NCBI GenBank assembly: GCA_017432615.1
Contig: JAFRIV010000046.1
Location: 1 to 57,426 of the forward strand
Length of the DNA: 57,426 nt
Reading direction: 5' to 3'
From: Oscillospiraceae bacterium
Lineage (GTDB): Bacteria; Bacillota; Clostridia; Oscillospirales; Oscillospiraceae
Shown here piece by piece: positions 1 to 57,426 of this stretch. Numbering within the stretch: position 1 is the first letter of the stretch; the number at the start of each line of letters is the position of its first letter. The position numbers were made by a program, and so were the translations under genes. Below the pieces are notes generated by a model. The model was given only the letters and a program-made list of their open reading frames with translations, searched no databases and was not told where the DNA came from.

Positions 1-470
1 GAAGTGACCGAAGATGCAACCTACACCGCAGCCTACACCAGCACGGTGAATCAGTATAGCGTCACCTTTGTGGATGAGAACGGCACAGTGCTGAAAGCAG
101 CTGCATTGTATGACTATGGCACAGTGGCAGAAGCTATAGAGAAACCTGCTGATCCGAACAAGGAAGCGACTGCGCAGTACACCTACGCGTTTGCGGGCTG
201 GACGCCGGAGATCACGGAAGTGACTGAAGATGCAACTTACACGGCGACCTACACCAGCACGGTGAACCGGTACAGTGTCACGTTTGTGGATGAAGACGGC
301 ACAGTGCTGAAAGCAGCAGAGCAGTATGATTATGGTACAGCGGCAGAAGCTATTGAGAAGCCGGCTGATCCGACCAGGGGAGCGACTGCACAGTATACCT
401 ACACGTTTACCGGCTGGACGCCGGAGATCGCGGAAGTGACCGAAGATACAACCTACACCGCGACCTACAA
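1..470 (+). repeat. 216-bp tandem coding repeat
   Basis: Copies start at bases 1, 217 and 433, each at the codons for EVTEDATY or EVTEDTTY. They are near-identical at the DNA level, differing by scattered substitutions, and the third breaks off into a different B-repeat. The array probably continues upstream of the window. Confidence 0.85.
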
Positions 471-963
471 CAGAACAGCACGGATTTACACTATTACCTT
501 TGATACCGATGGCGGAAGCACGATCGACTCCATCACCTTGCCCTATGGAACGCCAATTACTACACCGGCAAATCCGACCAAAGATGATCTCATCTTTGCA
601 AAATGGGAACCGGCACTGCCCGCAACAATGCCGGCGGAGAACCTCACTGTCAAGGCAGTTTATGTGTCCGAATACGGCACTCCCGATTTCACGCTTCCGG
701 CTTTCCTTAAGACAGTAGAAGAAAACGCTTTTGAGGGGGCATCCATGACAGTCGTGTATGTTCCCGATACCTGCACATCTGTTGGGAAAGAAGCGTTTAA
801 GAACTGTGAGAATCTGACGCAGATCCGCCTGCCGAAGAACTGCGCGATCAACGAGCATGCCTTTGATGGCTGCACAGCATTGACAGCAATCTATGCTCCC
901 GCAGGAGGTACGACGGAACAGTGGTGCAAGGATAATCCGGCGATTCCATTCGTGGCCGAATAA
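1..963 (+). CDS. 3' part of a large repeat-containing surface protein (5' end outside the window)
   Basis: The frame is open from base 1, so the true start lies upstream. The GTG at base 4 sits inside a repeat and has no ribosome binding site. Two complete and one partial copy of a 72-residue unit (216 bp) come first, with core motifs YSVTFVDEDGTVLK and GWTPEI. This resembles Listeria-Bacteroides/InlB B-type repeats (Flg_new family). A divergent repeat beginning YTITFDTDGGS follows. The last ~90 residues, from GTPDFTLPAF, are BspA-type leucine-rich repeats (LRR_5) with AF..C..L spacing, closed by a typical end cap. No LPXTG motif, membrane anchor or cell-wall-binding repeat is visible at the C terminus. 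By family such proteins are exported adhesins or surface-layer components; ligand and anchoring are unknown. The C-terminal module recurs in three other proteins of this window. Confidence 0.8.
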   Translation, partial: EVTEDATYTAAYTSTVNQYSVTFVDENGTVLKAAALYDYGTVAEAIEKPADPNKEATAQYTYAFAGWTPEITEVTEDATYTATYTSTVNRYSVTFVDEDGTVLKAAEQYDYGTAAEAIEKPADPTRGATAQYTYTFTGWTPEIAEVTEDTTYTATYNRTARIYTITFDTDGGSTIDSITLPYGTPITTPANPTKDDLIFAKWEPALPATMPAENLTVKAVYVSEYGTPDFTLPAFLKTVEENAFEGASMTVVYVPDTCTSVGKEAFKNCENLTQIRLPKNCAINEHAFDGCTALTAIYAPAGGTTEQWCKDNPAIPFVAE

Positions 964-979
964 GAAAACCTTCAAAGAC

Positions 980-1012
980 GAGAGGTCGGAGCTGAAAAAG
1001 CCCCGACCTCTC
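980..1012 (+). terminator. Hairpin after the first surface protein gene
   Basis: A ten-base-pair stem (980-989 with 1003-1012, GAGAGGTCGG and its complement) lies 17 bases after the stop codon. It has no strong T-run after it, so termination is probable rather than certain. The rest of 964-1195 shows no gene or other signal I can support. Confidence 0.5.
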
Positions 1013-1195
1013 ACGATACTATCCTTACAGGATTGTACATGACGATCCGGCAGTTGAATAAATGTAATGACTCAAATGTCAAGCGTTGTAAACACCGTCA
1101 CTTTGATACAGGAGACCAGTGAGGGAAAACAGTCTTATTTACTGCGTTGCTGCTGTCTTAACCTGTGTACAGGAGTGTAATCATCTGTCTATGTA

Positions 1196-1233
1196 AATAA
1201 AAACGGGAGAGGATCGTATAGGTCCACTCCCTA
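1196..1233 (-). terminator. Terminator of the toxin-antitoxin operon
   Basis: Read on the minus strand, a GGGAG/CTCCC stem with an inner GGA/TCC pair is followed by GTTTTTA. It lies about 60 bases beyond the stop codon of the toxin gene. Confidence 0.5.
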
Positions 1234-1286
1234 ACGTTTTCTCGATATAATTCTGGAAGTCTTGACCGAATCTTAGCTTGGAAATG

Positions 1287-1628
1287 TCATGTGTTCTCAA
1301 ACATGTCTTCAATCAATATTCGGAGATAATCCCGACGACCGTACAATATTCTGTCGATGCTGATAGCAGAGCCGTCAATACGATAAAAACTCAAATAGTC
1401 GCCTGTAACAAGAAAGCGATAACCAGCATCCAAATCCGTAATGGAAGAGAGCAATGGCCCCAACTCCGGGTAATCGACAAGCTGATCGATGTCCGCTGTG
1501 ATTGCGTTGATGATTTTGACAGCAGCATTGACATTCTGATACTCATTAAGATAAAAGTCCCAAATCGAATCCAAATCCTGGCGAGCCATCAAAGAATAGT
1601 GCAATTCAACTTTCTTTTTCTCTTGCAC
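1287..1628 (-). CDS. RelE/ParE-family toxin
   Basis: A 113-residue protein with the usual length and pattern of the RelE/ParE superfamily: an N-terminal strand and helix pair (LHYSLMARQDLDSIWDFY), a central YPELGPLLSS segment, then RFLVTGDYLSFYRIDG and a C-terminal RILYGRRDYLRIL. Members either cleave ribosome-bound mRNA (RelE type) or poison gyrase (ParE type); the sequence alone does not decide. The start is a GTG inside the end of the upstream antitoxin gene, overlapping it by 23 bases. A GGAGGAAG/GAGG tract precedes it at slightly long spacing. The pair forms one operon on the minus strand with the antitoxin first, as is usual for this class. Confidence 0.85.
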   Translation of the reverse strand: MQEKKKVELHYSLMARQDLDSIWDFYLNEYQNVNAAVKIINAITADIDQLVDYPELGPLLSSITDLDAGYRFLVTGDYLSFYRIDGSAISIDRILYGRRDYLRILIEDMFENT

Positions 1629-1866
1629 GAAAATGCGCCCTCACTTCCTCCGGACTCAACCAGCCCTCTGTTTCGCCGGAGACGCGGCCTTTTTCCAGTT
1701 CACTGAGCAATTTGAGTGTAGCCTGCGTTTTTTCGTAATCACGAATATCCAGAATTGCAAAGCGACCGCGTCCGTTTTTTGTAAGGAACACCGGAGCCCC
1801 AACAGCAACATCGTGCAGAACCTCACTGTAGTTGCGAAGATCAGAGATGGGTTTAATGTTCGGCAT
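1606..1866 (-). CDS. Phd/YefM-family antitoxin
   Basis: An 86-residue protein with the Phd/YefM N-terminal DNA-binding pattern (IKPISDLRNYSEVLHDVAVGAPVFLTKNGRG, given here only by its position, residues 3-33). A variable C-terminal tail would wrap the toxin. Antitoxins of this family neutralise the cognate RelE/ParE toxin and autoregulate the operon. I chose the ATG at 1866 because AAGGAG ends nine bases upstream; a TTG at 1875 abuts the ribosome binding site and is unlikely. The promoter and a 12-bp tandem repeat lie just upstream. Confidence 0.85.
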   Translation of the reverse strand: MPNIKPISDLRNYSEVLHDVAVGAPVFLTKNGRGRFAILDIRDYEKTQATLKLLSELEKGRVSGETEGWLSPEEVRAHFRAREKES

Positions 1867-1890
1867 GATTTTCAACTCCTTTCTATGATC

Positions 1891-1919
1891 AGTATAACTG
1901 AATCCGTTGTAAAATTCAA
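1891..1919 (-). promoter_or_regulatory. Promoter of the toxin-antitoxin operon
   Basis: Minus-strand TTGAAT (1914-1919) and TATACT (1891-1896) are separated by 17 bases, about 25 bases before the antitoxin start. Confidence 0.6.
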
Positions 1920-1936
1920 CATCAAATTTAACATCA
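1913..1936. repeat. 12-bp tandem repeat overlapping the -35 box
   Basis: AATTCAACATCA (1913-1924) is followed directly by AATTTAACATCA (1925-1936), one mismatch between them. They cover the -35 region, the expected place for an autorepression operator of the antitoxin. The operator role is inferred. Confidence 0.5.
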
Positions 1937-2088
1937 TATTATATTGAAAATGGTTACCAGAGAGAGTTTTTTAAAAATCCGTAAGTTCTCACTGGTTCTT
2001 GTATCTCGTTAAGAACCTGCAAGAATGAGGAATAGGAAGATATATAGTGGCTGCTTGTGCAGTAGACAATAGAATAAGAATATTTATA

Positions 2089-2117
2089 TTGACCTCAAGA
2101 AAAAGATTACATATAAT
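2089..2117 (+). promoter_or_regulatory. Promoter of the beta-solenoid surface protein gene
   Basis: TTGACC (2089-2094) and TATAAT (2112-2117) are 17 bases apart. A leader of about 175 bases follows, with an ACCGTT/AACGGT hairpin at 2233-2263 followed by TTTAT. Between 1937 and 2088 I see nothing else. Confidence 0.6.
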
Positions 2118-2298
2118 AAAGTGGCAACAGAAGATTCGGATTCTAAAGAGTTGGTGTATACAGATTCTGTATCTAAAGGTTCGACTACCGTAATTATAGT
2201 TGAAAAATGAATATGTTTTATATAATAAAAGAACCGTTGAGAAAAATTTTTGTTTCAAACGGTTTTATATAATATTGCTAATCAGGAGGTCCCGGAAA

Positions 2299-4605
2299 AT
2301 GAACTCTCACAAGGCAACACTTCTTAAAAGCGTCCTGCTTGTAATGGCGATGATATTGCTTTTGTCAGCAGGCAGAACATCTCCGGCGTTTGCGGACAAT
2401 GCAGCAACTCCGTCAGATATTGCTCCAACAGAGAACAGCATTGAAGTCGGTGATGCTTACAATATCCGGAATATCGGAGCTAATTTTGATTTTGTTATAA
2501 GCACAACAGCAGATACAGCTGCCAACGGGTACCAATTCGGAATTGTATTCGGCGAGGGGCAGGATCCTGCAAACTGGCAGGGCAGGGCTGTTTTCGGGCC
2601 TCCGAGAACGAATATCATGAATGCACAAACAGCTACAGGAGGTAATTTCGGGAATTTTCTTCCGGGGATGGACGTCTACTATCAGGCAGCGCTTTTTAGC
2701 AGTCAGAGTATGAACATTCTGGCGAGAGGCAGCGAGATCCGGCATCTTGTGACGCCGGATACGACGGACGGATTACAGGAACTTTTCAAGGACAATCTTA
2801 CTGCAGGAGTAGCCAGCCAGAATCTTCAGGGTGTTGTGGTATACTTCTTTACTGCCCCGGCAGACGGCAAGTATGTTGTGGAAGGAAACAATTGGACCAA
2901 CCTGAGAATTCGCGGCGCTGAGAACTTGGGAAGTAACCCCGGACAGAACAGCTACCGCTTCGGCATATACCTGGAGGAAGGGAAGAAGCTATATATCTCT
3001 GCTTATTATGGAAGTAACCTGAGTGACTGCAATATACTTGTTACAGACGGTCAGACAATGCTGCCGGATAATATCCAGGGGCAAACTGTTTCTATCGGTG
3101 ACGGAGAGGTTATGTCAAATAACTACGGCACAATTAATGAGATAGCAGTTTCAGGTCAGCTCGCAACCAACAGTGACCTTGTCGTGAGAAATTACGGGGT
3201 AATTGAAACAAATGGTGAATACGGCAGCATTATAGGAAACAATGGTCTTGTAAAAAGAAACTACGGACAAATTGAGACAAACTATTTTCGCGCGGATCCG
3301 GAGAATGGATTTGGAGAAGCAATCGGGGTCACGCGAAACTACGGTACGATAGCAAACAACAGCGGGATCATCTACTCAAATGAGGCCGGCGGTACGATTA
3401 CCGAAAATAATGTTCTGGATACCAACCGGGGTACAGTCGTCAATAATAATGAAAACATCTTTACCAATGAACAGGGCGGCGTTGTTTCAACGAACAAAAC
3501 ACGTATAGGAGTGAACAGAGGAACGGTTTATGAGATTACTGTTACGGGACAGATTGCAACGAACAGTGACCTTGTCGTAAGCAATTATGGGGTGATCGAA
3601 GCAAACGATGAAAACGGCAGTATTACAGAAAACAATGGTCTTGTAAAAAGAAACTACGGACAAATTGAGACAAACTATTTCCGCGCGGATCCGGAGAATG
3701 GATTTGGAGAAGCAATCGGGGTCACGCGAAACTACGGTACGATAGCAAACAATAACGGGATCATCTACTCAAATGAATCCAGCGGTACGATTACCGAAAA
3801 TAATGTTCTGGATACCAACCGGGGCATAGTCGTCAATAATAATGAAAATATCTTTACTAACCAACAGGGCGGTACGGTCATGACGAATAAGGCCCGGATC
3901 GGAAGTAACTACGGGACTGTTTCTGAAAACACGACGACCGGTACCGTTCTGAATAGAGAAGGCGGTCTGGTAACGACCAATAACGGGTTCGTTTTCAATT
4001 ACGGCGGTACGGTTACAAGCAATATAGGCACGGAATATTATCAGGTTTCCATCGTTAATTCTGATCTGACGAATACGACCACTGCCACTGCAGGACTGAC
4101 GGAAGACAGCGGCCTCCTTTGGCTTGGTGTAACGGGAAGTAATCCAGCGGTTGCTACTGTTACGATCATTCCTGCTGAAGGATACAGTATTTCTGCTATT
4201 CCCAATCTGCAGGAGAATGTTGATGCAACAGAAAATCCGGATGGTACATGGACGCTGACGGTTACAGGCGGCCGGTATACGGAGATCGTTGTACCGAGAG
4301 CCTTTGGCACTCCCGACTTTGTCCTTCCTGCAGACGTCAAGACCATAGGGGACAGCGCTTTTGAAGGCGCAGCAATGAGTATTGTCAGTATTCCGGAGGG
4401 TTGTGAGACGATTGGAGCGGCGGCTTTTAAAGATTGCCACCAGCTCAGGCAGATCCGCATCCCGGACAGCGTGAGGTCCATCGACGAAAGTGCATTTGCC
4501 AATTGTTCGGATGTGGCTGTTTTTGGCTCCGGTGCGGTTGCCCGGCAAATTGCTGAACTATACCAGGAATATTCTTTCGTTTATGTGGATGAGTCCGGAA
4601 ACTGA
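2299..4605 (+). CDS. Secreted protein with duplicated Asn-rich solenoid region and C-terminal BspA-type LRR module
   Basis: The ATG at 2299 is preceded by AGGAGG at good spacing and gives a 768-residue protein. Residues 1-33 are a signal peptide (basic start, LLVMAMILLLSAG core, cleavage near SPAFA-DN). Residues ~150-245 resemble a small extracellular beta domain. Residues ~284-545 are two 131-residue units rich in NYG, GTI and NN motifs at short intervals, which suggests a right-handed beta-helix with asparagine ladders. The C-terminal ~100 residues from FGTPDFVLP are BspA-type LRR_5 repeats like those of the protein ending at 963. No anchor motif is seen. The role is probably surface attachment or matrix; the fold is inferred from repeat rhythm, not from a recognised family. 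Confidence 0.8.
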   Translation: MNSHKATLLKSVLLVMAMILLLSAGRTSPAFADNAATPSDIAPTENSIEVGDAYNIRNIGANFDFVISTTADTAANGYQFGIVFGEGQDPANWQGRAVFGPPRTNIMNAQTATGGNFGNFLPGMDVYYQAALFSSQSMNILARGSEIRHLVTPDTTDGLQELFKDNLTAGVASQNLQGVVVYFFTAPADGKYVVEGNNWTNLRIRGAENLGSNPGQNSYRFGIYLEEGKKLYISAYYGSNLSDCNILVTDGQTMLPDNIQGQTVSIGDGEVMSNNYGTINEIAVSGQLATNSDLVVRNYGVIETNGEYGSIIGNNGLVKRNYGQIETNYFRADPENGFGEAIGVTRNYGTIANNSGIIYSNEAGGTITENNVLDTNRGTVVNNNENIFTNEQGGVVSTNKTRIGVNRGTVYEITVTGQIATNSDLVVSNYGVIEANDENGSITENNGLVKRNYGQIETNYFRADPENGFGEAIGVTRNYGTIANNNGIIYSNESSGTITENNVLDTNRGIVVNNNENIFTNQQGGTVMTNKARIGSNYGTVSENTTTGTVLNREGGLVTTNNGFVFNYGGTVTSNIGTEYYQVSIVNSDLTNTTTATAGLTEDSGLLWLGVTGSNPAVATVTIIPAEGYSISAIPNLQENVDATENPDGTWTLTVTGGRYTEIVVPRAFGTPDFVLPADVKTIGDSAFEGAAMSIVSIPEGCETIGAAAFKDCHQLRQIRIPDSVRSIDESAFANCSDVAVFGSGAVARQIAELYQEYSFVYVDESGN
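3148..3933 (+). repeat. In-frame 393-bp tandem duplication
   Basis: Unit one starts at 3148 and unit two at 3541, a period of 393 bases (131 codons). Stretches such as 3241-3360 and 3634-3753 are almost identical, while the unit edges have drifted. This pattern fits a recent unequal crossover within the solenoid region. Confidence 0.85.
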
Positions 4606-4663
4606 ACGGATGATCCGGTCAGGGAGGAGGCTTCCAAAGCAACAGCCATAAAGATTGATTATG

Positions 4664-4706
4664 AAAAAAGACCGGGACTCCGTCAAAAACGGAACCTGGT
4701 CTTTTA
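4664..4706. terminator. Bidirectional terminator between convergent genes
   Basis: An AAAAGACC-type stem pairs with GGTCTTTT around an inner CCGT/ACGG stem and CAAAA loop. A-runs and T-runs on both sides let it serve the surface protein gene and the citrate operon ending at 4732. Confidence 0.75.
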
Positions 4707-4731
4707 TAATGACGATTGAAAGAATTTGGCG

Positions 4732-4995
4732 TTATGCAAGAAATTTCAGCAGCAGGAGAAGGATCACACCAGGGACCCCGAAAACGCCGGTGATGATGGC
4801 ATTAAAGGTATTCATTTCCAGTGAGATTCCGACGTACTGACCGAAAAAGTTGATCAGGAACAGGATAACAAACCCGAACAGGGTGTTGACCAGCAGTTTG
4901 AAGATCCAGCGGATCGGGGTGGAAATGATTTTAATGGCAATGATAATGATCACCACGGCCAGAACGAGTGTTAAAACAGTATTCAGTGTGTCCAT
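4732..4995 (-). CDS. BofA-family (pro-sigma-K processing inhibitor-like) membrane protein
   Basis: An 87-residue, almost wholly hydrophobic protein with two or three membrane segments and the BofA-type central motif (NTLFGFVILFLIN) and C-terminal GVFGVPGVILLLLL. In Bacillus, BofA holds the SpoIVFB protease inactive in the mother-cell membrane until sigma-K is needed; relatives also occur in clostridia with less clear roles. The ATG lies one base after the isocitrate dehydrogenase stop codon, and its ribosome binding site (CTGGAG) is inside that gene, so translation is probably coupled. It is the last gene of a central-metabolism operon, an unexpected place for a sporulation-type protein. Confidence 0.75.
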   Translation of the reverse strand: MDTLNTVLTLVLAVVIIIIAIKIISTPIRWIFKLLVNTLFGFVILFLINFFGQYVGISLEMNTFNAIITGVFGVPGVILLLLLKFLA

Positions 4996-4996
4996 A

Positions 4997-6217
4997 TCAG
5001 GCGGTCTCCAGTTGCCCTTTCAGGCGGGCAGCAACGGCATTCAGAAACTCATCGGTGGTCAGCGTCTGTACATCCGTACCGGGCTCTGCCATGGCGGCGA
5101 GATCTTTTGTCATCTGTCCGGCGTTCAGCGTGCTCAGCGTGGCATCTTCCAGCGCATCGGCAAAGTTGACCAGGGCGGAAAGACCGTCTTTTTCTCCGCG
5201 CTTTTTCAGCGCACCGGACCAGGCAAAGATCGTCGCAACGGGGTTGGTGCTGGTCTTTTCACCGTTCAGATAACGATAATAGTGCTTCGTAACCGTGCCG
5301 TGAGCGGCTTCAAATTCATATTGACCATCCGGCGTTACGAGGACCGAGGACATCATCGCAACCGAACCGAAAGCAGAAGAGGCCATGTCACTCATTACAT
5401 CCCCGTCGTAATTTTTGCAGGCCCAGATAAAGCCGCCTTTTGAGCGCATGACACGGGCTACGGCGTCATCGATCAGCGTGTAGAAATAGTGCAGGCCGTT
5501 TTGCTCAAATTCTGTCCGATAGTCTTCAAACTCTTCATCAAAGATGGTTTTGAAGCGCCCGTCATAGATCTTGGAAATGGTATCTTTGCTGGAAAACCAC
5601 AGATCCTGCCTGGTATCCAGCGCATAGCGGAAGCAGGCGCGGGCAAAGGGGCGGATGCTGCTGTCCAGGTTAAACTGGCCAAGCCAGACAGCGCCGCCGT
5701 TCACTTTCTGAATGGGGAGATGCTTTTCTTCTCCGCTCTCTCCGCGGAAGACCAGTTCACATTCACCGGGTTCTTCCGTATAGAGGTCTGCTGCCTTGTA
5801 AATATCCCCGAAGGCATGGCGGGCAATGGTGATCGGCTTCTCCCAGCCTTTTACGACGGGTTTGACGCTGTCGATCACAATGGGGGTGCGGAAGATCGTC
5901 CCGCCCATGATTGAACGTACCGTGGCGTTGGGGGAAGGCCACATTTTTGTCAGCTGGGGGTATTCCTCCATCCGCTTTTTGTTCGGCGTGATGGTTGCGC
6001 ATTTTACAGCCACCCCGTATTTTACGGCAGCTCTTGCCGCTTCCGCCGTCACGGCATCTTCAGTCGCATTCCGATGTAGCAGGCCGAGGTCGTAATACTC
6101 CGTCTTCAGATCCACAAACGGAAACAGGAGTTTTTCCTTGATGCTTTGCCAGATCACGCGGGTCATTTCATCGCCGTCCATTTCCACAAGCGGCGTTGTC
6201 ATCCGTATTTTTTCCAT
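4997..6217 (-). CDS. icd: Isocitrate dehydrogenase (NADP-type, homodimeric eukaryote-like subfamily)
   Basis: A 406-residue enzyme that oxidises isocitrate to 2-oxoglutarate and CO2. Visible family motifs are MTTPLVEMDGDEMTRVIW near the N terminus, the ATITPNKKRMEEY nucleotide/substrate segment, WPSPNATVRSIMGGTIFR for isocitrate binding, and the metal-binding NYDGDVMSDM region. The length and these motifs match the homodimeric subfamily shared with eukaryotes. The start at 6217 is set by AGGAGG five bases upstream, overlapping the aconitase stop codon. It is fourth in the citrate synthase-GntR-aconitase-icd-bofA operon and completes the route from acetyl-CoA and oxaloacetate to 2-oxoglutarate for glutamate synthesis. 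Confidence 0.93.
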   Translation of the reverse strand: MEKIRMTTPLVEMDGDEMTRVIWQSIKEKLLFPFVDLKTEYYDLGLLHRNATEDAVTAEAARAAVKYGVAVKCATITPNKKRMEEYPQLTKMWPSPNATVRSIMGGTIFRTPIVIDSVKPVVKGWEKPITIARHAFGDIYKAADLYTEEPGECELVFRGESGEEKHLPIQKVNGGAVWLGQFNLDSSIRPFARACFRYALDTRQDLWFSSKDTISKIYDGRFKTIFDEEFEDYRTEFEQNGLHYFYTLIDDAVARVMRSKGGFIWACKNYDGDVMSDMASSAFGSVAMMSSVLVTPDGQYEFEAAHGTVTKHYYRYLNGEKTSTNPVATIFAWSGALKKRGEKDGLSALVNFADALEDATLSTLNAGQMTKDLAAMAEPGTDVQTLTTDEFLNAVAARLKGQLETA

Positions 6218-6227
6218 GATGGCCTCC

Positions 6228-8483
6228 TCAGTTATCTGCAGTGCCGTAACCGGCTGCATAGTAGTTCATCAGGCAGCCCTCTGTAAGGATCAGGCGTTCT
6301 TCCGGCGTCAGATTGCAGCAGAACAGTTTCAGATCCTGCACGCGCCCGTCGGAAGAGATCCGTTTTGCGGCAAACTCTTCCCTTCCGCTAAGAAGCCCGT
6401 CCCGCAGACAGGGGACATAGATGACGTCGCCCGGCCGGAAGTCAGCCGGATCCTCTTTGCTGATGGTGAAAGGCACAATGCCCCAGTTGATGCAGTTGGA
6501 GCGATAACGCTTGGTGGCATATTCATAGCAAAGATTGCCGAAGCCGCCCAGCACTTTCTGGCAGGAGGCAGCCTGTTCTCTGGCAGAACCGTCTCCGGGC
6601 CTCCGGGCAAAGATGGCGCTGCCGAAACTGATATTCTCCGCATCGGCACCAAGCTGACGGAGAAGCACCGTCAGCGTTTCGTCAGGCTTCCCGTTGTACA
6701 GGGCTTCGGCACGGTTACGCACTTCTTTGCTCAAAGGAACATAATCAGGGACTCTGCGGCTCAAGGCAAAGTCGGAAAGCTTCACCGGATTGGAACGGTA
6801 GCTGGAGGTTTCTCCGGAGGGGATCAGTTCATCCGTCGTGGTCACCTCGTCATGGATCACAGCGCATAGCTGGAGAAGGAGATCCCCTTTCATGCGGGGC
6901 ATTTTCGGCCAGTCGGTAATGTTGGGGCCGAGACGCAGTTCTTCCTCGGGATGCGGCTTGCCGAAACCGTTATAGCAGCGCCTGGAGTACACTTCATCGC
7001 TGTATTTGTATTCCCTGGGGATATAGGTATACTCCACATCGGTTGCGGCAGTCAGGATGCCGCCGTTTTTCGCGGTGGCAGCAATCGAGCGGGCATCCAT
7101 CAGGGCAACTGCCGCGATCTGTCCGTCAGCCGGGCGGGAACCTTCACGGTTGGCAAAGTTCCTGGTAGCGTGGCGGATCGACAGCGTGTTGTTTGCGGGG
7201 GTGTCTCCCGCACCGAAGCAGGGCCCGCAAAAACAGGGCTTCAGCACGGCACCGGAGGAGAGAAGCGTTTCGGCAAGTCCGTCGCGAATAAGGGCCAGGT
7301 TGACAGGTGCAGAGGCAGGGTAAACCGAGAGATCGAATTCTCCGTTGCCGATGCTCTGCCCCTTCAGGATGGCGGCTGCTTCCGCAACGTTATCATACAT
7401 GCCTCCGCTGCAGCCCACGATCACTCCCTGTGCACAGTGCACTTTTCCGTCCGAGTCGATGCTGCGGCTCAGATCCAGCGTCACTTTGCCGTTGAGGGCT
7501 TTATTGCATTCCTCTTCCGCTTTGCGGAAAATGCCTGCCGGGTCGGCCTGTACTTCGTGGATCGTAAACGCCTTGGATGGATGGAAGGGAAGAGCGATCA
7601 TACTCTCCATCTCTTCAAGATGTACGGTGACAAGAGCGTCGTACTGCGCGCCGTTTTCCACAGACAGAGCAGCAAAATCCTCCGGGCGGCCGATATTTTC
7701 ATACCAGCGGCGCACTGTTTCGTCGGTTTCCCAAATGGATGTGAGGCAGCCCATCTCTGTCGTCATGACATCGATCCCGATGCGGAAGTCCATGCTGAGG
7801 TCACGAATGCCCGGACCGGCAAATTCCAGCACTTTGTTTTTGACAAATCCCTCCGGAAAAGTCTCCTTTACCAGAGCAAGGGCAACGTCGTGCGGCCCGA
7901 TGCCGTGAGGCACTTTTCCCGTCATCCAGACAAGCACCACTTCCGGGGAAGAGATATCATAGGTGTTCTTCAGCAGTTGTTTGACCAGTTCTCCGCCACC
8001 TTCGCCCACACCCAGCGTGCCGTAACAGCCATAACGGGTGTGCGAATCGCTTCCGAGGATCATTTTTCCGCAGCCTGCCAGCTTTTCTCTGGCGTACTGA
8101 TGGATCACGGCCTGATTGGGGGGTACATAGATCCCACCGTATTTTTTCGCCGCGGAGAGTCCGAACTGATGGTCATCCTCATTGATCGTTCCGCCCACAG
8201 CGCAGAGACTGTTGTGACAGTTTGTCATGGCATAGGGGAGAGGGAACTCCTTCATCCCGGAGGCACGTGCGGTCTGGATGATGCCGACGTAGGTGATATC
8301 GTGTGAGATCAGTGCATCAAAGGCCAGGTGCATTGCCTTGCCCGGCTCTCTGCTTTTGTCATGTGCCCGTAAAATGCGGTAGGCAATGGTCTGTTCCCTT
8401 GCAGAAGCATCATGGGTTTCTGCCGGGACGGGCACACCGGTTTGCACGGTTACAGGCAGGGCGTTTTTTTCAATCATTGCCAT
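6228..8483 (-). CDS. Aconitate hydratase
   Basis: A 751-residue iron-sulfur dehydratase that isomerises citrate to isocitrate. It has the aconitase signatures: MTNCHNSLCAVGG and GSDSHTRYGCYGTLGVGEGG near the N terminus, VGCSGG and CFCGPCFGAG supplying three cysteines for the [4Fe-4S] cluster, and a C-terminal swivel domain with YATKRYRSNCINWGIVPF. The start at 8483 is chosen because AGGAGG lies eight bases upstream. It overlaps the last 14 bases of the regulator gene, so the two are likely translationally coupled. It belongs to a divergent hydratase branch of the family, and its flanking citrate synthase and isocitrate dehydrogenase genes make the citrate role secure. Confidence 0.9.
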   Translation of the reverse strand: MAMIEKNALPVTVQTGVPVPAETHDASAREQTIAYRILRAHDKSREPGKAMHLAFDALISHDITYVGIIQTARASGMKEFPLPYAMTNCHNSLCAVGGTINEDDHQFGLSAAKKYGGIYVPPNQAVIHQYAREKLAGCGKMILGSDSHTRYGCYGTLGVGEGGGELVKQLLKNTYDISSPEVVLVWMTGKVPHGIGPHDVALALVKETFPEGFVKNKVLEFAGPGIRDLSMDFRIGIDVMTTEMGCLTSIWETDETVRRWYENIGRPEDFAALSVENGAQYDALVTVHLEEMESMIALPFHPSKAFTIHEVQADPAGIFRKAEEECNKALNGKVTLDLSRSIDSDGKVHCAQGVIVGCSGGMYDNVAEAAAILKGQSIGNGEFDLSVYPASAPVNLALIRDGLAETLLSSGAVLKPCFCGPCFGAGDTPANNTLSIRHATRNFANREGSRPADGQIAAVALMDARSIAATAKNGGILTAATDVEYTYIPREYKYSDEVYSRRCYNGFGKPHPEEELRLGPNITDWPKMPRMKGDLLLQLCAVIHDEVTTTDELIPSGETSSYRSNPVKLSDFALSRRVPDYVPLSKEVRNRAEALYNGKPDETLTVLLRQLGADAENISFGSAIFARRPGDGSAREQAASCQKVLGGFGNLCYEYATKRYRSNCINWGIVPFTISKEDPADFRPGDVIYVPCLRDGLLSGREEFAAKRISSDGRVQDLKLFCCNLTPEERLILTEGCLMNYYAAGYGTADN

Positions 8484-9144
8484 TTTCAGTATCCTCCTGC
8501 TGCCTGAGGTAATCCAGCAGTCTGGACCGCGCACTGGCAATATGGGCTGTCATTGCTTTTTCTGCCGCTGCCTCGTCCCGCGAGGCAATGGCATCCAGGA
8601 CGGCGCGGTGCTCACTGGCAGACTGTTCGGCCTTGCCGGTGCTTTCAACAGTCGCTTTCCGGAATTTCTGAATTTTGGTGTGCAGCGGCATCAGGGTGTC
8701 ATAATACACGGCACTGCCTGCCAACCGGTAAATATTCTTGTGGAATTCACTGTCAAGGCTTTTGACCTTTTCACTGTCGCCCCGCTTAGCGTAAAAGTCC
8801 TGCAGATCCACCAGTTCCCGCAGGGAGGCAATTTCTTCTTCGGTGGCATGGCCGGCAGTCGCAGCCGCCGCCATTCCCTCCAGGCGTTCCCGCATCTCGT
8901 AGATGATCTCTGCATCGCCGGCGGTGATGCTGAGCACCAGCATGCCTTTTCCGCCCTCTTCCACGATATGCTCCTGTGCAAGACGCTTCAAAGCCTCCCT
9001 TACCGGTGTGCGGCTTACGCCCAGAGAGGCACAAAGCGCCATTTCCGTGAGGATGCTGCCTCTGGGATAAACACCGGAGAGAATGTCATTTTCCAGGCGT
9101 TCAAAAATCTGATCGGCCAAGGATGTCGGTCTGTGAGTGATCAT
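8470..9144 (-). CDS. GntR-family transcriptional regulator (FCD subfamily)
   Basis: A 224-residue regulator. Residues ~1-70 are a winged helix of GntR type (DQIFERLENDILSG, TEMALCASLGVSRTPVREALKRL). Residues ~80-215 are an all-helical FCD ligand domain with conserved Asp and His metal/ligand residues (DSEFHKNIY, SEHRAVLDAI). FCD regulators usually sense organic acids, often citrate-cycle intermediates, and repress their own operon. It lies between the citrate synthase gene (11-base gap) and aconitase (14-base overlap). AAAGGAGG precedes the ATG at good spacing. The likely operator is the palindrome at 10561-10594, whose centre TTGTATACAA fits the GntR consensus. The effector is not known. Confidence 0.9.
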   Translation of the reverse strand: MITHRPTSLADQIFERLENDILSGVYPRGSILTEMALCASLGVSRTPVREALKRLAQEHIVEEGGKGMLVLSITAGDAEIIYEMRERLEGMAAAATAGHATEEEIASLRELVDLQDFYAKRGDSEKVKSLDSEFHKNIYRLAGSAVYYDTLMPLHTKIQKFRKATVESTGKAEQSASEHRAVLDAIASRDEAAAEKAMTAHIASARSRLLDYLRQQEDTENGND

Positions 9145-9155
9145 GCTGTCCTCCT

Positions 9156-10532
9156 TTAAAGCCTTCTCAGGGCGCCGCCTGAAAGCTCTTCAATCATTTT
9201 TTCCAGTTCCACAACGCTCAGCGTAGTGACGCGTCCGCCCTCGTACTCTTTGTCGATTCGTTCCTTGAGACGAATGACAAGGTCATCGTGCTTGGTCAGG
9301 CACTGTGACGGAGGCAGTGCGTAGTTCTCGTTGATCCAGTAGGCTATGCCTGCCAGGCCGGAAGATTTGCCGATCATCACCGAGGGTTTGCGGTTTAAGA
9401 TTTTGCCGGTGTTGAAGATATTATAGATCGCTTCATCCTTCATCAGCCCGTCGGCATGGATGCCGGCACGCGTTACGTTAAAGCTGCTGCCCACGTAAGG
9501 CTGCATGGGCGGGATCTTGTAGCCGATCTCATTACGGTAATAGTCAGCGATCTCTGTGATCACAGTCGGATCCATACCGTCCATACTGCCGCGAAGGGAG
9601 GCGTATTCCATCACCATAGCCTCCAGCGGGACGTTGCCCGTGCGTTCCCCAATGCCCAGCAGGGTGCAGTTAACGGCACATGCACCGTAAAGCCAAGCCG
9701 TGGAGGCGTTGCTGACAGCTTTGTAGAAGTCATTGTGGCCGTGCCATTCCAGCATTTCACTCGGCACATCAGAATAGTGCTGCAGGCCGTAAATGATGCC
9801 GGGCACGCTGCGCGGCAGAGCAACTTCAGTAAACGGCACACCGTAACCGAGTGTATCGCAGGCGCGGATCTTCACCGGAACACCGGCATCCTGGCTCATT
9901 TTCATCAGCTCGTTGACAAAGGGGACGACAAAACCATAAAAATCTGCCCGGGTGACATCCTCCAGATGGCAGCGCGGTACCACGCCTGCCTCAAATGCCA
10001 TGGCGACGGTGGCCAGATATTTGTCCATGGCCTGCTTGCGCGTCAGCCCCAGTTTATTGAAAATATGATAATCGCTGCAGGAAACCAGGATCCCCGTTTC
10101 CTGGATGTTCAGGTCTTTGACCAGGCGAAAGTCTTCTTTCGTGGCGCGGATCCATGTGGTGATCTCCGGAAAATCAAGCCCGAGGTCCATGCACTGGGCA
10201 ATCGCCTCACGGTCCTTTTCACTGTAAACAAAAAACTCCGTCTGCCGGATAATGCCGTAAGGACCGCCAAGCTTGCTCATCAGCTTATACAGGTCGACGA
10301 TCTGTTTTACGGTATACGGTTCTATACTCTGCTGCCCGTCGCGGAAAGTCGTGTCGGTGATCCAGATCTCCTCCGGCATGCCCATCGGCACACGGCGGTG
10401 GTTGAAGGAAATGCGCGGCACCTCATCATAACTGAAAAGATCCGGATACAGGTTCGGTTTTTCCACATCCTGCAGGGAATAACGGTAGTTTCGCTGCTCC
10501 AGCAGGTTGGTTTTATTGGATAGTTCAAGCAT
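9156..10532 (-). CDS. Probable Re-type citrate synthase (homocitrate/isopropylmalate synthase family)
   Basis: A 458-residue TIM-barrel acyltransferase of the DRE metallolyase family. It carries TDTTFRDGQQS (residues 59-69) with catalytic Arg64 and Asp65, the metal-binding WHGHND segment, GIGERTGNVPLEA, and a C-terminal TRAGIHADG. Relatives with this length and N-terminal extension include the Re-citrate synthase of Clostridium kluyveri. The reading as citrate rather than isopropylmalate synthase rests on its operon with aconitase and isocitrate dehydrogenase and on the absence of leucine genes nearby. It would make citrate from acetyl-CoA and oxaloacetate with Re stereochemistry. The ATG at 10532 has TTGAGGA about seven bases upstream. 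First gene of its operon. Confidence 0.8.
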   Translation of the reverse strand: MLELSNKTNLLEQRNYRYSLQDVEKPNLYPDLFSYDEVPRISFNHRRVPMGMPEEIWITDTTFRDGQQSIEPYTVKQIVDLYKLMSKLGGPYGIIRQTEFFVYSEKDREAIAQCMDLGLDFPEITTWIRATKEDFRLVKDLNIQETGILVSCSDYHIFNKLGLTRKQAMDKYLATVAMAFEAGVVPRCHLEDVTRADFYGFVVPFVNELMKMSQDAGVPVKIRACDTLGYGVPFTEVALPRSVPGIIYGLQHYSDVPSEMLEWHGHNDFYKAVSNASTAWLYGACAVNCTLLGIGERTGNVPLEAMVMEYASLRGSMDGMDPTVITEIADYYRNEIGYKIPPMQPYVGSSFNVTRAGIHADGLMKDEAIYNIFNTGKILNRKPSVMIGKSSGLAGIAYWINENYALPPSQCLTKHDDLVIRLKERIDKEYEGGRVTTLSVVELEKMIEELSGGALRRL

Positions 10533-10560
10533 GTCTGCGTCCTCAATTTCTGAAAAAGAA

Positions 10561-10594
10561 TATCCGGTATTATTGTATACAACAATACCGGATA
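10561..10594. promoter_or_regulatory. 34-bp palindromic operator, probably for the GntR regulator
   Basis: Two 15-base arms (TATCCGGTATTATTG and its near complement, one mismatch) flank TATA, giving a centre TTGTATACAA at 10573-10582. The centre fits the GT-N-AC pattern of GntR operators. It starts just past the -10 box, covering the likely transcription start, as a repressor site would. Confidence 0.75.
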
Positions 10595-10597
10595 CGT

Positions 10598-10625
10598 ATT
10601 ATACACTTTTTCCTGCCGGTGTCAA
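10598..10625 (-). promoter_or_regulatory. Promoter of the citrate operon
   Basis: Minus-strand TTGACA (10620-10625) and TATAAT (10598-10603), both perfect consensus, are 16 bases apart and lie directly upstream of the palindrome. Confidence 0.8.
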
Positions 10626-10676
10626 GCGGAAATTGCCTGCCAGAGATCCCGTCAGCCCCTTACGACAGGTATATTT

Positions 10677-11159
10677 TTAAAGACGTGTAATATCGGTTTC
10701 AGCGGGGAGGCGTGAGAGGATGTAGTCCCTTACAAATGCCATATCTTCTGCCGGCACATAGATCCTGTGGGCTTTTCCTTTTCGCGTCAGTTCGATATAC
10801 CGCGGGGAAAAGGTCGCAGAAGTCGTCTTATCGAAATCCGAATAAACAGCGCTCCTCCCGTAGCCAGAGCGCACATATTCCTCCGTCATCTGATACTGCT
10901 CCTGCGGGTCCTCTGCCGAAGCGTACAGGCGGAAAAGCAGCAGTGAAAGGCCGAGCACGCCGCTGATGATCAGCAGGGAAAGCCACAGCATCTCCGAGGA
11001 GCGGGTCATCACCGCGAACATCCCCGCTACCAGGGCGAGGACAGAAAATGCGATGATGCAGGCTGTTTTTCCCTGCTCTGCCGCTTTCTGATGGAAATCC
11101 CTGTCGATGTTGCAGCTCCAGCAGTAAATGCCGGATGCGTCTTTTGTTACTCTGTCCAT
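10677..11159 (-). CDS. Small membrane protein of unknown function
   Basis: I do not recognise this 160-residue protein. Residues ~1-25 contain a CWSC pair (GIYCWSCNID). Residues ~30-50 and ~58-77 are two adjacent hydrophobic segments (IIAFSVLALVAGMFAVM, WLSLLIISGVLGLSLLLF), so it is probably a two-helix hairpin membrane protein. The C-terminal half is soluble and rich in charged residues, ending in FVRDYILSRLP. The overall shape, a short pair of helices followed by a PH-like or YcxB-like domain, is seen in several small Bacillota membrane proteins, but I cannot assign a family. The ATG at 11159 is a choice: a TTG at 11189 overlapping the previous stop is possible, and neither has a strong ribosome binding site. 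Confidence 0.6.
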   Translation of the reverse strand: MDRVTKDASGIYCWSCNIDRDFHQKAAEQGKTACIIAFSVLALVAGMFAVMTRSSEMLWLSLLIISGVLGLSLLLFRLYASAEDPQEQYQMTEEYVRSGYGRSAVYSDFDKTTSATFSPRYIELTRKGKAHRIYVPAEDMAFVRDYILSRLPAETDITRL

Positions 11160-11185
11160 AAAATGATCTCTTTTTTTTAACTTTA

Positions 11186-12505
11186 TCAAGTCATATAATG
11201 GTCAATATTCCAACCGAGATATAAAGGAAGACTGATCGTCGGCGTTTTTTCGCAAAGGTTTTCGGCTATATTTTTTCGTGACAGTTTGAAACCAAGTCTG
11301 GGTTCATATTTTTTGCAAAACTGTCTGTAACTTTTTGCCTGGGTGTTATCTGCCGATTTCACTTCTACCGGTACAATCTCTCCGGAGAATTCAAAAACAA
11401 AATCGACTTCGGCGACATTTCCCGAGCGCCAGAAATACGGTTCTTTACCTTTTGCCCGCAGTTCATTTAACACATAGTTTTCAGCGAAAGCGCCTTTATA
11501 CCGGATATAATTGTCTGACTCTTCCAGTATGGTCATTGCTGATACATTTGACTTTGCCCGCAGCAGGCCAATATCGGCCAGATACACTTTAAAGGCTGTT
11601 TTATCAGCAGATCCGGACAAGGGTAATTCCGGATTACTCACCAGTTCCGTCCGGATGATGAGCCCCGCATCCTTCAGCCATTGAAGAGCATCTTCCAGCT
11701 CCGCAGAACGCTTTCCTTCTTTCACATGGGAAAAAACAAATTTATTGTTCTCCTTCGCGAGCTGGACAGGTACAGAATCCCATATCCATCTTATTTTCGG
11801 TATCTCACTGACCGGCGCATGTTTTGAAAAATCATCCGCATAATCGTTTAAGATTTCTCTTTGAACCCCTTCCACTTCATCGGTGTCGTGTGTACTGATC
11901 CACGTTTTTACAGCTTCCGGCATTCCGCCGACAATATAATACTCTTTCAGCAGATTCTCCATTGGGACAGAATACAGAGGGGGAATTACCCGGTCCTTAG
12001 GCCAATCCCGAAAGATATCGATCAGATCCTGTCTGCCGCTGGCTATGATAAATTCTTTAAAACTCATCGGATAGAGCTGCAGCCGGTTCACTTTACCAAC
12101 CGGAAAGGATATTTGCTCCCGCTTTAAAGCAACTCCAAGCAATGATCCGGCGCAGATAAGATGAAGCTCCCTCATATTCTCGCAAAAATATTTTAACGAG
12201 GTGATGGCCGGCGGGCATTCCTGGATCTCATCAAAGAAGAGAAGTGTCTTTCCCGGAATGATTTTTGTTTTGTAGCGTATTTCCAGTTCACTGAGGATTC
12301 TTTTGACATCGAAATCATAGTCAAATATCCCGGATATGTTATCAGCTGCTTCAAAGTTTACACAAAGAAAGCTTTCAAAGTTTTCTCTTCCATATTTTTC
12401 AACAATATAGGTTTTACCGCACTGCCTGACGCCGGTCAATAATAAGGGCTTCCGGCCTGGCTTGCTCTGCCACTGCTTTAGGGCTTCCATTATTTCTCTG
12501 TACAT
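11186..12505 (-). CDS. AAA ATPase with DUF4143 C-terminal domain
   Basis: A 439-residue protein of the common prokaryotic AAA_14/DUF4143 family. The Walker A motif is GVRQCGKT (residues 25-32), Walker B is LLFFDEIQE (near residue 90), and a sensor Ser lies in ICAGSLLG. The C-terminal DUF4143 region ends in AEVDFVFEF...PVEVKSA, which resembles a PD-(D/E)XK nuclease core. The family is widespread, highly duplicated and functionally uncharacterised; links to mobile or defence contexts have been proposed for relatives, but nothing here proves one. The start has AGGAGG nearby. Its base composition is more AT-rich than the flanking citrate and cyclophilin genes, and its promoter sits in an unusual repeat array (12518-12603). 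Confidence 0.85.
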   Translation of the reverse strand: MYREIMEALKQWQSKPGRKPLLLTGVRQCGKTYIVEKYGRENFESFLCVNFEAADNISGIFDYDFDVKRILSELEIRYKTKIIPGKTLLFFDEIQECPPAITSLKYFCENMRELHLICAGSLLGVALKREQISFPVGKVNRLQLYPMSFKEFIIASGRQDLIDIFRDWPKDRVIPPLYSVPMENLLKEYYIVGGMPEAVKTWISTHDTDEVEGVQREILNDYADDFSKHAPVSEIPKIRWIWDSVPVQLAKENNKFVFSHVKEGKRSAELEDALQWLKDAGLIIRTELVSNPELPLSGSADKTAFKVYLADIGLLRAKSNVSAMTILEESDNYIRYKGAFAENYVLNELRAKGKEPYFWRSGNVAEVDFVFEFSGEIVPVEVKSADNTQAKSYRQFCKKYEPRLGFKLSRKNIAENLCEKTPTISLPLYLGWNIDHYMT

Positions 12506-12517
12506 ACTTCCTCCTGC

Positions 12518-12603
12518 AAAACTCCTGCGACTTTTGCAACAATTATAACAAAACTCCTATGACTTTTGCAAGTGTTTTTGAAAAACTCCTATGACTTTTG
12601 CAA
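12518..12603. repeat. Three 22-bp direct repeats with 32-bp period
   Basis: Copies at 12518-12539, 12550-12571 and 12582-12603 are separated by 10 bases each. Read on the minus strand each is TTGCAAAAGTC followed by ATAGGAGTTTT (first copy GCAGGAGTTTT). The period is close to three helical turns. Copies two and three are identical. Confidence 0.9.
12542..12571 (-). promoter_or_regulatory. Promoter of the AAA ATPase gene, embedded in the repeats
   Basis: Minus-strand TTGCAA (12566-12571, the start of repeat two) and TATAAT (12542-12547) are 18 bases apart. Repeat one then covers the region just downstream of the start and repeat three lies upstream of -35, so binding to the repeats should affect transcription. 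Confidence 0.55.
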
Positions 12604-12751
12604 ATCTCCTCGTTATGAGCTCGATTTCGGCTCACTTGCAAAGTGAGGTTCCAGTTTGCAAGAGTACGCTCCGGTTAATCCAAATTTTCAAAAGAAAGCA
12701 CTGAAAAGAAAGGCAACGGACAGAACTTAGTCTTACAAATCTGACGGTTAA

Positions 12752-12782
12752 GTTTGCAGGGCTGAAAATCAGCCTTGCAAAC
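12752..12782. promoter_or_regulatory. 14-bp perfect hairpin containing TTGCAA motifs
   Basis: GTTTGCAGGGCTGA pairs with TCAGCCTTGCAAAC around an AAA loop (one G-T pair). It lies in the 408-base gap between the AAA gene and the cyclophilin gene. That gap holds six TTGCAA hexamers in all, including the three repeats. Function unknown; a terminator role on the plus strand is weak because the T-run begins ten bases later. Confidence 0.5.
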
Positions 12783-12799
12783 GGAAAGGCAGTTTTTTG

Positions 12800-12828
12800 T
12801 GGACACGGTGCTGTTTTGATGGTAAAAT
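12800..12828 (+). promoter_or_regulatory. Promoter of the cyclophilin lipoprotein gene
   Basis: TGGACA (12800-12805) and TAAAAT (12823-12828) are 17 bases apart, about 85 bases before the start codon. Confidence 0.55.
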
Positions 12829-12913
12829 ATTCTCCGGACGGCAGGGATCCCTTCCTGATCTGTCGGGAATGAAATGCTCCTGGGATCGATGTCGTCAGAA
12901 AGGAAAACAGAAC

Positions 12914-13495
12914 ATGAAAAAAATCATTCCGATGCTTCTGCTCGCGGCAATGCTTCTCTGTGCCTGCGGAAAGAAGGCTGAACCCTCTGAAAAAAGGATC
13001 GGCATCCATCACGTCGAAATCAATATAAAAGACTGCGGCACAGTGAAAGTCGAACTGGACGGAGATACCGCACCGATCACCGTGCAGAACTTCCTTGATC
13101 TGGCCAAAGCCGGTTTTTATAACGGCCTGACCTTTCACCGTATTATTGACGGATTTATGATCCAGGGCGGAGATCCCAACGGAAACGGGACCGGCGGTTC
13201 GGGCAAAAATATCAAAGGAGAATTCAAGGCAAACGGGGTGGAGAACGGTATCTCCCATACGAAAGGAGTGATCTCCATGGCCCGTTCCAGTGCACCGGAC
13301 AGCGCCAGTTCCCAGTTTTTCATCATGGTTGCCGATTATCCCTCTCTCGACGGGCAGTATGCGGCATTCGGCCATGTTACGGAAGGCCAGGAAGTTGCAG
13401 ACCGGATTGCAAAAGATGCCAGACCTGTCGATAATAACGGGACGATCCCAGCCGCTGAACAGCCGGTCATAGAAAGCATTGTTGTGATAGACTGA
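12914..13495 (+). CDS. Cyclophilin-type peptidyl-prolyl isomerase lipoprotein
   Basis: A 193-residue exported protein. Residues 1-17 form a lipoprotein signal (MKKIIPMLLLAAMLLCAC) with Cys18 as the probable lipidated residue, so it should sit on the outer face of the cytoplasmic membrane. Residues ~35-190 are a compact bacterial cyclophilin domain with the active-site pattern FHRIIDGFMIQGGDP and SSQFFIMVAD...LDGQYAAFG. It would catalyse proline cis-trans isomerisation during folding of exported proteins, possibly including the large repeat proteins encoded nearby, though that link is only inference. The ATG at 12914 is chosen over an in-frame upstream ATG at 12797 because it begins the signal peptide and follows GAAAGGAAAAC. 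Confidence 0.92.
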   Translation: MKKIIPMLLLAAMLLCACGKKAEPSEKRIGIHHVEINIKDCGTVKVELDGDTAPITVQNFLDLAKAGFYNGLTFHRIIDGFMIQGGDPNGNGTGGSGKNIKGEFKANGVENGISHTKGVISMARSSAPDSASSQFFIMVADYPSLDGQYAAFGHVTEGQEVADRIAKDARPVDNNGTIPAAEQPVIESIVVID

Positions 13496-13536
13496 GAGAC
13501 CGTCGCCCTCTGCCGGGGGCAACAGACACCAAGTGA

Positions 13537-14892
13537 TCATTCTTTCCAGCGGCCGCTGAGATAAAAAATACAACCGATCAGAAAAGGCATAAATCCGGCA
13601 AGGGAATCGCCCATCCAGAAACCGAGACAATCCAGCTTCAGCCCGAAACCAAGCAGCGCGGCAAGGCCGATACGGGCAATCACACCGTCAATAATGGCTA
13701 CCGCCAGGTTCAGTTTCGGCCTGCCAGAACCGTTGATCAGGGCAAAGCTGACGCTTCGTGTTGCCGCACCGAAGAAATTCATGATGATCGGGAGTGTAAG
13801 CACAGAGGCCAGACCCAGCACCTCCGCATCAGATGTAAAGACGGAATAAATGGCTTCCGGCCAGATCCGGAGAATGAGAGAAGCAAGTGCCGCAATGCCC
13901 GTGCCGATGGTCAGAATCAGCAAAAGGGTCTGATTGACTCTTCTGGTTTTTCCGGCAGAGAGATTCTGCCCTACCATGGTGCTGCCTGCCGTGGTAAAAG
14001 AGGTGGATATCACCCCGCTCATCACATTGATCTTGTTAAAGATCCCTGCCAGCGCAGAGTAGGTCACGTCAAAGAGGTTGATCCATGCGGTCAGAATAAT
14101 TTTGGAAAAGCTGATCGCTGCCGACTGGATCGCCATCGGAATACCCAGGGCCAGCAGGCGCAGAAGGGCAGATCTGTCGATCCGGAAACTGGCAGGGCGG
14201 AAATCAAAGCCGAAGCTCTCCCGGTTGCGGTAGAGATAGACAAGCGCGACCAGAAAGCTGGTTCCCTGGCCGATTACGGTTGCCAGTGCTGCGCCGAAAA
14301 CCGCAAGCCCCAGGTATTTGACAAAAAGAATGTCAAGCACGGTATTGAGAATGGCTGCAATGGCAATGAAAACAAAAGGACGCCGGCTGTCGCCCATGCC
14401 GCGCAAAATCGCACTGACGATGTTATAACCGTAGATAAATGCCAGCCCGCAAATGCAGGTTACGGTATAGTCCATTGTATACTGTGCCGATGCTGCAGGG
14501 GTATTCAGCCATTGTAAGATAGAACTGCGCAATCCGTAACAGACAAAAGAGATGACGATCGAACTCCCAAGAAGAAAGCTGAACATTGTTCCGATGGTCT
14601 TTTTTACCTGTTCCAGCTGCCCGGCTCCCACAGCCCTTGCAATGATGACCTGCCCGGCCGAAGAAAACCCCATGGCCACAAAGGTCAGCAGATGCAGGAT
14701 ATCCCCTCCGATGGAAACAGCGGACAGACCGGCCTTCCCGATGAAATTGCCGACGATGATCATGTCCACAAGATTATAGACTGCCTGCAGTGCGTTGGAG
14801 AAAAAAAGAGGCAGCGCAAAGCGCAGCAGCTGAGCAGCAACCGGACCCTTTGTGAGGTCCCGGATCATTGCGGGAGAGGATGCCTTCTCCAT
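13537..14892 (-). CDS. MATE-family multidrug efflux transporter
   Basis: A 451-residue integral membrane protein with twelve predicted hydrophobic segments. It has the MATE N-terminal pattern LPLFFSNALQAVYNLVDMIIVGNFIG, a repeated half with NKINVMSGVISTSFTTAGSTMVGQNL, and GAGQ/SAGK motifs after the second helix of each half. Members export cationic drugs or metabolites using sodium or proton gradients. It stands alone on the minus strand, with its own promoter at 14940-14969 and a diverging papain-sortase gene on the other side. The substrate cannot be told from sequence. Confidence 0.92.
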   Translation of the reverse strand: MEKASSPAMIRDLTKGPVAAQLLRFALPLFFSNALQAVYNLVDMIIVGNFIGKAGLSAVSIGGDILHLLTFVAMGFSSAGQVIIARAVGAGQLEQVKKTIGTMFSFLLGSSIVISFVCYGLRSSILQWLNTPAASAQYTMDYTVTCICGLAFIYGYNIVSAILRGMGDSRRPFVFIAIAAILNTVLDILFVKYLGLAVFGAALATVIGQGTSFLVALVYLYRNRESFGFDFRPASFRIDRSALLRLLALGIPMAIQSAAISFSKIILTAWINLFDVTYSALAGIFNKINVMSGVISTSFTTAGSTMVGQNLSAGKTRRVNQTLLLILTIGTGIAALASLILRIWPEAIYSVFTSDAEVLGLASVLTLPIIMNFFGAATRSVSFALINGSGRPKLNLAVAIIDGVIARIGLAALLGFGLKLDCLGFWMGDSLAGFMPFLIGCIFYLSGRWKE

Positions 14893-14939
14893 AAAAGAGT
14901 GTATTCCTTTCTTAAAAGCGTTTCAGGACGGCTGAAAGC

Positions 14940-14969
14940 ATTATAACCCCGGCATCAAACCCTTGTAAA
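14940..14969 (-). promoter_or_regulatory. Promoter of the MATE transporter gene
   Basis: Minus-strand TTTACA (14964-14969) and TATAAT (14940-14945) are 18 bases apart, about 47 bases before the start codon. Confidence 0.65.
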
Positions 14970-15076
14970 GCTTTCTTTCCTTAAGATATCCGGATCTGAC
15001 TTGAGAAAAATGCCGGTACCTCTGCCGGCGATGTGAAGCAGAGGGAAACACCGAAGATCTTTCAAGGAGACGAGAC

Positions 15077-17944
15077 ATGAAAAAACAGTTTATCAGTATT
15101 TTACTGGCGCTTGCGCTTCTTCTGCCTTCTGCAGGGATCGGAATGGCAGAACAGGAGAAAGCGGCGGAGCTTTCCGAGGCTGACCGTCTGGCTCTTGCCC
15201 GTCTGGGAGAAGAACTGCAGGAACCGGCGGCGATGCTTATGAAGTACGGGGAGGATGTGGATGATATTTACTCCAGGCTCCTTTGGCCTTCCATTGCCGA
15301 TACCTTCCCGGCAAAATTTGACCTGCGTGATCGCGGCGTCGTTACGCCGGTAAAAAGCCAGAACCCGTGGGGCACCTGCTGGAGTTTCGCAACGATGGCG
15401 GCGAGTGAAGCCAGCATCCTGAGTAAACTGGACCTGACGGCAGAAGAGTACGCGGAAAAGTATGGGGAAGAGATGGACCTTTCGGAAAAGCATCTGGCGT
15501 GGTTCACCACCAATGCACTGCCGCAGGCGGACGCCTATCCGGAAGGAGAGTATCCCTATGATATCAGCCAGGCGGGAGAAGGGGCTTATCTTCTTGGTGA
15601 GGATGATTTTTCGGCCTATAATTACGGCGGGAACTATTTTCTTTCCACCTCCAGCCTTGCCTCCGGCATCGGCGTCGTGAAGGAGGAAATCGCCCCCTAC
15701 TGCGACAGTGAAGGCAATCTGGACCGCGAAGGAGACTGGAGCCTCCCCGAGGAACTGCGTTTTACACAGAGTTTCGAACTGAAAAATGCCAACATGCTGC
15801 CTTCCCCTGCGGGAAAGGATGAAAACGGAAACTATGTGTATCGCCCGGAAGGGACCGAAGCCATCAAAAGTGAGCTGCTGAACGGGAGAGCCGTCGGCAT
15901 CTGCTTCCTTGCCGACCAGGCCATGCCGGATGACCCGCAGTACAGGCGTGATCTTTATCTTGAACTGTTTGCGGACAGTGAAGGGGTGACGGCGGAGGAG
16001 CTTGAAGAATATGTCGATTTCCGTGTCGGATTTACAGATGCCGATGCAGTATCGGATGAAGAACTTCAGAATCTGATGAAGATCGCCCAAAGAGTCTATC
16101 AACTGGAGGAGGACCCTTACAAAGATGCCGGGCTTGGCCGTGAACAGACGATCCGTATCCTGAGGTCCCGCTATATCGGCAAGCCTTATGACGAACTGGT
16201 TGCCTGTGAAGAGAAAGATGCGCGCACCTACATGTCCTTCGTCAGTGACGGGGATGCCTTCGTTTTTGCTCAGTACACCTATGAAAAGAAACAGGCTAAC
16301 CATGCCGTCACCGTGGTGGGCTGGGATGACAGTTTCCCGGCGTCCTCTTTTCGGGAGGGATTCCGGCCCCCCGCCGACGGCGCCTGGATCGTGAAGAACA
16401 GCTGGGGAGATACCTGGGGGACGGACGGCTATTTCTGGCTCTCCTACTACGATCAGAACCTCAGCGGCGTATGCAGTTTTGAATTCGTGGTGGAGGAAGA
16501 GAACCGGGAGATGAACAGTCTCTCTCTGCTGGAATATGACAATATGCCGGTGGAGATCAACAGTTCCACTCTCTTTGACCAGCCGGTATATGCCGGCAAT
16601 GTGTTCACCGTAGAGGAAAACAGCGTACTGCAGTACGTCTCCGTCATGACAGGCGATCTGAATACATCCGTTACGGTCTCCGTATATCTGCTGGATGACG
16701 ATGCCGTGCAGCCGGCGGACGGGAAACTGCTGGTGAGTGCTACAGAGGTCTTTTCCTTTGCCGGCTATCATCGGCTGGAACTGGAAGAAAAGGTCTCCCT
16801 GCCGGAAGGGGCCCGTATCGGTCTGGTGGTCCTGGAAAGAGTTCCTGTCGCCGAAGGGACGGAATATGCCCTGACCAATACAGGCAGCCTCGGAGAAAAG
16901 GCACCGGAAGCTTTCGCGGAGCGGCACCCGGAGAGCAGCAATAACCTCCAGCGCTTCTGCAAAGCCGTTGTCAACCCGGGGGAGAGTTTTGTGAAGTTCG
17001 GCGACGGCAGCTGGATCGACTGGACGGATGCTGTCAGCAGCTTTGCAGAAGATGGGGACTGCGCATACGTCGCTTATGATAATCTGCCTATCAAGGCTTA
17101 TCTGTATCCTGTCGATGAAGTGCTCCGCACGCATCGGTTTGGGGAAAAGATCCGGTCTGTTGCCGGGGAAGCCGCCATCTGCCCGGACTGCGGTTATACA
17201 CTCATAGACTGTATTTCCGGGGCGGGAAATGGGGATCCGCGTCCGCTGCTCTCTTTCCACATCGGGAACTTTGGCATTACGATCAGCAGAGCCGGTGTGG
17301 CGGTGAACCGCTATGTCGATCCGGGGTCGGCGCAGGCCGAACAGGCGGAAGAGGAACTTCTCCTTGATCCGGAGATCTCTCCCATCACGGTGGATTTTGA
17401 AGCTCTCCGGCAGCGGAACGCTGACGTGACCGGGTGGCTCTACTGCCCGGAAACAGCTGTCAACTATGCCGTCGTACAGACAAAGGACAATATGTCCTAT
17501 CTCCATAGCGATTTTGACGGCAATTACAGCTCCTACGGCACACTGTTTGTCGACTGCCTGTGTGAAAAGGATTTTCAGGGTGCCAACAGCATCATCTACG
17601 GCCACCACATGAACGACGGCAAAATGTTTGCCATGCTGGTCAACTATGCCAGACAGGATTACTTCAACCGCCATCCGGTCTTTTATCTCAGCACACCGGA
17701 GATGAATTACCGGGTAGAGCTGTTTGCCGGATATATCACCGGAATGTATTCCGACAGTTATGAGGTGTTTTTTGCCACACCGGAAGAAAAACAGGAGTGG
17801 CTGGACAGCGTGATCGCGCAGTCGATCTTTACCTCTCCTGTAGAAGTGCGCCCCGGCGACAGGATCCTCACCCTGTCCACCTGCACCTATGAATACGATG
17901 ATGCACGTTTTGTCGTTCACGGCAAACTGGTTCCGATCCACTAA
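15077..17944 (+). CDS. Papain-family (C1) cysteine protease fused to a class B sortase
   Basis: A 955-residue exported protein. Residues 1-24 are a signal peptide (ALALLLPSAGIGMA). Residues ~78-470 are a C1 peptidase: SQNPWGTCWSFA with the oxyanion Gln95 and Cys101, NHAVTVVGWD with His409, and VKNSWGDTWGTDGY with Asn441. Residues ~480-610 match the lectin-like domain that often follows C1 peptidases in clostridia. A CPDCGYTLIDC cysteine cluster follows near residue 705. Residues ~775-955 are a class B sortase: NADVTGWLY, YGHHM with His843, TLSTC with Cys936, and ARFVVHGKL with Arg944. Both triads look complete. Sortases join cell-wall substrates to peptidoglycan or pilin; C1 peptidases cleave. 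The frame is continuous, with AAGGAG before the ATG. No sortase substrate motif was seen in the neighbours. Confidence 0.88.
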   Translation: MKKQFISILLALALLLPSAGIGMAEQEKAAELSEADRLALARLGEELQEPAAMLMKYGEDVDDIYSRLLWPSIADTFPAKFDLRDRGVVTPVKSQNPWGTCWSFATMAASEASILSKLDLTAEEYAEKYGEEMDLSEKHLAWFTTNALPQADAYPEGEYPYDISQAGEGAYLLGEDDFSAYNYGGNYFLSTSSLASGIGVVKEEIAPYCDSEGNLDREGDWSLPEELRFTQSFELKNANMLPSPAGKDENGNYVYRPEGTEAIKSELLNGRAVGICFLADQAMPDDPQYRRDLYLELFADSEGVTAEELEEYVDFRVGFTDADAVSDEELQNLMKIAQRVYQLEEDPYKDAGLGREQTIRILRSRYIGKPYDELVACEEKDARTYMSFVSDGDAFVFAQYTYEKKQANHAVTVVGWDDSFPASSFREGFRPPADGAWIVKNSWGDTWGTDGYFWLSYYDQNLSGVCSFEFVVEEENREMNSLSLLEYDNMPVEINSSTLFDQPVYAGNVFTVEENSVLQYVSVMTGDLNTSVTVSVYLLDDDAVQPADGKLLVSATEVFSFAGYHRLELEEKVSLPEGARIGLVVLERVPVAEGTEYALTNTGSLGEKAPEAFAERHPESSNNLQRFCKAVVNPGESFVKFGDGSWIDWTDAVSSFAEDGDCAYVAYDNLPIKAYLYPVDEVLRTHRFGEKIRSVAGEAAICPDCGYTLIDCISGAGNGDPRPLLSFHIGNFGITISRAGVAVNRYVDPGSAQAEQAEEELLLDPEISPITVDFEALRQRNADVTGWLYCPETAVNYAVVQTKDNMSYLHSDFDGNYSSYGTLFVDCLCEKDFQGANSIIYGHHMNDGKMFAMLVNYARQDYFNRHPVFYLSTPEMNYRVELFAGYITGMYSDSYEVFFATPEEKQEWLDSVIAQSIFTSPVEVRPGDRILTLSTCTYEYDDARFVVHGKLVPIH

Positions 17945-17992
17945 AGGCGGTGCAGGCAGGCCGGATTCTGAATTCCGGAAAAACCGACAATA

Positions 17993-18058
17993 AAAAACAG
18001 GCCCGGGATCCGCTGCGCCGCAAGAGAGGCACGGAAGATCCCGGGCTTGCTGTTTTTT
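17993..18058. terminator. Bidirectional terminator
   Basis: GCCCGGGATC pairs with GATCCCGGGC (18001-18010 with 18037-18046), with AAAAAACAG on one side and CTGTTTTTT on the other. It separates the papain-sortase gene from the convergent lipase-like gene. Confidence 0.85.
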
Positions 18059-18099
18059 GATAAAGAGGGGTATCCCTGACAGGCGAAAGGGAGAGACGG

Positions 18100-20337
18100 T
18101 TAAGGAGCGGGCGCTGGAGAATGCATTTCTGATCCGGCGGAAGGGAATACCTTGCTCACAGTCATCTTGACTTTGTTGCCGCGAATGGCGATTTTGACGT
18201 CGTCGGCGAGATTCAGCAGAACGGATTGTTCATAACCGTCCCAGTCTCCATCCTTCAGGGGGGCACCTGCCGTCTTCTCAAAGACTACGGTGTTGTTCTG
18301 CGCGCCTGAGGCAAGTGCCTTTTCAAAACTGCATCGGAGCTTTTCCAGAAAGTCTCCGGAGGCGTTTTTTCCGGAGGAAGAGGAGGCAAGCAGCATCTGC
18401 CGCTTTTTCCGGTTCATCTCGGTCTCAGCCGTGATCAGCAGATCGTAACGCGCACCGTCACGCTCGATCCAGAAGGAAGCCGTCATCGTGCCGGTAATGG
18501 AGCGGAGCAGATTCAGCATTTCTTCCGCAAACAGCTGCAGGCGCAGAGAATCCTCCCGGCTGAGGGCATTGCGCTCCGCCATTTTGCGGGTTTCCTCCAG
18601 CGCATCCGTGAATCCGTTCCCCAGGGAGGTGACTTCGATAACAGCTGAGCGCATATTGGTCGCATCAAACGTCTTACCGACGGTGAGCAGGACCACACCG
18701 CCATGGATCGAAAGGCGGACAGAGCTTGCCAGCCGGTAGAGGACGGACTGCTCAAAACGTACCACATCCTCGACAGCCGGCGTCTCTGCGGAAACGCTTT
18801 CCAGAATGCCGGCAGGCAGCATTTCCATTTCCTCCGCGTCTGTGCCGGACAACAGAGCCTGCTCAAAGCGCCGCCGGAGCCATGTGCGGAAGCTGTCCGG
18901 TTCCGTCTTCTCCGGGATCGTGGGGATACTCAGCATCTGCCGTTTTTTTTCATCCATAAGGGTCCTGGTCGTCAACACAAGCTGAAAGCGGTTCCCCTCA
19001 CAGAGAACGCGGAAGGTGGCATTCCATTGGCCGGTCACACTGCGGATCATGCCGAGCATCTCTTCGGCAAGCAGCAGCAGATGGATCGTGTTCCGGGTGT
19101 TCAAGCCGGTAAATTCCGCCATCTTTTCAACTTCCGCCTTTGCCTGATCAAAGCCGTACCCGCGGTTATCAATATCGATCTGGTCGGAACGGATCAGAAG
19201 AGATTCTTTTCCGCCATTCTTCCAGCGAAGTTCTGCACCCATCATGGCAAGGGGCTTCCGGATCGTCTCTCCGAGGGTGTTTCCGATATGGATGGTCAGG
19301 AGTTTATAAAACAGGCTCAGCATATTCTGAACGGATTCTTCGTCCGGCTTTTCAAACGGGAGATCGATCTGCTGAAGGGGAGAAGAGCCTTTGCTTTTAC
19401 TCGCCAGAAGCGCAAACAGGGTATTGACGATGAGCTCCCGCTGTTCGGAAGAGCAGGTCTTCAGCCATTCATGGACGGAGTGATCCAGCAGCTGGGATCT
19501 TCTCGTGTTGTTGTCGGCCATCAGAAAACCGGCCCCGAGGATCTCCCAGGTGAAAGAATTGTGCTGTTTGATTGATGTGGAAGTGGATCTTACCACACGA
19601 TAGTTCGGATGGTAATTGAGAAGCAGCCCTACGACCGACTCGGCTGGGATCAGCGAGACCAGCTTGTCCCGGATGCGCAGGTATCCGTCGGAGACCATGG
19701 TTTCATCGTCCAGGCCGGGTCCGTCAAAGGAATAGACGGTATGCAGCCTTGCCTGGATCTGTTTGCTTGTATGCGCAGCGGAATAAACGGCCAGATTTCC
19801 ACCCTTGCTGTGGCCGGTGAGGATCAGCTCTCCGGAGACCCGCTCTGAGATCTTCTTCAGGTAGGCAAGGGCCGCCGTCTGGGAGGGAACCGGCGACTCA
19901 TAGCTCATCATGAAGTCTTCCTTCCAGCCCACCAGAGAAGAATCCGTTCCGCGATAGGCAATGACCGTTCCTATACCGGGGACAGAAAAAGTTATCGCGG
20001 AGAACTGAATATTGCGGCTCGCATCCAGCTCACCCGTCTGATCTAAAATTCTGAGATCCTGAAAACGCCTGCAGTTTATCATTTCCTCCAGTAAAAGCTC
20101 TATGTCGGCTATAAACTGGTTGTGAGAGGGAAAGGAATAGGTGGGAAAAACATCCTGCAGCGGCTGCCCCTCTTTGGCTTCGGAAGGGGACACGCTGAAG
20201 TCGGCATAGGAGACCGTCGCAAGGACCAGGGCGTCGATCTCATTCCAGGGACTGTCCGAAAAGGAGAGATCTCCGCGCCAGGCCAGATAATCCAGAAGAT
20301 TGCCGCTGCGCAAGCTTTGTGTAACAGCCCTGTTCAT
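18100..20337 (-). CDS. DUF2974 (Mbeg1-like) lipase-type hydrolase with a duplicated C-terminal domain of unknown type
   Basis: A 745-residue protein. Residues ~20-300 resemble the Mbeg1-like/DUF2974 alpha-beta hydrolases: AYRGTDSSLVGWKEDF, the nucleophile elbow ILTGHSKGGNLA with Ser177, and YSFDGPGLD with a candidate acid. Residues ~375-555 and ~560-735 are two copies of a domain I do not recognise. Paired motifs are AEEMLGMIRSVTG and AEEMLNLLRSITG, DEKKRQML and NRKKRQML, and FEQSVLYRLASSVRL and YEQSVLLNLADDVKI. The helical EEML segment faintly recalls the ATP-binding domain of anti-sigma kinases. No signal peptide is seen, so it is probably cytosolic. The start at 20337 has AAAGGAG at good spacing; the longer upstream frame lacks one. 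Confidence 0.7.
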   Translation of the reverse strand: MNRAVTQSLRSGNLLDYLAWRGDLSFSDSPWNEIDALVLATVSYADFSVSPSEAKEGQPLQDVFPTYSFPSHNQFIADIELLLEEMINCRRFQDLRILDQTGELDASRNIQFSAITFSVPGIGTVIAYRGTDSSLVGWKEDFMMSYESPVPSQTAALAYLKKISERVSGELILTGHSKGGNLAVYSAAHTSKQIQARLHTVYSFDGPGLDDETMVSDGYLRIRDKLVSLIPAESVVGLLLNYHPNYRVVRSTSTSIKQHNSFTWEILGAGFLMADNNTRRSQLLDHSVHEWLKTCSSEQRELIVNTLFALLASKSKGSSPLQQIDLPFEKPDEESVQNMLSLFYKLLTIHIGNTLGETIRKPLAMMGAELRWKNGGKESLLIRSDQIDIDNRGYGFDQAKAEVEKMAEFTGLNTRNTIHLLLLAEEMLGMIRSVTGQWNATFRVLCEGNRFQLVLTTRTLMDEKKRQMLSIPTIPEKTEPDSFRTWLRRRFEQALLSGTDAEEMEMLPAGILESVSAETPAVEDVVRFEQSVLYRLASSVRLSIHGGVVLLTVGKTFDATNMRSAVIEVTSLGNGFTDALEETRKMAERNALSREDSLRLQLFAEEMLNLLRSITGTMTASFWIERDGARYDLLITAETEMNRKKRQMLLASSSSGKNASGDFLEKLRCSFEKALASGAQNNTVVFEKTAGAPLKDGDWDGYEQSVLLNLADDVKIAIRGNKVKMTVSKVFPSAGSEMHSPAPAP

Positions 20338-20416
20338 ATCCGGCGCTCCTTTCTGTTTAGGGATTTGGTGAGGATCCGCAGGGGAGAGAAAATGCAAAGG
20401 GAAAGGAAGCAGCTGC

Positions 20417-20446
20417 TTGCATTCCGGGGGGAAAGTAGAGTATGAT
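20417..20446 (+). promoter_or_regulatory. Promoter of the PIG-L deacetylase gene
   Basis: TTGCAT (20417-20422) and TATGAT (20441-20446) are 18 bases apart, 45 bases before the start codon. Confidence 0.5.
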
Positions 20447-20490
20447 GTCATCAGCCGATCGGCATACAGCCGAGAAAGGGGAAACAACAC

Positions 20491-21255
20491 ATGAGTTTAA
20501 CAAAATGGATCGTAAAGAAAGCTGCGCCGCTGCCGAAGATCGAATCCTTTGACAGGTTCCTGTTTGTCGGCCCGCATCCGGACGATATTGAAGTGGGGGC
20601 CGGAGCAACAGCGGCAAAGCTGGCGGCTGCCGGGAAGCAGATCCGCTTCCTGATCTGCACGGACGGGCGTTTCGGCATAGACAATGCCCCGAAAGGGATC
20701 CTGCCGGATGCGCTTGCCGCAATAAGAAAAGAAGAGGCCATTGCCTCTGCCGTCGTGCTGGGGGTCAGGGATGTGCGCTTCGGAGGCTTTTCAGACGGAG
20801 CGCTCTACCGTCCGGAAGAACTGTTTACCGCTATCTTGCGGGAAATCGGGGAATTTCAGCCCCAGGTGCTCCTCTGCCCGGATCCCTCCGTATCCTCCGA
20901 ATGCCATGCAGATCATCTGAACGTCGGAGAGGCATGCAGAAGGGCAGCCTGTTTTGCCCCCAACGCAGCCATTATGGAAAGCTATCAGACTAAGCGTGCT
21001 CCGCTGCAGGCAGTGGCCTTTTTCATGACGGCCGACGTCAATCAGATCATCGGCACCTCCGGTTATTTTGAGCGGCAGATGGAGGCGCTTGCCTGCCATA
21101 AAAGCCAGTTCCCGAAAGGCTGTGCCGCGGAGAAAAGCATTACCATGTATCTGAAGATCCGCTCCGTCGACTTCGGGCTGCATACGCTGCAGAAAACAGG
21201 GGAAGGATTTCGCGTGCTCGGCCAGACGCATATGCACTGCCTTCCGGAGGCTTAG
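20491..21255 (+). CDS. PIG-L family N-acetylglucosaminyl deacetylase-like protein
   Basis: A 254-residue metal-dependent deacetylase. The zinc-binding signature PHPDDIEVGAGATAAKL lies at residues ~29-45, and a second metal ligand is in the CHADHLNVGEA segment (residues ~131-141). Family members (LmbE/PIG-L/BshB) remove acetyl groups from N-acetylglucosamine derivatives, for example in bacillithiol synthesis or glycolipid modification; the sugar substrate here is unknown and no bacillithiol genes flank it. AGGGGAAAC precedes the ATG at suitable spacing. It diverges from the lipase-like gene and stands as a single transcription unit. Confidence 0.88.
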   Translation: MSLTKWIVKKAAPLPKIESFDRFLFVGPHPDDIEVGAGATAAKLAAAGKQIRFLICTDGRFGIDNAPKGILPDALAAIRKEEAIASAVVLGVRDVRFGGFSDGALYRPEELFTAILREIGEFQPQVLLCPDPSVSSECHADHLNVGEACRRAACFAPNAAIMESYQTKRAPLQAVAFFMTADVNQIIGTSGYFERQMEALACHKSQFPKGCAAEKSITMYLKIRSVDFGLHTLQKTGEGFRVLGQTHMHCLPEA

Positions 21256-21383
21256 CCGTGTGCGGCACATCGTTGATGATGCTCCTCCATTTTAAAAGAA
21301 TAGCAATTCAGTTTATTATACCATTCCGAACCTAAAAAGCAATTCTGAAATTCTCTTTTTCACCGCCTGACCGTACAGATCGA

Positions 21384-21434
21384 AAAAAAACAAGCGCAGC
21401 ACCCGGCTGTAAGCAAGCCGAGGCTGCGCAGTTT
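21384..21434 (-). terminator. Terminator of the sigma factor gene
   Basis: On the minus strand, CTGCGCAGC with an inner CGGCT stem pairs to GCTGCGC and is followed by a run of eight T. The remaining 21256-21383 shows nothing further. Confidence 0.8.
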
Positions 21435-21453
21435 TTATGAAGGGGGGGTTCTG

Positions 21454-22428
21454 TCAGGCGGTCTGCAGATAATCTTTGATGCGTCCCGCTCTTGCCGGGT
21501 GCCGCAGTTTGCGCAGGGCTTTTGCCTCGATCTGCCGGATGCGCTCCCGCGTCACGTCAAATTCCCGACCGACTTCCTCCAGCGTGCGTGCTCTTCCGTC
21601 CGTTAGCCCGTATCGGAGGAGGATCACCTTGCGTTCCCTTTCCGTAAGCGTTGCAAGGAGCTTCTGCAAATCGTCGCTGAGCAGGGAAGCCGCGGCCGCT
21701 TCAAACGGGTCGTCCCGCGTGTCGGCAACAAAGTCCTGTACGCAGGAATCGGCATCTTCCGAAATCGGGGCATCCAGAGAGACAATACTCCCGGAGGCAA
21801 GCTTTGCCTCCAGCACTTTCCGTTCCGGCAGAGAGAGTTCTTCGGCAAGCTCCCGTTCCGTCGGCTCCCTCCCCAGGCTCTGCTCCAGCTGCTTCTGTTT
21901 GACAAGGATCCTGTTGACTGTCTCCGTCATGTGCACCGGGATGCGGATGGTCCGTGCCTGGTCGGCAATGGCCCGGGTAATGCTCTGGCGGATCCACCAC
22001 GTGGCATAGGTGGAAAACTTGAAGCCAAGTGTCTCGTCAAACTTTCCCACGGCGCGCATCAGGCCGAGGTTTCCCTCCTGGATCAGATCCTGCAGAGGCA
22101 GCCCTCTGCCGCAATAACGCTTTGCAACAGATACCACAAGCCGCAGATTCGCCTCTGCCATCTGGTTTTCCGCATCTTTGTCGCCGTTTCGCATTCCGGC
22201 AAACAGGGCCTGTTCCTGTTCAGGCGTCAGAAGGGGATAGCGCCCCGCCTCTTTGAGATACTGCCCCACAGCACTCAGTTCACTGCCGTCCGCTTCACCG
22301 ACCGGCGTCTCTTCTGCGGCTTCTTCCGCTTCAATTTCCTGCAGCTCACACACCTCCGGGGCATCCCGCTCCGGCAAAAGATCTGTTTCCTCCGCGGGGA
22401 AATGGTTTCGCTTTTCTGCGTTCATCAT
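21454..22428 (-). CDS. RNA polymerase sigma factor of the RpoD/SigA type
   Basis: A 324-residue sigma-70 protein. After an acidic tail (residues ~1-50) comes region 1.2 ([19 protein letters not shown]), then regions 2.1-2.4 ([45 protein letters not shown]), region 3, and region 4.2 ([20 protein letters not shown]). The full set of core-binding and -10/-35 recognition segments resembles the housekeeping factor. Region 1.1 is reduced to the short acidic tail, and no dnaG lies next to it, so it may be the primary or a second vegetative-type factor. AAGGAGGA sits nine bases before the ATG at 22428; the ATG at 22434 would be too close. A leader of ~190 bases runs back to a promoter at 22625-22653. 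Confidence 0.85.
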
Positions 22429-22624
22429 GCACATCGTCCTCCTTCAAAATTCCTGATTCCGTGTATTCGTTGCCGTGCCTGATTGACAGCGCAAGGGATC
22501 CGTCCTCTCTAAACGGCCCGATTTCATAAAAGCCGGATCGGGACAGGATCCTGCAATCTCCTGTTGTGTAAGATCGGATGCGAAGAAAACAGTATTCAAT
22601 TGTCAGCGGTCTGCCGGGTGGCGT

Positions 22625-22653
22625 ATTAAACCACAGGTCTTCCTCTTTGTCAA
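22625..22653 (-). promoter_or_regulatory. Possible promoter of the sigma factor gene
   Basis: Minus-strand TTGACA (22648-22653) and TTTAAT (22625-22630) are 17 bases apart. The -10 deviates at its second base. The leader 22429-22620 has no recognised riboswitch or gene. Confidence 0.4.
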
Positions 22654-22704
22654 CCCCTCCGTAAAACAAATTTTGTATCTCTTCCAAAATGAACAACAGA
22701 ACGA

Positions 22705-23012
22705 TCAGGTGAGATTGTTGACCGGATGGGCAGGGCTTTCTCCGCGCATGACCTTTTGAATATTGTCCCAGATGATCTGGTAGGTTGCAGCAAAGGAAGC
22801 TCCCGATACGCCTGCAATATGGGGAGAAAAGACGATCCTTCTCCGCACGGATTCCGGTGCGGTGACCAGAATGTTGTCTGTCTGAACCGGTTCATTGGCC
22901 AGACAGTCCAGGCCAGCCCCGGCAAGCTGTCCGCTTTCTATGGCCGAGATCAGGTCAGCGCTGTTTACAAGTCCTCCCCGGGATTGTTTTTAATCAAAAA
23001 GCCGTTTATGCA
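22705..23012 (-). pseudogene. 3' relic of a D-2-hydroxyacid dehydrogenase gene
   Basis: Read on the minus strand, codons to the TGA at 22705-22707 encode SRGGLVNSADLISAIE, then AGAGLDCLANEPV and FSPHIAGVSGASFAA. This is the C-terminal catalytic part of D-isomer-specific 2-hydroxyacid dehydrogenases (phosphoglycerate dehydrogenase-like). A frameshift lies near 22983: upstream of it NGFLIKN reads in another frame, and one missing base would restore NGFLIKNNSRGGLV. Everything before that is gone, since the HxlR gene's stop codon lies only a few bases away. So about 90 C-terminal residues remain of a ~310-residue enzyme, cut off by a deletion joined to the HxlR gene. It has no start codon or ribosome binding site. 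Confidence 0.85.
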
Positions 23013-23016
23013 GCTT

Positions 23017-23370
23017 TCACTCGGCTTTCATCTGTCCTTCCGCCCACCGGTAAAGGGATTCGAGCACCGGGATCAACGTCCTGCCACGCTCGGAGAGAGA
23101 ATACTCCACCGTCGGCGGGATCGTGCTGTACTGCGTCCTGGTGATGAACTGATCCTGCTCCAGCTCGCGGAGACATTTGGTCAGCATAGTCCCCACAATG
23201 CCCGTTACCTTGCGCTCCAGCTCGCGATAACGGAGCGTCTGGTTTTCGGCATCCGCAATATACCACAGGATCGGGAGCTTCCACTTCTGCCCGATCAGCT
23301 CCATTGCGTAAAGGATGGGGCACTCCGTCTTATCTGTGTTTTCTTCTTTCAACATGGGTTTTCTGCTCAT
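23017..23370 (-). CDS. HxlR-family transcriptional regulator
   Basis: A 117-residue winged-helix regulator of the HxlR type: CPILYAMELIGQKWKLPILWYI begins helix one, then TLRYRELERKVTGIVGTML forms the recognition part, followed by PPTVEYSLSERGRTLIPVLE typical of the wing and dimer helix. HxlR proteins often sense aldehydes, quinones or thiol stress and control a divergent or adjacent oxidoreductase gene; here the adjacent gene is only the dehydrogenase relic. The start at 23370 has GGAGG five bases upstream; a longer start at 23382 is possible but lacks one. A good promoter lies at 23439-23467. Confidence 0.88.
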   Translation of the reverse strand: MSRKPMLKEENTDKTECPILYAMELIGQKWKLPILWYIADAENQTLRYRELERKVTGIVGTMLTKCLRELEQDQFITRTQYSTIPPTVEYSLSERGRTLIPVLESLYRWAEGQMKAE

Positions 23371-23438
23371 GGCTTCCTCCATTACTGTTTTTTCTGCAGC
23401 GGAAAAGAGAGTCCTGCCTTCTTTTTTCCTGAAATTCT

Positions 23439-23467
23439 ATTATAAACTAATCCTAACCTTTTGTAAA
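23439..23467 (-). promoter_or_regulatory. Promoter of the HxlR gene
   Basis: Minus-strand TTTACA (23462-23467) and TATAAT (23439-23444) are 17 bases apart. Confidence 0.65.
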
Positions 23468-23470
23468 GAA

Positions 23471-23518
23471 AACAGCCCTGAAAGCATTTGCCTACAACAG
23501 CCCTGAAAGCATTTGCCT
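23471..23518. repeat. 25-bp-period tandem repeat between divergent promoters
   Basis: A 23-base sequence (AACAGCCCTGAAAGCATTTG plus CCT) at 23471-23493 is repeated exactly at 23496-23518. It lies just upstream of the HxlR -35 box and ~30 bases from the promoter of the next gene. It could be an operator pair or slippage product. Confidence 0.85.
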
Positions 23519-23548
23519 TCTAAAACTGTATTTTAGCTTAGAATAAAC

Positions 23549-23577
23549 TTGAACTGAAAATACTATTTTGATATAAT
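23549..23577 (+). promoter_or_regulatory. Promoter of the secreted protein gene at 23657
   Basis: TTGAAC (23549-23554) and TATAAT (23572-23577) are 17 bases apart, 80 bases before the start. Confidence 0.6.
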
Positions 23578-23656
23578 ATAATAGATTAATTATATATATC
23601 TTTTAGAAATCAATTTTTATTTCTATGGTTTATTATTCGCAGGAGAAACAAAAATA

Positions 23657-25192
23657 ATGATCCGGAAAATCTTTATACAGATTACTGTTAGCGTAATAAT
23701 GCTTACGGTAATGATGAACAATATATTTGCTCTGGCTTCGTATGATGACAACTGGATAACTCCACCAGAAGTCGAATATGAAACAGTATGTAATTCTAGA
23801 CAGGAGTTTTATTTCCAGGTTTCTATTCCTGATAATGAGGGAATTGTCTATCAGGTCAAAGTGGTAAAGATAGAAAACAATAATGAGCAACTTGTATTTT
23901 ATGAATATCAAGGCAGAGAAGCAGATGGTTTCAGCCAAGAATTATGGGAGAATTGTGATTTTACAGTAAGAGATTCCGATCTCGTACCTAACAGCTGTTA
24001 TGAAATCATTATAGAATACTGGGATCGTGATGATTTGGATCAGATGGTCTATGAGAACAGGTATCGTTTTCTCACAGCACCTGAAAACAGTATCCTCGGA
24101 AACCGTGTTAGGCTATCAGCACCTGCTTCCGCTTCCCGCAACGCATGTGTCGAGGTAACGGCAACTCTCTCCGGAGTAGTTGGTGAAGTCCAATCTGTTT
24201 CTCTATATAATTTTGAGGGGACTCTGATTGAAACTCTCCTTGGTGGAGCGTATACGAATTATACATTTTCGACAAGAGAAGATTTTGTTTACTGTGTAGT
24301 AACTACTTCGCAGAGTACCTATGTTAGCCAGGCGGTTGAAATCGTGCGAACAACTGAAAACGGGACGATCGGTCCGGTAGTTTTCACGAAAACGGAAGAA
24401 ACGCTTGTCGGGACACTGGGTCTACCTCTCTCCGTCAGCTTTGAGGAAACTCCCGGCGCAGCATGGTACAATTTCGAGGTTTATGACGGTTCGGATGAAT
24501 TTCAGTTTAAAACAGAAGAGATCACTGGTACTACAGTGATCCTCCCTACACAGGACTTGGAAGAAGGAACATATTTCCTTTATGCCTGGGCAGAAGGGCT
24601 CGGCTATGCTTCCGGGTCAGAATCAGTGCTGGAGTTTAAAATAGATGATATTCCTGTTCCGGAGCAGATGCCACCATTAACAATTGAATATTTTCAAATT
24701 CAAAACTATTACGATGGTCTAAGTTTTTCCGTTTCTGTTTCTGACGAATTGTCAATATTAGGAGTCTGTCGTGTTACCGTTTTGCCTGCAGAAGAAGCAT
24801 CAGAAGATCCAATCTATATATCGGAGGAGGAAATCGAGTCTGATAGTTCAGAATACGCTTTCCATATAGATAGTAGCGAACTTGTCCCCGGCACGGTATA
24901 TCGCATCTCTGTTGAGCATTTAAAAGAAGGCTATCTGCCTTGGGAAACGGAAAACTTTGTTGCAGTCATCGATCCTAAAAAAACGTTAACACTTCCGGAA
25001 AGTTTGCTCGAAGTGCAGGAAGAAGCCTTTTCTGGAGTTGATGCACATCTGCTGATTATCCCGGACACTGTTGAGACTATTCAAAGCTGTGCCTTTACAG
25101 ACAGCAGTATTGTTGCAGTAATCTGCCCGGAGCCCTTTGAAATAGCCGACGAGGCCTTTCCCAATCATGATTTCGTGGTTCTGAGACAATGA
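23657..25192 (+). CDS. Secreted protein with beta-sandwich repeats and C-terminal BspA-type LRR module
   Basis: A 511-residue exported protein. Residues 1-27 are a signal peptide (IQITVSVIMLTVMMNNIFALA). The middle (~30-430) has three or four beta-rich units reminiscent of fibronectin or Ig-like domains: FYFQVSIPDNEG, SCYEIIIEYWD and TVYRISVEHLKEGYLP are strand-like segments ending each unit. I cannot assign these to a named family. Residues ~439-511, from KTLTLPESLLEV, are a short BspA-type LRR module (EEAFSGV, IPDTVETIQSCAF, DEAFPNHDF), like three other proteins here. No wall-anchor motif is present. The gene is visibly more AT-rich than its neighbours, especially the downstream transglutaminase-like gene, which suggests transfer or relaxed selection. 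The ribosome binding site is GCAGGAG, 11 bases from the ATG. Confidence 0.75.
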   Translation: MIRKIFIQITVSVIMLTVMMNNIFALASYDDNWITPPEVEYETVCNSRQEFYFQVSIPDNEGIVYQVKVVKIENNNEQLVFYEYQGREADGFSQELWENCDFTVRDSDLVPNSCYEIIIEYWDRDDLDQMVYENRYRFLTAPENSILGNRVRLSAPASASRNACVEVTATLSGVVGEVQSVSLYNFEGTLIETLLGGAYTNYTFSTREDFVYCVVTTSQSTYVSQAVEIVRTTENGTIGPVVFTKTEETLVGTLGLPLSVSFEETPGAAWYNFEVYDGSDEFQFKTEEITGTTVILPTQDLEEGTYFLYAWAEGLGYASGSESVLEFKIDDIPVPEQMPPLTIEYFQIQNYYDGLSFSVSVSDELSILGVCRVTVLPAEEASEDPIYISEEEIESDSSEYAFHIDSSELVPGTVYRISVEHLKEGYLPWETENFVAVIDPKKTLTLPESLLEVQEEAFSGVDAHLLIIPDTVETIQSCAFTDSSIVAVICPEPFEIADEAFPNHDFVVLRQ

Positions 25193-25311
25193 AAGATTTT
25201 TTGGGATGATTATTAATACAGTTTTGCAATAAAATCAATTTGCTGATTCTTTACATTTTTAGGGATCATGCAATATTCAGGTTGCAGCCATTCAAAAAAG
25301 GAGTTTGGGTT

Positions 25312-26823
25312 GTGAAGCGATTTATACTCAGTATATTAATGTTTGTTTTGCTGATAGGAGTGCTGTCTGCTGACGCGTTTGCGGATGCGGAAGGAATGAG
25401 TGCTGAAGAAAGCTCTGTTGTTATGATGTATTCTTCAGCAGGGGATGTTGCAAAGCCGATCCTGACTGCTGACGGCAAAACAGTAACTCAGGTAGAGAAG
25501 TTCGAAGAGATCTATTTGAACCCGCTGTTCCCGCATGAAGAGGGGGAAGGACAGACACAGGTTGAGCTGCCTGCCTTTATCAGTGGGGGTACTCTGCGCG
25601 CAGCAGCCAGATTTGCCTCCGCGGCGATCAACACCAATGAGAGTATGTCGTATGATGAAAGTATCCCGGCATTGCGTTCGGCATTTGTTAACAGGACGAC
25701 GTCTGTTTCTGTGCTGATCAACTGTGGGGCCGGGTCCCTGCCCCCAAAGGAACAGATCCTGGAGGATATCGTTGAGCATACCGGGGTCCCTGAGGAAGGG
25801 GATTATCTGCAGTTCCATTATGCTTCTTTTGGGTTTAGCGGAAGTATTTATACGATCGGTGGGGACAGGTATTATGATCTGATGTTCAAGCTGGCATATT
25901 ATACCAACGCCGAGCAGGAAAATGTCGTTGCAAGCCTGATAAGCGATGCTCTTGCACAGATGGATCTGGGCGATGCTTCCAAGACGGATTATGACCGCTT
26001 CCTGCAGATCTATGAGTATATCGATGACACAGTGACCTATGACTATGATACGCTGAATGATAACTCATATGACCTGAAGTATACGGCCTATGCTGCCATT
26101 TCCAACGGGACGGCGGTGTGCCAGGGCTATGCCAATCTCCTCTACAGGATGTGCCTGACGGTGGGGATCGAGGCCAGGATCGTCTCCGGGGAGGTAGGCG
26201 GTACCGGCCATGCGTGGAATATCGTAAAAGTGGGGAATGCTTTTTATGTGGCGGATGCCACCTGGGATGACAGCCATGGGAATTATGATTACTCTAACTG
26301 CCTGGTCAGCGATGCGGATTGTGAACATCCCGGCTGTATGGATGATCGCAGCGTCAGCATCTGTAATTCCTGCGGGCTTTCGGGAGAGAGCTTTCCCTGC
26401 AGCCCCTATACAAGCGGGGTCACGTTTAATGCGCATACAGAGCCGCTGCATGAGTATGAAATAGGGTCAGATGAAGTCATTTGCACAAAATGCGGGGTGA
26501 GTCGCAGCATCTCCGCCCTTGCTGTTGTCCTTGATCCGGACTTTGTTCTGCCTGCCGGTCTTACCCGGATCGAGGAGAGCGCATTTGAAAACTGTGCATT
26601 CCACTGTGTGGAAGTGCCTAACTTTGTGGAGAATATTGACGGGAGAGCCTTTGCGGACTGCGAACTGCTGCAGAGCGTGCTCTTCCGCAATGAGACGGTC
26701 GAGATTGACGGAGACGCGTTCGCTGAAAGCACGGGGGTTGTGTTCTGTTGCCCGCAGGACAGCACGGCGAAGGCGTATGCGCTGGAACACCAAATTCCGT
26801 ATTATATTCTGCCAATGAATTAG
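25312..26823 (+). CDS. Secreted transglutaminase-like protein with C-terminal BspA-type LRR module
   Basis: A 503-residue exported protein starting at GTG 25312, which has AAGGAG eight bases upstream. The hydrophobic core LSILMFVLLIGVLSADAFA is a signal peptide. Residues ~190-330 form a transglutaminase/protease-like domain with a full triad: Cys270 in TAVCQGYANLLYR, His300 in GTGHAWNIV, and Asp315 in YVADATWDD. Two cysteine pairs (CEHPGC, CNSC) and CTKCG follow, perhaps structural metal sites. Residues ~407-503, from LDPDFVLPAGL, are the BspA-type LRR module with AFENC and AFADC repeats and an AKAYALEHQIPYY end cap. Bacterial members usually act as peptidases or cross-linkers on the cell surface; which applies is not known. 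It lies 119 bases after a gene with the same module. Confidence 0.85.
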   Translation: MKRFILSILMFVLLIGVLSADAFADAEGMSAEESSVVMMYSSAGDVAKPILTADGKTVTQVEKFEEIYLNPLFPHEEGEGQTQVELPAFISGGTLRAAARFASAAINTNESMSYDESIPALRSAFVNRTTSVSVLINCGAGSLPPKEQILEDIVEHTGVPEEGDYLQFHYASFGFSGSIYTIGGDRYYDLMFKLAYYTNAEQENVVASLISDALAQMDLGDASKTDYDRFLQIYEYIDDTVTYDYDTLNDNSYDLKYTAYAAISNGTAVCQGYANLLYRMCLTVGIEARIVSGEVGGTGHAWNIVKVGNAFYVADATWDDSHGNYDYSNCLVSDADCEHPGCMDDRSVSICNSCGLSGESFPCSPYTSGVTFNAHTEPLHEYEIGSDEVICTKCGVSRSISALAVVLDPDFVLPAGLTRIEESAFENCAFHCVEVPNFVENIDGRAFADCELLQSVLFRNETVEIDGDAFAESTGVVFCCPQDSTAKAYALEHQIPYYILPMN

Positions 26824-26868
26824 TACGGGTACAGGTGAACCCTGCGATTATAAAGGATGAGGAATGAT

Positions 26869-26920
26869 CCAGGGGCTGTGAAGGGAAGAAAACTTCCGAA
26901 CTTCACAGCCCCTGGTTTAT
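26869..26920. terminator. Terminator between convergent genes
   Basis: A perfect 15-bp stem (26869-26883 with 26901-26915, CCAGGGGCTGTGAAG) carries an inner GGAAG/CTTCC stem and ends in TTTATT. It can serve both flanking genes. Confidence 0.8.
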
Positions 26921-26935
26921 TATGGAAATACAGGA

Positions 26936-27628
26936 TCAGGCCGGTTTTTTGGCGAAGAGCACCCGGAAGGAATCCGACAGGTGCTGGTGACGGATCTCCG
27001 TGGCATCAAACCCCACGGTGTGAAAGGCAAACTGCATGATCGGCCCGGCGCCGAAGGCAAAGAGCAGCGTCCCGATTCCCACCGGACCGCCCAGCAGCCA
27101 GCCGATAAAGGTGGCAAGGCTGAGCAGTGCAATGCTTACTGCCCCGATGGGGATTTTTTTTGCGCGTTTGCTGAGACCCACCAGCAAAGTGTCGCGGGGG
27201 CCGCAGCCGAGGGAAGCCGCCATGTACCCGTACTGGGTGTATGCAAGCACGATCAGCCCCACGATCATCATCGGAATCCCGGTAAGAAGGGAACGGCAGG
27301 GAGCCACCACGTGGAGCCTGTTATAGAAGTCAACGGCCTTCCCCACGACGACAGCGTCGATAAACATGGCCAGACCGATGGGCTCCCGCAGGAGGATATC
27401 GATAACGAGGATCACGCAGGAAATGGCAATCGATGCCGAACCGTACAGGATGCCGAGGCTGCCGGACACGCCGAGATTTAAAACATCCCAGGGTCCTGCG
27501 CCGATGTTGGCCTGGATCGTCAGATAAACACCGAAGCCGTTGGCAAACAGGCTGACTGCAGACAGGATACAGTTCGTGAGGATCGCTGCGGGGGTGCTGT
27601 TTTCCCGCAGATCATTTTTAAAAAACAT
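26936..27628 (-). CDS. YczE/YitT-type integral membrane protein
   Basis: A 230-residue protein with five hydrophobic segments. It has the family motif IGAGPWDVLNLGVS near residue 45 and its internal counterpart LGCGPRDTLLVGLS near residue 145, the hallmark of the YczE/YyaS/YitT-like proteins. The repeated GxGPxD motif suggests a two-fold repeat. Function in the family is mostly unknown; YczE of Bacillus subtilis is linked to secondary metabolite production. GGAAGGT precedes the ATG at good spacing. It follows the permease gene on the same strand with a 57-base gap and may be read through from it. Confidence 0.8.
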   Translation of the reverse strand: MFFKNDLRENSTPAAILTNCILSAVSLFANGFGVYLTIQANIGAGPWDVLNLGVSGSLGILYGSASIAISCVILVIDILLREPIGLAMFIDAVVVGKAVDFYNRLHVVAPCRSLLTGIPMMIVGLIVLAYTQYGYMAASLGCGPRDTLLVGLSKRAKKIPIGAVSIALLSLATFIGWLLGGPVGIGTLLFAFGAGPIMQFAFHTVGFDATEIRHQHLSDSFRVLFAKKPA

Positions 27629-27684
27629 ATCGTGTACCTTCCAAAATACAGATCAGGTCGGAGCGAAAGTTCGTGAACCCGGGA

Positions 27685-28959
27685 TCATGACCAGAGCAGC
27701 CAGATCACCAGGGCGCCGGAGAAGGCGGCGATCAGCGTGAAGGGGATACCGATGCGCAGGAAGTCCTTCGTTGCGACTTTGTAGCCTTCCTTCTGCAGGA
27801 TGCCGATGCCCGCGATATTGGCCGAAGCGCCGACAGGCGTGATGTTTCCGCCCAGCGTTGCGCCGATGAGCAGGCCGAAGGCAAAGAGATAGGGCTCCAC
27901 ATGAAGGAGGGAAGCGATGCCGCTGACCACCGGGAGCATGGTGGCGACGTAGGGGATGTTGTCTATAAACGCGCTCAGGAGGACGGATACGCCCACGATC
28001 AGCACATACATGAGCAGGGGAGAGCCGCCGCCCAGTTTCACAAACAGAGCGGCAATGGCATCGATCACCCCGGCCTGGGTGATGCCTTCGATCACCATAA
28101 AGAGTCCTGCCAGAAGCAGCAGCGTCTTGTAGTCAATGGATTTGAAAACACTCTTTACGACCTCGCCCGAGGAATTGCGAAGCGTCTCGTAGAGGATCCC
28201 GATCAGGGCAAGGGCGCAGCAGATGATGCCGTTTGTCAGTTCCGGCTTGTTCTTGAACTGGGAGGCGACGATCAGCAGCACGACTGTGCCGGCCATCAGC
28301 ACGGTGGGGACGTAGTCTGTTACCACGGTCTTCACCTCGGACGTCACCTTTTCCTTTTCCTTGCGGAAGAGCCATAAAAGCACCGGCAGCGTCAGAAAGG
28401 CGCCGATCTCCACGGCTAAGGCGATGCCCGGTCTGCCGTGAAACCAGAAGAAGTCATTGAAGCTCATGTTCATGTAACCCGCCAGCAGGATCGACGTGGT
28501 ATCGCCCACCAGGGTGGCAGCCCCCTGCAGGTTGCTGGAAACGGCGATGGAGATGATCAGGGGGATCGGATTGGTCTTCAGCTGCTTTGCCACGGCAAGC
28601 CCTACCGGGGCGACCATCAGAACGGTTGCCACATTATCGACAAAGGCGGAGATCACACCGGAAAAAACGCTGAGAGCCACTGCTGCCCACTGGATGTTTG
28701 GCACTTTCTGCAGCAGGCCTTCCGCCATGCGGGCGGGCATCCGGCTCTGGATAAAGAGCTCCACAGTGGCCATGGTGCCTGCCAGCATCATCAGGACATT
28801 CCAGTTGATTGCCTTCAGGGCGTCCAGCGGCGGTAAAAGCCGCACGATCATAAACACCCCCGCCGCAGCCAGGGCAATGATCCAGCGGTGCTCCGAGAAG
28901 ATCAGGAGCAGTACATACATGACGGCAAAAAGAGCGATTGCCAGAATCATAGGATCCAT
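27685..28959 (-). CDS. ArsB/NhaD/SLC13-type anion or ion permease
   Basis: A 424-residue transporter with about eleven hydrophobic segments. Each half holds a re-entrant signature: SAFVDNVATVLMVAPVG (residues ~105-121) and SAFIDNIPYVATMLPV. The SSNLQGAATLVGDTTSI and GGNITPVGASANIAGIG loops are typical of the ion transporter superfamily (ArsB, NhaD, CitM). Substrates range from arsenite and carboxylates to sodium; none can be chosen by sequence. The start at 28959 has AAAGGAT nine bases upstream; longer frames would run into the leader. The leader (28976-29142) looks like a manganese-sensing riboswitch with a terminator, so the substrate may be a metal or something linked to metal balance. Confidence 0.87.
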   Translation of the reverse strand: MDPMILAIALFAVMYVLLLIFSEHRWIIALAAAGVFMIVRLLPPLDALKAINWNVLMMLAGTMATVELFIQSRMPARMAEGLLQKVPNIQWAAVALSVFSGVISAFVDNVATVLMVAPVGLAVAKQLKTNPIPLIISIAVSSNLQGAATLVGDTTSILLAGYMNMSFNDFFWFHGRPGIALAVEIGAFLTLPVLLWLFRKEKEKVTSEVKTVVTDYVPTVLMAGTVVLLIVASQFKNKPELTNGIICCALALIGILYETLRNSSGEVVKSVFKSIDYKTLLLLAGLFMVIEGITQAGVIDAIAALFVKLGGGSPLLMYVLIVGVSVLLSAFIDNIPYVATMLPVVSGIASLLHVEPYLFAFGLLIGATLGGNITPVGASANIAGIGILQKEGYKVATKDFLRIGIPFTLIAAFSGALVIWLLWS

Positions 28960-28975
28960 TGTGAACCATCCTTTC

Positions 28976-29006
28976 AAAAAACAGGTATGGCCATGCCATA
29001 CCTGTG
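28976..29006 (-). terminator. Intrinsic terminator in the permease leader
   Basis: On the minus strand ACAGGTATGGC pairs perfectly with GCCATACCTGT around an ATG loop, followed by TTTTTT. It ends only ~16 bases before the start codon and just before the ribosome binding site, so it must be regulated rather than constitutive. Confidence 0.85.
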
Positions 29007-29038
29007 TGGATTGCTGTTCTCTCATGGTTGGCAAAGCC

Positions 29039-29142
29039 TCGCATGAGTCTCACTTTTTAAAGCAAGCCAGGCCGCATGGCCGAGATTGTTGACTTGCTGC
29101 GCACGAAATGTGCCGCGCTAGTTACTCCCTCAATTGATGCGC
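29039..29142 (-). ncRNA. yybP-ykoY (Mn2+) riboswitch-like aptamer
   Basis: Minus-strand order of parts: a possible P1 half (CGCA, TGAG), GAGGGAGTAACTAGC resembling the conserved GGGGAGUAGC, a short GCGCGGCAC hairpin, then GCAAGTCAACAATCTC and TGGCTTGC forming a stem with an internal loop and a GGCC-ATGC-GGCC tip. AAGTGAGACTCATGCG follows, resembling the conserved GCAAGACC element merging into the P1 closing strand. These parts match the manganese-sensing yybP-ykoY class, which usually turns on metal exporters. The match is by eye; a covariance search is needed. Confidence 0.6.
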
Positions 29143-29145
29143 CTC

Positions 29146-29174
29146 AGTTTAGCCTATTCAGACTCAATTGTCAA
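29146..29174 (-). promoter_or_regulatory. Promoter of the riboswitch-permease unit
   Basis: Minus-strand TTGACA (29169-29174) and TAAACT (29146-29151) are 17 bases apart; transcription would start at the first base of the aptamer. Confidence 0.65.
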
Positions 29175-29203
29175 GCAAAAGAATTGCTGAAAAACCGTGG
29201 ATT

Positions 29204-30835
29204 TTAAACACCGTCATAATAACCGTCTGTTTTCGCCCGGCGCTTATCTTCATACATGGCGGAATCCGCCCGCAGGACCACATCGTTTGCCGTATGATCG
29301 ACGGAAGGGTCAAAAACAGCGGTGCCGACGGCAAGATCCGCTATATGCCAGGGAGACTCGCCGGAATGCTGCTGCTGTTCACTGCTGTTACGGAAGTGCT
29401 GCAGCAGTTCTTCCCGTCGGTTGAAATCCTCACCGGTAAGGATCGCGGCAAACTCATCCCCGCCGAGGCGGAACACAGGGCTGTGCTGGAAGGTGTGGCA
29501 GATCAGCCGGCAGGAGTTTTTCAGATAGAGATCGCCTTTGTCGTGACCGTACCGGTCGTTGATCTCCTTGAGACTGTTGCAGTCAAAGAAGCAGACGGCA
29601 AAATCCGTCTCTCCCCGGGGGATCCCTTCATTCAGCCGGTCGATCATAATATCGAATGCGGCCTTGTTTCGTACATGCGTCAGGGCATCCACATATACCT
29701 TGCTGCTCAGGTCCCGGATCGTATCTTTCAGATGATCCCGCATCTGGGTGAAAACGCCGGTCAGGATGCCGATCTCATCCTTTCCGTAGTAGTCCAGCAC
29801 AACGCTGTAATCCCCCTCGCACAGTTTCAGGGCAGCATCGGTAAGGCGCTTCAGCGGGGCGGTAAGCCGTGCAGAGAAATAGGCCGTGATAAACATGAAC
29901 AGTGAGAGAAACACAAACATGATCACGATGATGAATGCAACCATCCGGTTGAGCGTTGCATTGATCTCGGAGACCGGGGCAGTCACATAAAGGCGCATGC
30001 CGTTGGAAAGGATCCTGGAAGCGGCAAATTTCTCCACACCGTTGTAGTGGTAACGCAGTTTGTCTGTGCTGCCGGTCTGTCCGGTGCGCTGCAGTTCTTC
30101 ATGAAATGCCACGGAATCCGATCCCAGAGGCGAGGTGGGATGATAAACCATACGCCCGCTCTCGTCCGTAAGGAAGGCATAGCCGGTCTTGTAGACGGTG
30201 AAATTCTCCATCTGGCCGGAAAGAGTGGCATACTCGATGTCGATCCCAATCACGCCCACGAAGGTCCCCTGATAGTAGATCGGGACAACATAGGAGATCA
30301 TCAGCGCCTGAAGATTTTCATTATAATACGGGTCCAGCCATGCCGCCTCTCCTTTATCCCGGGGTATGGAGTACCATCCGACATGAGAGATGTCGTCGTC
30401 GTCAAAGGCGGTCACGTCCGTCAGAACCTGTGGAACAAATTCTGTGTGGCCGAAGCGGGAATACCAGAAGCCGCTTTCCTTTTCGGAAACTTCCGGTGCG
30501 ATACGGTAATAGTAGGTCAGCACGCCGCTGGTGCTGCCGGCAACACTGCTGAAGATCATCTTCACATGGTCGAGATGCTGATGCAGCTGCAGATCGGAAA
30601 GACCTTTCAGATCTTCCGCGGCAAAGGTGGAGACCGTCGTTACAGCCATTTCCACGCTGCTGAGATAGTTTTCCAGCGCCCACTGGACGTTTTCGCAGCG
30701 GGAGGAAAGGATCTGGGCAGAACTCTCTTCTCCGAGCTTCCGTACGGCAATGATCCCCGTGATCCCCACGGCAATCGTGCTGAGGAGCACGGCTACGAGG
30801 GTAAGTGTTGTCAATTGGGTCCGAATGGAACGCAT
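29204..30835 (-). CDS. Membrane-bound diguanylate cyclase (dCache-HAMP-GGDEF)
   Basis: A 543-residue signalling protein. An N-terminal membrane helix (residues ~8-30) is followed by a large extracytoplasmic dCache-type sensor (~35-275, with WYSIPRDKGEAAWLDPYYNE and VGVIGIDIEYATLSGQM). A second membrane helix (~280-305) leads to a HAMP linker (ARLTAPLKRLTDAALKL), then a GGDEF domain (~370-543) with RLGGDEFAA. The active-site motif is intact, so it should make cyclic di-GMP in response to an external small molecule. No RxxD feedback site is visible at the usual five residues before GGDEF. The ATG at 30835 has TAGGAGA about ten bases upstream. Cyclic di-GMP could control adhesion or surface proteins, which this window has in number, but no direct link is shown. 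Confidence 0.92.
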   Translation of the reverse strand: MRSIRTQLTTLTLVAVLLSTIAVGITGIIAVRKLGEESSAQILSSRCENVQWALENYLSSVEMAVTTVSTFAAEDLKGLSDLQLHQHLDHVKMIFSSVAGSTSGVLTYYYRIAPEVSEKESGFWYSRFGHTEFVPQVLTDVTAFDDDDISHVGWYSIPRDKGEAAWLDPYYNENLQALMISYVVPIYYQGTFVGVIGIDIEYATLSGQMENFTVYKTGYAFLTDESGRMVYHPTSPLGSDSVAFHEELQRTGQTGSTDKLRYHYNGVEKFAASRILSNGMRLYVTAPVSEINATLNRMVAFIIVIMFVFLSLFMFITAYFSARLTAPLKRLTDAALKLCEGDYSVVLDYYGKDEIGILTGVFTQMRDHLKDTIRDLSSKVYVDALTHVRNKAAFDIMIDRLNEGIPRGETDFAVCFFDCNSLKEINDRYGHDKGDLYLKNSCRLICHTFQHSPVFRLGGDEFAAILTGEDFNRREELLQHFRNSSEQQQHSGESPWHIADLAVGTAVFDPSVDHTANDVVLRADSAMYEDKRRAKTDGYYDGV

Positions 30836-30859
30836 TTGATCATTCTCCTATAAAATCTC

Positions 30860-30888
30860 TTTATATAATATATATCTGTTATCCGCAA
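30860..30888 (-). promoter_or_regulatory. Possible promoter of the diguanylate cyclase gene
   Basis: Minus-strand TTGCGG (30883-30888) and TATAAA (30860-30865) are 17 bases apart. Confidence 0.45.
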
Positions 30889-30968
30889 ATTACAAGAAAA
30901 AAAGAATCGGACGGGTGGGAAATCGAAAAAAACAGGAGAAAAAGAGGATCTTCCCGCACACAATGGTT

Positions 30969-30997
30969 TTGCAATCTGCCCTGTACTATGCTATAAT
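30969..30997 (+). promoter_or_regulatory. Promoter of the transketolase operon
   Basis: TTGCAA (30969-30974) and TATAAT (30992-30997) are 17 bases apart, 33 bases before the start codon. Confidence 0.65.
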
Positions 30998-31029
30998 ATT
31001 CTATCTTTAAACATAAGAGGTGAATGCTT

Positions 31030-31875
31030 ATGGACCAAATCCAATCCCTGAAGTTAACGGCGGCGAAAGCACGGCTGCTGGCCGTTGACGCCATCCATGA
31101 GGCGAAGTCGGGGCATCCCGGCGGATCGCTGAGCTGTATGGATGCCCTGACGGCACTCTATTTCCATGAAATGAAGATCGACCCTGCAAATCCTGCCTGG
31201 GAAGACAGAGACCGTTTTGTGCTTTCCAAAGGCCACTGCGCCCCGGCGCTTTATGCCGTGCTTGCCCTGCGCGGATATTACCCGGAGGGGGATCTGAAGC
31301 TTTTGCGTTCCATCAAAGGCCATTTCTCCGGCCACCCGGATATGGTGCATATCAAAGGTGTGGATATGTCAACGGGTTCCCTCGGCCAGGGGCTCAGCTG
31401 CGCTGTGGGAATGGCGCTTGCCGCCAGAACGCTGAAGAAGGATTTTCGCACCTATGCCATGTGCGGAGACGGAGAAATCGAAGAAGGACAGATCTGGGAA
31501 GCGGCGATGGCTGCGGCCAAATGGAAGCTCGGCAATCTCTGTGTCTTTCTGGACAACAACGGCCTGCAGATCGACGGGCCGAACGACGTCGTGATGCCGT
31601 CAGCCCCGCTGGACAAAAAGTTTGAAGCCTTCAACTGGAATGTGATCACCATCGACGGGCATGACATCGCACAGATCCTTGACGCCCTGGCAGAAGCCAG
31701 AAAGTGCAGCGAAAAGCCGACCCTGATCCTGATGAAGACGGTCAAGGGGAAGGGTGTTTCCTTTATGGAAGACCAGGTCGGCTGGCACGGTAAGGCCCCG
31801 GATGACGAACAGTTCGCAGCGGCAAAAGCAGAACTGGAAGCTGCCATTGCTGCGCTGGAAGAGAAAGGAGAGTAA
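31030..31875 (+). CDS. Transketolase, N-terminal subunit
   Basis: A 281-residue protein equal to the thiamine-diphosphate-binding N-terminal third of transketolase. It has AIHEAKSGHPGGSLS, SKGHCAPALYAV, STGSLGQGLS, and the ThDP/metal motif GDGEIEEGQIWEAAMAA with NNGLQIDG. In many anaerobic Bacillota transketolase is split into two adjacent genes, whose products together move two-carbon units between pentose-phosphate sugars. I chose the ATG at 31030 because AGAGGTG lies seven bases before it; the ATG at 31024 is too close. The gene for the partner subunit begins two bases after this stop codon, so the two are co-translated. Confidence 0.94.
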   Translation: MDQIQSLKLTAAKARLLAVDAIHEAKSGHPGGSLSCMDALTALYFHEMKIDPANPAWEDRDRFVLSKGHCAPALYAVLALRGYYPEGDLKLLRSIKGHFSGHPDMVHIKGVDMSTGSLGQGLSCAVGMALAARTLKKDFRTYAMCGDGEIEEGQIWEAAMAAAKWKLGNLCVFLDNNGLQIDGPNDVVMPSAPLDKKFEAFNWNVITIDGHDIAQILDALAEARKCSEKPTLILMKTVKGKGVSFMEDQVGWHGKAPDDEQFAAAKAELEAAIAALEEKGE

Positions 31876-31877
31876 TC

Positions 31878-32831
31878 ATGGCAGGAAAGATCGCAACCCG
31901 AAATGCGTACGGCGAAGCACTGACGGAGCTTGCGGAAAAGTACCCGCAGCTCGTTGTTCTGGATGCCGACCTGGCAAATGCTACCATGACGAAGTTCTTT
32001 GCAAAGAGCTATCCCGACCGCTTTTTTGACTGCGGCATTGCCGAGGCGAATATGACGGATATCGCAGCAGGGATGGCCACGGCCGGGCTGAAGCCTTTTA
32101 CCAATACTTTTGCTGTTTTTGCCGCCGGGAGAGCCTATGAACAGGTGAGAAACTCCATTGCCTATCCCCGGCTGAATGTAACGGTGGTCGGTTCACACGG
32201 GGGCGTCTCCGTCGGAGAGGACGGAGCGACCCATCAGGCCATTGAAGACTTTGCCCTGATGCGGGCGATCCCGGGCATGCTGGTGTGCTGCCCCTGTGAC
32301 GGGCATGAGATGCGCCTTGCGGTGGAGGCACTGATCAACTATAACGGCCCCGCTTATCTCCGCCTGGAACGCCCCGCCACCGAAATCATTACGGATGAGG
32401 CAGAGGGATACACCTTTGAACTCGGAAAAGGCGTCGTGCTGCGCGACGGCACGGATGTGACGATCATTGCTACAGGCATCAATGTGCCCATGGCTGTGCA
32501 TGCCGCCGAAATTCTGTCAGCGGAAGGGATCTCCGCCCGCGTTATCGACATGCATACTATCAAACCGCTTGACGAGGAACTTGTGCTGAAAGCGGCACAG
32601 GAGACAGGCTGCATCGTCACTTCGGAAGAGCATTCCGTGGTCGGCGGGCTGGGAGGTGCCGTCTGCGAGTACCTCAGCGGGAAGTACCCTGTACCCGTCG
32701 TGCGCCACGGCGTCAACGATGTGTTCGGCCGCAGCGGAACTTATGCGGCGGTCCTGGAATACTTTGGCATCACCCCGGAAGGCATTGCCGGGAAGGCCAG
32801 AGAAGCCGTATCACTGAAAAGGGGAAAATGA
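31878..32831 (+). CDS. Transketolase, C-terminal subunit
   Basis: A 317-residue protein matching the pyrimidine-binding and C-terminal domains of transketolase. The glutamate of CGIAEANMTDIAAGMA activates ThDP, FAAGRAYEQVRNSIAYPRLN follows, and SHGGVSVGEDGATHQAIED is the family fingerprint. The C-terminal part carries IDMHTIKPLDEEL and SEEHSVVGGLG. It pairs with the N-terminal subunit encoded just upstream. AAAGGAG precedes its ATG. The next gene, an aldose epimerase, starts two bases after this stop codon, giving a three-gene sugar-metabolism operon. Confidence 0.94.
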   Translation: MAGKIATRNAYGEALTELAEKYPQLVVLDADLANATMTKFFAKSYPDRFFDCGIAEANMTDIAAGMATAGLKPFTNTFAVFAAGRAYEQVRNSIAYPRLNVTVVGSHGGVSVGEDGATHQAIEDFALMRAIPGMLVCCPCDGHEMRLAVEALINYNGPAYLRLERPATEIITDEAEGYTFELGKGVVLRDGTDVTIIATGINVPMAVHAAEILSAEGISARVIDMHTIKPLDEELVLKAAQETGCIVTSEEHSVVGGLGGAVCEYLSGKYPVPVVRHGVNDVFGRSGTYAAVLEYFGITPEGIAGKAREAVSLKRGK

Positions 32832-32832
32832 T

Positions 32833-33741
32833 ATGATCCGGAAATCACTCTTTGGTCCTTATAATCAGTACACGATCTCCAATGACGTTCTGGAGGTCTC
32901 CGTGATCACGCTGGGCGCGACTGTTGTCAGCCTGAAGTATCTCGGGCAGGAGTGCGCCGTGTGCTATAAGACCCCGGAAGATGCCCTTGCCGGGCACGGG
33001 TTCCTGTTCAAATCCGTAGGGCGGTATGCCAACAGGATCGGCGGGGCAGCCTTTACGCTGGAGGGCACGCGGTATGAGCTGCCTGCCAATGAAAATCAGA
33101 ATCAGCTCCACGGCGGGCCGAATTCCTACGACAAGCGAGTCTGGACGGCGGAAGTGCTGTCGGATGAGAAAGTGAAGTTCTCTGTCTTTTCACCGGACGG
33201 GGATAACGGCTATCCCGGCAACCTGACCATGACGGTTGCGTTTTCCGTTTCCGGCGGCACCCTGCGTATCGATTTCGGCGGCGTGACGGATAAGACCACG
33301 GTCTTTGCCCCCACCACACATCCGTATTTCAATCTCGACGGGAGCGACAGTGTGCTGGATGCCGCGCTGCAGATCCATGCTGCCGGCCATCTGGACGTGG
33401 ACAGTGAACTGATCCCGACGGGGAAGATCCTTCCCTGTGAAGACAGGTTTGATTTTTCCTCTTCGCGCAGGATCACCTATGATTTTGACGACTGTTTTGT
33501 GACGCCGGAAGAGCATGCCTGCACCCTCACCATGGGGAAGAGAAAGATGGAAGTCTGGACGGATTTCCCCGCGATACAGGTCTATACGGGAGCCAAGCTG
33601 CCGGCACCTTACCATGCAAATCAGGGGATCGCCATTGAACCGGAATTCTATCCGGACAGCCCGAACCATGCGGAGTTTCCCTCTACAGTTTTGAAGCCGG
33701 GAGAGGAATTTGCCAAATACGTGGAATATCGTTTTTCCTGA
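32833..33741 (+). CDS. galM: Aldose 1-epimerase
   Basis: A 302-residue mutarotase that interconverts alpha and beta anomers of hexoses. Family landmarks are VGRYANRIGGAAF, NENQNQLHGGPN with a catalytic His, THPYFNLDG with the second His, and IAIEPEFYPDSPNH with the catalytic Glu near the C terminus. AGGGGAAAATG overlaps the transketolase stop region and gives good spacing to the ATG at 32833. Co-expression with transketolase suggests a role in feeding sugars such as galactose, xylose or glucose anomers to central metabolism; specificity is not set by sequence. Confidence 0.93.
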   Translation: MIRKSLFGPYNQYTISNDVLEVSVITLGATVVSLKYLGQECAVCYKTPEDALAGHGFLFKSVGRYANRIGGAAFTLEGTRYELPANENQNQLHGGPNSYDKRVWTAEVLSDEKVKFSVFSPDGDNGYPGNLTMTVAFSVSGGTLRIDFGGVTDKTTVFAPTTHPYFNLDGSDSVLDAALQIHAAGHLDVDSELIPTGKILPCEDRFDFSSSRRITYDFDDCFVTPEEHACTLTMGKRKMEVWTDFPAIQVYTGAKLPAPYHANQGIAIEPEFYPDSPNHAEFPSTVLKPGEEFAKYVEYRFS

Positions 33742-33760
33742 AAACAGAAAACGGACAAGA

Positions 33761-33812
33761 AAAAAGCCGCGAGGGGCTGAATGCTGTACAGCATCCGCCT
33801 CTCGCGGTTTTT
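33761..33812. terminator. Terminator between convergent genes
   Basis: AAAAAGCCGCGAGG pairs with CCTCTCGCGGTTTTT around an inner ATGCTGTACAGCAT stem. Both strands have T-runs, so it can serve galM and nadE. Confidence 0.85.
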
Positions 33813-33825
33813 CACGGGGAGGAGA

Positions 33826-35748
33826 TCAGTATTCTCGTGTATCGCCGGGGAAAAGGCTGTCTTCCAGAGATTCCAGATCCTGAAGGAACAGTGCTGATTC
33901 CGCGTCAGAGGGCATACGGAAACCCGTACGCGGGGATACGCTGAAAGCACCGACAGACGGCCCGTCCATCAGGCAGCTGCGTTTAAACTGCTGGGAAAAC
34001 AGGCGGCTGCACCAGCTTTTCAGCCAACGTACCAGTTCTTCCCGGCTGAACTCGTCCCCGAATGCCGCTTCCGCGAGGCGTATCGTTTTCCGGGGGGAGA
34101 AGCCGTTGATCAGTACCTGGTAAGTGAAAAAGTCCTGCAGGGAATAGGAACCCACCGACTCTTCGCTTTTCTGTTCGATCAGATCGTCATGGATGGGAAG
34201 AAGCTCGGGGGAAACCGGGCAATCCAGCACGTCATACAGCGCCGCTTTCAGGATGGCGTTGTCGGTCGTCGCAGCGAGATGGGAAACGGCTGCCCGCACC
34301 TGCGTTTTTGTCACCCCGATATTCACGTCGTAATTGGAGGTGTGGTCTCCGTTATAGGTACACCACCCGTCGATATATTCGGAAAGATCCTCCGTGCCCA
34401 CATTCAGGCCGTTGACCTTGTTGGCCAGATCAAGGAGCACCATGGTCCGCATACGGGCCTGTGCGTTTTCAAAGGCAACGGAATAATCGTCACGGGCATG
34501 CCCGATATCGTCAAAATGCTGATATACGCTTTTGCTGATGTCGATTATACGCACGTCGCAGCCCCACTGCTCAGCCACGATCACAGCATTATTCTTGGTC
34601 CTGCTGGAAGTCCCGAAGCAGGGCATGGTTACGGCGATCACGTTGGTCGCCGGCAGACCGAGCCTTTTAACAGCCAGCGCGCTGATCATCACCGCCAGAG
34701 TGGAATCCACACCGCCGGAGATCCCCACGACGCAGTGATCAAGCTTTGCATACTCCATGCGCTTGACGAGGCCGGAGACCTGAATGTCGATCTGCCTGTC
34801 GCAGTAGGCAGGGAGATCCGCTTCGCATGCGGGCAGATGAGGGTGCCTGGGGATCGGGCGCTCCAGTACGGTCTCTTTCAGCTCACTGCCCCAGATCACG
34901 GTGGTGTAGGCGTTCCGGTTTTCCCCAAAAGCGCCTGACATACGGCGAAGATGCATCAGCCGGCTCACATCCACTTCAGTAACAAGCAGGGACTCGCTGT
35001 CTTCCTGCTGAGCAAGGATCTGACCGTCTTCCGCGATCATACAGAGGCCAGAATAGGCATGGTCGGTAGTGGATTCACCGCGCCCGGGAGCGGCAAGGAT
35101 CAGCGCTCCGGACAGGCGGGAGGAATCGGAGATCATGCACTGTCCGGCACGCACGGACGAGGTGAACGTCTCCGGAAAAGAAGCCATCCGAACGATCACA
35201 GTCGCCCCGGCCAGCGCATGGGAGACGGAAGGGCTGAGGGGAGAACTGATGTCATCACCCAGTTCCGCCGCAATGCAGAAATTGTGCAGTTTGGCATGCT
35301 CAAAAAGCACATTGCGGGAAAATACTGCCGAGAACATGCCGTCCACTTCGATACTGCGGAGGACGTCACCTGCCGGCGTGAAAGGGGTGCCTTTTGTATT
35401 CTCCCGCGGAACGAGACCGAGAAGATAACCGTTGCAGATCGCTGCGGCACAGCTGTATACGTGGCTCCCCAGCTCAACCGGCAATCCCACGAAGATCAGC
35501 ATATCAATGCCGACCGTCTCATGCAGAATATGCATCAGTGCCTGCCTCGCGCCGGCGAGGAGTACATCATGCTGAAAAAGATCGCGGCAGGTGCAGCCGG
35601 TAATACAGAGTTCCGGGAAGACCAGCACATTGACGCCCCGATCATCGGCATCGCGGATACAGTCAAGAATCTTCTCAGCGTTATAGTCTGTGTCGGCGAC
35701 GCGAATGGAAGGAGAGGCCGCCGCCACTTTTACAAAGCCGTCTTTCAT
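33826..35748 (-). CDS. nadE: Glutamine-dependent NAD+ synthetase
   Basis: A 640-residue two-domain enzyme that makes NAD+ from deamido-NAD+, ATP and glutamine. The N-terminal nitrilase-type glutaminase (~1-290) has catalytic Glu46 in VLVFPELCITG, a lysine in PRENTKGTPF and a cysteine in LHNFCIAAELGDD. The C-terminal synthetase (~320-640) has the ATP pyrophosphatase P-loop GISGGVDSTLAVM and the GTEDLSEY motif. Length fits the large glutamine-dependent form. It lies 12 bases after glyS on the same strand and is probably co-transcribed; its ribosome binding site (CAGGCATT) is weak, which suggests translational coupling. Confidence 0.94.
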   Translation of the reverse strand: MKDGFVKVAAASPSIRVADTDYNAEKILDCIRDADDRGVNVLVFPELCITGCTCRDLFQHDVLLAGARQALMHILHETVGIDMLIFVGLPVELGSHVYSCAAAICNGYLLGLVPRENTKGTPFTPAGDVLRSIEVDGMFSAVFSRNVLFEHAKLHNFCIAAELGDDISSPLSPSVSHALAGATVIVRMASFPETFTSSVRAGQCMISDSSRLSGALILAAPGRGESTTDHAYSGLCMIAEDGQILAQQEDSESLLVTEVDVSRLMHLRRMSGAFGENRNAYTTVIWGSELKETVLERPIPRHPHLPACEADLPAYCDRQIDIQVSGLVKRMEYAKLDHCVVGISGGVDSTLAVMISALAVKRLGLPATNVIAVTMPCFGTSSRTKNNAVIVAEQWGCDVRIIDISKSVYQHFDDIGHARDDYSVAFENAQARMRTMVLLDLANKVNGLNVGTEDLSEYIDGWCTYNGDHTSNYDVNIGVTKTQVRAAVSHLAATTDNAILKAALYDVLDCPVSPELLPIHDDLIEQKSEESVGSYSLQDFFTYQVLINGFSPRKTIRLAEAAFGDEFSREELVRWLKSWCSRLFSQQFKRSCLMDGPSVGAFSVSPRTGFRMPSDAESALFLQDLESLEDSLFPGDTREY

Positions 35749-35760
35749 AATGCCTGTGCC

Positions 35761-37185
35761 TTAAAAACGGATCCTTTCGGCGATGTAGTTTTTCACTTCG
35801 CTGATGGGGATACGGACCTGCTCCATGCTGTCACGCTCGCGTACGGTGACGCAGTGGTCAGCTTCGTCGGTCTCGGTGCCCACCGTATTGAAATCAAACG
35901 TGATGCAGAACGGTGTGCCGATCTCGTCTTCACGGCGATAACGCTTGCCGATAGAACCGGTCTCATCATAGTCGCACATGAATTCTTTGCTGAGTTCCTG
36001 ATAGAGTTCCATGGCGGGGCCGGTCAGAACATCCTTCTTGCTCAGGGGCAGGATCGCGCATTTGAAGGGAGCGAGTGCAGGATGCAGATGCAGCACGGTA
36101 CGTACATCATCCTTGCCTTTTTTGTCCTGCCCTACGACCTGCTCATCATAGGCTTCACAAAGGAAAGCCAGAGCCACACGGTCGCAGCCGAGAGACGGCT
36201 CGATCACATAGGGTACATAGTGCTCGTTGGTATCCTGGTCATAATAGGTAAGATCCTTGCCGGAGGCCTCCTGATGGCGGCTCAGGTCATAATCCGTACG
36301 GTCGGCAATGCCCCAGAGCTCACCCCAGTCGGTAAACGGGAAGGCATATTCGATATCCGTGGTGGCGCGGGAATAGAAAGCAAGTTCCGCCGGTTCATGA
36401 TCGCGCAGGCGCAGATTCTCTTCATGGATGCCGAGGCTGATCAGCCAGTTTTTGCAGAAGTCCTTCCAGTAGGCAAACCATTCCAGATCGGTGCCCGGCT
36501 TGCAGAAAAATTCGCATTCCATCTGCTCAAATTCGCGGGTGCGGAAGGTGAAGTTGCCCGGGGTGATCTCATTACGGAAGGCTTTTCCTACCTGACATAC
36601 GCCAAAGGGCAGTTTTTTACGGGTAGTGCGCTGAATGTTGGCAAAGTTTACAAAAATGCCCTGAGCGGTTTCCGGACGAAGATAGCAGACGGAGCTGCTG
36701 TCTTCTGTCACACCGATGGCAGTTTTGAACATCAGGTTGAATTTGCGGATCGGGGTAAAATTGTGCTTTCCGCAGATCGGGCAGACAACGTCCTCGTGCT
36801 CCGCGATAAAAGCATCCATTTCATCAAAGCTCATGGCATCTACGTTGACTTCCGGATGCTCCTCACCGATCAGCTTGTCGGCGCGATGACGTGCTTTGCA
36901 GCTTTTGCAGTCAAGCAGCGGGTCGGAAAAGCTGGAAACATGTCCGGTGGTAACCCATGTCTGCGGGTTCATGATGATCGCCGCATCAAGCCCCACGTTG
37001 TACGGGCTTTCCTGCACAAACTTCTTGAGCCAGGCTTTTTTTACATTGTTTTTGAATTCTGTTCCCAGAGGGCCGTAGTCCCAGCTGTTGGCAAGCCCGC
37101 CGTAGATCTCGCTGCCCGCATAGATATAACCGCGGTTTTTGCACAGAGCAACGATCTTGTCAAGTGTCTTTTCATTCTGATTCAT
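35761..37185 (-). CDS. glyS: Glycyl-tRNA synthetase (single-chain dimeric type)
   Basis: A 474-residue class II synthetase that charges tRNA-Gly. It begins with [23 protein letters not shown] and DYGPLG, the mark of the homodimeric (archaeal/Gram-positive) type rather than the alpha-beta form. Motif 2 lies in [30 protein letters not shown] (given by name only from residue ~195) and motif 3 in [17 protein letters not shown]. Cysteine pairs CKSC and CPIC form a zinc site in the insertion domain. The ATG at 37185 has AAGGAGA at good spacing, with its promoter at 37257-37285. Confidence 0.95.
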
Positions 37186-37256
37186 TTGTCTTCTCCTTTT
37201 CCCATGGCTGGATGCCACAGAGAGTATTATTGTTGCGGTTTCCCACACAAAACGAC

Positions 37257-37285
37257 AGTATAACAGAAACAGAGATTTTCAGCAA
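37257..37285 (-). promoter_or_regulatory. Promoter of the glyS-nadE unit
   Basis: Minus-strand TTGCTG (37280-37285) and TATACT (37257-37262) are 17 bases apart. No T-box leader is evident in the ~65-base leader. Confidence 0.5.
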
Positions 37286-37298
37286 CAGAAAAAACTGA

Positions 37299-37332
37299 TA
37301 AAAAACCCTTCTGCCTCATAAAAACAGAAGGG
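37299..37332 (-). terminator. Terminator of the ybaK-proC unit
   Basis: On the minus strand CCCTTCTG pairs with CAGAAGGG (37306-37313 with 37325-37332), followed by TTTTTT. Confidence 0.75.
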
Positions 37333-37360
37333 AAGAGAAAAGAATAAACGGGATTACCAG

Positions 37361-38152
37361 TTAAAACCGCAGTGTTTTTTCATAAGACGCGATCACGGCA
37401 TCGATGATGGAAGCACGAAACGCTCTTTCTTCCAGCGTCCTCACACCCTGGATCGTAGATCCGCCGGGGGAGCACACGGCATCTTTCATCACGCCGGGAT
37501 GCGCATGCGATTCCAGCATCAGTTTTGCCGTGCCGAGCATCATCTGTGCGGCGACTTCCATCGCCTGTATTCTCGGCATACCGCAGGCGACACCGCCGTC
37601 GGCCATCGCCTCAAGAAACATCGCTGCATATGCCGGGCCGCATCCGCCCACGACACTGCAGATATCCGCAAGGCGTTCTTCAATTTTGCTGAAACGGCCG
37701 GCCCCGGCCATCGCCTCAAGGAAACCCTGTTCCATCTCCTGCGTTACTTCATCGCTGCAGACGTATAGGATCATCCCTTCGCCGACAGCTACCGGGGTGT
37801 TGGGTAAAATACGAATGACCGGCGCATTGCAGCCGATTTTCTCCTGGATCTGCGCAATTGTACGCCCTGCCACCATGGAGACGACGGTAAAAGAGGACTT
37901 CCTGGTTTGAAAAGCCTCTCGTACGTCCTGCAGCATTTCCTCCAGCATCTGGGGTTTTACCCCGAGAAAAACATAATCGGCATCCGTAACGGCCTGGAGG
38001 TTGTCACATACCGTACCGCCGATGAGGTCTGCCAGCTGCTGCGCCTTATCCGGATGGCGGTTGGCCAGCAGGAGCCGGTTATTCCTGTTCAGAGAAGCTG
38101 CCCGGGCAAGGGCACCGCCCATGTTTCCTGTTCCGATAAAAGAAAGTACCAT
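37361..38152 (-). CDS. proC: Pyrroline-5-carboxylate reductase
   Basis: A 263-residue enzyme for the last step of proline synthesis, reducing pyrroline-5-carboxylate with NAD(P)H. The dinucleotide fold starts at FIGTGNMGGALA, NRHP marks cofactor choice, and the family signature lies near the C terminus (DAVCSPGGSTIQGVRTLEE). VGGCGPAYAAMFLEAMADGG forms the dimer/substrate segment. AAAGGAGG precedes the ATG at rather long spacing (11 bases). The gene follows ybaK by 17 bases and the two share a terminator; both relate to proline, which supports a common transcript. Confidence 0.94.
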   Translation of the reverse strand: MVLSFIGTGNMGGALARAASLNRNNRLLLANRHPDKAQQLADLIGGTVCDNLQAVTDADYVFLGVKPQMLEEMLQDVREAFQTRKSSFTVVSMVAGRTIAQIQEKIGCNAPVIRILPNTPVAVGEGMILYVCSDEVTQEMEQGFLEAMAGAGRFSKIEERLADICSVVGGCGPAYAAMFLEAMADGGVACGMPRIQAMEVAAQMMLGTAKLMLESHAHPGVMKDAVCSPGGSTIQGVRTLEERAFRASIIDAVIASYEKTLRF

Positions 38153-38169
38153 GGTTTAAAGATCCTCCT

Positions 38170-38643
38170 TTATTCGGGGAGTTTACAGACATCCACCCAT
38201 TCAAGCGCGTTGGAGTAGCGGTAAAGTTCATCGAGGTCCAGCTCAATGGCACTGGCACCGCTCCCGACGGCCGGGAAGACGGTTTCAAACCGTTTCAGGC
38301 TCACGTCCAGGTAAACGTCTACACCATCATTGATCCCAAACGGGCAAACACCGCCGATCGGGTGCCCGATCATGGAAAGCACTTCATCCGGAGTGAGCAT
38401 TTTGGCTTTGGCGTGAAATTTTTCTTTATACTTATGATTGTCGATGCGGGCATCGCCGGCGGCAAGGATCAATATGGGTTTTTCTTCCGGCAACTTGAAG
38501 GAAAGTGTTTTGGCAATGCGTGCACCCTCTACACCGAGCGCTTTGGCGGCGAGTTCAACAGTTGCCGAGGAAACATCGAATTCCCTCACACGATCTTCCA
38601 TTCCCAGCGCACGGAAATAGGCACGGCCTTTTTCTATAGACAT
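38170..38643 (-). CDS. YbaK/ProX-family aminoacyl-tRNA deacylase
   Basis: A 157-residue single-domain editing protein. ATVELAAKALGVEGARIAKTLSF and the conserved lysine and GGVCPFG motif (residues ~95-105) place it in the YbaK/EbsC/ProX group. Relatives hydrolyse mischarged tRNA-Pro (Cys- or Ala-tRNA-Pro) in trans, protecting proline codons. Its place upstream of proC fits a proline theme. AAAGGAAGAA precedes the ATG. The exact tRNA substrate is not told by sequence. Confidence 0.85.
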   Translation of the reverse strand: MSIEKGRAYFRALGMEDRVREFDVSSATVELAAKALGVEGARIAKTLSFKLPEEKPILILAAGDARIDNHKYKEKFHAKAKMLTPDEVLSMIGHPIGGVCPFGINDGVDVYLDVSLKRFETVFPAVGSGASAIELDLDELYRYSNALEWVDVCKLPE

Positions 38644-38722
38644 TCTTTTTTCTTCCTTTGCAGTTTGTAAAAACAGGGGGCAACAGGTGCCCCCTGAATA
38701 ATTCTTACGGGTTTTCTCGGGT

Positions 38723-39886
38723 TCAGCCCTTGATCTCCAGAAGCTTCTGTTTCAGCTCTCCTTCAATCTTGGCGAGTTCAGCCTCGGCGGCGGCCCGGCG
38801 GGCACGGCCGGTATCCTGGATCTCACGCACTTCTTCCAGCGTGGAGATCAGTTCCAGGTTGGTCTTCTGCAGCGTTTCAAGATCGACGATGCCGCGTTCA
38901 GCTTCCTTAGCTACAGCGACGCTGCCCTGATGCAGCGTTTCGGCATTCTTGGCAAGCAATTCGTTGGTCACCTCGCTTACTTCGCTCTGTGCTTTCATCG
39001 CTTCGTCAGAATGGTACATGGTCAGTGCCAGGACCATCTGGTTTTTCCAAAGCGGGATCGTGTTGTTGATGGATGTCCGGATCTTCTCCGTCATGAGGGA
39101 ATCATTGTTCTGGATCATGCGGATCTGCGGGCCCATCTGCACAGAGATCATTCTTGTCAGTTCCAGATCATGGATCTTCTTCTCAAAACGGCCGATCATG
39201 TTGGCAAAATCGCTTGCTTTCTGGGCGTCTTCCGGCAGATTGGATTCCTGGGCTTTTTTCCGAAGAGCCGGGAGCTCCACATTCCGGAGTTCTTCGATCT
39301 TCAGTTTGCCGGCAAGGATATACATGGTAAGCTCTTTCATGTATTCCTGGTTCTTGTCATACATCTTGTCCATGAGAGAAATATCTTTCATCAAAGTGAT
39401 CTCATGGTTTTCGAGCTCTTCCACAATTTTGTCAACATTCGCTTCAGCGACGTTGTACTGAGCTTTCAGGCTTTCCAGGCTGTTCTGGCTCTTTTTGAAA
39501 AGCGCTTTCAGGCCTTTCTCTTTCTCCTCAAACTTCAGGCCTTTGAGCTGTACGACGAGATCCGACAGCATCGAGCCGACCTCGCCCAAATCCTTGGTCT
39601 TTACGCTGCTGAGGGCGGCATCCGAGAACTCAGAGATGTTTTTCTGGGCGGCTGCACCGTAATTCATCACCTGTTCGGTATTCATTACATCGATCTGGGA
39701 GGAAAATTCTTTGACAGCGGCCTGCTCTTCGGGAGAGAGTTTTTCCAGCTCAATTTTTTCTGCGGGAGCTTGTGCGGCTTCAGCCTCGGCTTTGACTTCT
39801 TCCTCTAAAGCTTCTGCCTGGACCTGTTGTGCCTGGGCGGCAAGTGGATCGAGTGTTAGGGTCGGGATAGAACTGGTTTCTGACAT
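38723..39886 (-). CDS. TelA-family toxic anion resistance protein
   Basis: A 387-residue, mostly alpha-helical cytosolic protein of the TelA family (PF05816). The N-terminal ~70 residues are acidic and Ala/Glu-rich; the rest forms long coiled helices with family landmarks DISLMDKMYDKNQEYMKEL, ARKK-like linkers and MISVQMGPQIRMIQNND. Members are named for tellurite resistance but more generally relate to envelope stress and lantibiotic tolerance. The start has AAAGGAT spanning the upstream gene's stop codon. It forms an operon with xpaC upstream, the standard partner. Confidence 0.9.
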   Translation of the reverse strand: MSETSSIPTLTLDPLAAQAQQVQAEALEEEVKAEAEAAQAPAEKIELEKLSPEEQAAVKEFSSQIDVMNTEQVMNYGAAAQKNISEFSDAALSSVKTKDLGEVGSMLSDLVVQLKGLKFEEKEKGLKALFKKSQNSLESLKAQYNVAEANVDKIVEELENHEITLMKDISLMDKMYDKNQEYMKELTMYILAGKLKIEELRNVELPALRKKAQESNLPEDAQKASDFANMIGRFEKKIHDLELTRMISVQMGPQIRMIQNNDSLMTEKIRTSINNTIPLWKNQMVLALTMYHSDEAMKAQSEVSEVTNELLAKNAETLHQGSVAVAKEAERGIVDLETLQKTNLELISTLEEVREIQDTGRARRAAAEAELAKIEGELKQKLLEIKG

Positions 39887-39891
39887 GTTAT

Positions 39892-40653
39892 TTATCCTTT
39901 CTGCTGTGCCGTTGAGGCTCCAGCCTGTTGTACTGCAAAGTTGCTGCCGGTAAGACCTTCTCTTTCCAGCATCTGGTTCATGACATCAATATCGGTCTCA
40001 ATGTCAAGCGCCTGATTTTCAAACAGGGAATCCAATCTTTTTTTATAGGCTTCGATGGCCACATCCAGCATTTCATTGATGCTGGAAATACTCTTGTCGA
40101 TATTCTCGCCTTCAATGCCCTGCGAACTCATCCTGTCATAAGCGTGGAGCAGTTTGATCGTTGTGGGAAGATAATAGCGGAAGAATTTTCTGATCTGCGG
40201 CACATCGGAAGGATCTTCGATGGCGTCCTGCATGATCTTGTCGGTGATCAGCATGATCTCATTGATTTTGGAACGGATATCCGGATCTTTGATCGTGGAA
40301 TAGAGCTTCCCCATCTCCCCAAGGGCCCGGTTGCCCTCTTCCAGAATGGCATCAACCTTTTCCCCATAGCTTTTTTTCTCCCGAGGTCTGGGCTGCCCGC
40401 CTCCGATCCTTTCACTGGCGCGTTTTGTTCCGGCCACATTCGGATTGGATGTTTTAACATCATCAGCTTTTGCGGATGCGGCTTTTTTCCCGGTCTTCCA
40501 TGCCAGAAATGCTGTTAACGTGCTTAACGCCCCCATTGCAATATATCCGGCTGCACCGAAACGAGCGAGAAAAATGGCAGATAATCCAAGGGTTACGGCA
40601 AAAGTGAGTGCCGTACGCAGATACAGCCTGTTTTTATTGGAAGAAGGTCCCAA
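39892..40653 (-). CDS. XpaC-family membrane protein
   Basis: A 253-residue protein of the XpaC (5-bromo-4-chloroindolyl phosphate hydrolysis) family. Two hydrophobic segments lie at residues ~13-30 and ~34-50, followed by a cytosolic helical domain (GEKVDAILEEGNRALGEM, FRYYLPTTIKLLHAYDRM). The start appears to be TTG at 40653: AAGGAAGGTG precedes it and the next in-frame ATG would remove the first membrane segment. XpaC and TelA are repeatedly paired in Bacillota and thought to work together at the membrane; the biochemical role is unknown. Confidence 0.87.
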   Translation of the reverse strand: MGPSSNKNRLYLRTALTFAVTLGLSAIFLARFGAAGYIAMGALSTLTAFLAWKTGKKAASAKADDVKTSNPNVAGTKRASERIGGGQPRPREKKSYGEKVDAILEEGNRALGEMGKLYSTIKDPDIRSKINEIMLITDKIMQDAIEDPSDVPQIRKFFRYYLPTTIKLLHAYDRMSSQGIEGENIDKSISSINEMLDVAIEAYKKRLDSLFENQALDIETDIDVMNQMLEREGLTGSNFAVQQAGASTAQQKG

Positions 40654-40688
40654 ACGTCACACCTTCCTTGTGAAAAACTTTTCAGTAT

Positions 40689-40717
40689 ATTTTATTCTAC
40701 TTTATGCAAACAGTCAA
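40689..40717 (-). promoter_or_regulatory. Promoter of the xpaC-telA unit
   Basis: Minus-strand TTGACT (40712-40717) and TAAAAT (40689-40694) are 17 bases apart, 35 bases before the TTG start. Confidence 0.65.
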
Positions 40718-40833
40718 GTTGAATTGAAAAAATATTCTTTGCGGAAGCATCTTTTTCGGAATACTCTGGATCTCTATAAAAGGGAAGGGATAAACCACGG
40801 TGAAAAAAACTTGACAGCGAGGAAGAAATGCCC

Positions 40834-40862
40834 TTGCATTGTAAAGCTCTTTCCTTTATAAT
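40834..40862 (+). promoter_or_regulatory. Promoter of the rpe-recR-RNase J unit
   Basis: TTGCAT (40834-40839) and TATAAT (40857-40862) are 17 bases apart, 28 bases before the rpe start. Confidence 0.6.
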
Positions 40863-40890
40863 TAAGTATCTGTTTCTGGAGATTTTGAAC

Positions 40891-41541
40891 ATGATTCGTA
40901 TAGCACCTTCTATTCTGTCAGCTGATTTTCTGCGCCTTGGGGCAGAGGTGGAGAGTATTTCTTCCTCCGGCGGAGACTGGGTCCATTTTGACGTGATGGA
41001 CGGGGTTTTTGTTCCCAATATTTCCGTCGGGATCCCGGTGCTGCGTTCCCTCAGAAAGGGTACAGATCTATTCATTGATGCACACCTGATGATCGTTCAT
41101 CCGCGCTTTATGGCGGAAGCCTTTTGTGACGCAGGAGCGGACCTTGTAACAATCCACCTGGAAGCGGACGAACTTCCGGAAATCCGCCGTGCCATGGATG
41201 CCATCCACGAAAAAGGAAAGCTGGCCGGCATTTCTGTCAAACCTGCCACTCCGGCCAAAGCACTTCTTGATGTGGTGGATCAGGCAGATCTGATCCTGGT
41301 GATGACGGTAGAACCGGGCTTCGGCGGACAGCATTTTATGAACGAAATGCTGCCGAAGATCCGTGAGGTTCGCAGGTTTATCGATGAGAAACATCCCGGT
41401 ACGTTTTTGGAAGTAGACGGCGGAATCAACGCGGAAACAGCTGTTCTTGTCCGTGTGGCAGGAGCGGATACACTGGTAGCCGGCAGCTACTTCTTTCAGG
41501 CACAGGACAGAATTTCCGCAGTCCATGCACTGCGTTCTTGA
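40891..41541 (+). CDS. rpe: Ribulose-phosphate 3-epimerase
   Basis: A 216-residue TIM-barrel enzyme that interconverts ribulose 5-phosphate and xylulose 5-phosphate. Motifs are IAPSILSADFLRLG, WVHFDVMDGVFVPN with metal/catalytic Asp, DAHLMI with catalytic His, MTVEPGFGGQ and EVDGGIN with the second catalytic Asp. The ATG at 40891 follows TGGAG at ten bases; the longer upstream frame begins before the promoter and is not used. It leads an operon with recR eight bases downstream. It complements the split transketolase encoded 9 kb upstream. Confidence 0.95.
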   Translation: MIRIAPSILSADFLRLGAEVESISSSGGDWVHFDVMDGVFVPNISVGIPVLRSLRKGTDLFIDAHLMIVHPRFMAEAFCDAGADLVTIHLEADELPEIRRAMDAIHEKGKLAGISVKPATPAKALLDVVDQADLILVMTVEPGFGGQHFMNEMLPKIREVRRFIDEKHPGTFLEVDGGINAETAVLVRVAGADTLVAGSYFFQAQDRISAVHALRS

Positions 41542-41549
41542 GGCTTACT

Positions 41550-42158
41550 ATGGCAAATTTTCCTTCCACATTGGAAACGCTGATCGATAAGTTTGCATCG
41601 CTCCCGGGCATTGGGAAGAAAAGTGCCCAGAGGCTTGCTTTCTTTATGCTGACCCGATCCGACGAAGAAGCTGACGCTTTTGCAGCAGCGATAACGGCTG
41701 CCAAGCATTCCATCCGCTTCTGTTCTGTCTGCCAGAACCTTACAGAGAATGAAATCTGTCCGATCTGCGCCAGTGACCGGCGAGATCATTCCGTGATCTG
41801 TGTGGTTTCAGAACCGCGCGATGTCCTCAGTATCGAGAGAGGCAGAGAATATAACGGCACTTACCATGTGCTGCACGGCGTCCTGTCACCGATGACGCAT
41901 GTCGGGCCGGATGATATCCGTATACGCGAATTGCTGGAACGCGTTGCAAAAGAAGATATTCAGGAAGTGATTATGGCTACGAACCCCGATACGGAAGGGG
42001 AAGCGACTGCTCTTTATATCTCCCGTCTTCTCAGGCCTTTTAAGGTGCGTGTGACGCGCCTGGCCTATGGGATTCCTGTCGGTTCCAATCTGGAATTCAC
42101 CGACAATGCGACGCTGAACCGTGCTATGGAAGGACGCACGGAGATGCTGCCGGATTAA
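41550..42158 (+). CDS. recR: Recombination mediator RecR
   Basis: A 202-residue DNA repair protein that works with RecF and RecO to load RecA on gaps. It has the N-terminal helix-hairpin-helix (LASLPGIGKKSAQRLAF-like, residues ~13-29), the C4 zinc finger CSVCQNLTENEICPIC, the Toprim core (CVVSEPRDVLSIE, TNPDTEGEATALYISRLL) and a C-terminal Walker-B-like tail (LAYGIPVGSNLEF). The ATG at 41550 is preferred over a TTG at 41538; the ribosome binding site is only a weak TTGAGG within the rpe stop region, so coupling to rpe is likely. In many Bacillota recR follows dnaX and ybaB; that context is absent here. Confidence 0.94.
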   Translation: MANFPSTLETLIDKFASLPGIGKKSAQRLAFFMLTRSDEEADAFAAAITAAKHSIRFCSVCQNLTENEICPICASDRRDHSVICVVSEPRDVLSIERGREYNGTYHVLHGVLSPMTHVGPDDIRIRELLERVAKEDIQEVIMATNPDTEGEATALYISRLLRPFKVRVTRLAYGIPVGSNLEFTDNATLNRAMEGRTEMLPD

Positions 42159-42208
42159 GAATAAGTACGTTTTTCGATAGTTGGTATTATAAGAGAAAGA
42201 GAGGTTTT

Positions 42209-43864
42209 ATGATTCCCAAGCTGAAAATTATCCCTCTGGGAGGACTCGGAGAAATAGGGAAAAATCTGACAGTTCTGGAATACGCCAATGATATTATTGT
42301 AATTGATGCAGGCATGGGCTTTCCGGAGGAGAGTATGTATGGTGTGGATGTCGTATATCCCGATGTGTCATACCTCAGGCTCAACGCCGAAAAAATACGC
42401 GGTCTGATCCTTACCCACGGCCACGAGGACCATATAGGCGCTGTTCCGTACCTGTTGAAGGAAGTGGATTGCCCGATCTACACTACAGCCCTGACAGCCG
42501 CCCTTGTAGAGCTGAAGCTGGAAGAAAACGATATGCTCTACAACACACAGATTTTTACCAAAAAAGCGGGCAGCGTTTTTCGCCTCGGTTGTTTTACGAT
42601 TGAATTTATCAATGTAAATCATTCCATTCCGGATACCGTTGCCTTGGCAATCGACACCCCGATGGGGATGGTCATCCACACAGCCGACTTCAAGTTTGAC
42701 CTGACACCTGTTGGCGGGAAAAGCATCGATGTGACCCGTTTTGGGGAACTGGGAAACAAAGGGGTGCTGTGCCTGCTCAGTGATTCCACAAATGTGGAAA
42801 AACCCGGGCATTCCGATCCGGAGATCAAAGTTACCGAGAGCTTTCACAAGCTGTTTAACGGATGCGACAAACGCATTATTATTACAACATTTGCTTCGAA
42901 TATTCATCGCCTGCAGCAGATCATCAATGTCGCTGCAAAGTTTGGCAGAAAAGTAGCTGTTACCGGGCGCAGTATGGAAAGCGTCCTCCATGTGGCGACT
43001 ACCATCGGATATATGGATCTGCCGGAGAATGAAGTGATCAGCCTTGACGAGATCGGCAAGCTGCCCAAGAGCAAAACGGTCATTATTTCCACGGGAAGCC
43101 AGGGTGAGTCTATGTCGGCGCTCTATCGTATGGCTTTTTCAGAACATAAGCAGATTAAAATCGATTCCGGCGACAGAGTCATTATTTCCGCTTCTGCCAT
43201 TCCGGGGAATGAGAATATGATCACAAGGGTCATCGATGAACTCTATCGTAAGGGAGCTGAGGTGATCTACGATAAAAATACGGACCTTCACGTTTCCGGA
43301 CATGCACCGCAGGAAGACCTGAAAATGATGCTTGCGCTGGTACGGCCAAAGTTTTTCATCCCGGTGCATGGAGAATACAGAATGTTGGTTAAACATGCGC
43401 AGCTTGCAGAAATGATGGGGGTAAGTTCGTCCAACATCTGTATCGCGGATATCGGGGATGTGATAGAAATTACCAAGAAGGGCATCCGCAAGGAAGAAAA
43501 AGTTTCTGCCGGTGAAGTCCTGGTTGACGGCGGTCTGGGCGAGGTAGGAGCAGTGGTTCTGCATGACAGACACCGCCTTGCAACGGACGGAATGCTGGTG
43601 GTGGTTATGGCGGTATCTGCCGAAACGCATGAATGCCTCGCAGAGCCGGAACTGGTTACCCGCGGTTTTATCTATGTGAAGGATTCCGAAGATCTATTGC
43701 AGGAACTCAAACAGGTTGCCATGGAATCCGTGGATAATTGTGTGGATCAGGGGATTACCGACGTCAATGCCCTGAAAGCAAAGATGAAAAGCAGTGTGGC
43801 CACCTTCCTGTTCAAGAAGACAAAATGCAGCCCGATCATCCTGCCGGTTCTGTTCGAGTTATAA
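42209..43864 (+). CDS. Ribonuclease J
   Basis: A 551-residue metallo-beta-lactamase/beta-CASP ribonuclease with 5' exonuclease and endonuclease activity in mRNA decay and rRNA maturation. The zinc site is in LTHGHEDHIGAVPYLL with further ligands in HTADFKFDL. The beta-CASP region carries ITTFASNIHRLQQI and STGSQGESMSAL, and HVSGHAPQEDLKMML is the family-specific His motif. The C-terminal domain is complete. GAGAGG precedes the ATG. It follows recR by 50 bases and ends at a strong hairpin. Which of the J1/J2 paralogues it represents is not decidable from one copy. Confidence 0.95.
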   Translation: MIPKLKIIPLGGLGEIGKNLTVLEYANDIIVIDAGMGFPEESMYGVDVVYPDVSYLRLNAEKIRGLILTHGHEDHIGAVPYLLKEVDCPIYTTALTAALVELKLEENDMLYNTQIFTKKAGSVFRLGCFTIEFINVNHSIPDTVALAIDTPMGMVIHTADFKFDLTPVGGKSIDVTRFGELGNKGVLCLLSDSTNVEKPGHSDPEIKVTESFHKLFNGCDKRIIITTFASNIHRLQQIINVAAKFGRKVAVTGRSMESVLHVATTIGYMDLPENEVISLDEIGKLPKSKTVIISTGSQGESMSALYRMAFSEHKQIKIDSGDRVIISASAIPGNENMITRVIDELYRKGAEVIYDKNTDLHVSGHAPQEDLKMMLALVRPKFFIPVHGEYRMLVKHAQLAEMMGVSSSNICIADIGDVIEITKKGIRKEEKVSAGEVLVDGGLGEVGAVVLHDRHRLATDGMLVVVMAVSAETHECLAEPELVTRGFIYVKDSEDLLQELKQVAMESVDNCVDQGITDVNALKAKMKSSVATFLFKKTKCSPIILPVLFEL

Positions 43865-43874
43865 AGAATTAATA

Positions 43875-43915
43875 AACAACGGTGTCTGCCGCTTAAACGA
43901 CAGGCACCGTTGTTT
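43875..43915. terminator. Terminator after RNase J
   Basis: AACAACGGTGTCTGCC pairs with GACAGGCACCGTTG and is followed by TTTT; the A-rich other flank also suits the convergent MBL gene. Confidence 0.75.
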
Positions 43916-43945
43916 TGCGTATACAAACTCCATGTTTTTTCCTGC

Positions 43946-44743
43946 TCACAGGAGTATCGTATCTCCTTCTCTTGCATAGTGAGCATGGACGATTTCCAGC
44001 ATTTTTTCTCTTGCCGACAGAATATCATCAGTGGATTGCGGATCATGATGGATCAGGAGAATTTTTTTCGCCCTGCAGCTCTTCATCATCTTTAAAGCAG
44101 ATAAAGCAGTTGAATGCCCGAATCCTTTTTTCCTCTCATATTCTTGCGGTGAATATTGCGCGTCGAACAGGAGAAGATCCGTATCGGCGGCGAAGGGTGA
44201 CAGCTTCATAAAAGAGAGTGGTTCCATTTCATAGTCAGTCATGTACACGATAGATTTTCCGTGCCATTCCAGACGATAGGAAAGGCAGCTTCCGGGATGA
44301 TTCCCGGACATACAGCTTACCCTGACATCCCCGATTTGCAGCGGAAAAAGAGGCTGGTCGATATGCAGCTGGCTGCCGTACTCTTCAAGGTTCAGAGGCC
44401 AGAAGGGCGGAGTATAAAAAGAATTTAGGATATTCAAAGGGCACTCCATCTCGTTGGCCGGAATCAGAAGATAGGTCTCCAATTCGCTGTGAAGCAACCG
44501 CGGATAGACGCCAAGACCGAGAATGTGATCGAGATGCAGATGACTCAGCAGAATCACCGGCGGTTTCGGAAACTCAACAGGTGCTTTGAGGAGACCGGTT
44601 CCGGCATCCAGAAAAATATTTTCTTCTCCTGCCTGAACCCAGTAGCATGAGGTGTTCCCGCCGTAGATAGAGTAGTTTTCCCCGCAGATAGGCATTGAAC
44701 CGCGGGTCCCCAGCACGGTCAGTCGGAATTCTTCACTGCTCAT
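43946..44743 (-). CDS. MBL-fold metallohydrolase (RNase Z/PhnP-like)
   Basis: A 265-residue protein of the metallo-beta-lactamase fold. It starts with LTVLGTRGSMPICG and has YGGNTSCYWV, a pattern seen in PhnP- and RNase Z-like phosphodiesterases. The metal motif is LLSHLHLDHILG; further ligands lie in SGNHPGSCLSY, FDAQYSPQEY and LIHHDPQSTD. No RNase Z exosite arm is visible, so tRNA 3' processing is doubtful; cyclic nucleotide or nucleic-acid phosphodiester cleavage is more likely. A GGAAG lies 12 bases before the ATG. Single-gene unit on the minus strand. Confidence 0.83.
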   Translation of the reverse strand: MSSEEFRLTVLGTRGSMPICGENYSIYGGNTSCYWVQAGEENIFLDAGTGLLKAPVEFPKPPVILLSHLHLDHILGLGVYPRLLHSELETYLLIPANEMECPLNILNSFYTPPFWPLNLEEYGSQLHIDQPLFPLQIGDVRVSCMSGNHPGSCLSYRLEWHGKSIVYMTDYEMEPLSFMKLSPFAADTDLLLFDAQYSPQEYERKKGFGHSTALSALKMMKSCRAKKILLIHHDPQSTDDILSAREKMLEIVHAHYAREGDTILL

Positions 44744-44990
44744 GAGCCTTTGAAACTTCCTTTCTTCACTCTAATGATAGAGACATAATATCACAAAGGG
44801 GAATAAAATACCACATCTTCATCATTTTTAATTTCATAAATCATGCCGCTTCAGGATAATGCTGAGGAACTGGAAAACTGTTGACGGTCTATATTTTATG
44901 GCTTATAATTTCAGTCGGGCTGACTTTTGTTTTCCGCGTTCTCCGATGTCCCGGGTGTCTTACAGTTGTTTCTTTCTGTGAATATGAAAT

Positions 44991-45022
44991 AAAAAATGCC
45001 GATTTCAAAAATGAAATCAGCA
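44991..45022 (-). terminator. Terminator of tRNA-Pro
   Basis: On the minus strand TGCTGATTTC pairs with GAAATCGGCA, followed by TTTTTT, starting eight bases after the tRNA 3' end. Between 44744 and 44990 I see no gene or signal. Confidence 0.85.
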
Positions 45023-45030
45023 CTTTTATA

Positions 45031-45103
45031 TCGGAGTGTCGGGATTTGAACCCGAGGCCTCTTGGTCCCGAACCAAGCACGCTACCAGCTGCGCTACACC
45101 CCG
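45031..45103 (-). tRNA. tRNA-Pro (anticodon CGG)
   Basis: A 73-base cloverleaf. The acceptor CGGGGTG pairs with CACTCCG, discriminator A, U8-A9, D arm GCGCAGCTGGTAGCG, anticodon stem CTTGG/CCAAG with loop TTCGGGA (anticodon CGG), and T arm TCGGG-TTCAAAT-CCCGA. No CCA is encoded. Confidence 0.95.
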
Positions 45104-45114
45104 AAAGCTTTTCT

Positions 45115-45143
45115 ATTATAGTAGCGTGAAGCAGCTTTGTCAA
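45115..45143 (-). promoter_or_regulatory. Promoter of tRNA-Pro
   Basis: Minus-strand TTGACA (45138-45143) and TATAAT (45115-45120), both perfect consensus with 17-base spacing, 11 bases before the tRNA. Confidence 0.85.
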
Positions 45144-45185
45144 GAAAAAAATTATAATTCAGGAAAGGTTCCTTAAAGCACATTT

Positions 45186-47021
45186 ATGGATAAAAGGCTG
45201 GAAAGAATTCTGCCGAAGGTGCAGAAACCCGCCAGATATACGGGCGGGGAATATAATCAGATCATAAAAAACAAGGAAGACGTTGAACTGCGGCTTGCGT
45301 TCTGTTTCCCGGATACTTATGAGATCGGCATGTCGAATCTCGGCATGAAGATCCTTTATCATACTATGAACAGCCTCCCATATGTATGGTGCGAGCGGGT
45401 CTTTGCACCGTGGGGGGATATGTATGACGAGATGAAACGGCACAATATCCCGCTCTATGCGCTGGAAAGCGGGGATGCGCTGGAAGATTTTGACGTGCTG
45501 GCTTTTTCCGTCGGTTATGAAATGGCCTATACTACTGTGCTGGATATGCTGGATATGGCCTCTCTTCCTGTACGCAGCGCTGACAGATCGTCTCTTCTGC
45601 CGCTGGTATTCGCAGGCGGATCTGCTGGTGTGAACCCTGAGCCGATGGCTCCGTTTGTGGATCTCTTTGTTATCGGAGAAGGGGAGGAGATGAACAATGA
45701 ACTGTTGGCTCTTTTGCGTACGGCAAAGCGAGAAAATTGGGACAAGCAGTCCTTCCTGATAAAGGCGGCCAGGATCGGCGGCGTTTATGTACCTTCTTTG
45801 TACAATATTACTTATCAGGAAGACGGTACAGTAAAGACGATCGAGCCCTCCTGCGGTGCACCGGCAAAAGTAAAAAAACGCATTATCAAAAATCTGGATG
45901 GGGTTCCTTTTCCTACAGATCCGATTGTTCCCTCCACAGAAGTGGTACAGGACCGCGTGAACGTTGAATTGTTTCGCGGCTGTGTGCGAGGCTGCCGCTT
46001 TTGCCAGGCCGGCCATATTTACCGGCCGATCCGTGCAAAAAAACCGGAGACAGTGATTCGACAAGGCATTGAAACCCTGCAGAAGACCGGTTATGAGGAC
46101 GTCACCTTGCTTTCACTTTCCTCCAGTGATTACCGCCATCTCTCGCAGACTTGTGACGGACTGCTGGAATACTGTGAAAGCCGCAGTATCGGGGTTTCGC
46201 TGCCTTCTTTGCGGGCGGACAATTTTTCCATGGAACTGATGGAAAAGCTTCAGCGCGTTCGCAAAAGCGGATTGACGTTTGCGGTGGAAGGCGGCAGTCA
46301 GCGTCTGCGGGATGCCATTAACAAAAATGTTACGGAAGAGGATCTTTTAAACACATGCCGTATTGCCTTTGCGGGCGGATGGAACAGCGTTAAGCTGTAT
46401 TATATGCTTGGCCTGCCCACAGAAACCGATGAGGATATAATCGGCATTGCTGAAATGGCAGATCAGGTGCTTCATTGTTGGCGGCAGTATGCAAAAAACA
46501 AGAACCGCGGGGTACGGATCACAATTTCTACTTCCTGCTTTATTCCCAAACCCCACAGCCCGTTCCAGTGGGAAGCGCAGGTAACTCCCGAGGAATATTT
46601 ACGCCGTGTCAATCTGCTGCGTTCATCCATCACCGCAAGAAATGTAGTTTATAATTGGCATGATGCAGAGACCAGCGTTATTGAAGCGGTGCTTTCCAGG
46701 GGTGATAGAAAAGTTGCTGATGCCATCGAGGATGTCTGGCGGCAAGGCGGACGCCTGGAGGCATGGAGTGATTATTTCTCTTATGATCGTTGGATCACCG
46801 CTTTTCAAAAGGCGGGCATCGATCCTGCATTCTATGCTTTTCGCGACAGACCGAATGAAGAGGTGCTTCCCTGGGATATGATCGATGTCGGCGTAAGAAA
46901 GCAGCATCTGATCCATGAACGTGCCATGGCTTATGAAGCCAGGCTTTCGCCGGATTGCAGAAAAACATGTTCTGCCTGCGGCGCAGCTGCACTTCTGGAA
47001 GGAGGAAAATGTGATGGATAA
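45186..47021 (+). CDS. Radical SAM protein of the TIGR03960/YgiQ-like type
   Basis: A 611-residue protein. The N-terminal ~220 residues resemble a B12-binding-type fold (AFCFPDTYEIGMSNLGMKILY, VLAFSVGYEMAYTTVLDML, VFAGGSAGVNPEPM). The radical SAM barrel has its [4Fe-4S] cysteines in RGCVRGCRFCQAGHIYRP (CxxxCxxC), with VEGGSQRLRDAINKN and LYYMLGLPTETDEDI further on. A CRKTCSACG cysteine group closes the protein. The substrate is unknown. The next gene, overlapping by eight bases, encodes the TIGR03936 partner; this pair is conserved in Bacillota near ribosome genes, which has suggested a role in RNA or ribosome modification. The ribosome binding site is weak. Confidence 0.9.
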   Translation: MDKRLERILPKVQKPARYTGGEYNQIIKNKEDVELRLAFCFPDTYEIGMSNLGMKILYHTMNSLPYVWCERVFAPWGDMYDEMKRHNIPLYALESGDALEDFDVLAFSVGYEMAYTTVLDMLDMASLPVRSADRSSLLPLVFAGGSAGVNPEPMAPFVDLFVIGEGEEMNNELLALLRTAKRENWDKQSFLIKAARIGGVYVPSLYNITYQEDGTVKTIEPSCGAPAKVKKRIIKNLDGVPFPTDPIVPSTEVVQDRVNVELFRGCVRGCRFCQAGHIYRPIRAKKPETVIRQGIETLQKTGYEDVTLLSLSSSDYRHLSQTCDGLLEYCESRSIGVSLPSLRADNFSMELMEKLQRVRKSGLTFAVEGGSQRLRDAINKNVTEEDLLNTCRIAFAGGWNSVKLYYMLGLPTETDEDIIGIAEMADQVLHCWRQYAKNKNRGVRITISTSCFIPKPHSPFQWEAQVTPEEYLRRVNLLRSSITARNVVYNWHDAETSVIEAVLSRGDRKVADAIEDVWRQGGRLEAWSDYFSYDRWITAFQKAGIDPAFYAFRDRPNEEVLPWDMIDVGVRKQHLIHERAMAYEARLSPDCRKTCSACGAAALLEGGKCDG

Positions 47022-47673
47022 ATATCGGATGCGTTTCCAAAAAACAGGCCGATCTATCTATATCTCTCATCTTGACCTGATGCACACCATGCAGCGAGCC
47101 TTTTCACGGGCGGGATTTCGCATCAGATACTCTGAAGGGTTTAATCCGCATCCGATCCTCTCGATTATCCTTCCGCTCTCTGTGGGTACGGCCAGCCTGT
47201 GTGAAATTATGGATTTTCGGATGACAGAAGATCCGGATCCTTCGGAAATCGTTGAAAAACTCAATCGGACGCTCCCGGAAGGAATCACAGTGCTTGAGGC
47301 CTATGAACCGCAAAGAAAAGCTTCCGAATTGAAATATCTCGCCATCGAAGGACGAATGGAATATGACAATGCTTCCATACAGGAGATGACAGAGGCTCTT
47401 CAGTCTTTTTACAGTGCGGAGAGTATCATTATTTCAAAAAAAAGCAAGCGTGGGTATTCCGACTTTGATGTGATCCGGGGCATTCGAGAAATTCATTTTA
47501 CGGCAGGGGAAAGTTTTGTAGAGGTAAAAGCTGTAATCTCGGCGCAGGAACCGACATTTAATCCTGACCTGTTATCAGAAGCCTTACAGCAGAAAAGACC
47601 GGCTCTTCAGCCGGACTTTGCTGCTTTCACGCGTCTAGAGACGTATGACTGTGAAATGCAGCTGTTTCGCTGA
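47014..47673 (+). CDS. DUF2344/TIGR03936-family protein
   Basis: A 219-residue protein of the TIGR03936 (radical SAM-linked) family: YRMRFQKTGRSIYISHLDLMHTMQRAF at the N terminus and FRIRYSEGFNPHPILS next, then a variable C-terminal half. In many genomes it is fused to, or directly follows, the TIGR03960 radical SAM protein, as here. The ATG at 47014 is eight bases after GGAGG and overlaps the upstream gene by eight bases. The longer frame from 46915 lies inside that gene and is not used. Function is unknown; co-translation with the radical SAM enzyme points to a shared complex. Confidence 0.88.
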   Translation: MDKYRMRFQKTGRSIYISHLDLMHTMQRAFSRAGFRIRYSEGFNPHPILSIILPLSVGTASLCEIMDFRMTEDPDPSEIVEKLNRTLPEGITVLEAYEPQRKASELKYLAIEGRMEYDNASIQEMTEALQSFYSAESIIISKKSKRGYSDFDVIRGIREIHFTAGESFVEVKAVISAQEPTFNPDLLSEALQQKRPALQPDFAAFTRLETYDCEMQLFR

Positions 47674-47689
47674 ACCTTTTTATCAATAT

Positions 47690-47725
47690 GAATGCTCCGG
47701 CAATTATTGAACTGCCGGAGCATTC
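47690..47725. terminator. Hairpin between convergent genes
   Basis: A 13-bp perfect stem (47690-47702 with 47713-47725, GAATGCTCCGGCA) lies between the DUF2344 and lysozyme genes. T-runs are weak on both sides, so termination efficiency is uncertain. Confidence 0.6.
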
Positions 47726-47731
47726 ATGCAC

Positions 47732-48736
47732 TTAAAACATTACATTGATATCGCAGGTCCCGCTTATGCCCGGCAAACGCCCGCGGTCGGTCAGCTGCCA
47801 GATATTGTAAGGAACTTTTTGAGACGGGAGGGCATTGTTTTCGGTATAACTTGCCATCCAGATGTCATATCGGGAGAGTGCGTCCAGAGAAAGCTCATCC
47901 GTAAAGAAGCTTTCACTGGAATAGATACCTGCCGAATATCCTGCGTTTTCTATCGTCCTGCAAAATGCTTTGATATTCTCCATCCGCTTTGCCATGCTTA
48001 ATGTATCTGCACGACCGCCGGGATAATTGCCGGAATACTCAATATCAAGATAAACAGGCATTTCCAAGGAAAACCCCCGCAGCCTTTGAACAACAAGGCT
48101 GGCTTCCTGTACCGCTTCCAATTGGTTGACGGCAGCAGAATAGAAATAAACACCAACAGTCAGCCCGGCCGCTTTTGCTCCGTTGAGGTAATTGAAGAAC
48201 AGGCTGTCATCATAAAGCGTACCTCCCTGTCCCCAGCCTCTTCCACCGAGACGCAGCAGTGCAAAATCGATTCCGATCTCTTTGAGATGCCGCCAATTGA
48301 TCGTGCCGTTATAAAAACTGACGTCTACACCGATCCGCTCAGCACAGATCCCGTTTTCATCAAAATAAAAGAGGTTATTGTCGATATACTTCAGACCGTG
48401 AAGCGGTGTGCCATAACGATCAAGGTACGTCCGTTTGCCGTCTTCGCTCTCCCGCCAACCGTAATAGGTTTCCGGTTCAAACGGCTGATCAATTGCTTCC
48501 GGTACGGCTTCTTCGGGGGCAAACTGGTGCCCGGCGTTTATCTCATCAGGGAGATCCTGTGCGTCGACTACTTCCGTAAGCTGATCAATGTTAGGGATGG
48601 CTGTATATTCGAGATCACGGGGAGAAGAAAAAATCTTCAACAGTTGAGGAATCAGCACCAGGCATCCGACCACAATAGCAACGGAGGGAAAAAATAACAG
48701 GATAGCTTTCTCATATTTTGAAAAAAATTTCTTCAT
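47732..48736 (-). CDS. Membrane-anchored GH25 lysozyme
   Basis: A 334-residue muramidase-type protein. Residues ~11-35 form one hydrophobic segment (ILLFFPSVAIVVGCLVLIP) with no clear cleavage site, so it is probably tethered outside the membrane. A short linker leads to a single choline-binding-like repeat (GWRESEDGKRTYLDRYG... HGLKYIDNNLFYFDENG). The GH25 domain (~136-334) has GVDVSFYNGTINW with a catalytic Asp, LLRLGGRGW, and MPVYLDIEYSGN with the catalytic acidic pair. It would cleave peptidoglycan between MurNAc and GlcNAc during wall growth or remodelling. No convincing ribosome binding site precedes the ATG. Confidence 0.9.
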   Translation of the reverse strand: MKKFFSKYEKAILLFFPSVAIVVGCLVLIPQLLKIFSSPRDLEYTAIPNIDQLTEVVDAQDLPDEINAGHQFAPEEAVPEAIDQPFEPETYYGWRESEDGKRTYLDRYGTPLHGLKYIDNNLFYFDENGICAERIGVDVSFYNGTINWRHLKEIGIDFALLRLGGRGWGQGGTLYDDSLFFNYLNGAKAAGLTVGVYFYSAAVNQLEAVQEASLVVQRLRGFSLEMPVYLDIEYSGNYPGGRADTLSMAKRMENIKAFCRTIENAGYSAGIYSSESFFTDELSLDALSRYDIWMASYTENNALPSQKVPYNIWQLTDRGRLPGISGTCDINVMF

Positions 48737-48747
48737 ACAACACTTTT

Positions 48748-48780
48748 AAAAATCCCTCTGCGTCTTGAGAACACAGAGGG
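48748..48780 (-). terminator. Terminator of the helical-repeat protein gene
   Basis: On the minus strand CCCTCTG pairs with CAGAGGG (48754-48760 with 48774-48780), followed by ATTTTT. Confidence 0.7.
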
Positions 48781-48804
48781 AAAGGAGAAAAGAGAAAGGA
48801 GGTA

Positions 48805-49344
48805 TTACTTCTCTTCGTCTGCGCTTGCTTCATCCGCAGCAGGTTCCTGAACAGGAGCATCTGCAGGTGCTTCAAACTCAACTACCTCGCCGTCAACCGG
48901 CTCCTCATCGAGGGAAGAGATAAAGTCTTTCGCTTTACCAACCAGTTCTTCAGCTTTTGCAGTGGCTTCAGGTGCTTTCTCTTTGGCAAACTCATAAGCT
49001 TCTTCAGCCTTCGCCTGAACCGTGCCGATAACCTCAGGAGCTGCTTCTTTTGCTTTGTTATAAAGATCTTCCGCCATGGAAGTTGCGCCGGGAGCCTTTT
49101 CTTTGGCAAAGGCATAAGCTTCCTGCGCTTTTGCCTGTACGGTTTCCATGACGCCGGGAGCTTTTTCCTTTACTGTGGCGGAAGCTTCTTTGTAAAACTC
49201 ACCAGCAGCTTCTTTGAAAGCATCCATCGTCTTGTTCGGATCACTTTCGGGGTTCTTCTCTTTGTACTTTTCGCCAATTTTAACTGCAGCAAAAGCTGCA
49301 CCGGCGGCAACACCGGCTTTTACAAGATTACCCAGAATACCCAT
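48805..49344 (-). CDS. Amphipathic helical-repeat protein (apolipoprotein/LEA-like)
   Basis: A 179-residue protein. Residues 1-20 (MGILGNLVKAGVAAGAAFAA) are a small hydrophobic helix that could insert in a membrane. Residues ~40-135 are a highly charged Ala/Glu/Lys-rich helical region with two ~40-residue repeats containing VQAKAQEAYAFAKEKAP and VQAKAEEAYEFAKEKAP. An acidic, Pro/Ala-rich tail (~140-179) ends in ADEASADEEK. Such patterns occur in YtxH-like and LEA/apolipoprotein-like proteins that coat membranes or protect under stress; no enzyme motif exists. A strong AGGAGGTA lies six bases before the ATG, so it is probably well expressed. Confidence 0.75.
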   Translation of the reverse strand: MGILGNLVKAGVAAGAAFAAVKIGEKYKEKNPESDPNKTMDAFKEAAGEFYKEASATVKEKAPGVMETVQAKAQEAYAFAKEKAPGATSMAEDLYNKAKEAAPEVIGTVQAKAEEAYEFAKEKAPEATAKAEELVGKAKDFISSLDEEPVDGEVVEFEAPADAPVQEPAADEASADEEK

Positions 49345-49449
49345 ATTATTTACCTCCTGTTTAATGGTTGATGCTATTATATAGCAATGAAATGAAAACG
49401 GGTGAAATTTTTGTGAACAAAGTGACAGATCCTGTGATCTTCTTTTCAC

Positions 49450-49478
49450 TTTACATCCGGCGTGGGATGTGGTATAAA
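49450..49478 (+). promoter_or_regulatory. Promoter of the rubredoxin gene
   Basis: TTTACA (49450-49455) and TATAAA (49473-49478) are 17 bases apart, 59 bases before the start codon. Confidence 0.6.
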
Positions 49479-49537
49479 GAGACAGACGAAAGGTGCAAAA
49501 GTGCCTTTCAGGACAATAGACAGAAAGGAGTATGTAT

Positions 49538-49672
49538 ATGGTATACGTTTGCAATGTTTGCGGCTGGGAATATGACGAAGACGAGCAGGGCGTAAAATGG
49601 GAAGATCTCCCGGATGATTTCGTTTGTGAAGTCTGCGGCGTCGGCAAGGATGAGTTTTCTCCGGCTGAATAA
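49538..49672 (+). CDS. Short rubredoxin
   Basis: A 44-residue iron protein missed by ordinary length cut-offs. It has both metal knuckles, VCNVCGW (Cys5, Cys8) and [12 protein letters not shown] (Cys30, Cys33), plus WEDLPDDF, the rubredoxin hallmark. Only 21 residues separate the knuckles, against about 29 in common rubredoxins, so this is the short form known from some Desulfovibrio species. It carries single electrons, typically to rubrerythrin, superoxide reductase or flavodiiron oxygen-scavenging enzymes in anaerobes; none is encoded beside it. AAGGAG lies seven bases before the ATG at 49538; the in-frame ATG at 49532 is too close. Confidence 0.95.
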
Positions 49673-49692
49673 TCAATAATTTCAAACAAAAG

Positions 49693-49722
49693 CGGGCGGC
49701 TGATGAAAGCCGCTCCTTTTTT
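49693..49722 (+). terminator. Terminator of the rubredoxin gene
   Basis: A GCGGC/GCCGC stem with an eight-base loop is followed by TCCTTTTTT. Confidence 0.75.
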
Positions 49723-49727
49723 CGTTA

Positions 49728-49756
49728 TTGAAGAAGGAGAAAGATTGTGTTAAACT
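49728..49756 (+). promoter_or_regulatory. Promoter of the membrane protein/TPR-LRR pair
   Basis: TTGAAG (49728-49733) and TAAACT (49751-49756) are 17 bases apart, 55 bases before the start codon. Confidence 0.45.
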
Positions 49757-49810
49757 ATATACTCATAGAGCAGGATGAGTATATTTTCAATACAGTTTTG
49801 GGAGGCATCT

Positions 49811-50728
49811 ATGAAAAGCGAAAAATACATGCTGGATAAAAGAGGTTTTTTTTCAAAAGCATCATTATTCTGCCTGATTCTTGCTGTAATCTTAAGGGCA
49901 ATCGGCGGGGTGATCGATATTGCTGTGCTGCGTGTTGACCGCTTCATGCTGGTGGAATTTCTTCTCCCGCTGATCTGCTGCATTTTTCTGATGATCTGCA
50001 TTTTGGCTTTCAGCAAACGCGGCTTTTGGCTTTCAGCCATTCCGGTGGTTTGCTTTGGCATGTCCTTTGTACTGCGGCTTTTTTCCTATGACAACCTGCA
50101 GCAGATCGATCTGGCAATGCTTGTAAAGTTAGCGGGAGTATTTGGCTGTATGGCAATTTCAGCAGTCTACTCTGCCACGGTTTTCGGAGCACGGACCAAG
50201 TGGCTGATGTTCCTTCTCCTGTTGGCAGGTTTGGCGGCACATATCTGGCTGGAAGTCGTGCCGGCTTTTCAGATGGGGGGATGGCTTTCCGCAGCTCCTA
50301 TGCTGATGGAGTGCAGTTTGCTGTGCATCTTTCTTGCCGGACTTTTCCTTACGCTGGGATTGACACATTCGTTGAAATCAAAACCGGGAAAACCCTTGAG
50401 TGAAAAAGCACCTTCACCACCTGTGACAAAACCGGAAGAAAAGCTTCCGGTCGTTTCGGAACCGAAGGAAACCGTGGCTTCAGAGAGTATCCCGGCATCC
50501 CCGGCAACTGATTCAGCGAAATCGGATTCAACTCCAAAGGCGGCAGATCCTCAGACCAATGTTGAGCATAAAAAGGAGCCGGCAGAGGAAAACGCAGTGC
50601 CTGCAATGGAGAGTCAGACAGAAGACGATCCTTTTGCACCGTCTTCCGGCCCCATCAAATTGACCCTTACACCCGCGGGATTTACCTCCGCAACAGAACA
50701 GGATACTGACGAGGGTAGCCATTCATGA
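49811..50728 (+). CDS. Polytopic membrane protein with Pro/Glu-rich tail, unknown function
   Basis: I do not recognise this 305-residue protein. Residues ~15-200 hold six hydrophobic segments (for example ASLFCLILAVILRAIGG, FLLPLICCIFLMICILAF, WLMFLLLLAGLAAHIWL, LMECSLLCIFLAGLFLTLG). Residues ~205-305 are a low-complexity tail rich in Pro, Glu, Ser and Lys (PSPPVTKPEEK), ending in GPIKLTLTPAGFTSATEQD. The helices have no transporter motif. The start is ATG 49811, six bases after GGGAGG. Its stop overlaps the start of the TPR-LRR gene by four bases (ATGA), so the two are made together and may form a complex, the tail being a likely contact. Confidence 0.7.
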   Translation: MKSEKYMLDKRGFFSKASLFCLILAVILRAIGGVIDIAVLRVDRFMLVEFLLPLICCIFLMICILAFSKRGFWLSAIPVVCFGMSFVLRLFSYDNLQQIDLAMLVKLAGVFGCMAISAVYSATVFGARTKWLMFLLLLAGLAAHIWLEVVPAFQMGGWLSAAPMLMECSLLCIFLAGLFLTLGLTHSLKSKPGKPLSEKAPSPPVTKPEEKLPVVSEPKETVASESIPASPATDSAKSDSTPKAADPQTNVEHKKEPAEENAVPAMESQTEDDPFAPSSGPIKLTLTPAGFTSATEQDTDEGSHS

Positions 50729-52500
50729 AAACACAGAGTGTCTACCGCCGTGAGGTGTCAGACGCGCTGCAAAAACGAAAAGCTGTTTTGTATCTGCTGC
50801 TGATTTTTGCCATTGCGGTAACTTTGATATCGATGGCATTTCTGATCCGCAGTATTTCTGAAAATCGTGCTTATGACAGATACATTGAAGCTGCTCAGAC
50901 AGATACGTTGTCGGGTGAATATGAAAGAGCGCTGGCCAACCTGCGAAAGGCAGCGGCAATTGACCGATCAGATGAATGCCTGCTGATGATGGCGCAATGT
51001 TATGAAGCTCTGGGTAATTATGACAGAGCAATTGAAGCATTGCGCATGATGAAAACTTCAGATGCGGCAATCAGTTCAAAGCTCGCCTCTATTGAAGCAA
51101 AGAAAAAGGGAAACGAGCAAAACGGTACAGTGACGATCGCCGGTGTACAATATGCAGCAACGGAAACAAGCCTGGTGCTTGACAATCAGACCTTGGGAAA
51201 CGGTGTCCTGTCGGAGATCAGTGCTCTCTATTCTCTGAATAATCTGTCTCTCGCGGGCAACGGATTAACAGATATTACCCCACTCTCCAGCCTCGGTGGG
51301 TTGACAACATTGAATCTCAGCGGCAATTCCATTCATGATATCAGCCCCTTGAGGAACCTGACAGGCCTGCGCACTTTATATCTTGACAGCAACCCGATTT
51401 CAGATTTTTCACCGTTGTATTCTCTCAGCGGGCTTACAACGCTGAGCTTGAAAGGAATTACCCTTTCCCCTGAAGCATTAAGCGATCTTTCCAATGCTTT
51501 ACCGAACTGTGCCATTAACGGAGCAACTACAGATACTGCCGGCAGATCCGGACTGATAGCTCTCGGGGGAGAGTCTTTTCAAACGGACATTACTTCTCTG
51601 AATCTGAGCCATCGCGGGCTGACCGATATTTCAGCACTTTCTGCCTGCCAGAACCTGACCACTTTGAATTTGAGCGGTAATGCAATTTCTGATCTTACAC
51701 CGCTGATGGATATCCCCGGCCTTCAGACCCTCAATCTTTCGTCCAACAACATTACGGATCTTCGCCCGCTGATGGGGCTTACGGCAGTGAAGGTGCTGGA
51801 TGTTTCGGCCAACTCCATCAGCTCCACTGTTCCGCTTGGGTCAATAGTCTCTCTCCAGGAACTTAACCTTGCCAATAATGCAATCAGTAACTTTACGGGA
51901 ATTGGGAGATTGAAAAACTTAAATACGCTGAATCTTTCGGGTACAGGGTTTTCCGATGCGGATATCGACCAGTTTGTGAACCTCTCAAGGCTTACAAACT
52001 GTAATGTGGAATATAACCCCGGTCTTACCGGAGAGGGATATCGAAGGCTGCAAAGTCTGATCCCTGCCTGCTATATCACCCATTCCGACCTTGTATATTC
52101 TGTGGATGCTGACAGGCTTACCATCACATCCGATACAACTGTCCTTGATATGACGGGGAGAGGGATCAACGATCTCTCTTTCCTGATGCAGTTGAACAAT
52201 CTGGAAACAGTATACCTCGGCAGCAACAACATTTCTCAGATTTTTTATTTCCAGTTTACAGAGAGCTGGCGCACCATTACAACACTGGATCTGTCGAATA
52301 ATTATCTTACTGATATTTCTTCGCTGATGGCGCTGAAGTACCTGACGAGTCTTGATCTTTCCAACAATCAGATTATCGACGTCAATCCGCTATATGCTCT
52401 TACCAATTTGCGGCAGTTGAATTTAAGCGGGAACCCCATTGCAGCGGATCAGATCCGGGCCTTAAACGATGCACTGCCGTACTGTATGATTACATTTTAA
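50725..52500 (+). CDS. Membrane-anchored TPR and leucine-rich repeat protein
   Basis: A 591-residue protein. A membrane helix lies at residues ~18-42 (AVLYLLLIFAIAVTLISMAFLI) after a basic cytosolic start. Two TPR-like helix pairs follow (~50-115: GEYERALANLRKAAAIDRSDE, LGNYDRAIEALRMM). Residues ~155-591 contain at least a dozen 22-residue SDS22/internalin-type LRRs (LTTLNLSGNSIHDISPL, LQTLNLSSNNITDLRPL, LTSLDLSNNQIIDVNPL), interrupted near residues ~260-280 and ~430-475. It should present a curved binding surface, probably outside the membrane. Unlike the BspA-type modules elsewhere in the window, these LRRs are of the internalin type. The start overlaps the stop of the upstream membrane gene (ATGA); GAGG lies nine bases before it. 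Confidence 0.85.
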   Translation: MKTQSVYRREVSDALQKRKAVLYLLLIFAIAVTLISMAFLIRSISENRAYDRYIEAAQTDTLSGEYERALANLRKAAAIDRSDECLLMMAQCYEALGNYDRAIEALRMMKTSDAAISSKLASIEAKKKGNEQNGTVTIAGVQYAATETSLVLDNQTLGNGVLSEISALYSLNNLSLAGNGLTDITPLSSLGGLTTLNLSGNSIHDISPLRNLTGLRTLYLDSNPISDFSPLYSLSGLTTLSLKGITLSPEALSDLSNALPNCAINGATTDTAGRSGLIALGGESFQTDITSLNLSHRGLTDISALSACQNLTTLNLSGNAISDLTPLMDIPGLQTLNLSSNNITDLRPLMGLTAVKVLDVSANSISSTVPLGSIVSLQELNLANNAISNFTGIGRLKNLNTLNLSGTGFSDADIDQFVNLSRLTNCNVEYNPGLTGEGYRRLQSLIPACYITHSDLVYSVDADRLTITSDTTVLDMTGRGINDLSFLMQLNNLETVYLGSNNISQIFYFQFTESWRTITTLDLSNNYLTDISSLMALKYLTSLDLSNNQIIDVNPLYALTNLRQLNLSGNPIAADQIRALNDALPYCMITF

Positions 52501-52642
52501 CAGCAGGCCAAGAAAAACAGCTGAAAAACATGCAGGCTGGCTATATTCACTCTTTTGTTTTTGTTTCATTTATGATATAATCATTTCAGAGGAAAGCCGT
52601 CAACAGGCTTTTTACGCATGGCTACAAGAAAGGAGATTAGTT

Positions 52643-53200
52643 ATGAAGTTCACATTTACGGAAAAACGCATGGGTTCTTCTGAAGAACTGCGGGATTATG
52701 CCATTCGCAAGATCAGCAAGCTGGATCGTTTTTTCAAAACTGAAGGTGATGCCTATGTAACCTTCAGTCTGGAGCGCGGCAGGTATCTTGCTGAAATCAC
52801 GATCCACAATAATGGTATGTATTACCGTGCCAGCGAGTTGACGTCCGATATGTATGCATCGGTCGATTCTGGTGTGGCTGCCATTGAACGTCAGATCCGC
52901 CGTAACAAGACACGTCTTGAAAAGCGTCTGAGAGAAGGCGCACTCGAGAAGGAACATGCCCCTGCTTATGCTCCTGTACCGGAGGAGGAGAAAGAGGAAG
53001 AGGAATTCAAGATTGTCCGCAGCAAGCATTTTTCCATCAAACCTATGTCTCCCGAAGAGGCAATTTTGCAGATGAATCTGCTTGGGCATGAGTTCTTTGT
53101 ATTCAAGAATATGCAGGAGGAAGAGGCGGTCTCTGTGGTATACAAGAGAAAGCAGGGAGGATATGGCCTCATCTGCGATGACGGCACGCAGGAAGATTGA
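52643..53200 (+). CDS. hpf: Ribosome hibernation promoting factor, long form
   Basis: A 185-residue protein. The N-terminal domain (~1-100: MKFTFTEKRMGSSEELRDYA, LERGRYLAEITIHNNGMYYRA) binds the ribosomal decoding region. A Glu-rich linker (~113-123) leads to the C-terminal dimerisation domain (~125-183: IVRSKHFSIKPMSPEEAILQMNLLGHEFFVF, by position) that joins two 70S ribosomes into 100S dimers in resting cells. Length and the C-terminal domain mark the long HPF typical of Bacillota. AAAGGAGA precedes the ATG. A TATAAT box at 52576-52581 has only a poor -35 partner, so another sigma factor or activator may be used. Confidence 0.95.
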   Translation: MKFTFTEKRMGSSEELRDYAIRKISKLDRFFKTEGDAYVTFSLERGRYLAEITIHNNGMYYRASELTSDMYASVDSGVAAIERQIRRNKTRLEKRLREGALEKEHAPAYAPVPEEEKEEEEFKIVRSKHFSIKPMSPEEAILQMNLLGHEFFVFKNMQEEEAVSVVYKRKQGGYGLICDDGTQED

Positions 53201-53233
53201 TCTTTTTCTACAATAAAATGGATAAACACAATC

Positions 53234-53284
53234 AGGCGTTGTCTCAAAATAGCGGGAAGAGCTATTGAGAGGCAACGCCTTTCT
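53234..53284 (+). terminator. Terminator of hpf
   Basis: AGGCGTTG pairs with CAACGCCT around inner CTC/GAG and AATAGC/GCTATT stems, followed by TTCTAATTTT. The stretch 53285-53354 shows nothing. Confidence 0.75.
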
Positions 53285-53354
53285 AATTTTCCTAAAAAAG
53301 AATCTAGTGATCTGGTAGTAATTACGCAAAACTAAAGAAGATTTTAGAAAACAT

Positions 53355-53408
53355 AAAAATAGCTAAGAAATTGTAAAATATACCGGATATTTTACGGATT
53401 TCTTAGCT
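53355..53408 (-). terminator. Terminator of tRNA-Leu
   Basis: On the minus strand AGCTAAGAAAT pairs with ATTTCTTAGCT and an inner GTAAAATAT with ATATTTTAC, followed by ATTTTT. Confidence 0.8.
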
Positions 53409-53414
53409 TGAAAA

Positions 53415-53497
53415 TGCCAGTGGTGGGACTCGAACCCACACCCTGTTGCCAGGAACGGATTTTGAGTCCGTCACGTCTACCATTCCATCACACCGGC
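53415..53497 (-). tRNA. tRNA-Leu (anticodon CAA)
   Basis: An 83-base class II tRNA. The acceptor GCCGGTG pairs with CACTGGC, discriminator A, anticodon stem ACGGA/TCCGT with loop CTCAAAA (anticodon CAA), a long variable arm (CCTGGCAACAGG), and T arm GTGGG-TTCGAGT-CCCAC. No CCA is encoded. Confidence 0.95.
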
Positions 53498-53510
53498 AAA
53501 TGCAGGCATG

Positions 53511-53539
53511 AGTATATCCTATTTGGGAGAAAAATGCAA
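53511..53539 (-). promoter_or_regulatory. Promoter of tRNA-Leu
   Basis: Minus-strand TTGCAT (53534-53539) and TATACT (53511-53516) are 17 bases apart. Confidence 0.65.
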
Positions 53540-53553
53540 GAAAAATTCGTGAA

Positions 53554-53582
53554 TTTACAGAAGGAATTATTTGTGGTATGAT
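53554..53582 (+). promoter_or_regulatory. Promoter of the nucleoside phosphorylase-prmA-ahcY operon
   Basis: TTTACA (53554-53559) and TATGAT (53577-53582) are 17 bases apart, 39 bases before the start codon. Confidence 0.6.
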
Positions 53583-53621
53583 ACCATTCATATAAAAAAT
53601 AAATTATGGAGGGGTATGCGT

Positions 53622-54389
53622 ATGCAAAAAATGGACAGACAATATCATATTCATTGTGTAGAAGGTGATGTGGGCCGGTATGTGATCCTACCGGGGGATC
53701 CTGGACGTTGTGAAGCCATTGCCGCATTGTTTGATGATGCACATCATGTGTCAAATAACAGGGAGTATAATGTTTTTACCGGGACGATTCTCGGAGAAAT
53801 GGTCAGCGTTTGCTCCACGGGAATCGGCGGACCGTCGGCCGCCATAGCTATGGAAGAGCTGCACAATATCGGAGCGGATACATTTATCCGTACCGGGACC
53901 TGCGGCGGTATTGATCTGGACGTGAAATCAGGAGATATCGTTGTCGCTACAGGGGCAATACGATTTGAACATACCAGTATGGAATATGCACCCATCGAAT
54001 ACCCGGCAGTGCCTGATTTTGACGTTACTGCTGCTCTGCGCGCTGCGTCTCTTTCCCTTGGCTATCCTACACATACCGGCATTGTCCAGTGTAAAGACTC
54101 CTTTTACGGTCAGCATAACCCTGCCCGCATGCCGGTATCCTATGAACTGCTTCAAAAATGGGAAGCCTGGAAGCGACTTGGTGTCAAGGCTTCCGAAATG
54201 GAATCTGCCGCGTTGTTCGTTGTAGCCAATGCTTTGCGCTGCCGCTGTGGGTCCTGTTTCCATGTGGTGTGGAATCAGGAGCGGGAAGCTGCAGGACTTG
54301 ACCAGAAGATGAGTGAAGATACTTCCGGCTCAGTAAAAGTATCTGTAGAAGCACTGAAGCTTCTGATTGCACAGGATCGGGCTAAATGA
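53622..54389 (+). CDS. Nucleoside phosphorylase (uridine phosphorylase-like)
   Basis: A 255-residue enzyme of the PNP/UDP family that splits nucleosides with phosphate into base and ribose 1-phosphate. Motifs are [14 protein letters not shown] (phosphate loop), [32 protein letters not shown] and [13 protein letters not shown] (ribose-binding Glu). The pattern is closer to uridine phosphorylase than to MTA/SAH nucleosidase. The operon with prmA and ahcY suggests it may act on nucleosides derived from S-adenosylhomocysteine turnover, but base specificity cannot be read here. The ATG at 53622 lies seven bases after GGAGGGG; neighbouring in-frame ATGs are worse placed. Confidence 0.88.
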
Positions 54390-55303
54390 AGTATTTTGAA
54401 ATGACGCTCGACACACCCAGTGAGCAGATCGAAGAACGATGCACACAACTCGAAGCGTTGGGAGCGGAAGGCTTTATCATTGAAGATGAAGCGGATTTTC
54501 ACCGTTTCCTGGAGGAAAACACACAGTACTGGGATTATGTGGATGATGAACTGACGCAAAAATATGCCGGGCTGAGCCGCCTGAAATTTTATTTCACAGA
54601 GGATGCAGACGGCATGAAAAAAATGAAAGCGGTGAAAGCGGCGTTTCCGGCCTGTGAAGTTTCTACCGTACAGGACAGCGATTGGGAAAACAACTGGCGG
54701 GAGTATTATAAGCCTATTGAAGTAGGCGATAGGCTGGTTGTTGTTCCCGAATGGGAAGCCGTACCGGATGACGGACGCTTGCCCCTGCGTCTTGACCCCG
54801 GTCTGATCTTTGGAACCGGCAGTCATGCCACTACGAGAATGTGCCTTCGCGCGCTGGAGGCGGTCACGGGCCCTGGTAAACGTGTACTGGATCTGGGGTG
54901 CGGAAGCGGGATCCTCGGAATCGGAGCGCTTGTGCTGGGAAGTGATTCCTGCGTAGGGGTGGATATCGACCCGAAGGCTCCGGATGTGGCCTGCTCCAAT
55001 GCAGGTCTTAACAATCTTGGGAGAGACCGCTTTGTTGTTTATGCAGGGGACATCCTCAATGATGCTTCTCTCATAAAAATGCTCGGAACCGGGTATGATA
55101 TCGTTCTGGCAAACATTGTGGCAGATGTGATCCTTGCTCTTGCTCCGAAAGTACATTCCTTTATGAAATCGGGGGGAGTCTTCATCTGTTCCGGCATTAT
55201 TGACGGGAGACAGGAAGAAGTCAAGAATGCGCTGACAGAAAACGGTTTTTCCATTATAGAACATCTGTGCGACGATGAGTGGAATGCTTTCATATGTAAA
55301 TAG
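54386..55303 (+). CDS. prmA: Ribosomal protein L11 methyltransferase
   Basis: A 305-residue SAM-dependent enzyme that trimethylates ribosomal protein L11. The N-terminal ~100 residues are the substrate-recognition domain ([33 protein letters not shown]). The catalytic domain has [12 protein letters not shown], the SAM loop [22 protein letters not shown] and [13 protein letters not shown]. It overlaps the nucleoside phosphorylase gene by four bases (ATGA) and is followed by ahcY 25 bases later. The by-product of its reaction is S-adenosylhomocysteine, which the next gene's enzyme removes. Confidence 0.94.
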
Positions 55304-55328
55304 GTAGGAAAACAGGAGAAACATTTTT

Positions 55329-56576
55329 ATGCCAAGTGAAATCAGAGATCTGTCTCTTGCTCAGGCAGGGGAGAAGAAGATCGAGTGGGTGGAGAGAAAC
55401 TGTGATCTGCTTCGTACACTGCGGGAAGAATTTCGTCAGACCCAGCCTTTTCGAGGTGTTAAGATCGCACTTTCCGTACATTTGGAAGCCAAGACGGCTT
55501 TTTTGTGTAAAGTCCTTAGAGCCGGCGGAGCTGAGATGTTTATTACAGGTTCCAATCCGCTTTCTACCCAGGATGATGTGGCTGCTGCGCTGGTAGCTGA
55601 CGGAATGGAAGTGCATGCCTGGTACGGTGCCTCAGAAGAAGAATATTATTCTCATATCCGTCATGTTCTGGCAAATGCTCCCAATATCATTATTGACGAC
55701 GGGGGAGACCTTGTTAATATGGTGCATCATGAAATGCCGGAACTGATACCCTTTATTATCGGCGGCTGTGAAGAGACGACGACCGGGATCAACCGGCTGG
55801 AAGCGATGGCCAGAGCCGGTAAACTCGCTTTTCCGATGATTCGTGTCAACAATGCTGCCTGCAAACATTTTTTTGACAATCGTTACGGTACCGGACAGTC
55901 TGTCTGGGATGGGATCTGCCGCACCACAAACCTGATTGTGGCAGGAAAGATCGTAGTAGTAGCCGGCTATGGTTGGTGCGGAAAGGGAACAGCCCTTCGA
56001 GCTAAAGGCCTGGGTGCACGAGTTATCGTTACGGAAGTGGATCCTGTCCGTGCCCTGGAAGCGGTTATGGACGGGTATGATGTCATGCCGATGCGTCAGG
56101 CTGCTGCAGTGGGAGACTTCTTTGTAACAGTGACGGGGTGTGATAAGATCATTTCAAAAGAGGACTTCCTTGTTATGAAGGAAGGAGCCATTCTGTGCAA
56201 TGCTGGGCATTTTGATACCGAGATCGATATGGCCTGTCTGCGTGCCATTGCGACAGACCAGCGGGAGCAGAGAAAAAACATTATGGGATATTGCCTTCCC
56301 AACGGGAAGTGGATCTTTGTACTCGGAGAAGGAAGGCTTGTCAATCTCGCCTGTGCCGATGGACACCCGGCAGAAATCATGGATATGAGCTTTGCCATTC
56401 AGGCACTTTCTGCAAAATATCTGGTTGACAATGCCGGAAAGATACAGAAAAAACTGATCGATGTGCCGCCGGAAGTGGATCGGGAAGTTGCTTTAAAGAA
56501 GCTGACGTTTATGGGGAAACACATTGACGTTCTCACTGCGGAACAGGAGAGATATTTAAACAGTTACGATTTATAA
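55329..56576 (+). CDS. ahcY: Adenosylhomocysteinase
   Basis: A 415-residue NAD-dependent enzyme that splits S-adenosylhomocysteine to adenosine and homocysteine. It has SVHLEAKTAFL near the N terminus, IIDDGGDLVNMVH, EETTTGINRL, MIRVNNAACKHFFDNRYGTGQS, the NAD loop VVAGYGWCGKGTALRAKG and CNAGHFDTEIDM. It lacks the ~40-residue insertion of the eukaryotic and proteobacterial form, so it is of the short archaeal/Thermotoga-like type, some members of which prefer S-inosylhomocysteine. Its gene is last in an operon with prmA. ACAGGAG precedes the ATG at 11 bases. Confidence 0.94.
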   Translation: MPSEIRDLSLAQAGEKKIEWVERNCDLLRTLREEFRQTQPFRGVKIALSVHLEAKTAFLCKVLRAGGAEMFITGSNPLSTQDDVAAALVADGMEVHAWYGASEEEYYSHIRHVLANAPNIIIDDGGDLVNMVHHEMPELIPFIIGGCEETTTGINRLEAMARAGKLAFPMIRVNNAACKHFFDNRYGTGQSVWDGICRTTNLIVAGKIVVVAGYGWCGKGTALRAKGLGARVIVTEVDPVRALEAVMDGYDVMPMRQAAAVGDFFVTVTGCDKIISKEDFLVMKEGAILCNAGHFDTEIDMACLRAIATDQREQRKNIMGYCLPNGKWIFVLGEGRLVNLACADGHPAEIMDMSFAIQALSAKYLVDNAGKIQKKLIDVPPEVDREVALKKLTFMGKHIDVLTAEQERYLNSYDL

Positions 56577-56653
56577 AAACAATTATTTTTTCTGATTATG
56601 GAGACTGATTCACAAACTATATATTGTATGCAATAAATTTTACATACACTAAA

Positions 56654-56686
56654 TGTGCTATTTTCTGGTAAAATAGCACAATTTTT
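56654..56686 (+). terminator. Terminator of the ahcY operon
   Basis: TGTGCTATTTT pairs with AAAATAGCACA around CTGGT, followed by ATTTTTAT. Confidence 0.85.
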
Positions 56687-56742
56687 ATACCTTTTTTTGG
56701 CAAAAAAGGCATAAAAAATGTAAAAATGACAAAAGAAAAACG

Positions 56743-56771
56743 TTGAAATGAGTTGACATAAATGTTATAAA
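56743..56771 (+). promoter_or_regulatory. Possible promoter of the last gene
   Basis: TTGAAA (56743-56748) and TATAAA (56766-56771) are 17 bases apart; a TTGACA at 56753-56758 offers an alternative with poorer spacing. Confidence 0.4.
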
Positions 56772-56856
56772 AGATAATAGATTATGGAAACATGATTATG
56801 TGATAGTTTTTATTCTTTTTATGGCTATATCTGTATTGCAGGGGGGCGTTCAAATC

Positions 56857-57258
56857 ATGAAATACAGGGACTATCTGATTCTTCCTGTCCTTGTGATGTT
56901 TCTGGTATATGCTTCCTGTGCTTATGTCGGAGATACAAAAGCCGCCTCGGCAGAAAATGAAAGTGCGGTCATTTCAGTTATGGATGATAGAGAAGTCCTG
57001 CTCAGCCAGATCCAATCCTGCAGATTCGTAAATGAGGAGGACGCCAGAGACTATTTTGTGCTAAAGACAAATGGCAGAATTGTTCAGTATTGCGGAGACA
57101 GGGTTTTCAAAGGAAAGTGGGATCTTACTTCTCCGGAAGCTTTGACGCTTCATGCCGGACGGAACAGCCAGGGTGTAACGGTAGAATTTCTGTTTGACGG
57201 CTACGGCAGCATCTGCGGCGCCGTATGTAATGATGTGGTTTATGCTCTTTCTGCTTGA
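56857..57258 (+). CDS. Small exported protein, possibly a lipoprotein
   Basis: I do not recognise this 133-residue protein. The ATG at 56857 follows AGGGGGG by about ten bases; a longer frame from 56800 adds a second hydrophobic stretch but has no ribosome binding site. Residues 1-20 are hydrophobic (ILPVLVMFLVYASCAYVGD); Cys18 lies in a partly lipobox-like YASC, so lipidation is possible but not sure. The mature part contains VISVMDDREVLLSQIQSC, DYFVLKTNGRIVQYCGDRVF and FLFDGYGSICGAVCNDVVY, a beta-rich pattern with four cysteines that could form disulfides. A strong terminator follows at 57288, so it is a single-gene unit. Confidence 0.6.
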   Translation: MKYRDYLILPVLVMFLVYASCAYVGDTKAASAENESAVISVMDDREVLLSQIQSCRFVNEEDARDYFVLKTNGRIVQYCGDRVFKGKWDLTSPEALTLHAGRNSQGVTVEFLFDGYGSICGAVCNDVVYALSA

Positions 57259-57287
57259 CCTCCATATAAAATTCTTCAGAAAGTGAT

Positions 57288-57326
57288 GGAGCTGTAGCAA
57301 AATAAGAATTTTGCACAGCTCCTTTT
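57288..57326 (+). terminator. Terminator after the small exported protein gene
   Basis: GGAGCTGTAGCAAAAT pairs with ATTTTGCACAGCTCC (one mismatch), followed by TTTT. The last 100 bases of the window show no gene or other signal. Confidence 0.75.
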
Positions 57327-57426
57327 CTACGGCCAAAAACGTGAAAAAAGCGATAGAATTCGCGCTTTCAGCGAAAACTACCGCGACTTTACCCAGAGCA
57401 CGCTAAAACCAGCCTGCCCCTGAACA

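Follow-up and report, generated by a model that had tools for sequence, protein, structure and literature searches.

A probable lineage-specific fusion of a Cwp84-like protease gene to an anchorless class B sortase domain in an Oscillospiraceae genome

There is a single frame of 955 amino acids in the window, which is the whole stretch of 57,426 nucleotides analysed here, that carries in this order a signal peptide, a papain-type (C1A) protease domain, a lectin-like domain and a class B sortase domain. The window comes from the draft genome, with 87% completeness, of an uncultured bacterium of the Oscillospiraceae, and this is the only genome in which the fusion was found. Comparisons of sequence lead us to read the gene as a lineage-specific fusion, wherein a whole Cwp84-like protease gene and an anchorless sortase copy would together encode a secreted enzyme for processing surface proteins, and we give this reading about an even chance of being correct. 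The features of the gene and its immediate surroundings are listed below.

15064..15069, plus strand: AAGGAG ribosome-binding-type sequence, 7 bases 5' of the ATG (from the sequence)
15077..17944, plus strand: fused gene, 955 amino acids and a stop, one ATG-started frame (domain and residue checks)
15077..15148, plus strand: signal peptide of the cleavable type, residues 1-24 (hydropathy scan; a cut after GMA is predicted by eye)
15302..16501, plus strand: papain-type (C1A) domain, residues ~76-475, with Gln95, Cys101, His409 and Asn441 (Pfam, PDB match, alignment)
15377..15379, plus strand: codon of the nucleophile Cys101 (residue check)
16577..17023, plus strand: lectin-like domain PF18560, residues 501-649, as in Cwp84 (Pfam, alignment with Cwp84)
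17180..17212, plus strand: CPDCGYTLIDC, the C-terminal tail where stand-alone relatives end (comparison with relatives)
17213..17335, plus strand: private linker of ~41 amino acids, residues ~713-753, with no transmembrane segment (comparison with own genome and genus)
17336..17941, plus strand: class B sortase domain with no membrane anchor, residues ~754-955, with His843, Cys936 and Arg944 (NCBIfam, PDB match, alignment)
17882..17884, plus strand: codon of the nucleophile Cys936 (residue check)
17988..18059, no strand assigned: terminator-like inverted repeat with A/T ends, 3' of the gene (repeat search; absent from the terminator-scan list)

All three domains score above their Pfam cut-offs (Peptidase_C1, E 1.5e-19; Lectin_like, E 3.3e-11; Sortase, E 1.9e-9). 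A preliminary description of this DNA had proposed that both catalytic sets lie in a single polypeptide behind a signal peptide, which is borne out by the frame together with the Pfam and NCBIfam matches, and the seven catalytic residues that it named (Gln95, Cys101, His409, Asn441, His843, Cys936 and Arg944) are all in place at the numbers it had given. The domain and residue evidence for a protease-sortase frame is far beyond chance. The signal peptide is the sole segment above the hydropathy threshold in the entire protein.

There is also an antisense frame of 946 amino acids (15101-17941, minus strand) opposite the entire fused gene, with a counterpart of 695 amino acids opposite the relative in L054, and this is probably an effect of codon composition. 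The neighbouring gene at 18103-20490 (minus strand) encodes a protein of 796 amino acids comprising an Mbeg1-like domain and an extended, unnamed C-terminal part, the end of which also matches frames of 181-202 amino acids in genus-mates.

Residues 1-712 form a complete secreted protease, and its relatives stop there. The C1A domain scores 71.4 bits against a cut-off of 20.7, its Gln, Cys, His and Asn are common to all 10 aligned rows, and it has an insertion between Cys and His that is shared by close relatives. The lectin-like domain scores 44.1 bits against a cut-off of 27. The closest protease relatives (L001-L004, 58-68% identical to the window protein) have a stop codon at the point that matches residue ~712 of the fused protein, preceded by a tail reading CPxCGY, CPxCGF or CPEDGY. 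The CPDC cluster had been regarded as a separate element; instead it is the tail with which the stand-alone proteases of this family end, and its second Cys varies (CPED in L003 and L004). The same kind of tail is present in the stand-alone C1A-lectin proteins L001-L004, L013, L057, L060 and L061, mostly from the same genus, and these proteins end at or shortly past it with no sortase, whereas the window protein continues into one. The protease half is matched over most of its length in at least seven other genus genomes, one of which has two copies. The relative in L003, a stand-alone protease with 59% identity, lies on a contig titled Anaerolineaceae (Chloroflexota), a placement that may reflect gene transfer or a mislabelled bin.

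The nearest characterized relative is Cwp84 of Clostridioides difficile (PDB 4ci7 and 4d59), which is the PDB neighbour by sequence of residues 401-588. Both proteins run from a signal peptide through an N-terminal stretch to a C1A domain and a lectin-like domain, and both domains can be aligned. In the window protein the catalytic Asn441 lies in KNSW, whereas Cwp84 has Ser at that place. Cwp84 continues into cell-wall-binding domains, as described in the available text of PMC4089489, whereas the window protein continues into the sortase domain. Pfam found no C-terminal wall-binding modules of the Cwp84 kind in the window protein up to E 0.1, and L001 and L002 are also devoid of them. The lectin-like part may hold the enzyme at the wall, by analogy with Cwp84, for which carbohydrate binding is itself only proposed.

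The sortase half scores 169.3 bits with the NCBIfam class B model TIGR03064 (cut-off 153.75), and its neighbours by sequence in the PDB are class B sortases, among them Listeria Lmo2181 (residues 777-951) and C. difficile SrtB (residues 772-951 and 747-952). His843, Cys936 (in TLxTC) and Arg944 align with those of 5gyj and 5jcv. Thus, the window protein resembles a class B sortase such as C. difficile SrtB (PDB 5gyj) both in its TIGR03064 score and in its aligned His, Cys and Arg. The earlier claim of a complete class B sortase holds for the catalytic domain, but the anchor part is missing, since the profile is matched only over positions 59-235 (4-235 in the anchored sortase of the same genome) and a hydropathy scan revealed no membrane anchor beside the domain, with a linker maximum of 1.06. 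The window protein thus has a domain of the class B sortase type but not the usual layout of such a sortase protein. According to the available text of PMC5118464, C. difficile SrtB carries a transmembrane part at its N-terminus, whereas the window sortase is the anchorless end of a secreted protease.

One way to explain such an ending is docking, wherein the sortase domain mainly binds sorting signals or wall precursors and so positions the protease. This idea draws on L045, a C1 and lectin-like relative from another genus that ends in three SLH domains, and on the close genus relatives that end without any anchor. However, a module that only binds would not require the catalytic Cys, His and Arg, yet these and the residues around them are conserved, and we judge docking to be unlikely.

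There are two sortases in the genome by PF04203, namely the fused copy and an anchored copy on contig C16 that is 74% identical to the fused domain. The close stand-alone sortases of the genus are frames of ~270-290 amino acids with an N-terminal hydrophobic segment (measured for L012) and a stalk, and they match the window protein only from residue ~743-750 onward. The DNA likeness to the own-genome sortase begins inside the stalk, at window position ~17340, and continues to the end with 77% identity over 603 alignment columns. Given that the protease ends at residue ~712 and is followed by a private linker, with the sortase likeness starting at ~17340, the gene is best described as a whole protease gene, a linker, and a sortase gene that lacks its anchor and stalk.

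Among the matches listed, there is no relative of the linker in its own genome or in the other 101 genus genomes, only short matches at chance level, the best of which inside the linker covers 24 bases (E 0.0019). There is likewise no match for the linker in the stalks of stand-alone sortases or in the DNA 3' of the stand-alone protease genes that were compared. By eye it resembles a worn-out membrane anchor, a likeness that was not borne out by DNA and protein alignment. One possibility is that the fusion is a co-secretion device only, wherein the exported protein is cut at the linker by its papain domain, freeing two ordinary enzymes. A private linker devoid of known domains would suit this purpose, and papain-type peptidases often remove their own propeptide, with Cwp84 having a cleavable one (PMC4089489, available text). 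Set against this, the freed sortase would be unanchored and the linker might just as well serve as a permanent spacer, and we regard cleavage of this kind as rather unlikely.

The possibility must also be considered that two contigs or genomes were wrongly joined inside a gene, as this is a single case in a draft genome and a synteny check for a chimera found no gene order shared with the compared loci of relatives. However, the join keeps the reading frame and coincides with the 3' end of the protease gene, the linker is unlike the stalks and downstream DNA of the stand-alone genes compared, no repeat family was found inside 17213-17335, GC content is even across the junction, and the sortase part is 77%, not 100%, like the other copy in the genome. 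These characteristics make an assembly error very unlikely.

Both halves appear by sequence comparison to be under purifying selection with their catalytic centres kept. For the protease part, dN/dS is 0.09-0.17 against five stand-alone rows, and six of the 200 columns that are invariant in eight other full-length rows (the partial row L058 being left out) are changed, none of them catalytic; the other rows have 1-15 such changes. For the fused sortase and the own-genome copy, dN is 0.156, dS is 1.33 and dN/dS is 0.117, an estimate that is rough because dS is near saturation and that spans time before the fusion as well. Seven of 95 otherwise invariant columns are changed in the fused sortase, again none catalytic, compared with 0-2 in the comparison rows by the same test; these columns were defined on 13 rows, of which 9 are distinct, as four pairs each represent one sequence twice. 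These seven changes and a long branch indicate that selection on the fused sortase may be relaxed or altered.

Perhaps, then, the protein is a working protease with a folded sortase tail that has no role. The branch of the fused sortase (0.32, against 0.043 for the own-genome copy) and its changed columns point in this direction, as does the anchored sortase that the genome retains. However, the dN/dS value, the kept catalytic residues and the absence of any stop or frameshift in the sortase part argue for a function, and we consider an idle tail to be quite improbable.

The fused sortase belongs to a close clade (support 100/100) with the anchored sortases of its own and four other genomes and with four further proteins, L080-L083. 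In a 61-row tree, from which matches shorter than 170 amino acids, with stops or identical to others were dropped, it is the sister of the own-genome copy (93/81), with the branch lengths given above. In a smaller protein tree the two branches measure 0.28 and 0.062, and three alternative placements have AU p values of 0.109-0.369. With two DNA sets, AU p is 0.468 and 0.182 for the fused and own copies together and 0.216 and 0.156 for the fused copy with the L080 group, and in the best DNA trees the fused copy branches outside the anchored sortases, with weak support of 41/45 and 63/82. A firm placement beside the own-genome copy is thus not upheld by the smaller protein tree and the DNA trees.

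The architecture appears to be rare. A scan of a species-genome collection with short peptide patterns, which finds close relatives only, yielded 10 relatives: the matches of four (L001-L004) are confined to residues 1-717, and those of the other six (L005-L010) to residues 722-955. The search for homologues with the same domain order that had been suggested earlier returned only the window's genome: among the matches listed, the order C1, lectin-like and SrtB was not found elsewhere in 400 family, 102 genus and 394 order genomes, nor in 391 class genomes. These samples overlap, at most two candidates per genome were scored in the family, order and class searches, and the E limits were 1e-20 for the order and 1e-25 for the class, such that a distant or rare second case could escape. 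The same short patterns gave no match in IMG/VR (close relatives only), and none of 72,556 plasmid records covered 80% of the query. Titles and the starts of abstracts, with most subscription papers outside this scope, revealed no natural protease-sortase fusion in the literature. The available parts of PMC10318531, PMC10380794, PMC4089489 and PMC5118464 do not describe one; in these parts PMC10318531 names sortase once, as another fold, and the word is absent from the main text of PMC10380794.

There are four other representatives of an anchorless sortase in this genus, the L080-L083 proteins of genomes G459, G420, G428 and G407, which are frames of 410-453 amino acids. As in the window protein, a cleavable-type signal peptide and an extra N-terminal domain precede an anchorless sortase of the same close clade; this domain is unnamed and not a protease, whereas that of the window protein is C1A. 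The two that were tested, L080 and L082, exceed the TIGR03064 cut-off, with profile matches that begin only at positions 60 and 55. The N-terminal part has no Pfam match (two proteins) and no PDB match. It is matched in 12 of 102 genus genomes, these four included; the matches in the remaining eight are weak (E 2e-11 to 4e-4), and seven of them sit in frames of 297-331 amino acids. Anchorless-sortase joins thus arose at least twice in the genus, behind two different proteins with signal peptides, which argues against the window fusion being a mere oddity.

Sortases with additional domains are in themselves not uncommon in the order. Among eight long order frames, Pfam identified SpaA with sortase (one), CinA with sortase (two), CinA with sortase and SpoIID (one), sortase with SpoIID (one), sortase with Big_2 (one) and sortase only (two). 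Six further frames comprise SpaA with sortase (two), CinA with sortase (one), sortase with an adenosyltransferase (one), sortase only (one) and a C1, lectin-like and SLH protein with no sortase. NCBIfam was run on five of the adhesin or CinA fusions, and all of these exceed the class B cut-off. The following frames are examples.

L120:5132-10063, minus strand: TED and SpaA-type adhesin, another hydrophobic segment and then a class B sortase, one frame
L121:855-5741, plus strand: TED and SpaA-type adhesin, another hydrophobic segment and then a class B sortase, one frame
L136:3729-8738, minus strand: TED and SpaA-type adhesin, another hydrophobic segment and then a class B sortase, one frame
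L123:25-2463, plus strand: CinA (MoCF, KH and CinA) and sortase, one frame, above the class B cut-off
L128:2928-6119, minus strand: CinA (MoCF, KH and CinA) and sortase, one frame
L130:2897-6259, minus strand: CinA (MoCF, KH and CinA) and sortase, then SpoIID, one frame, above the class B cut-off
L122:2059-4377, minus strand: CinA (MoCF, KH and CinA) and sortase, one frame
L093:1828-3387, minus strand: signal peptidase I-like stretch (SGSMEPAI, by eye) and sortase, one frame; sortase only by Pfam
L049:532-2418, minus strand: sortase frame running on into an ATP:corrinoid adenosyltransferase (CobA_CobO_BtuR, 2.7e-40)

The general statement that sortases are normally separate and membrane-tethered must therefore be softened, as class B sortases are joined to SpaA-type adhesins and to CinA, once together with SpoIID, in the order and to a signal-peptide-bearing domain in the genus, but the C1, lectin-like and SrtB order itself occurs nowhere else searched. 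In L120, L121 and L136, which represent three genera, the adhesin has its own sorting signal by eye (VPQTGDD...), and each might be a substrate fused to its sortase that could cut itself loose.

There is no clear sorting signal inside the window, where 239 frames of 80 or more amino acids gave 8 motif matches, and inspection by eye showed no clear hydrophobic stretch plus basic tail in any of them. A profile built from four signals found with PF00746 and TIGR03063 and then run on the genome matches six sites: the four used to build it (SPKTGDD, SPRTGDN, RPMTGDD and NPSTGDN), KPITGDD (E 1.2e-8) and the weak APRTGDA (E 0.158). The preliminary suggestion that targets lie away from the gene agrees with these candidates, which have the form xPxTGD in five good cases and one weak one; it had proposed a genome-wide look for NPQTN- or NPKTG-like signals. 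Two of these are SPxTG, the type of C. difficile SrtB, which cuts (S/P)PXTG according to the available text of PMC5118464.

On the reading that we prefer, a whole Cwp84-like protease gene has been fused in frame, right at its 3' end, to a copy of the class B sortase gene of the genus, stripped of anchor and stalk. The signal peptide would export the product, which may be released or loosely held at the surface. The C1A domain would cut surface proteins, and the sortase domain would recognize surface proteins of a common pool by their xPxTGD tails, for joining, hydrolysis or docking, with routine anchoring presumably left to the anchored sortase of the same genome. Sortases act from the membrane, and an unanchored one may therefore be inefficient.

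A more specific and more doubtful proposal is that the protein is a secreted two-enzyme machine, one of at least two cases in the genus of a sortase as a C-terminal module, wherein the papain domain cuts surface proteins and the anchorless class B sortase rejoins or releases them away from the membrane. If this were true, sortase chemistry would perhaps take place on neighbouring cells or on released proteins. The usual view of sortases is that of membrane-bound enzymes with a single domain. A natural secreted protease-sortase, together with its parallels in the genus, makes it testable whether sortases work off the membrane and whether the trimming and joining of surface proteins are coupled in one chain, and a natural protease-ligase fusion is also a candidate for protein engineering.
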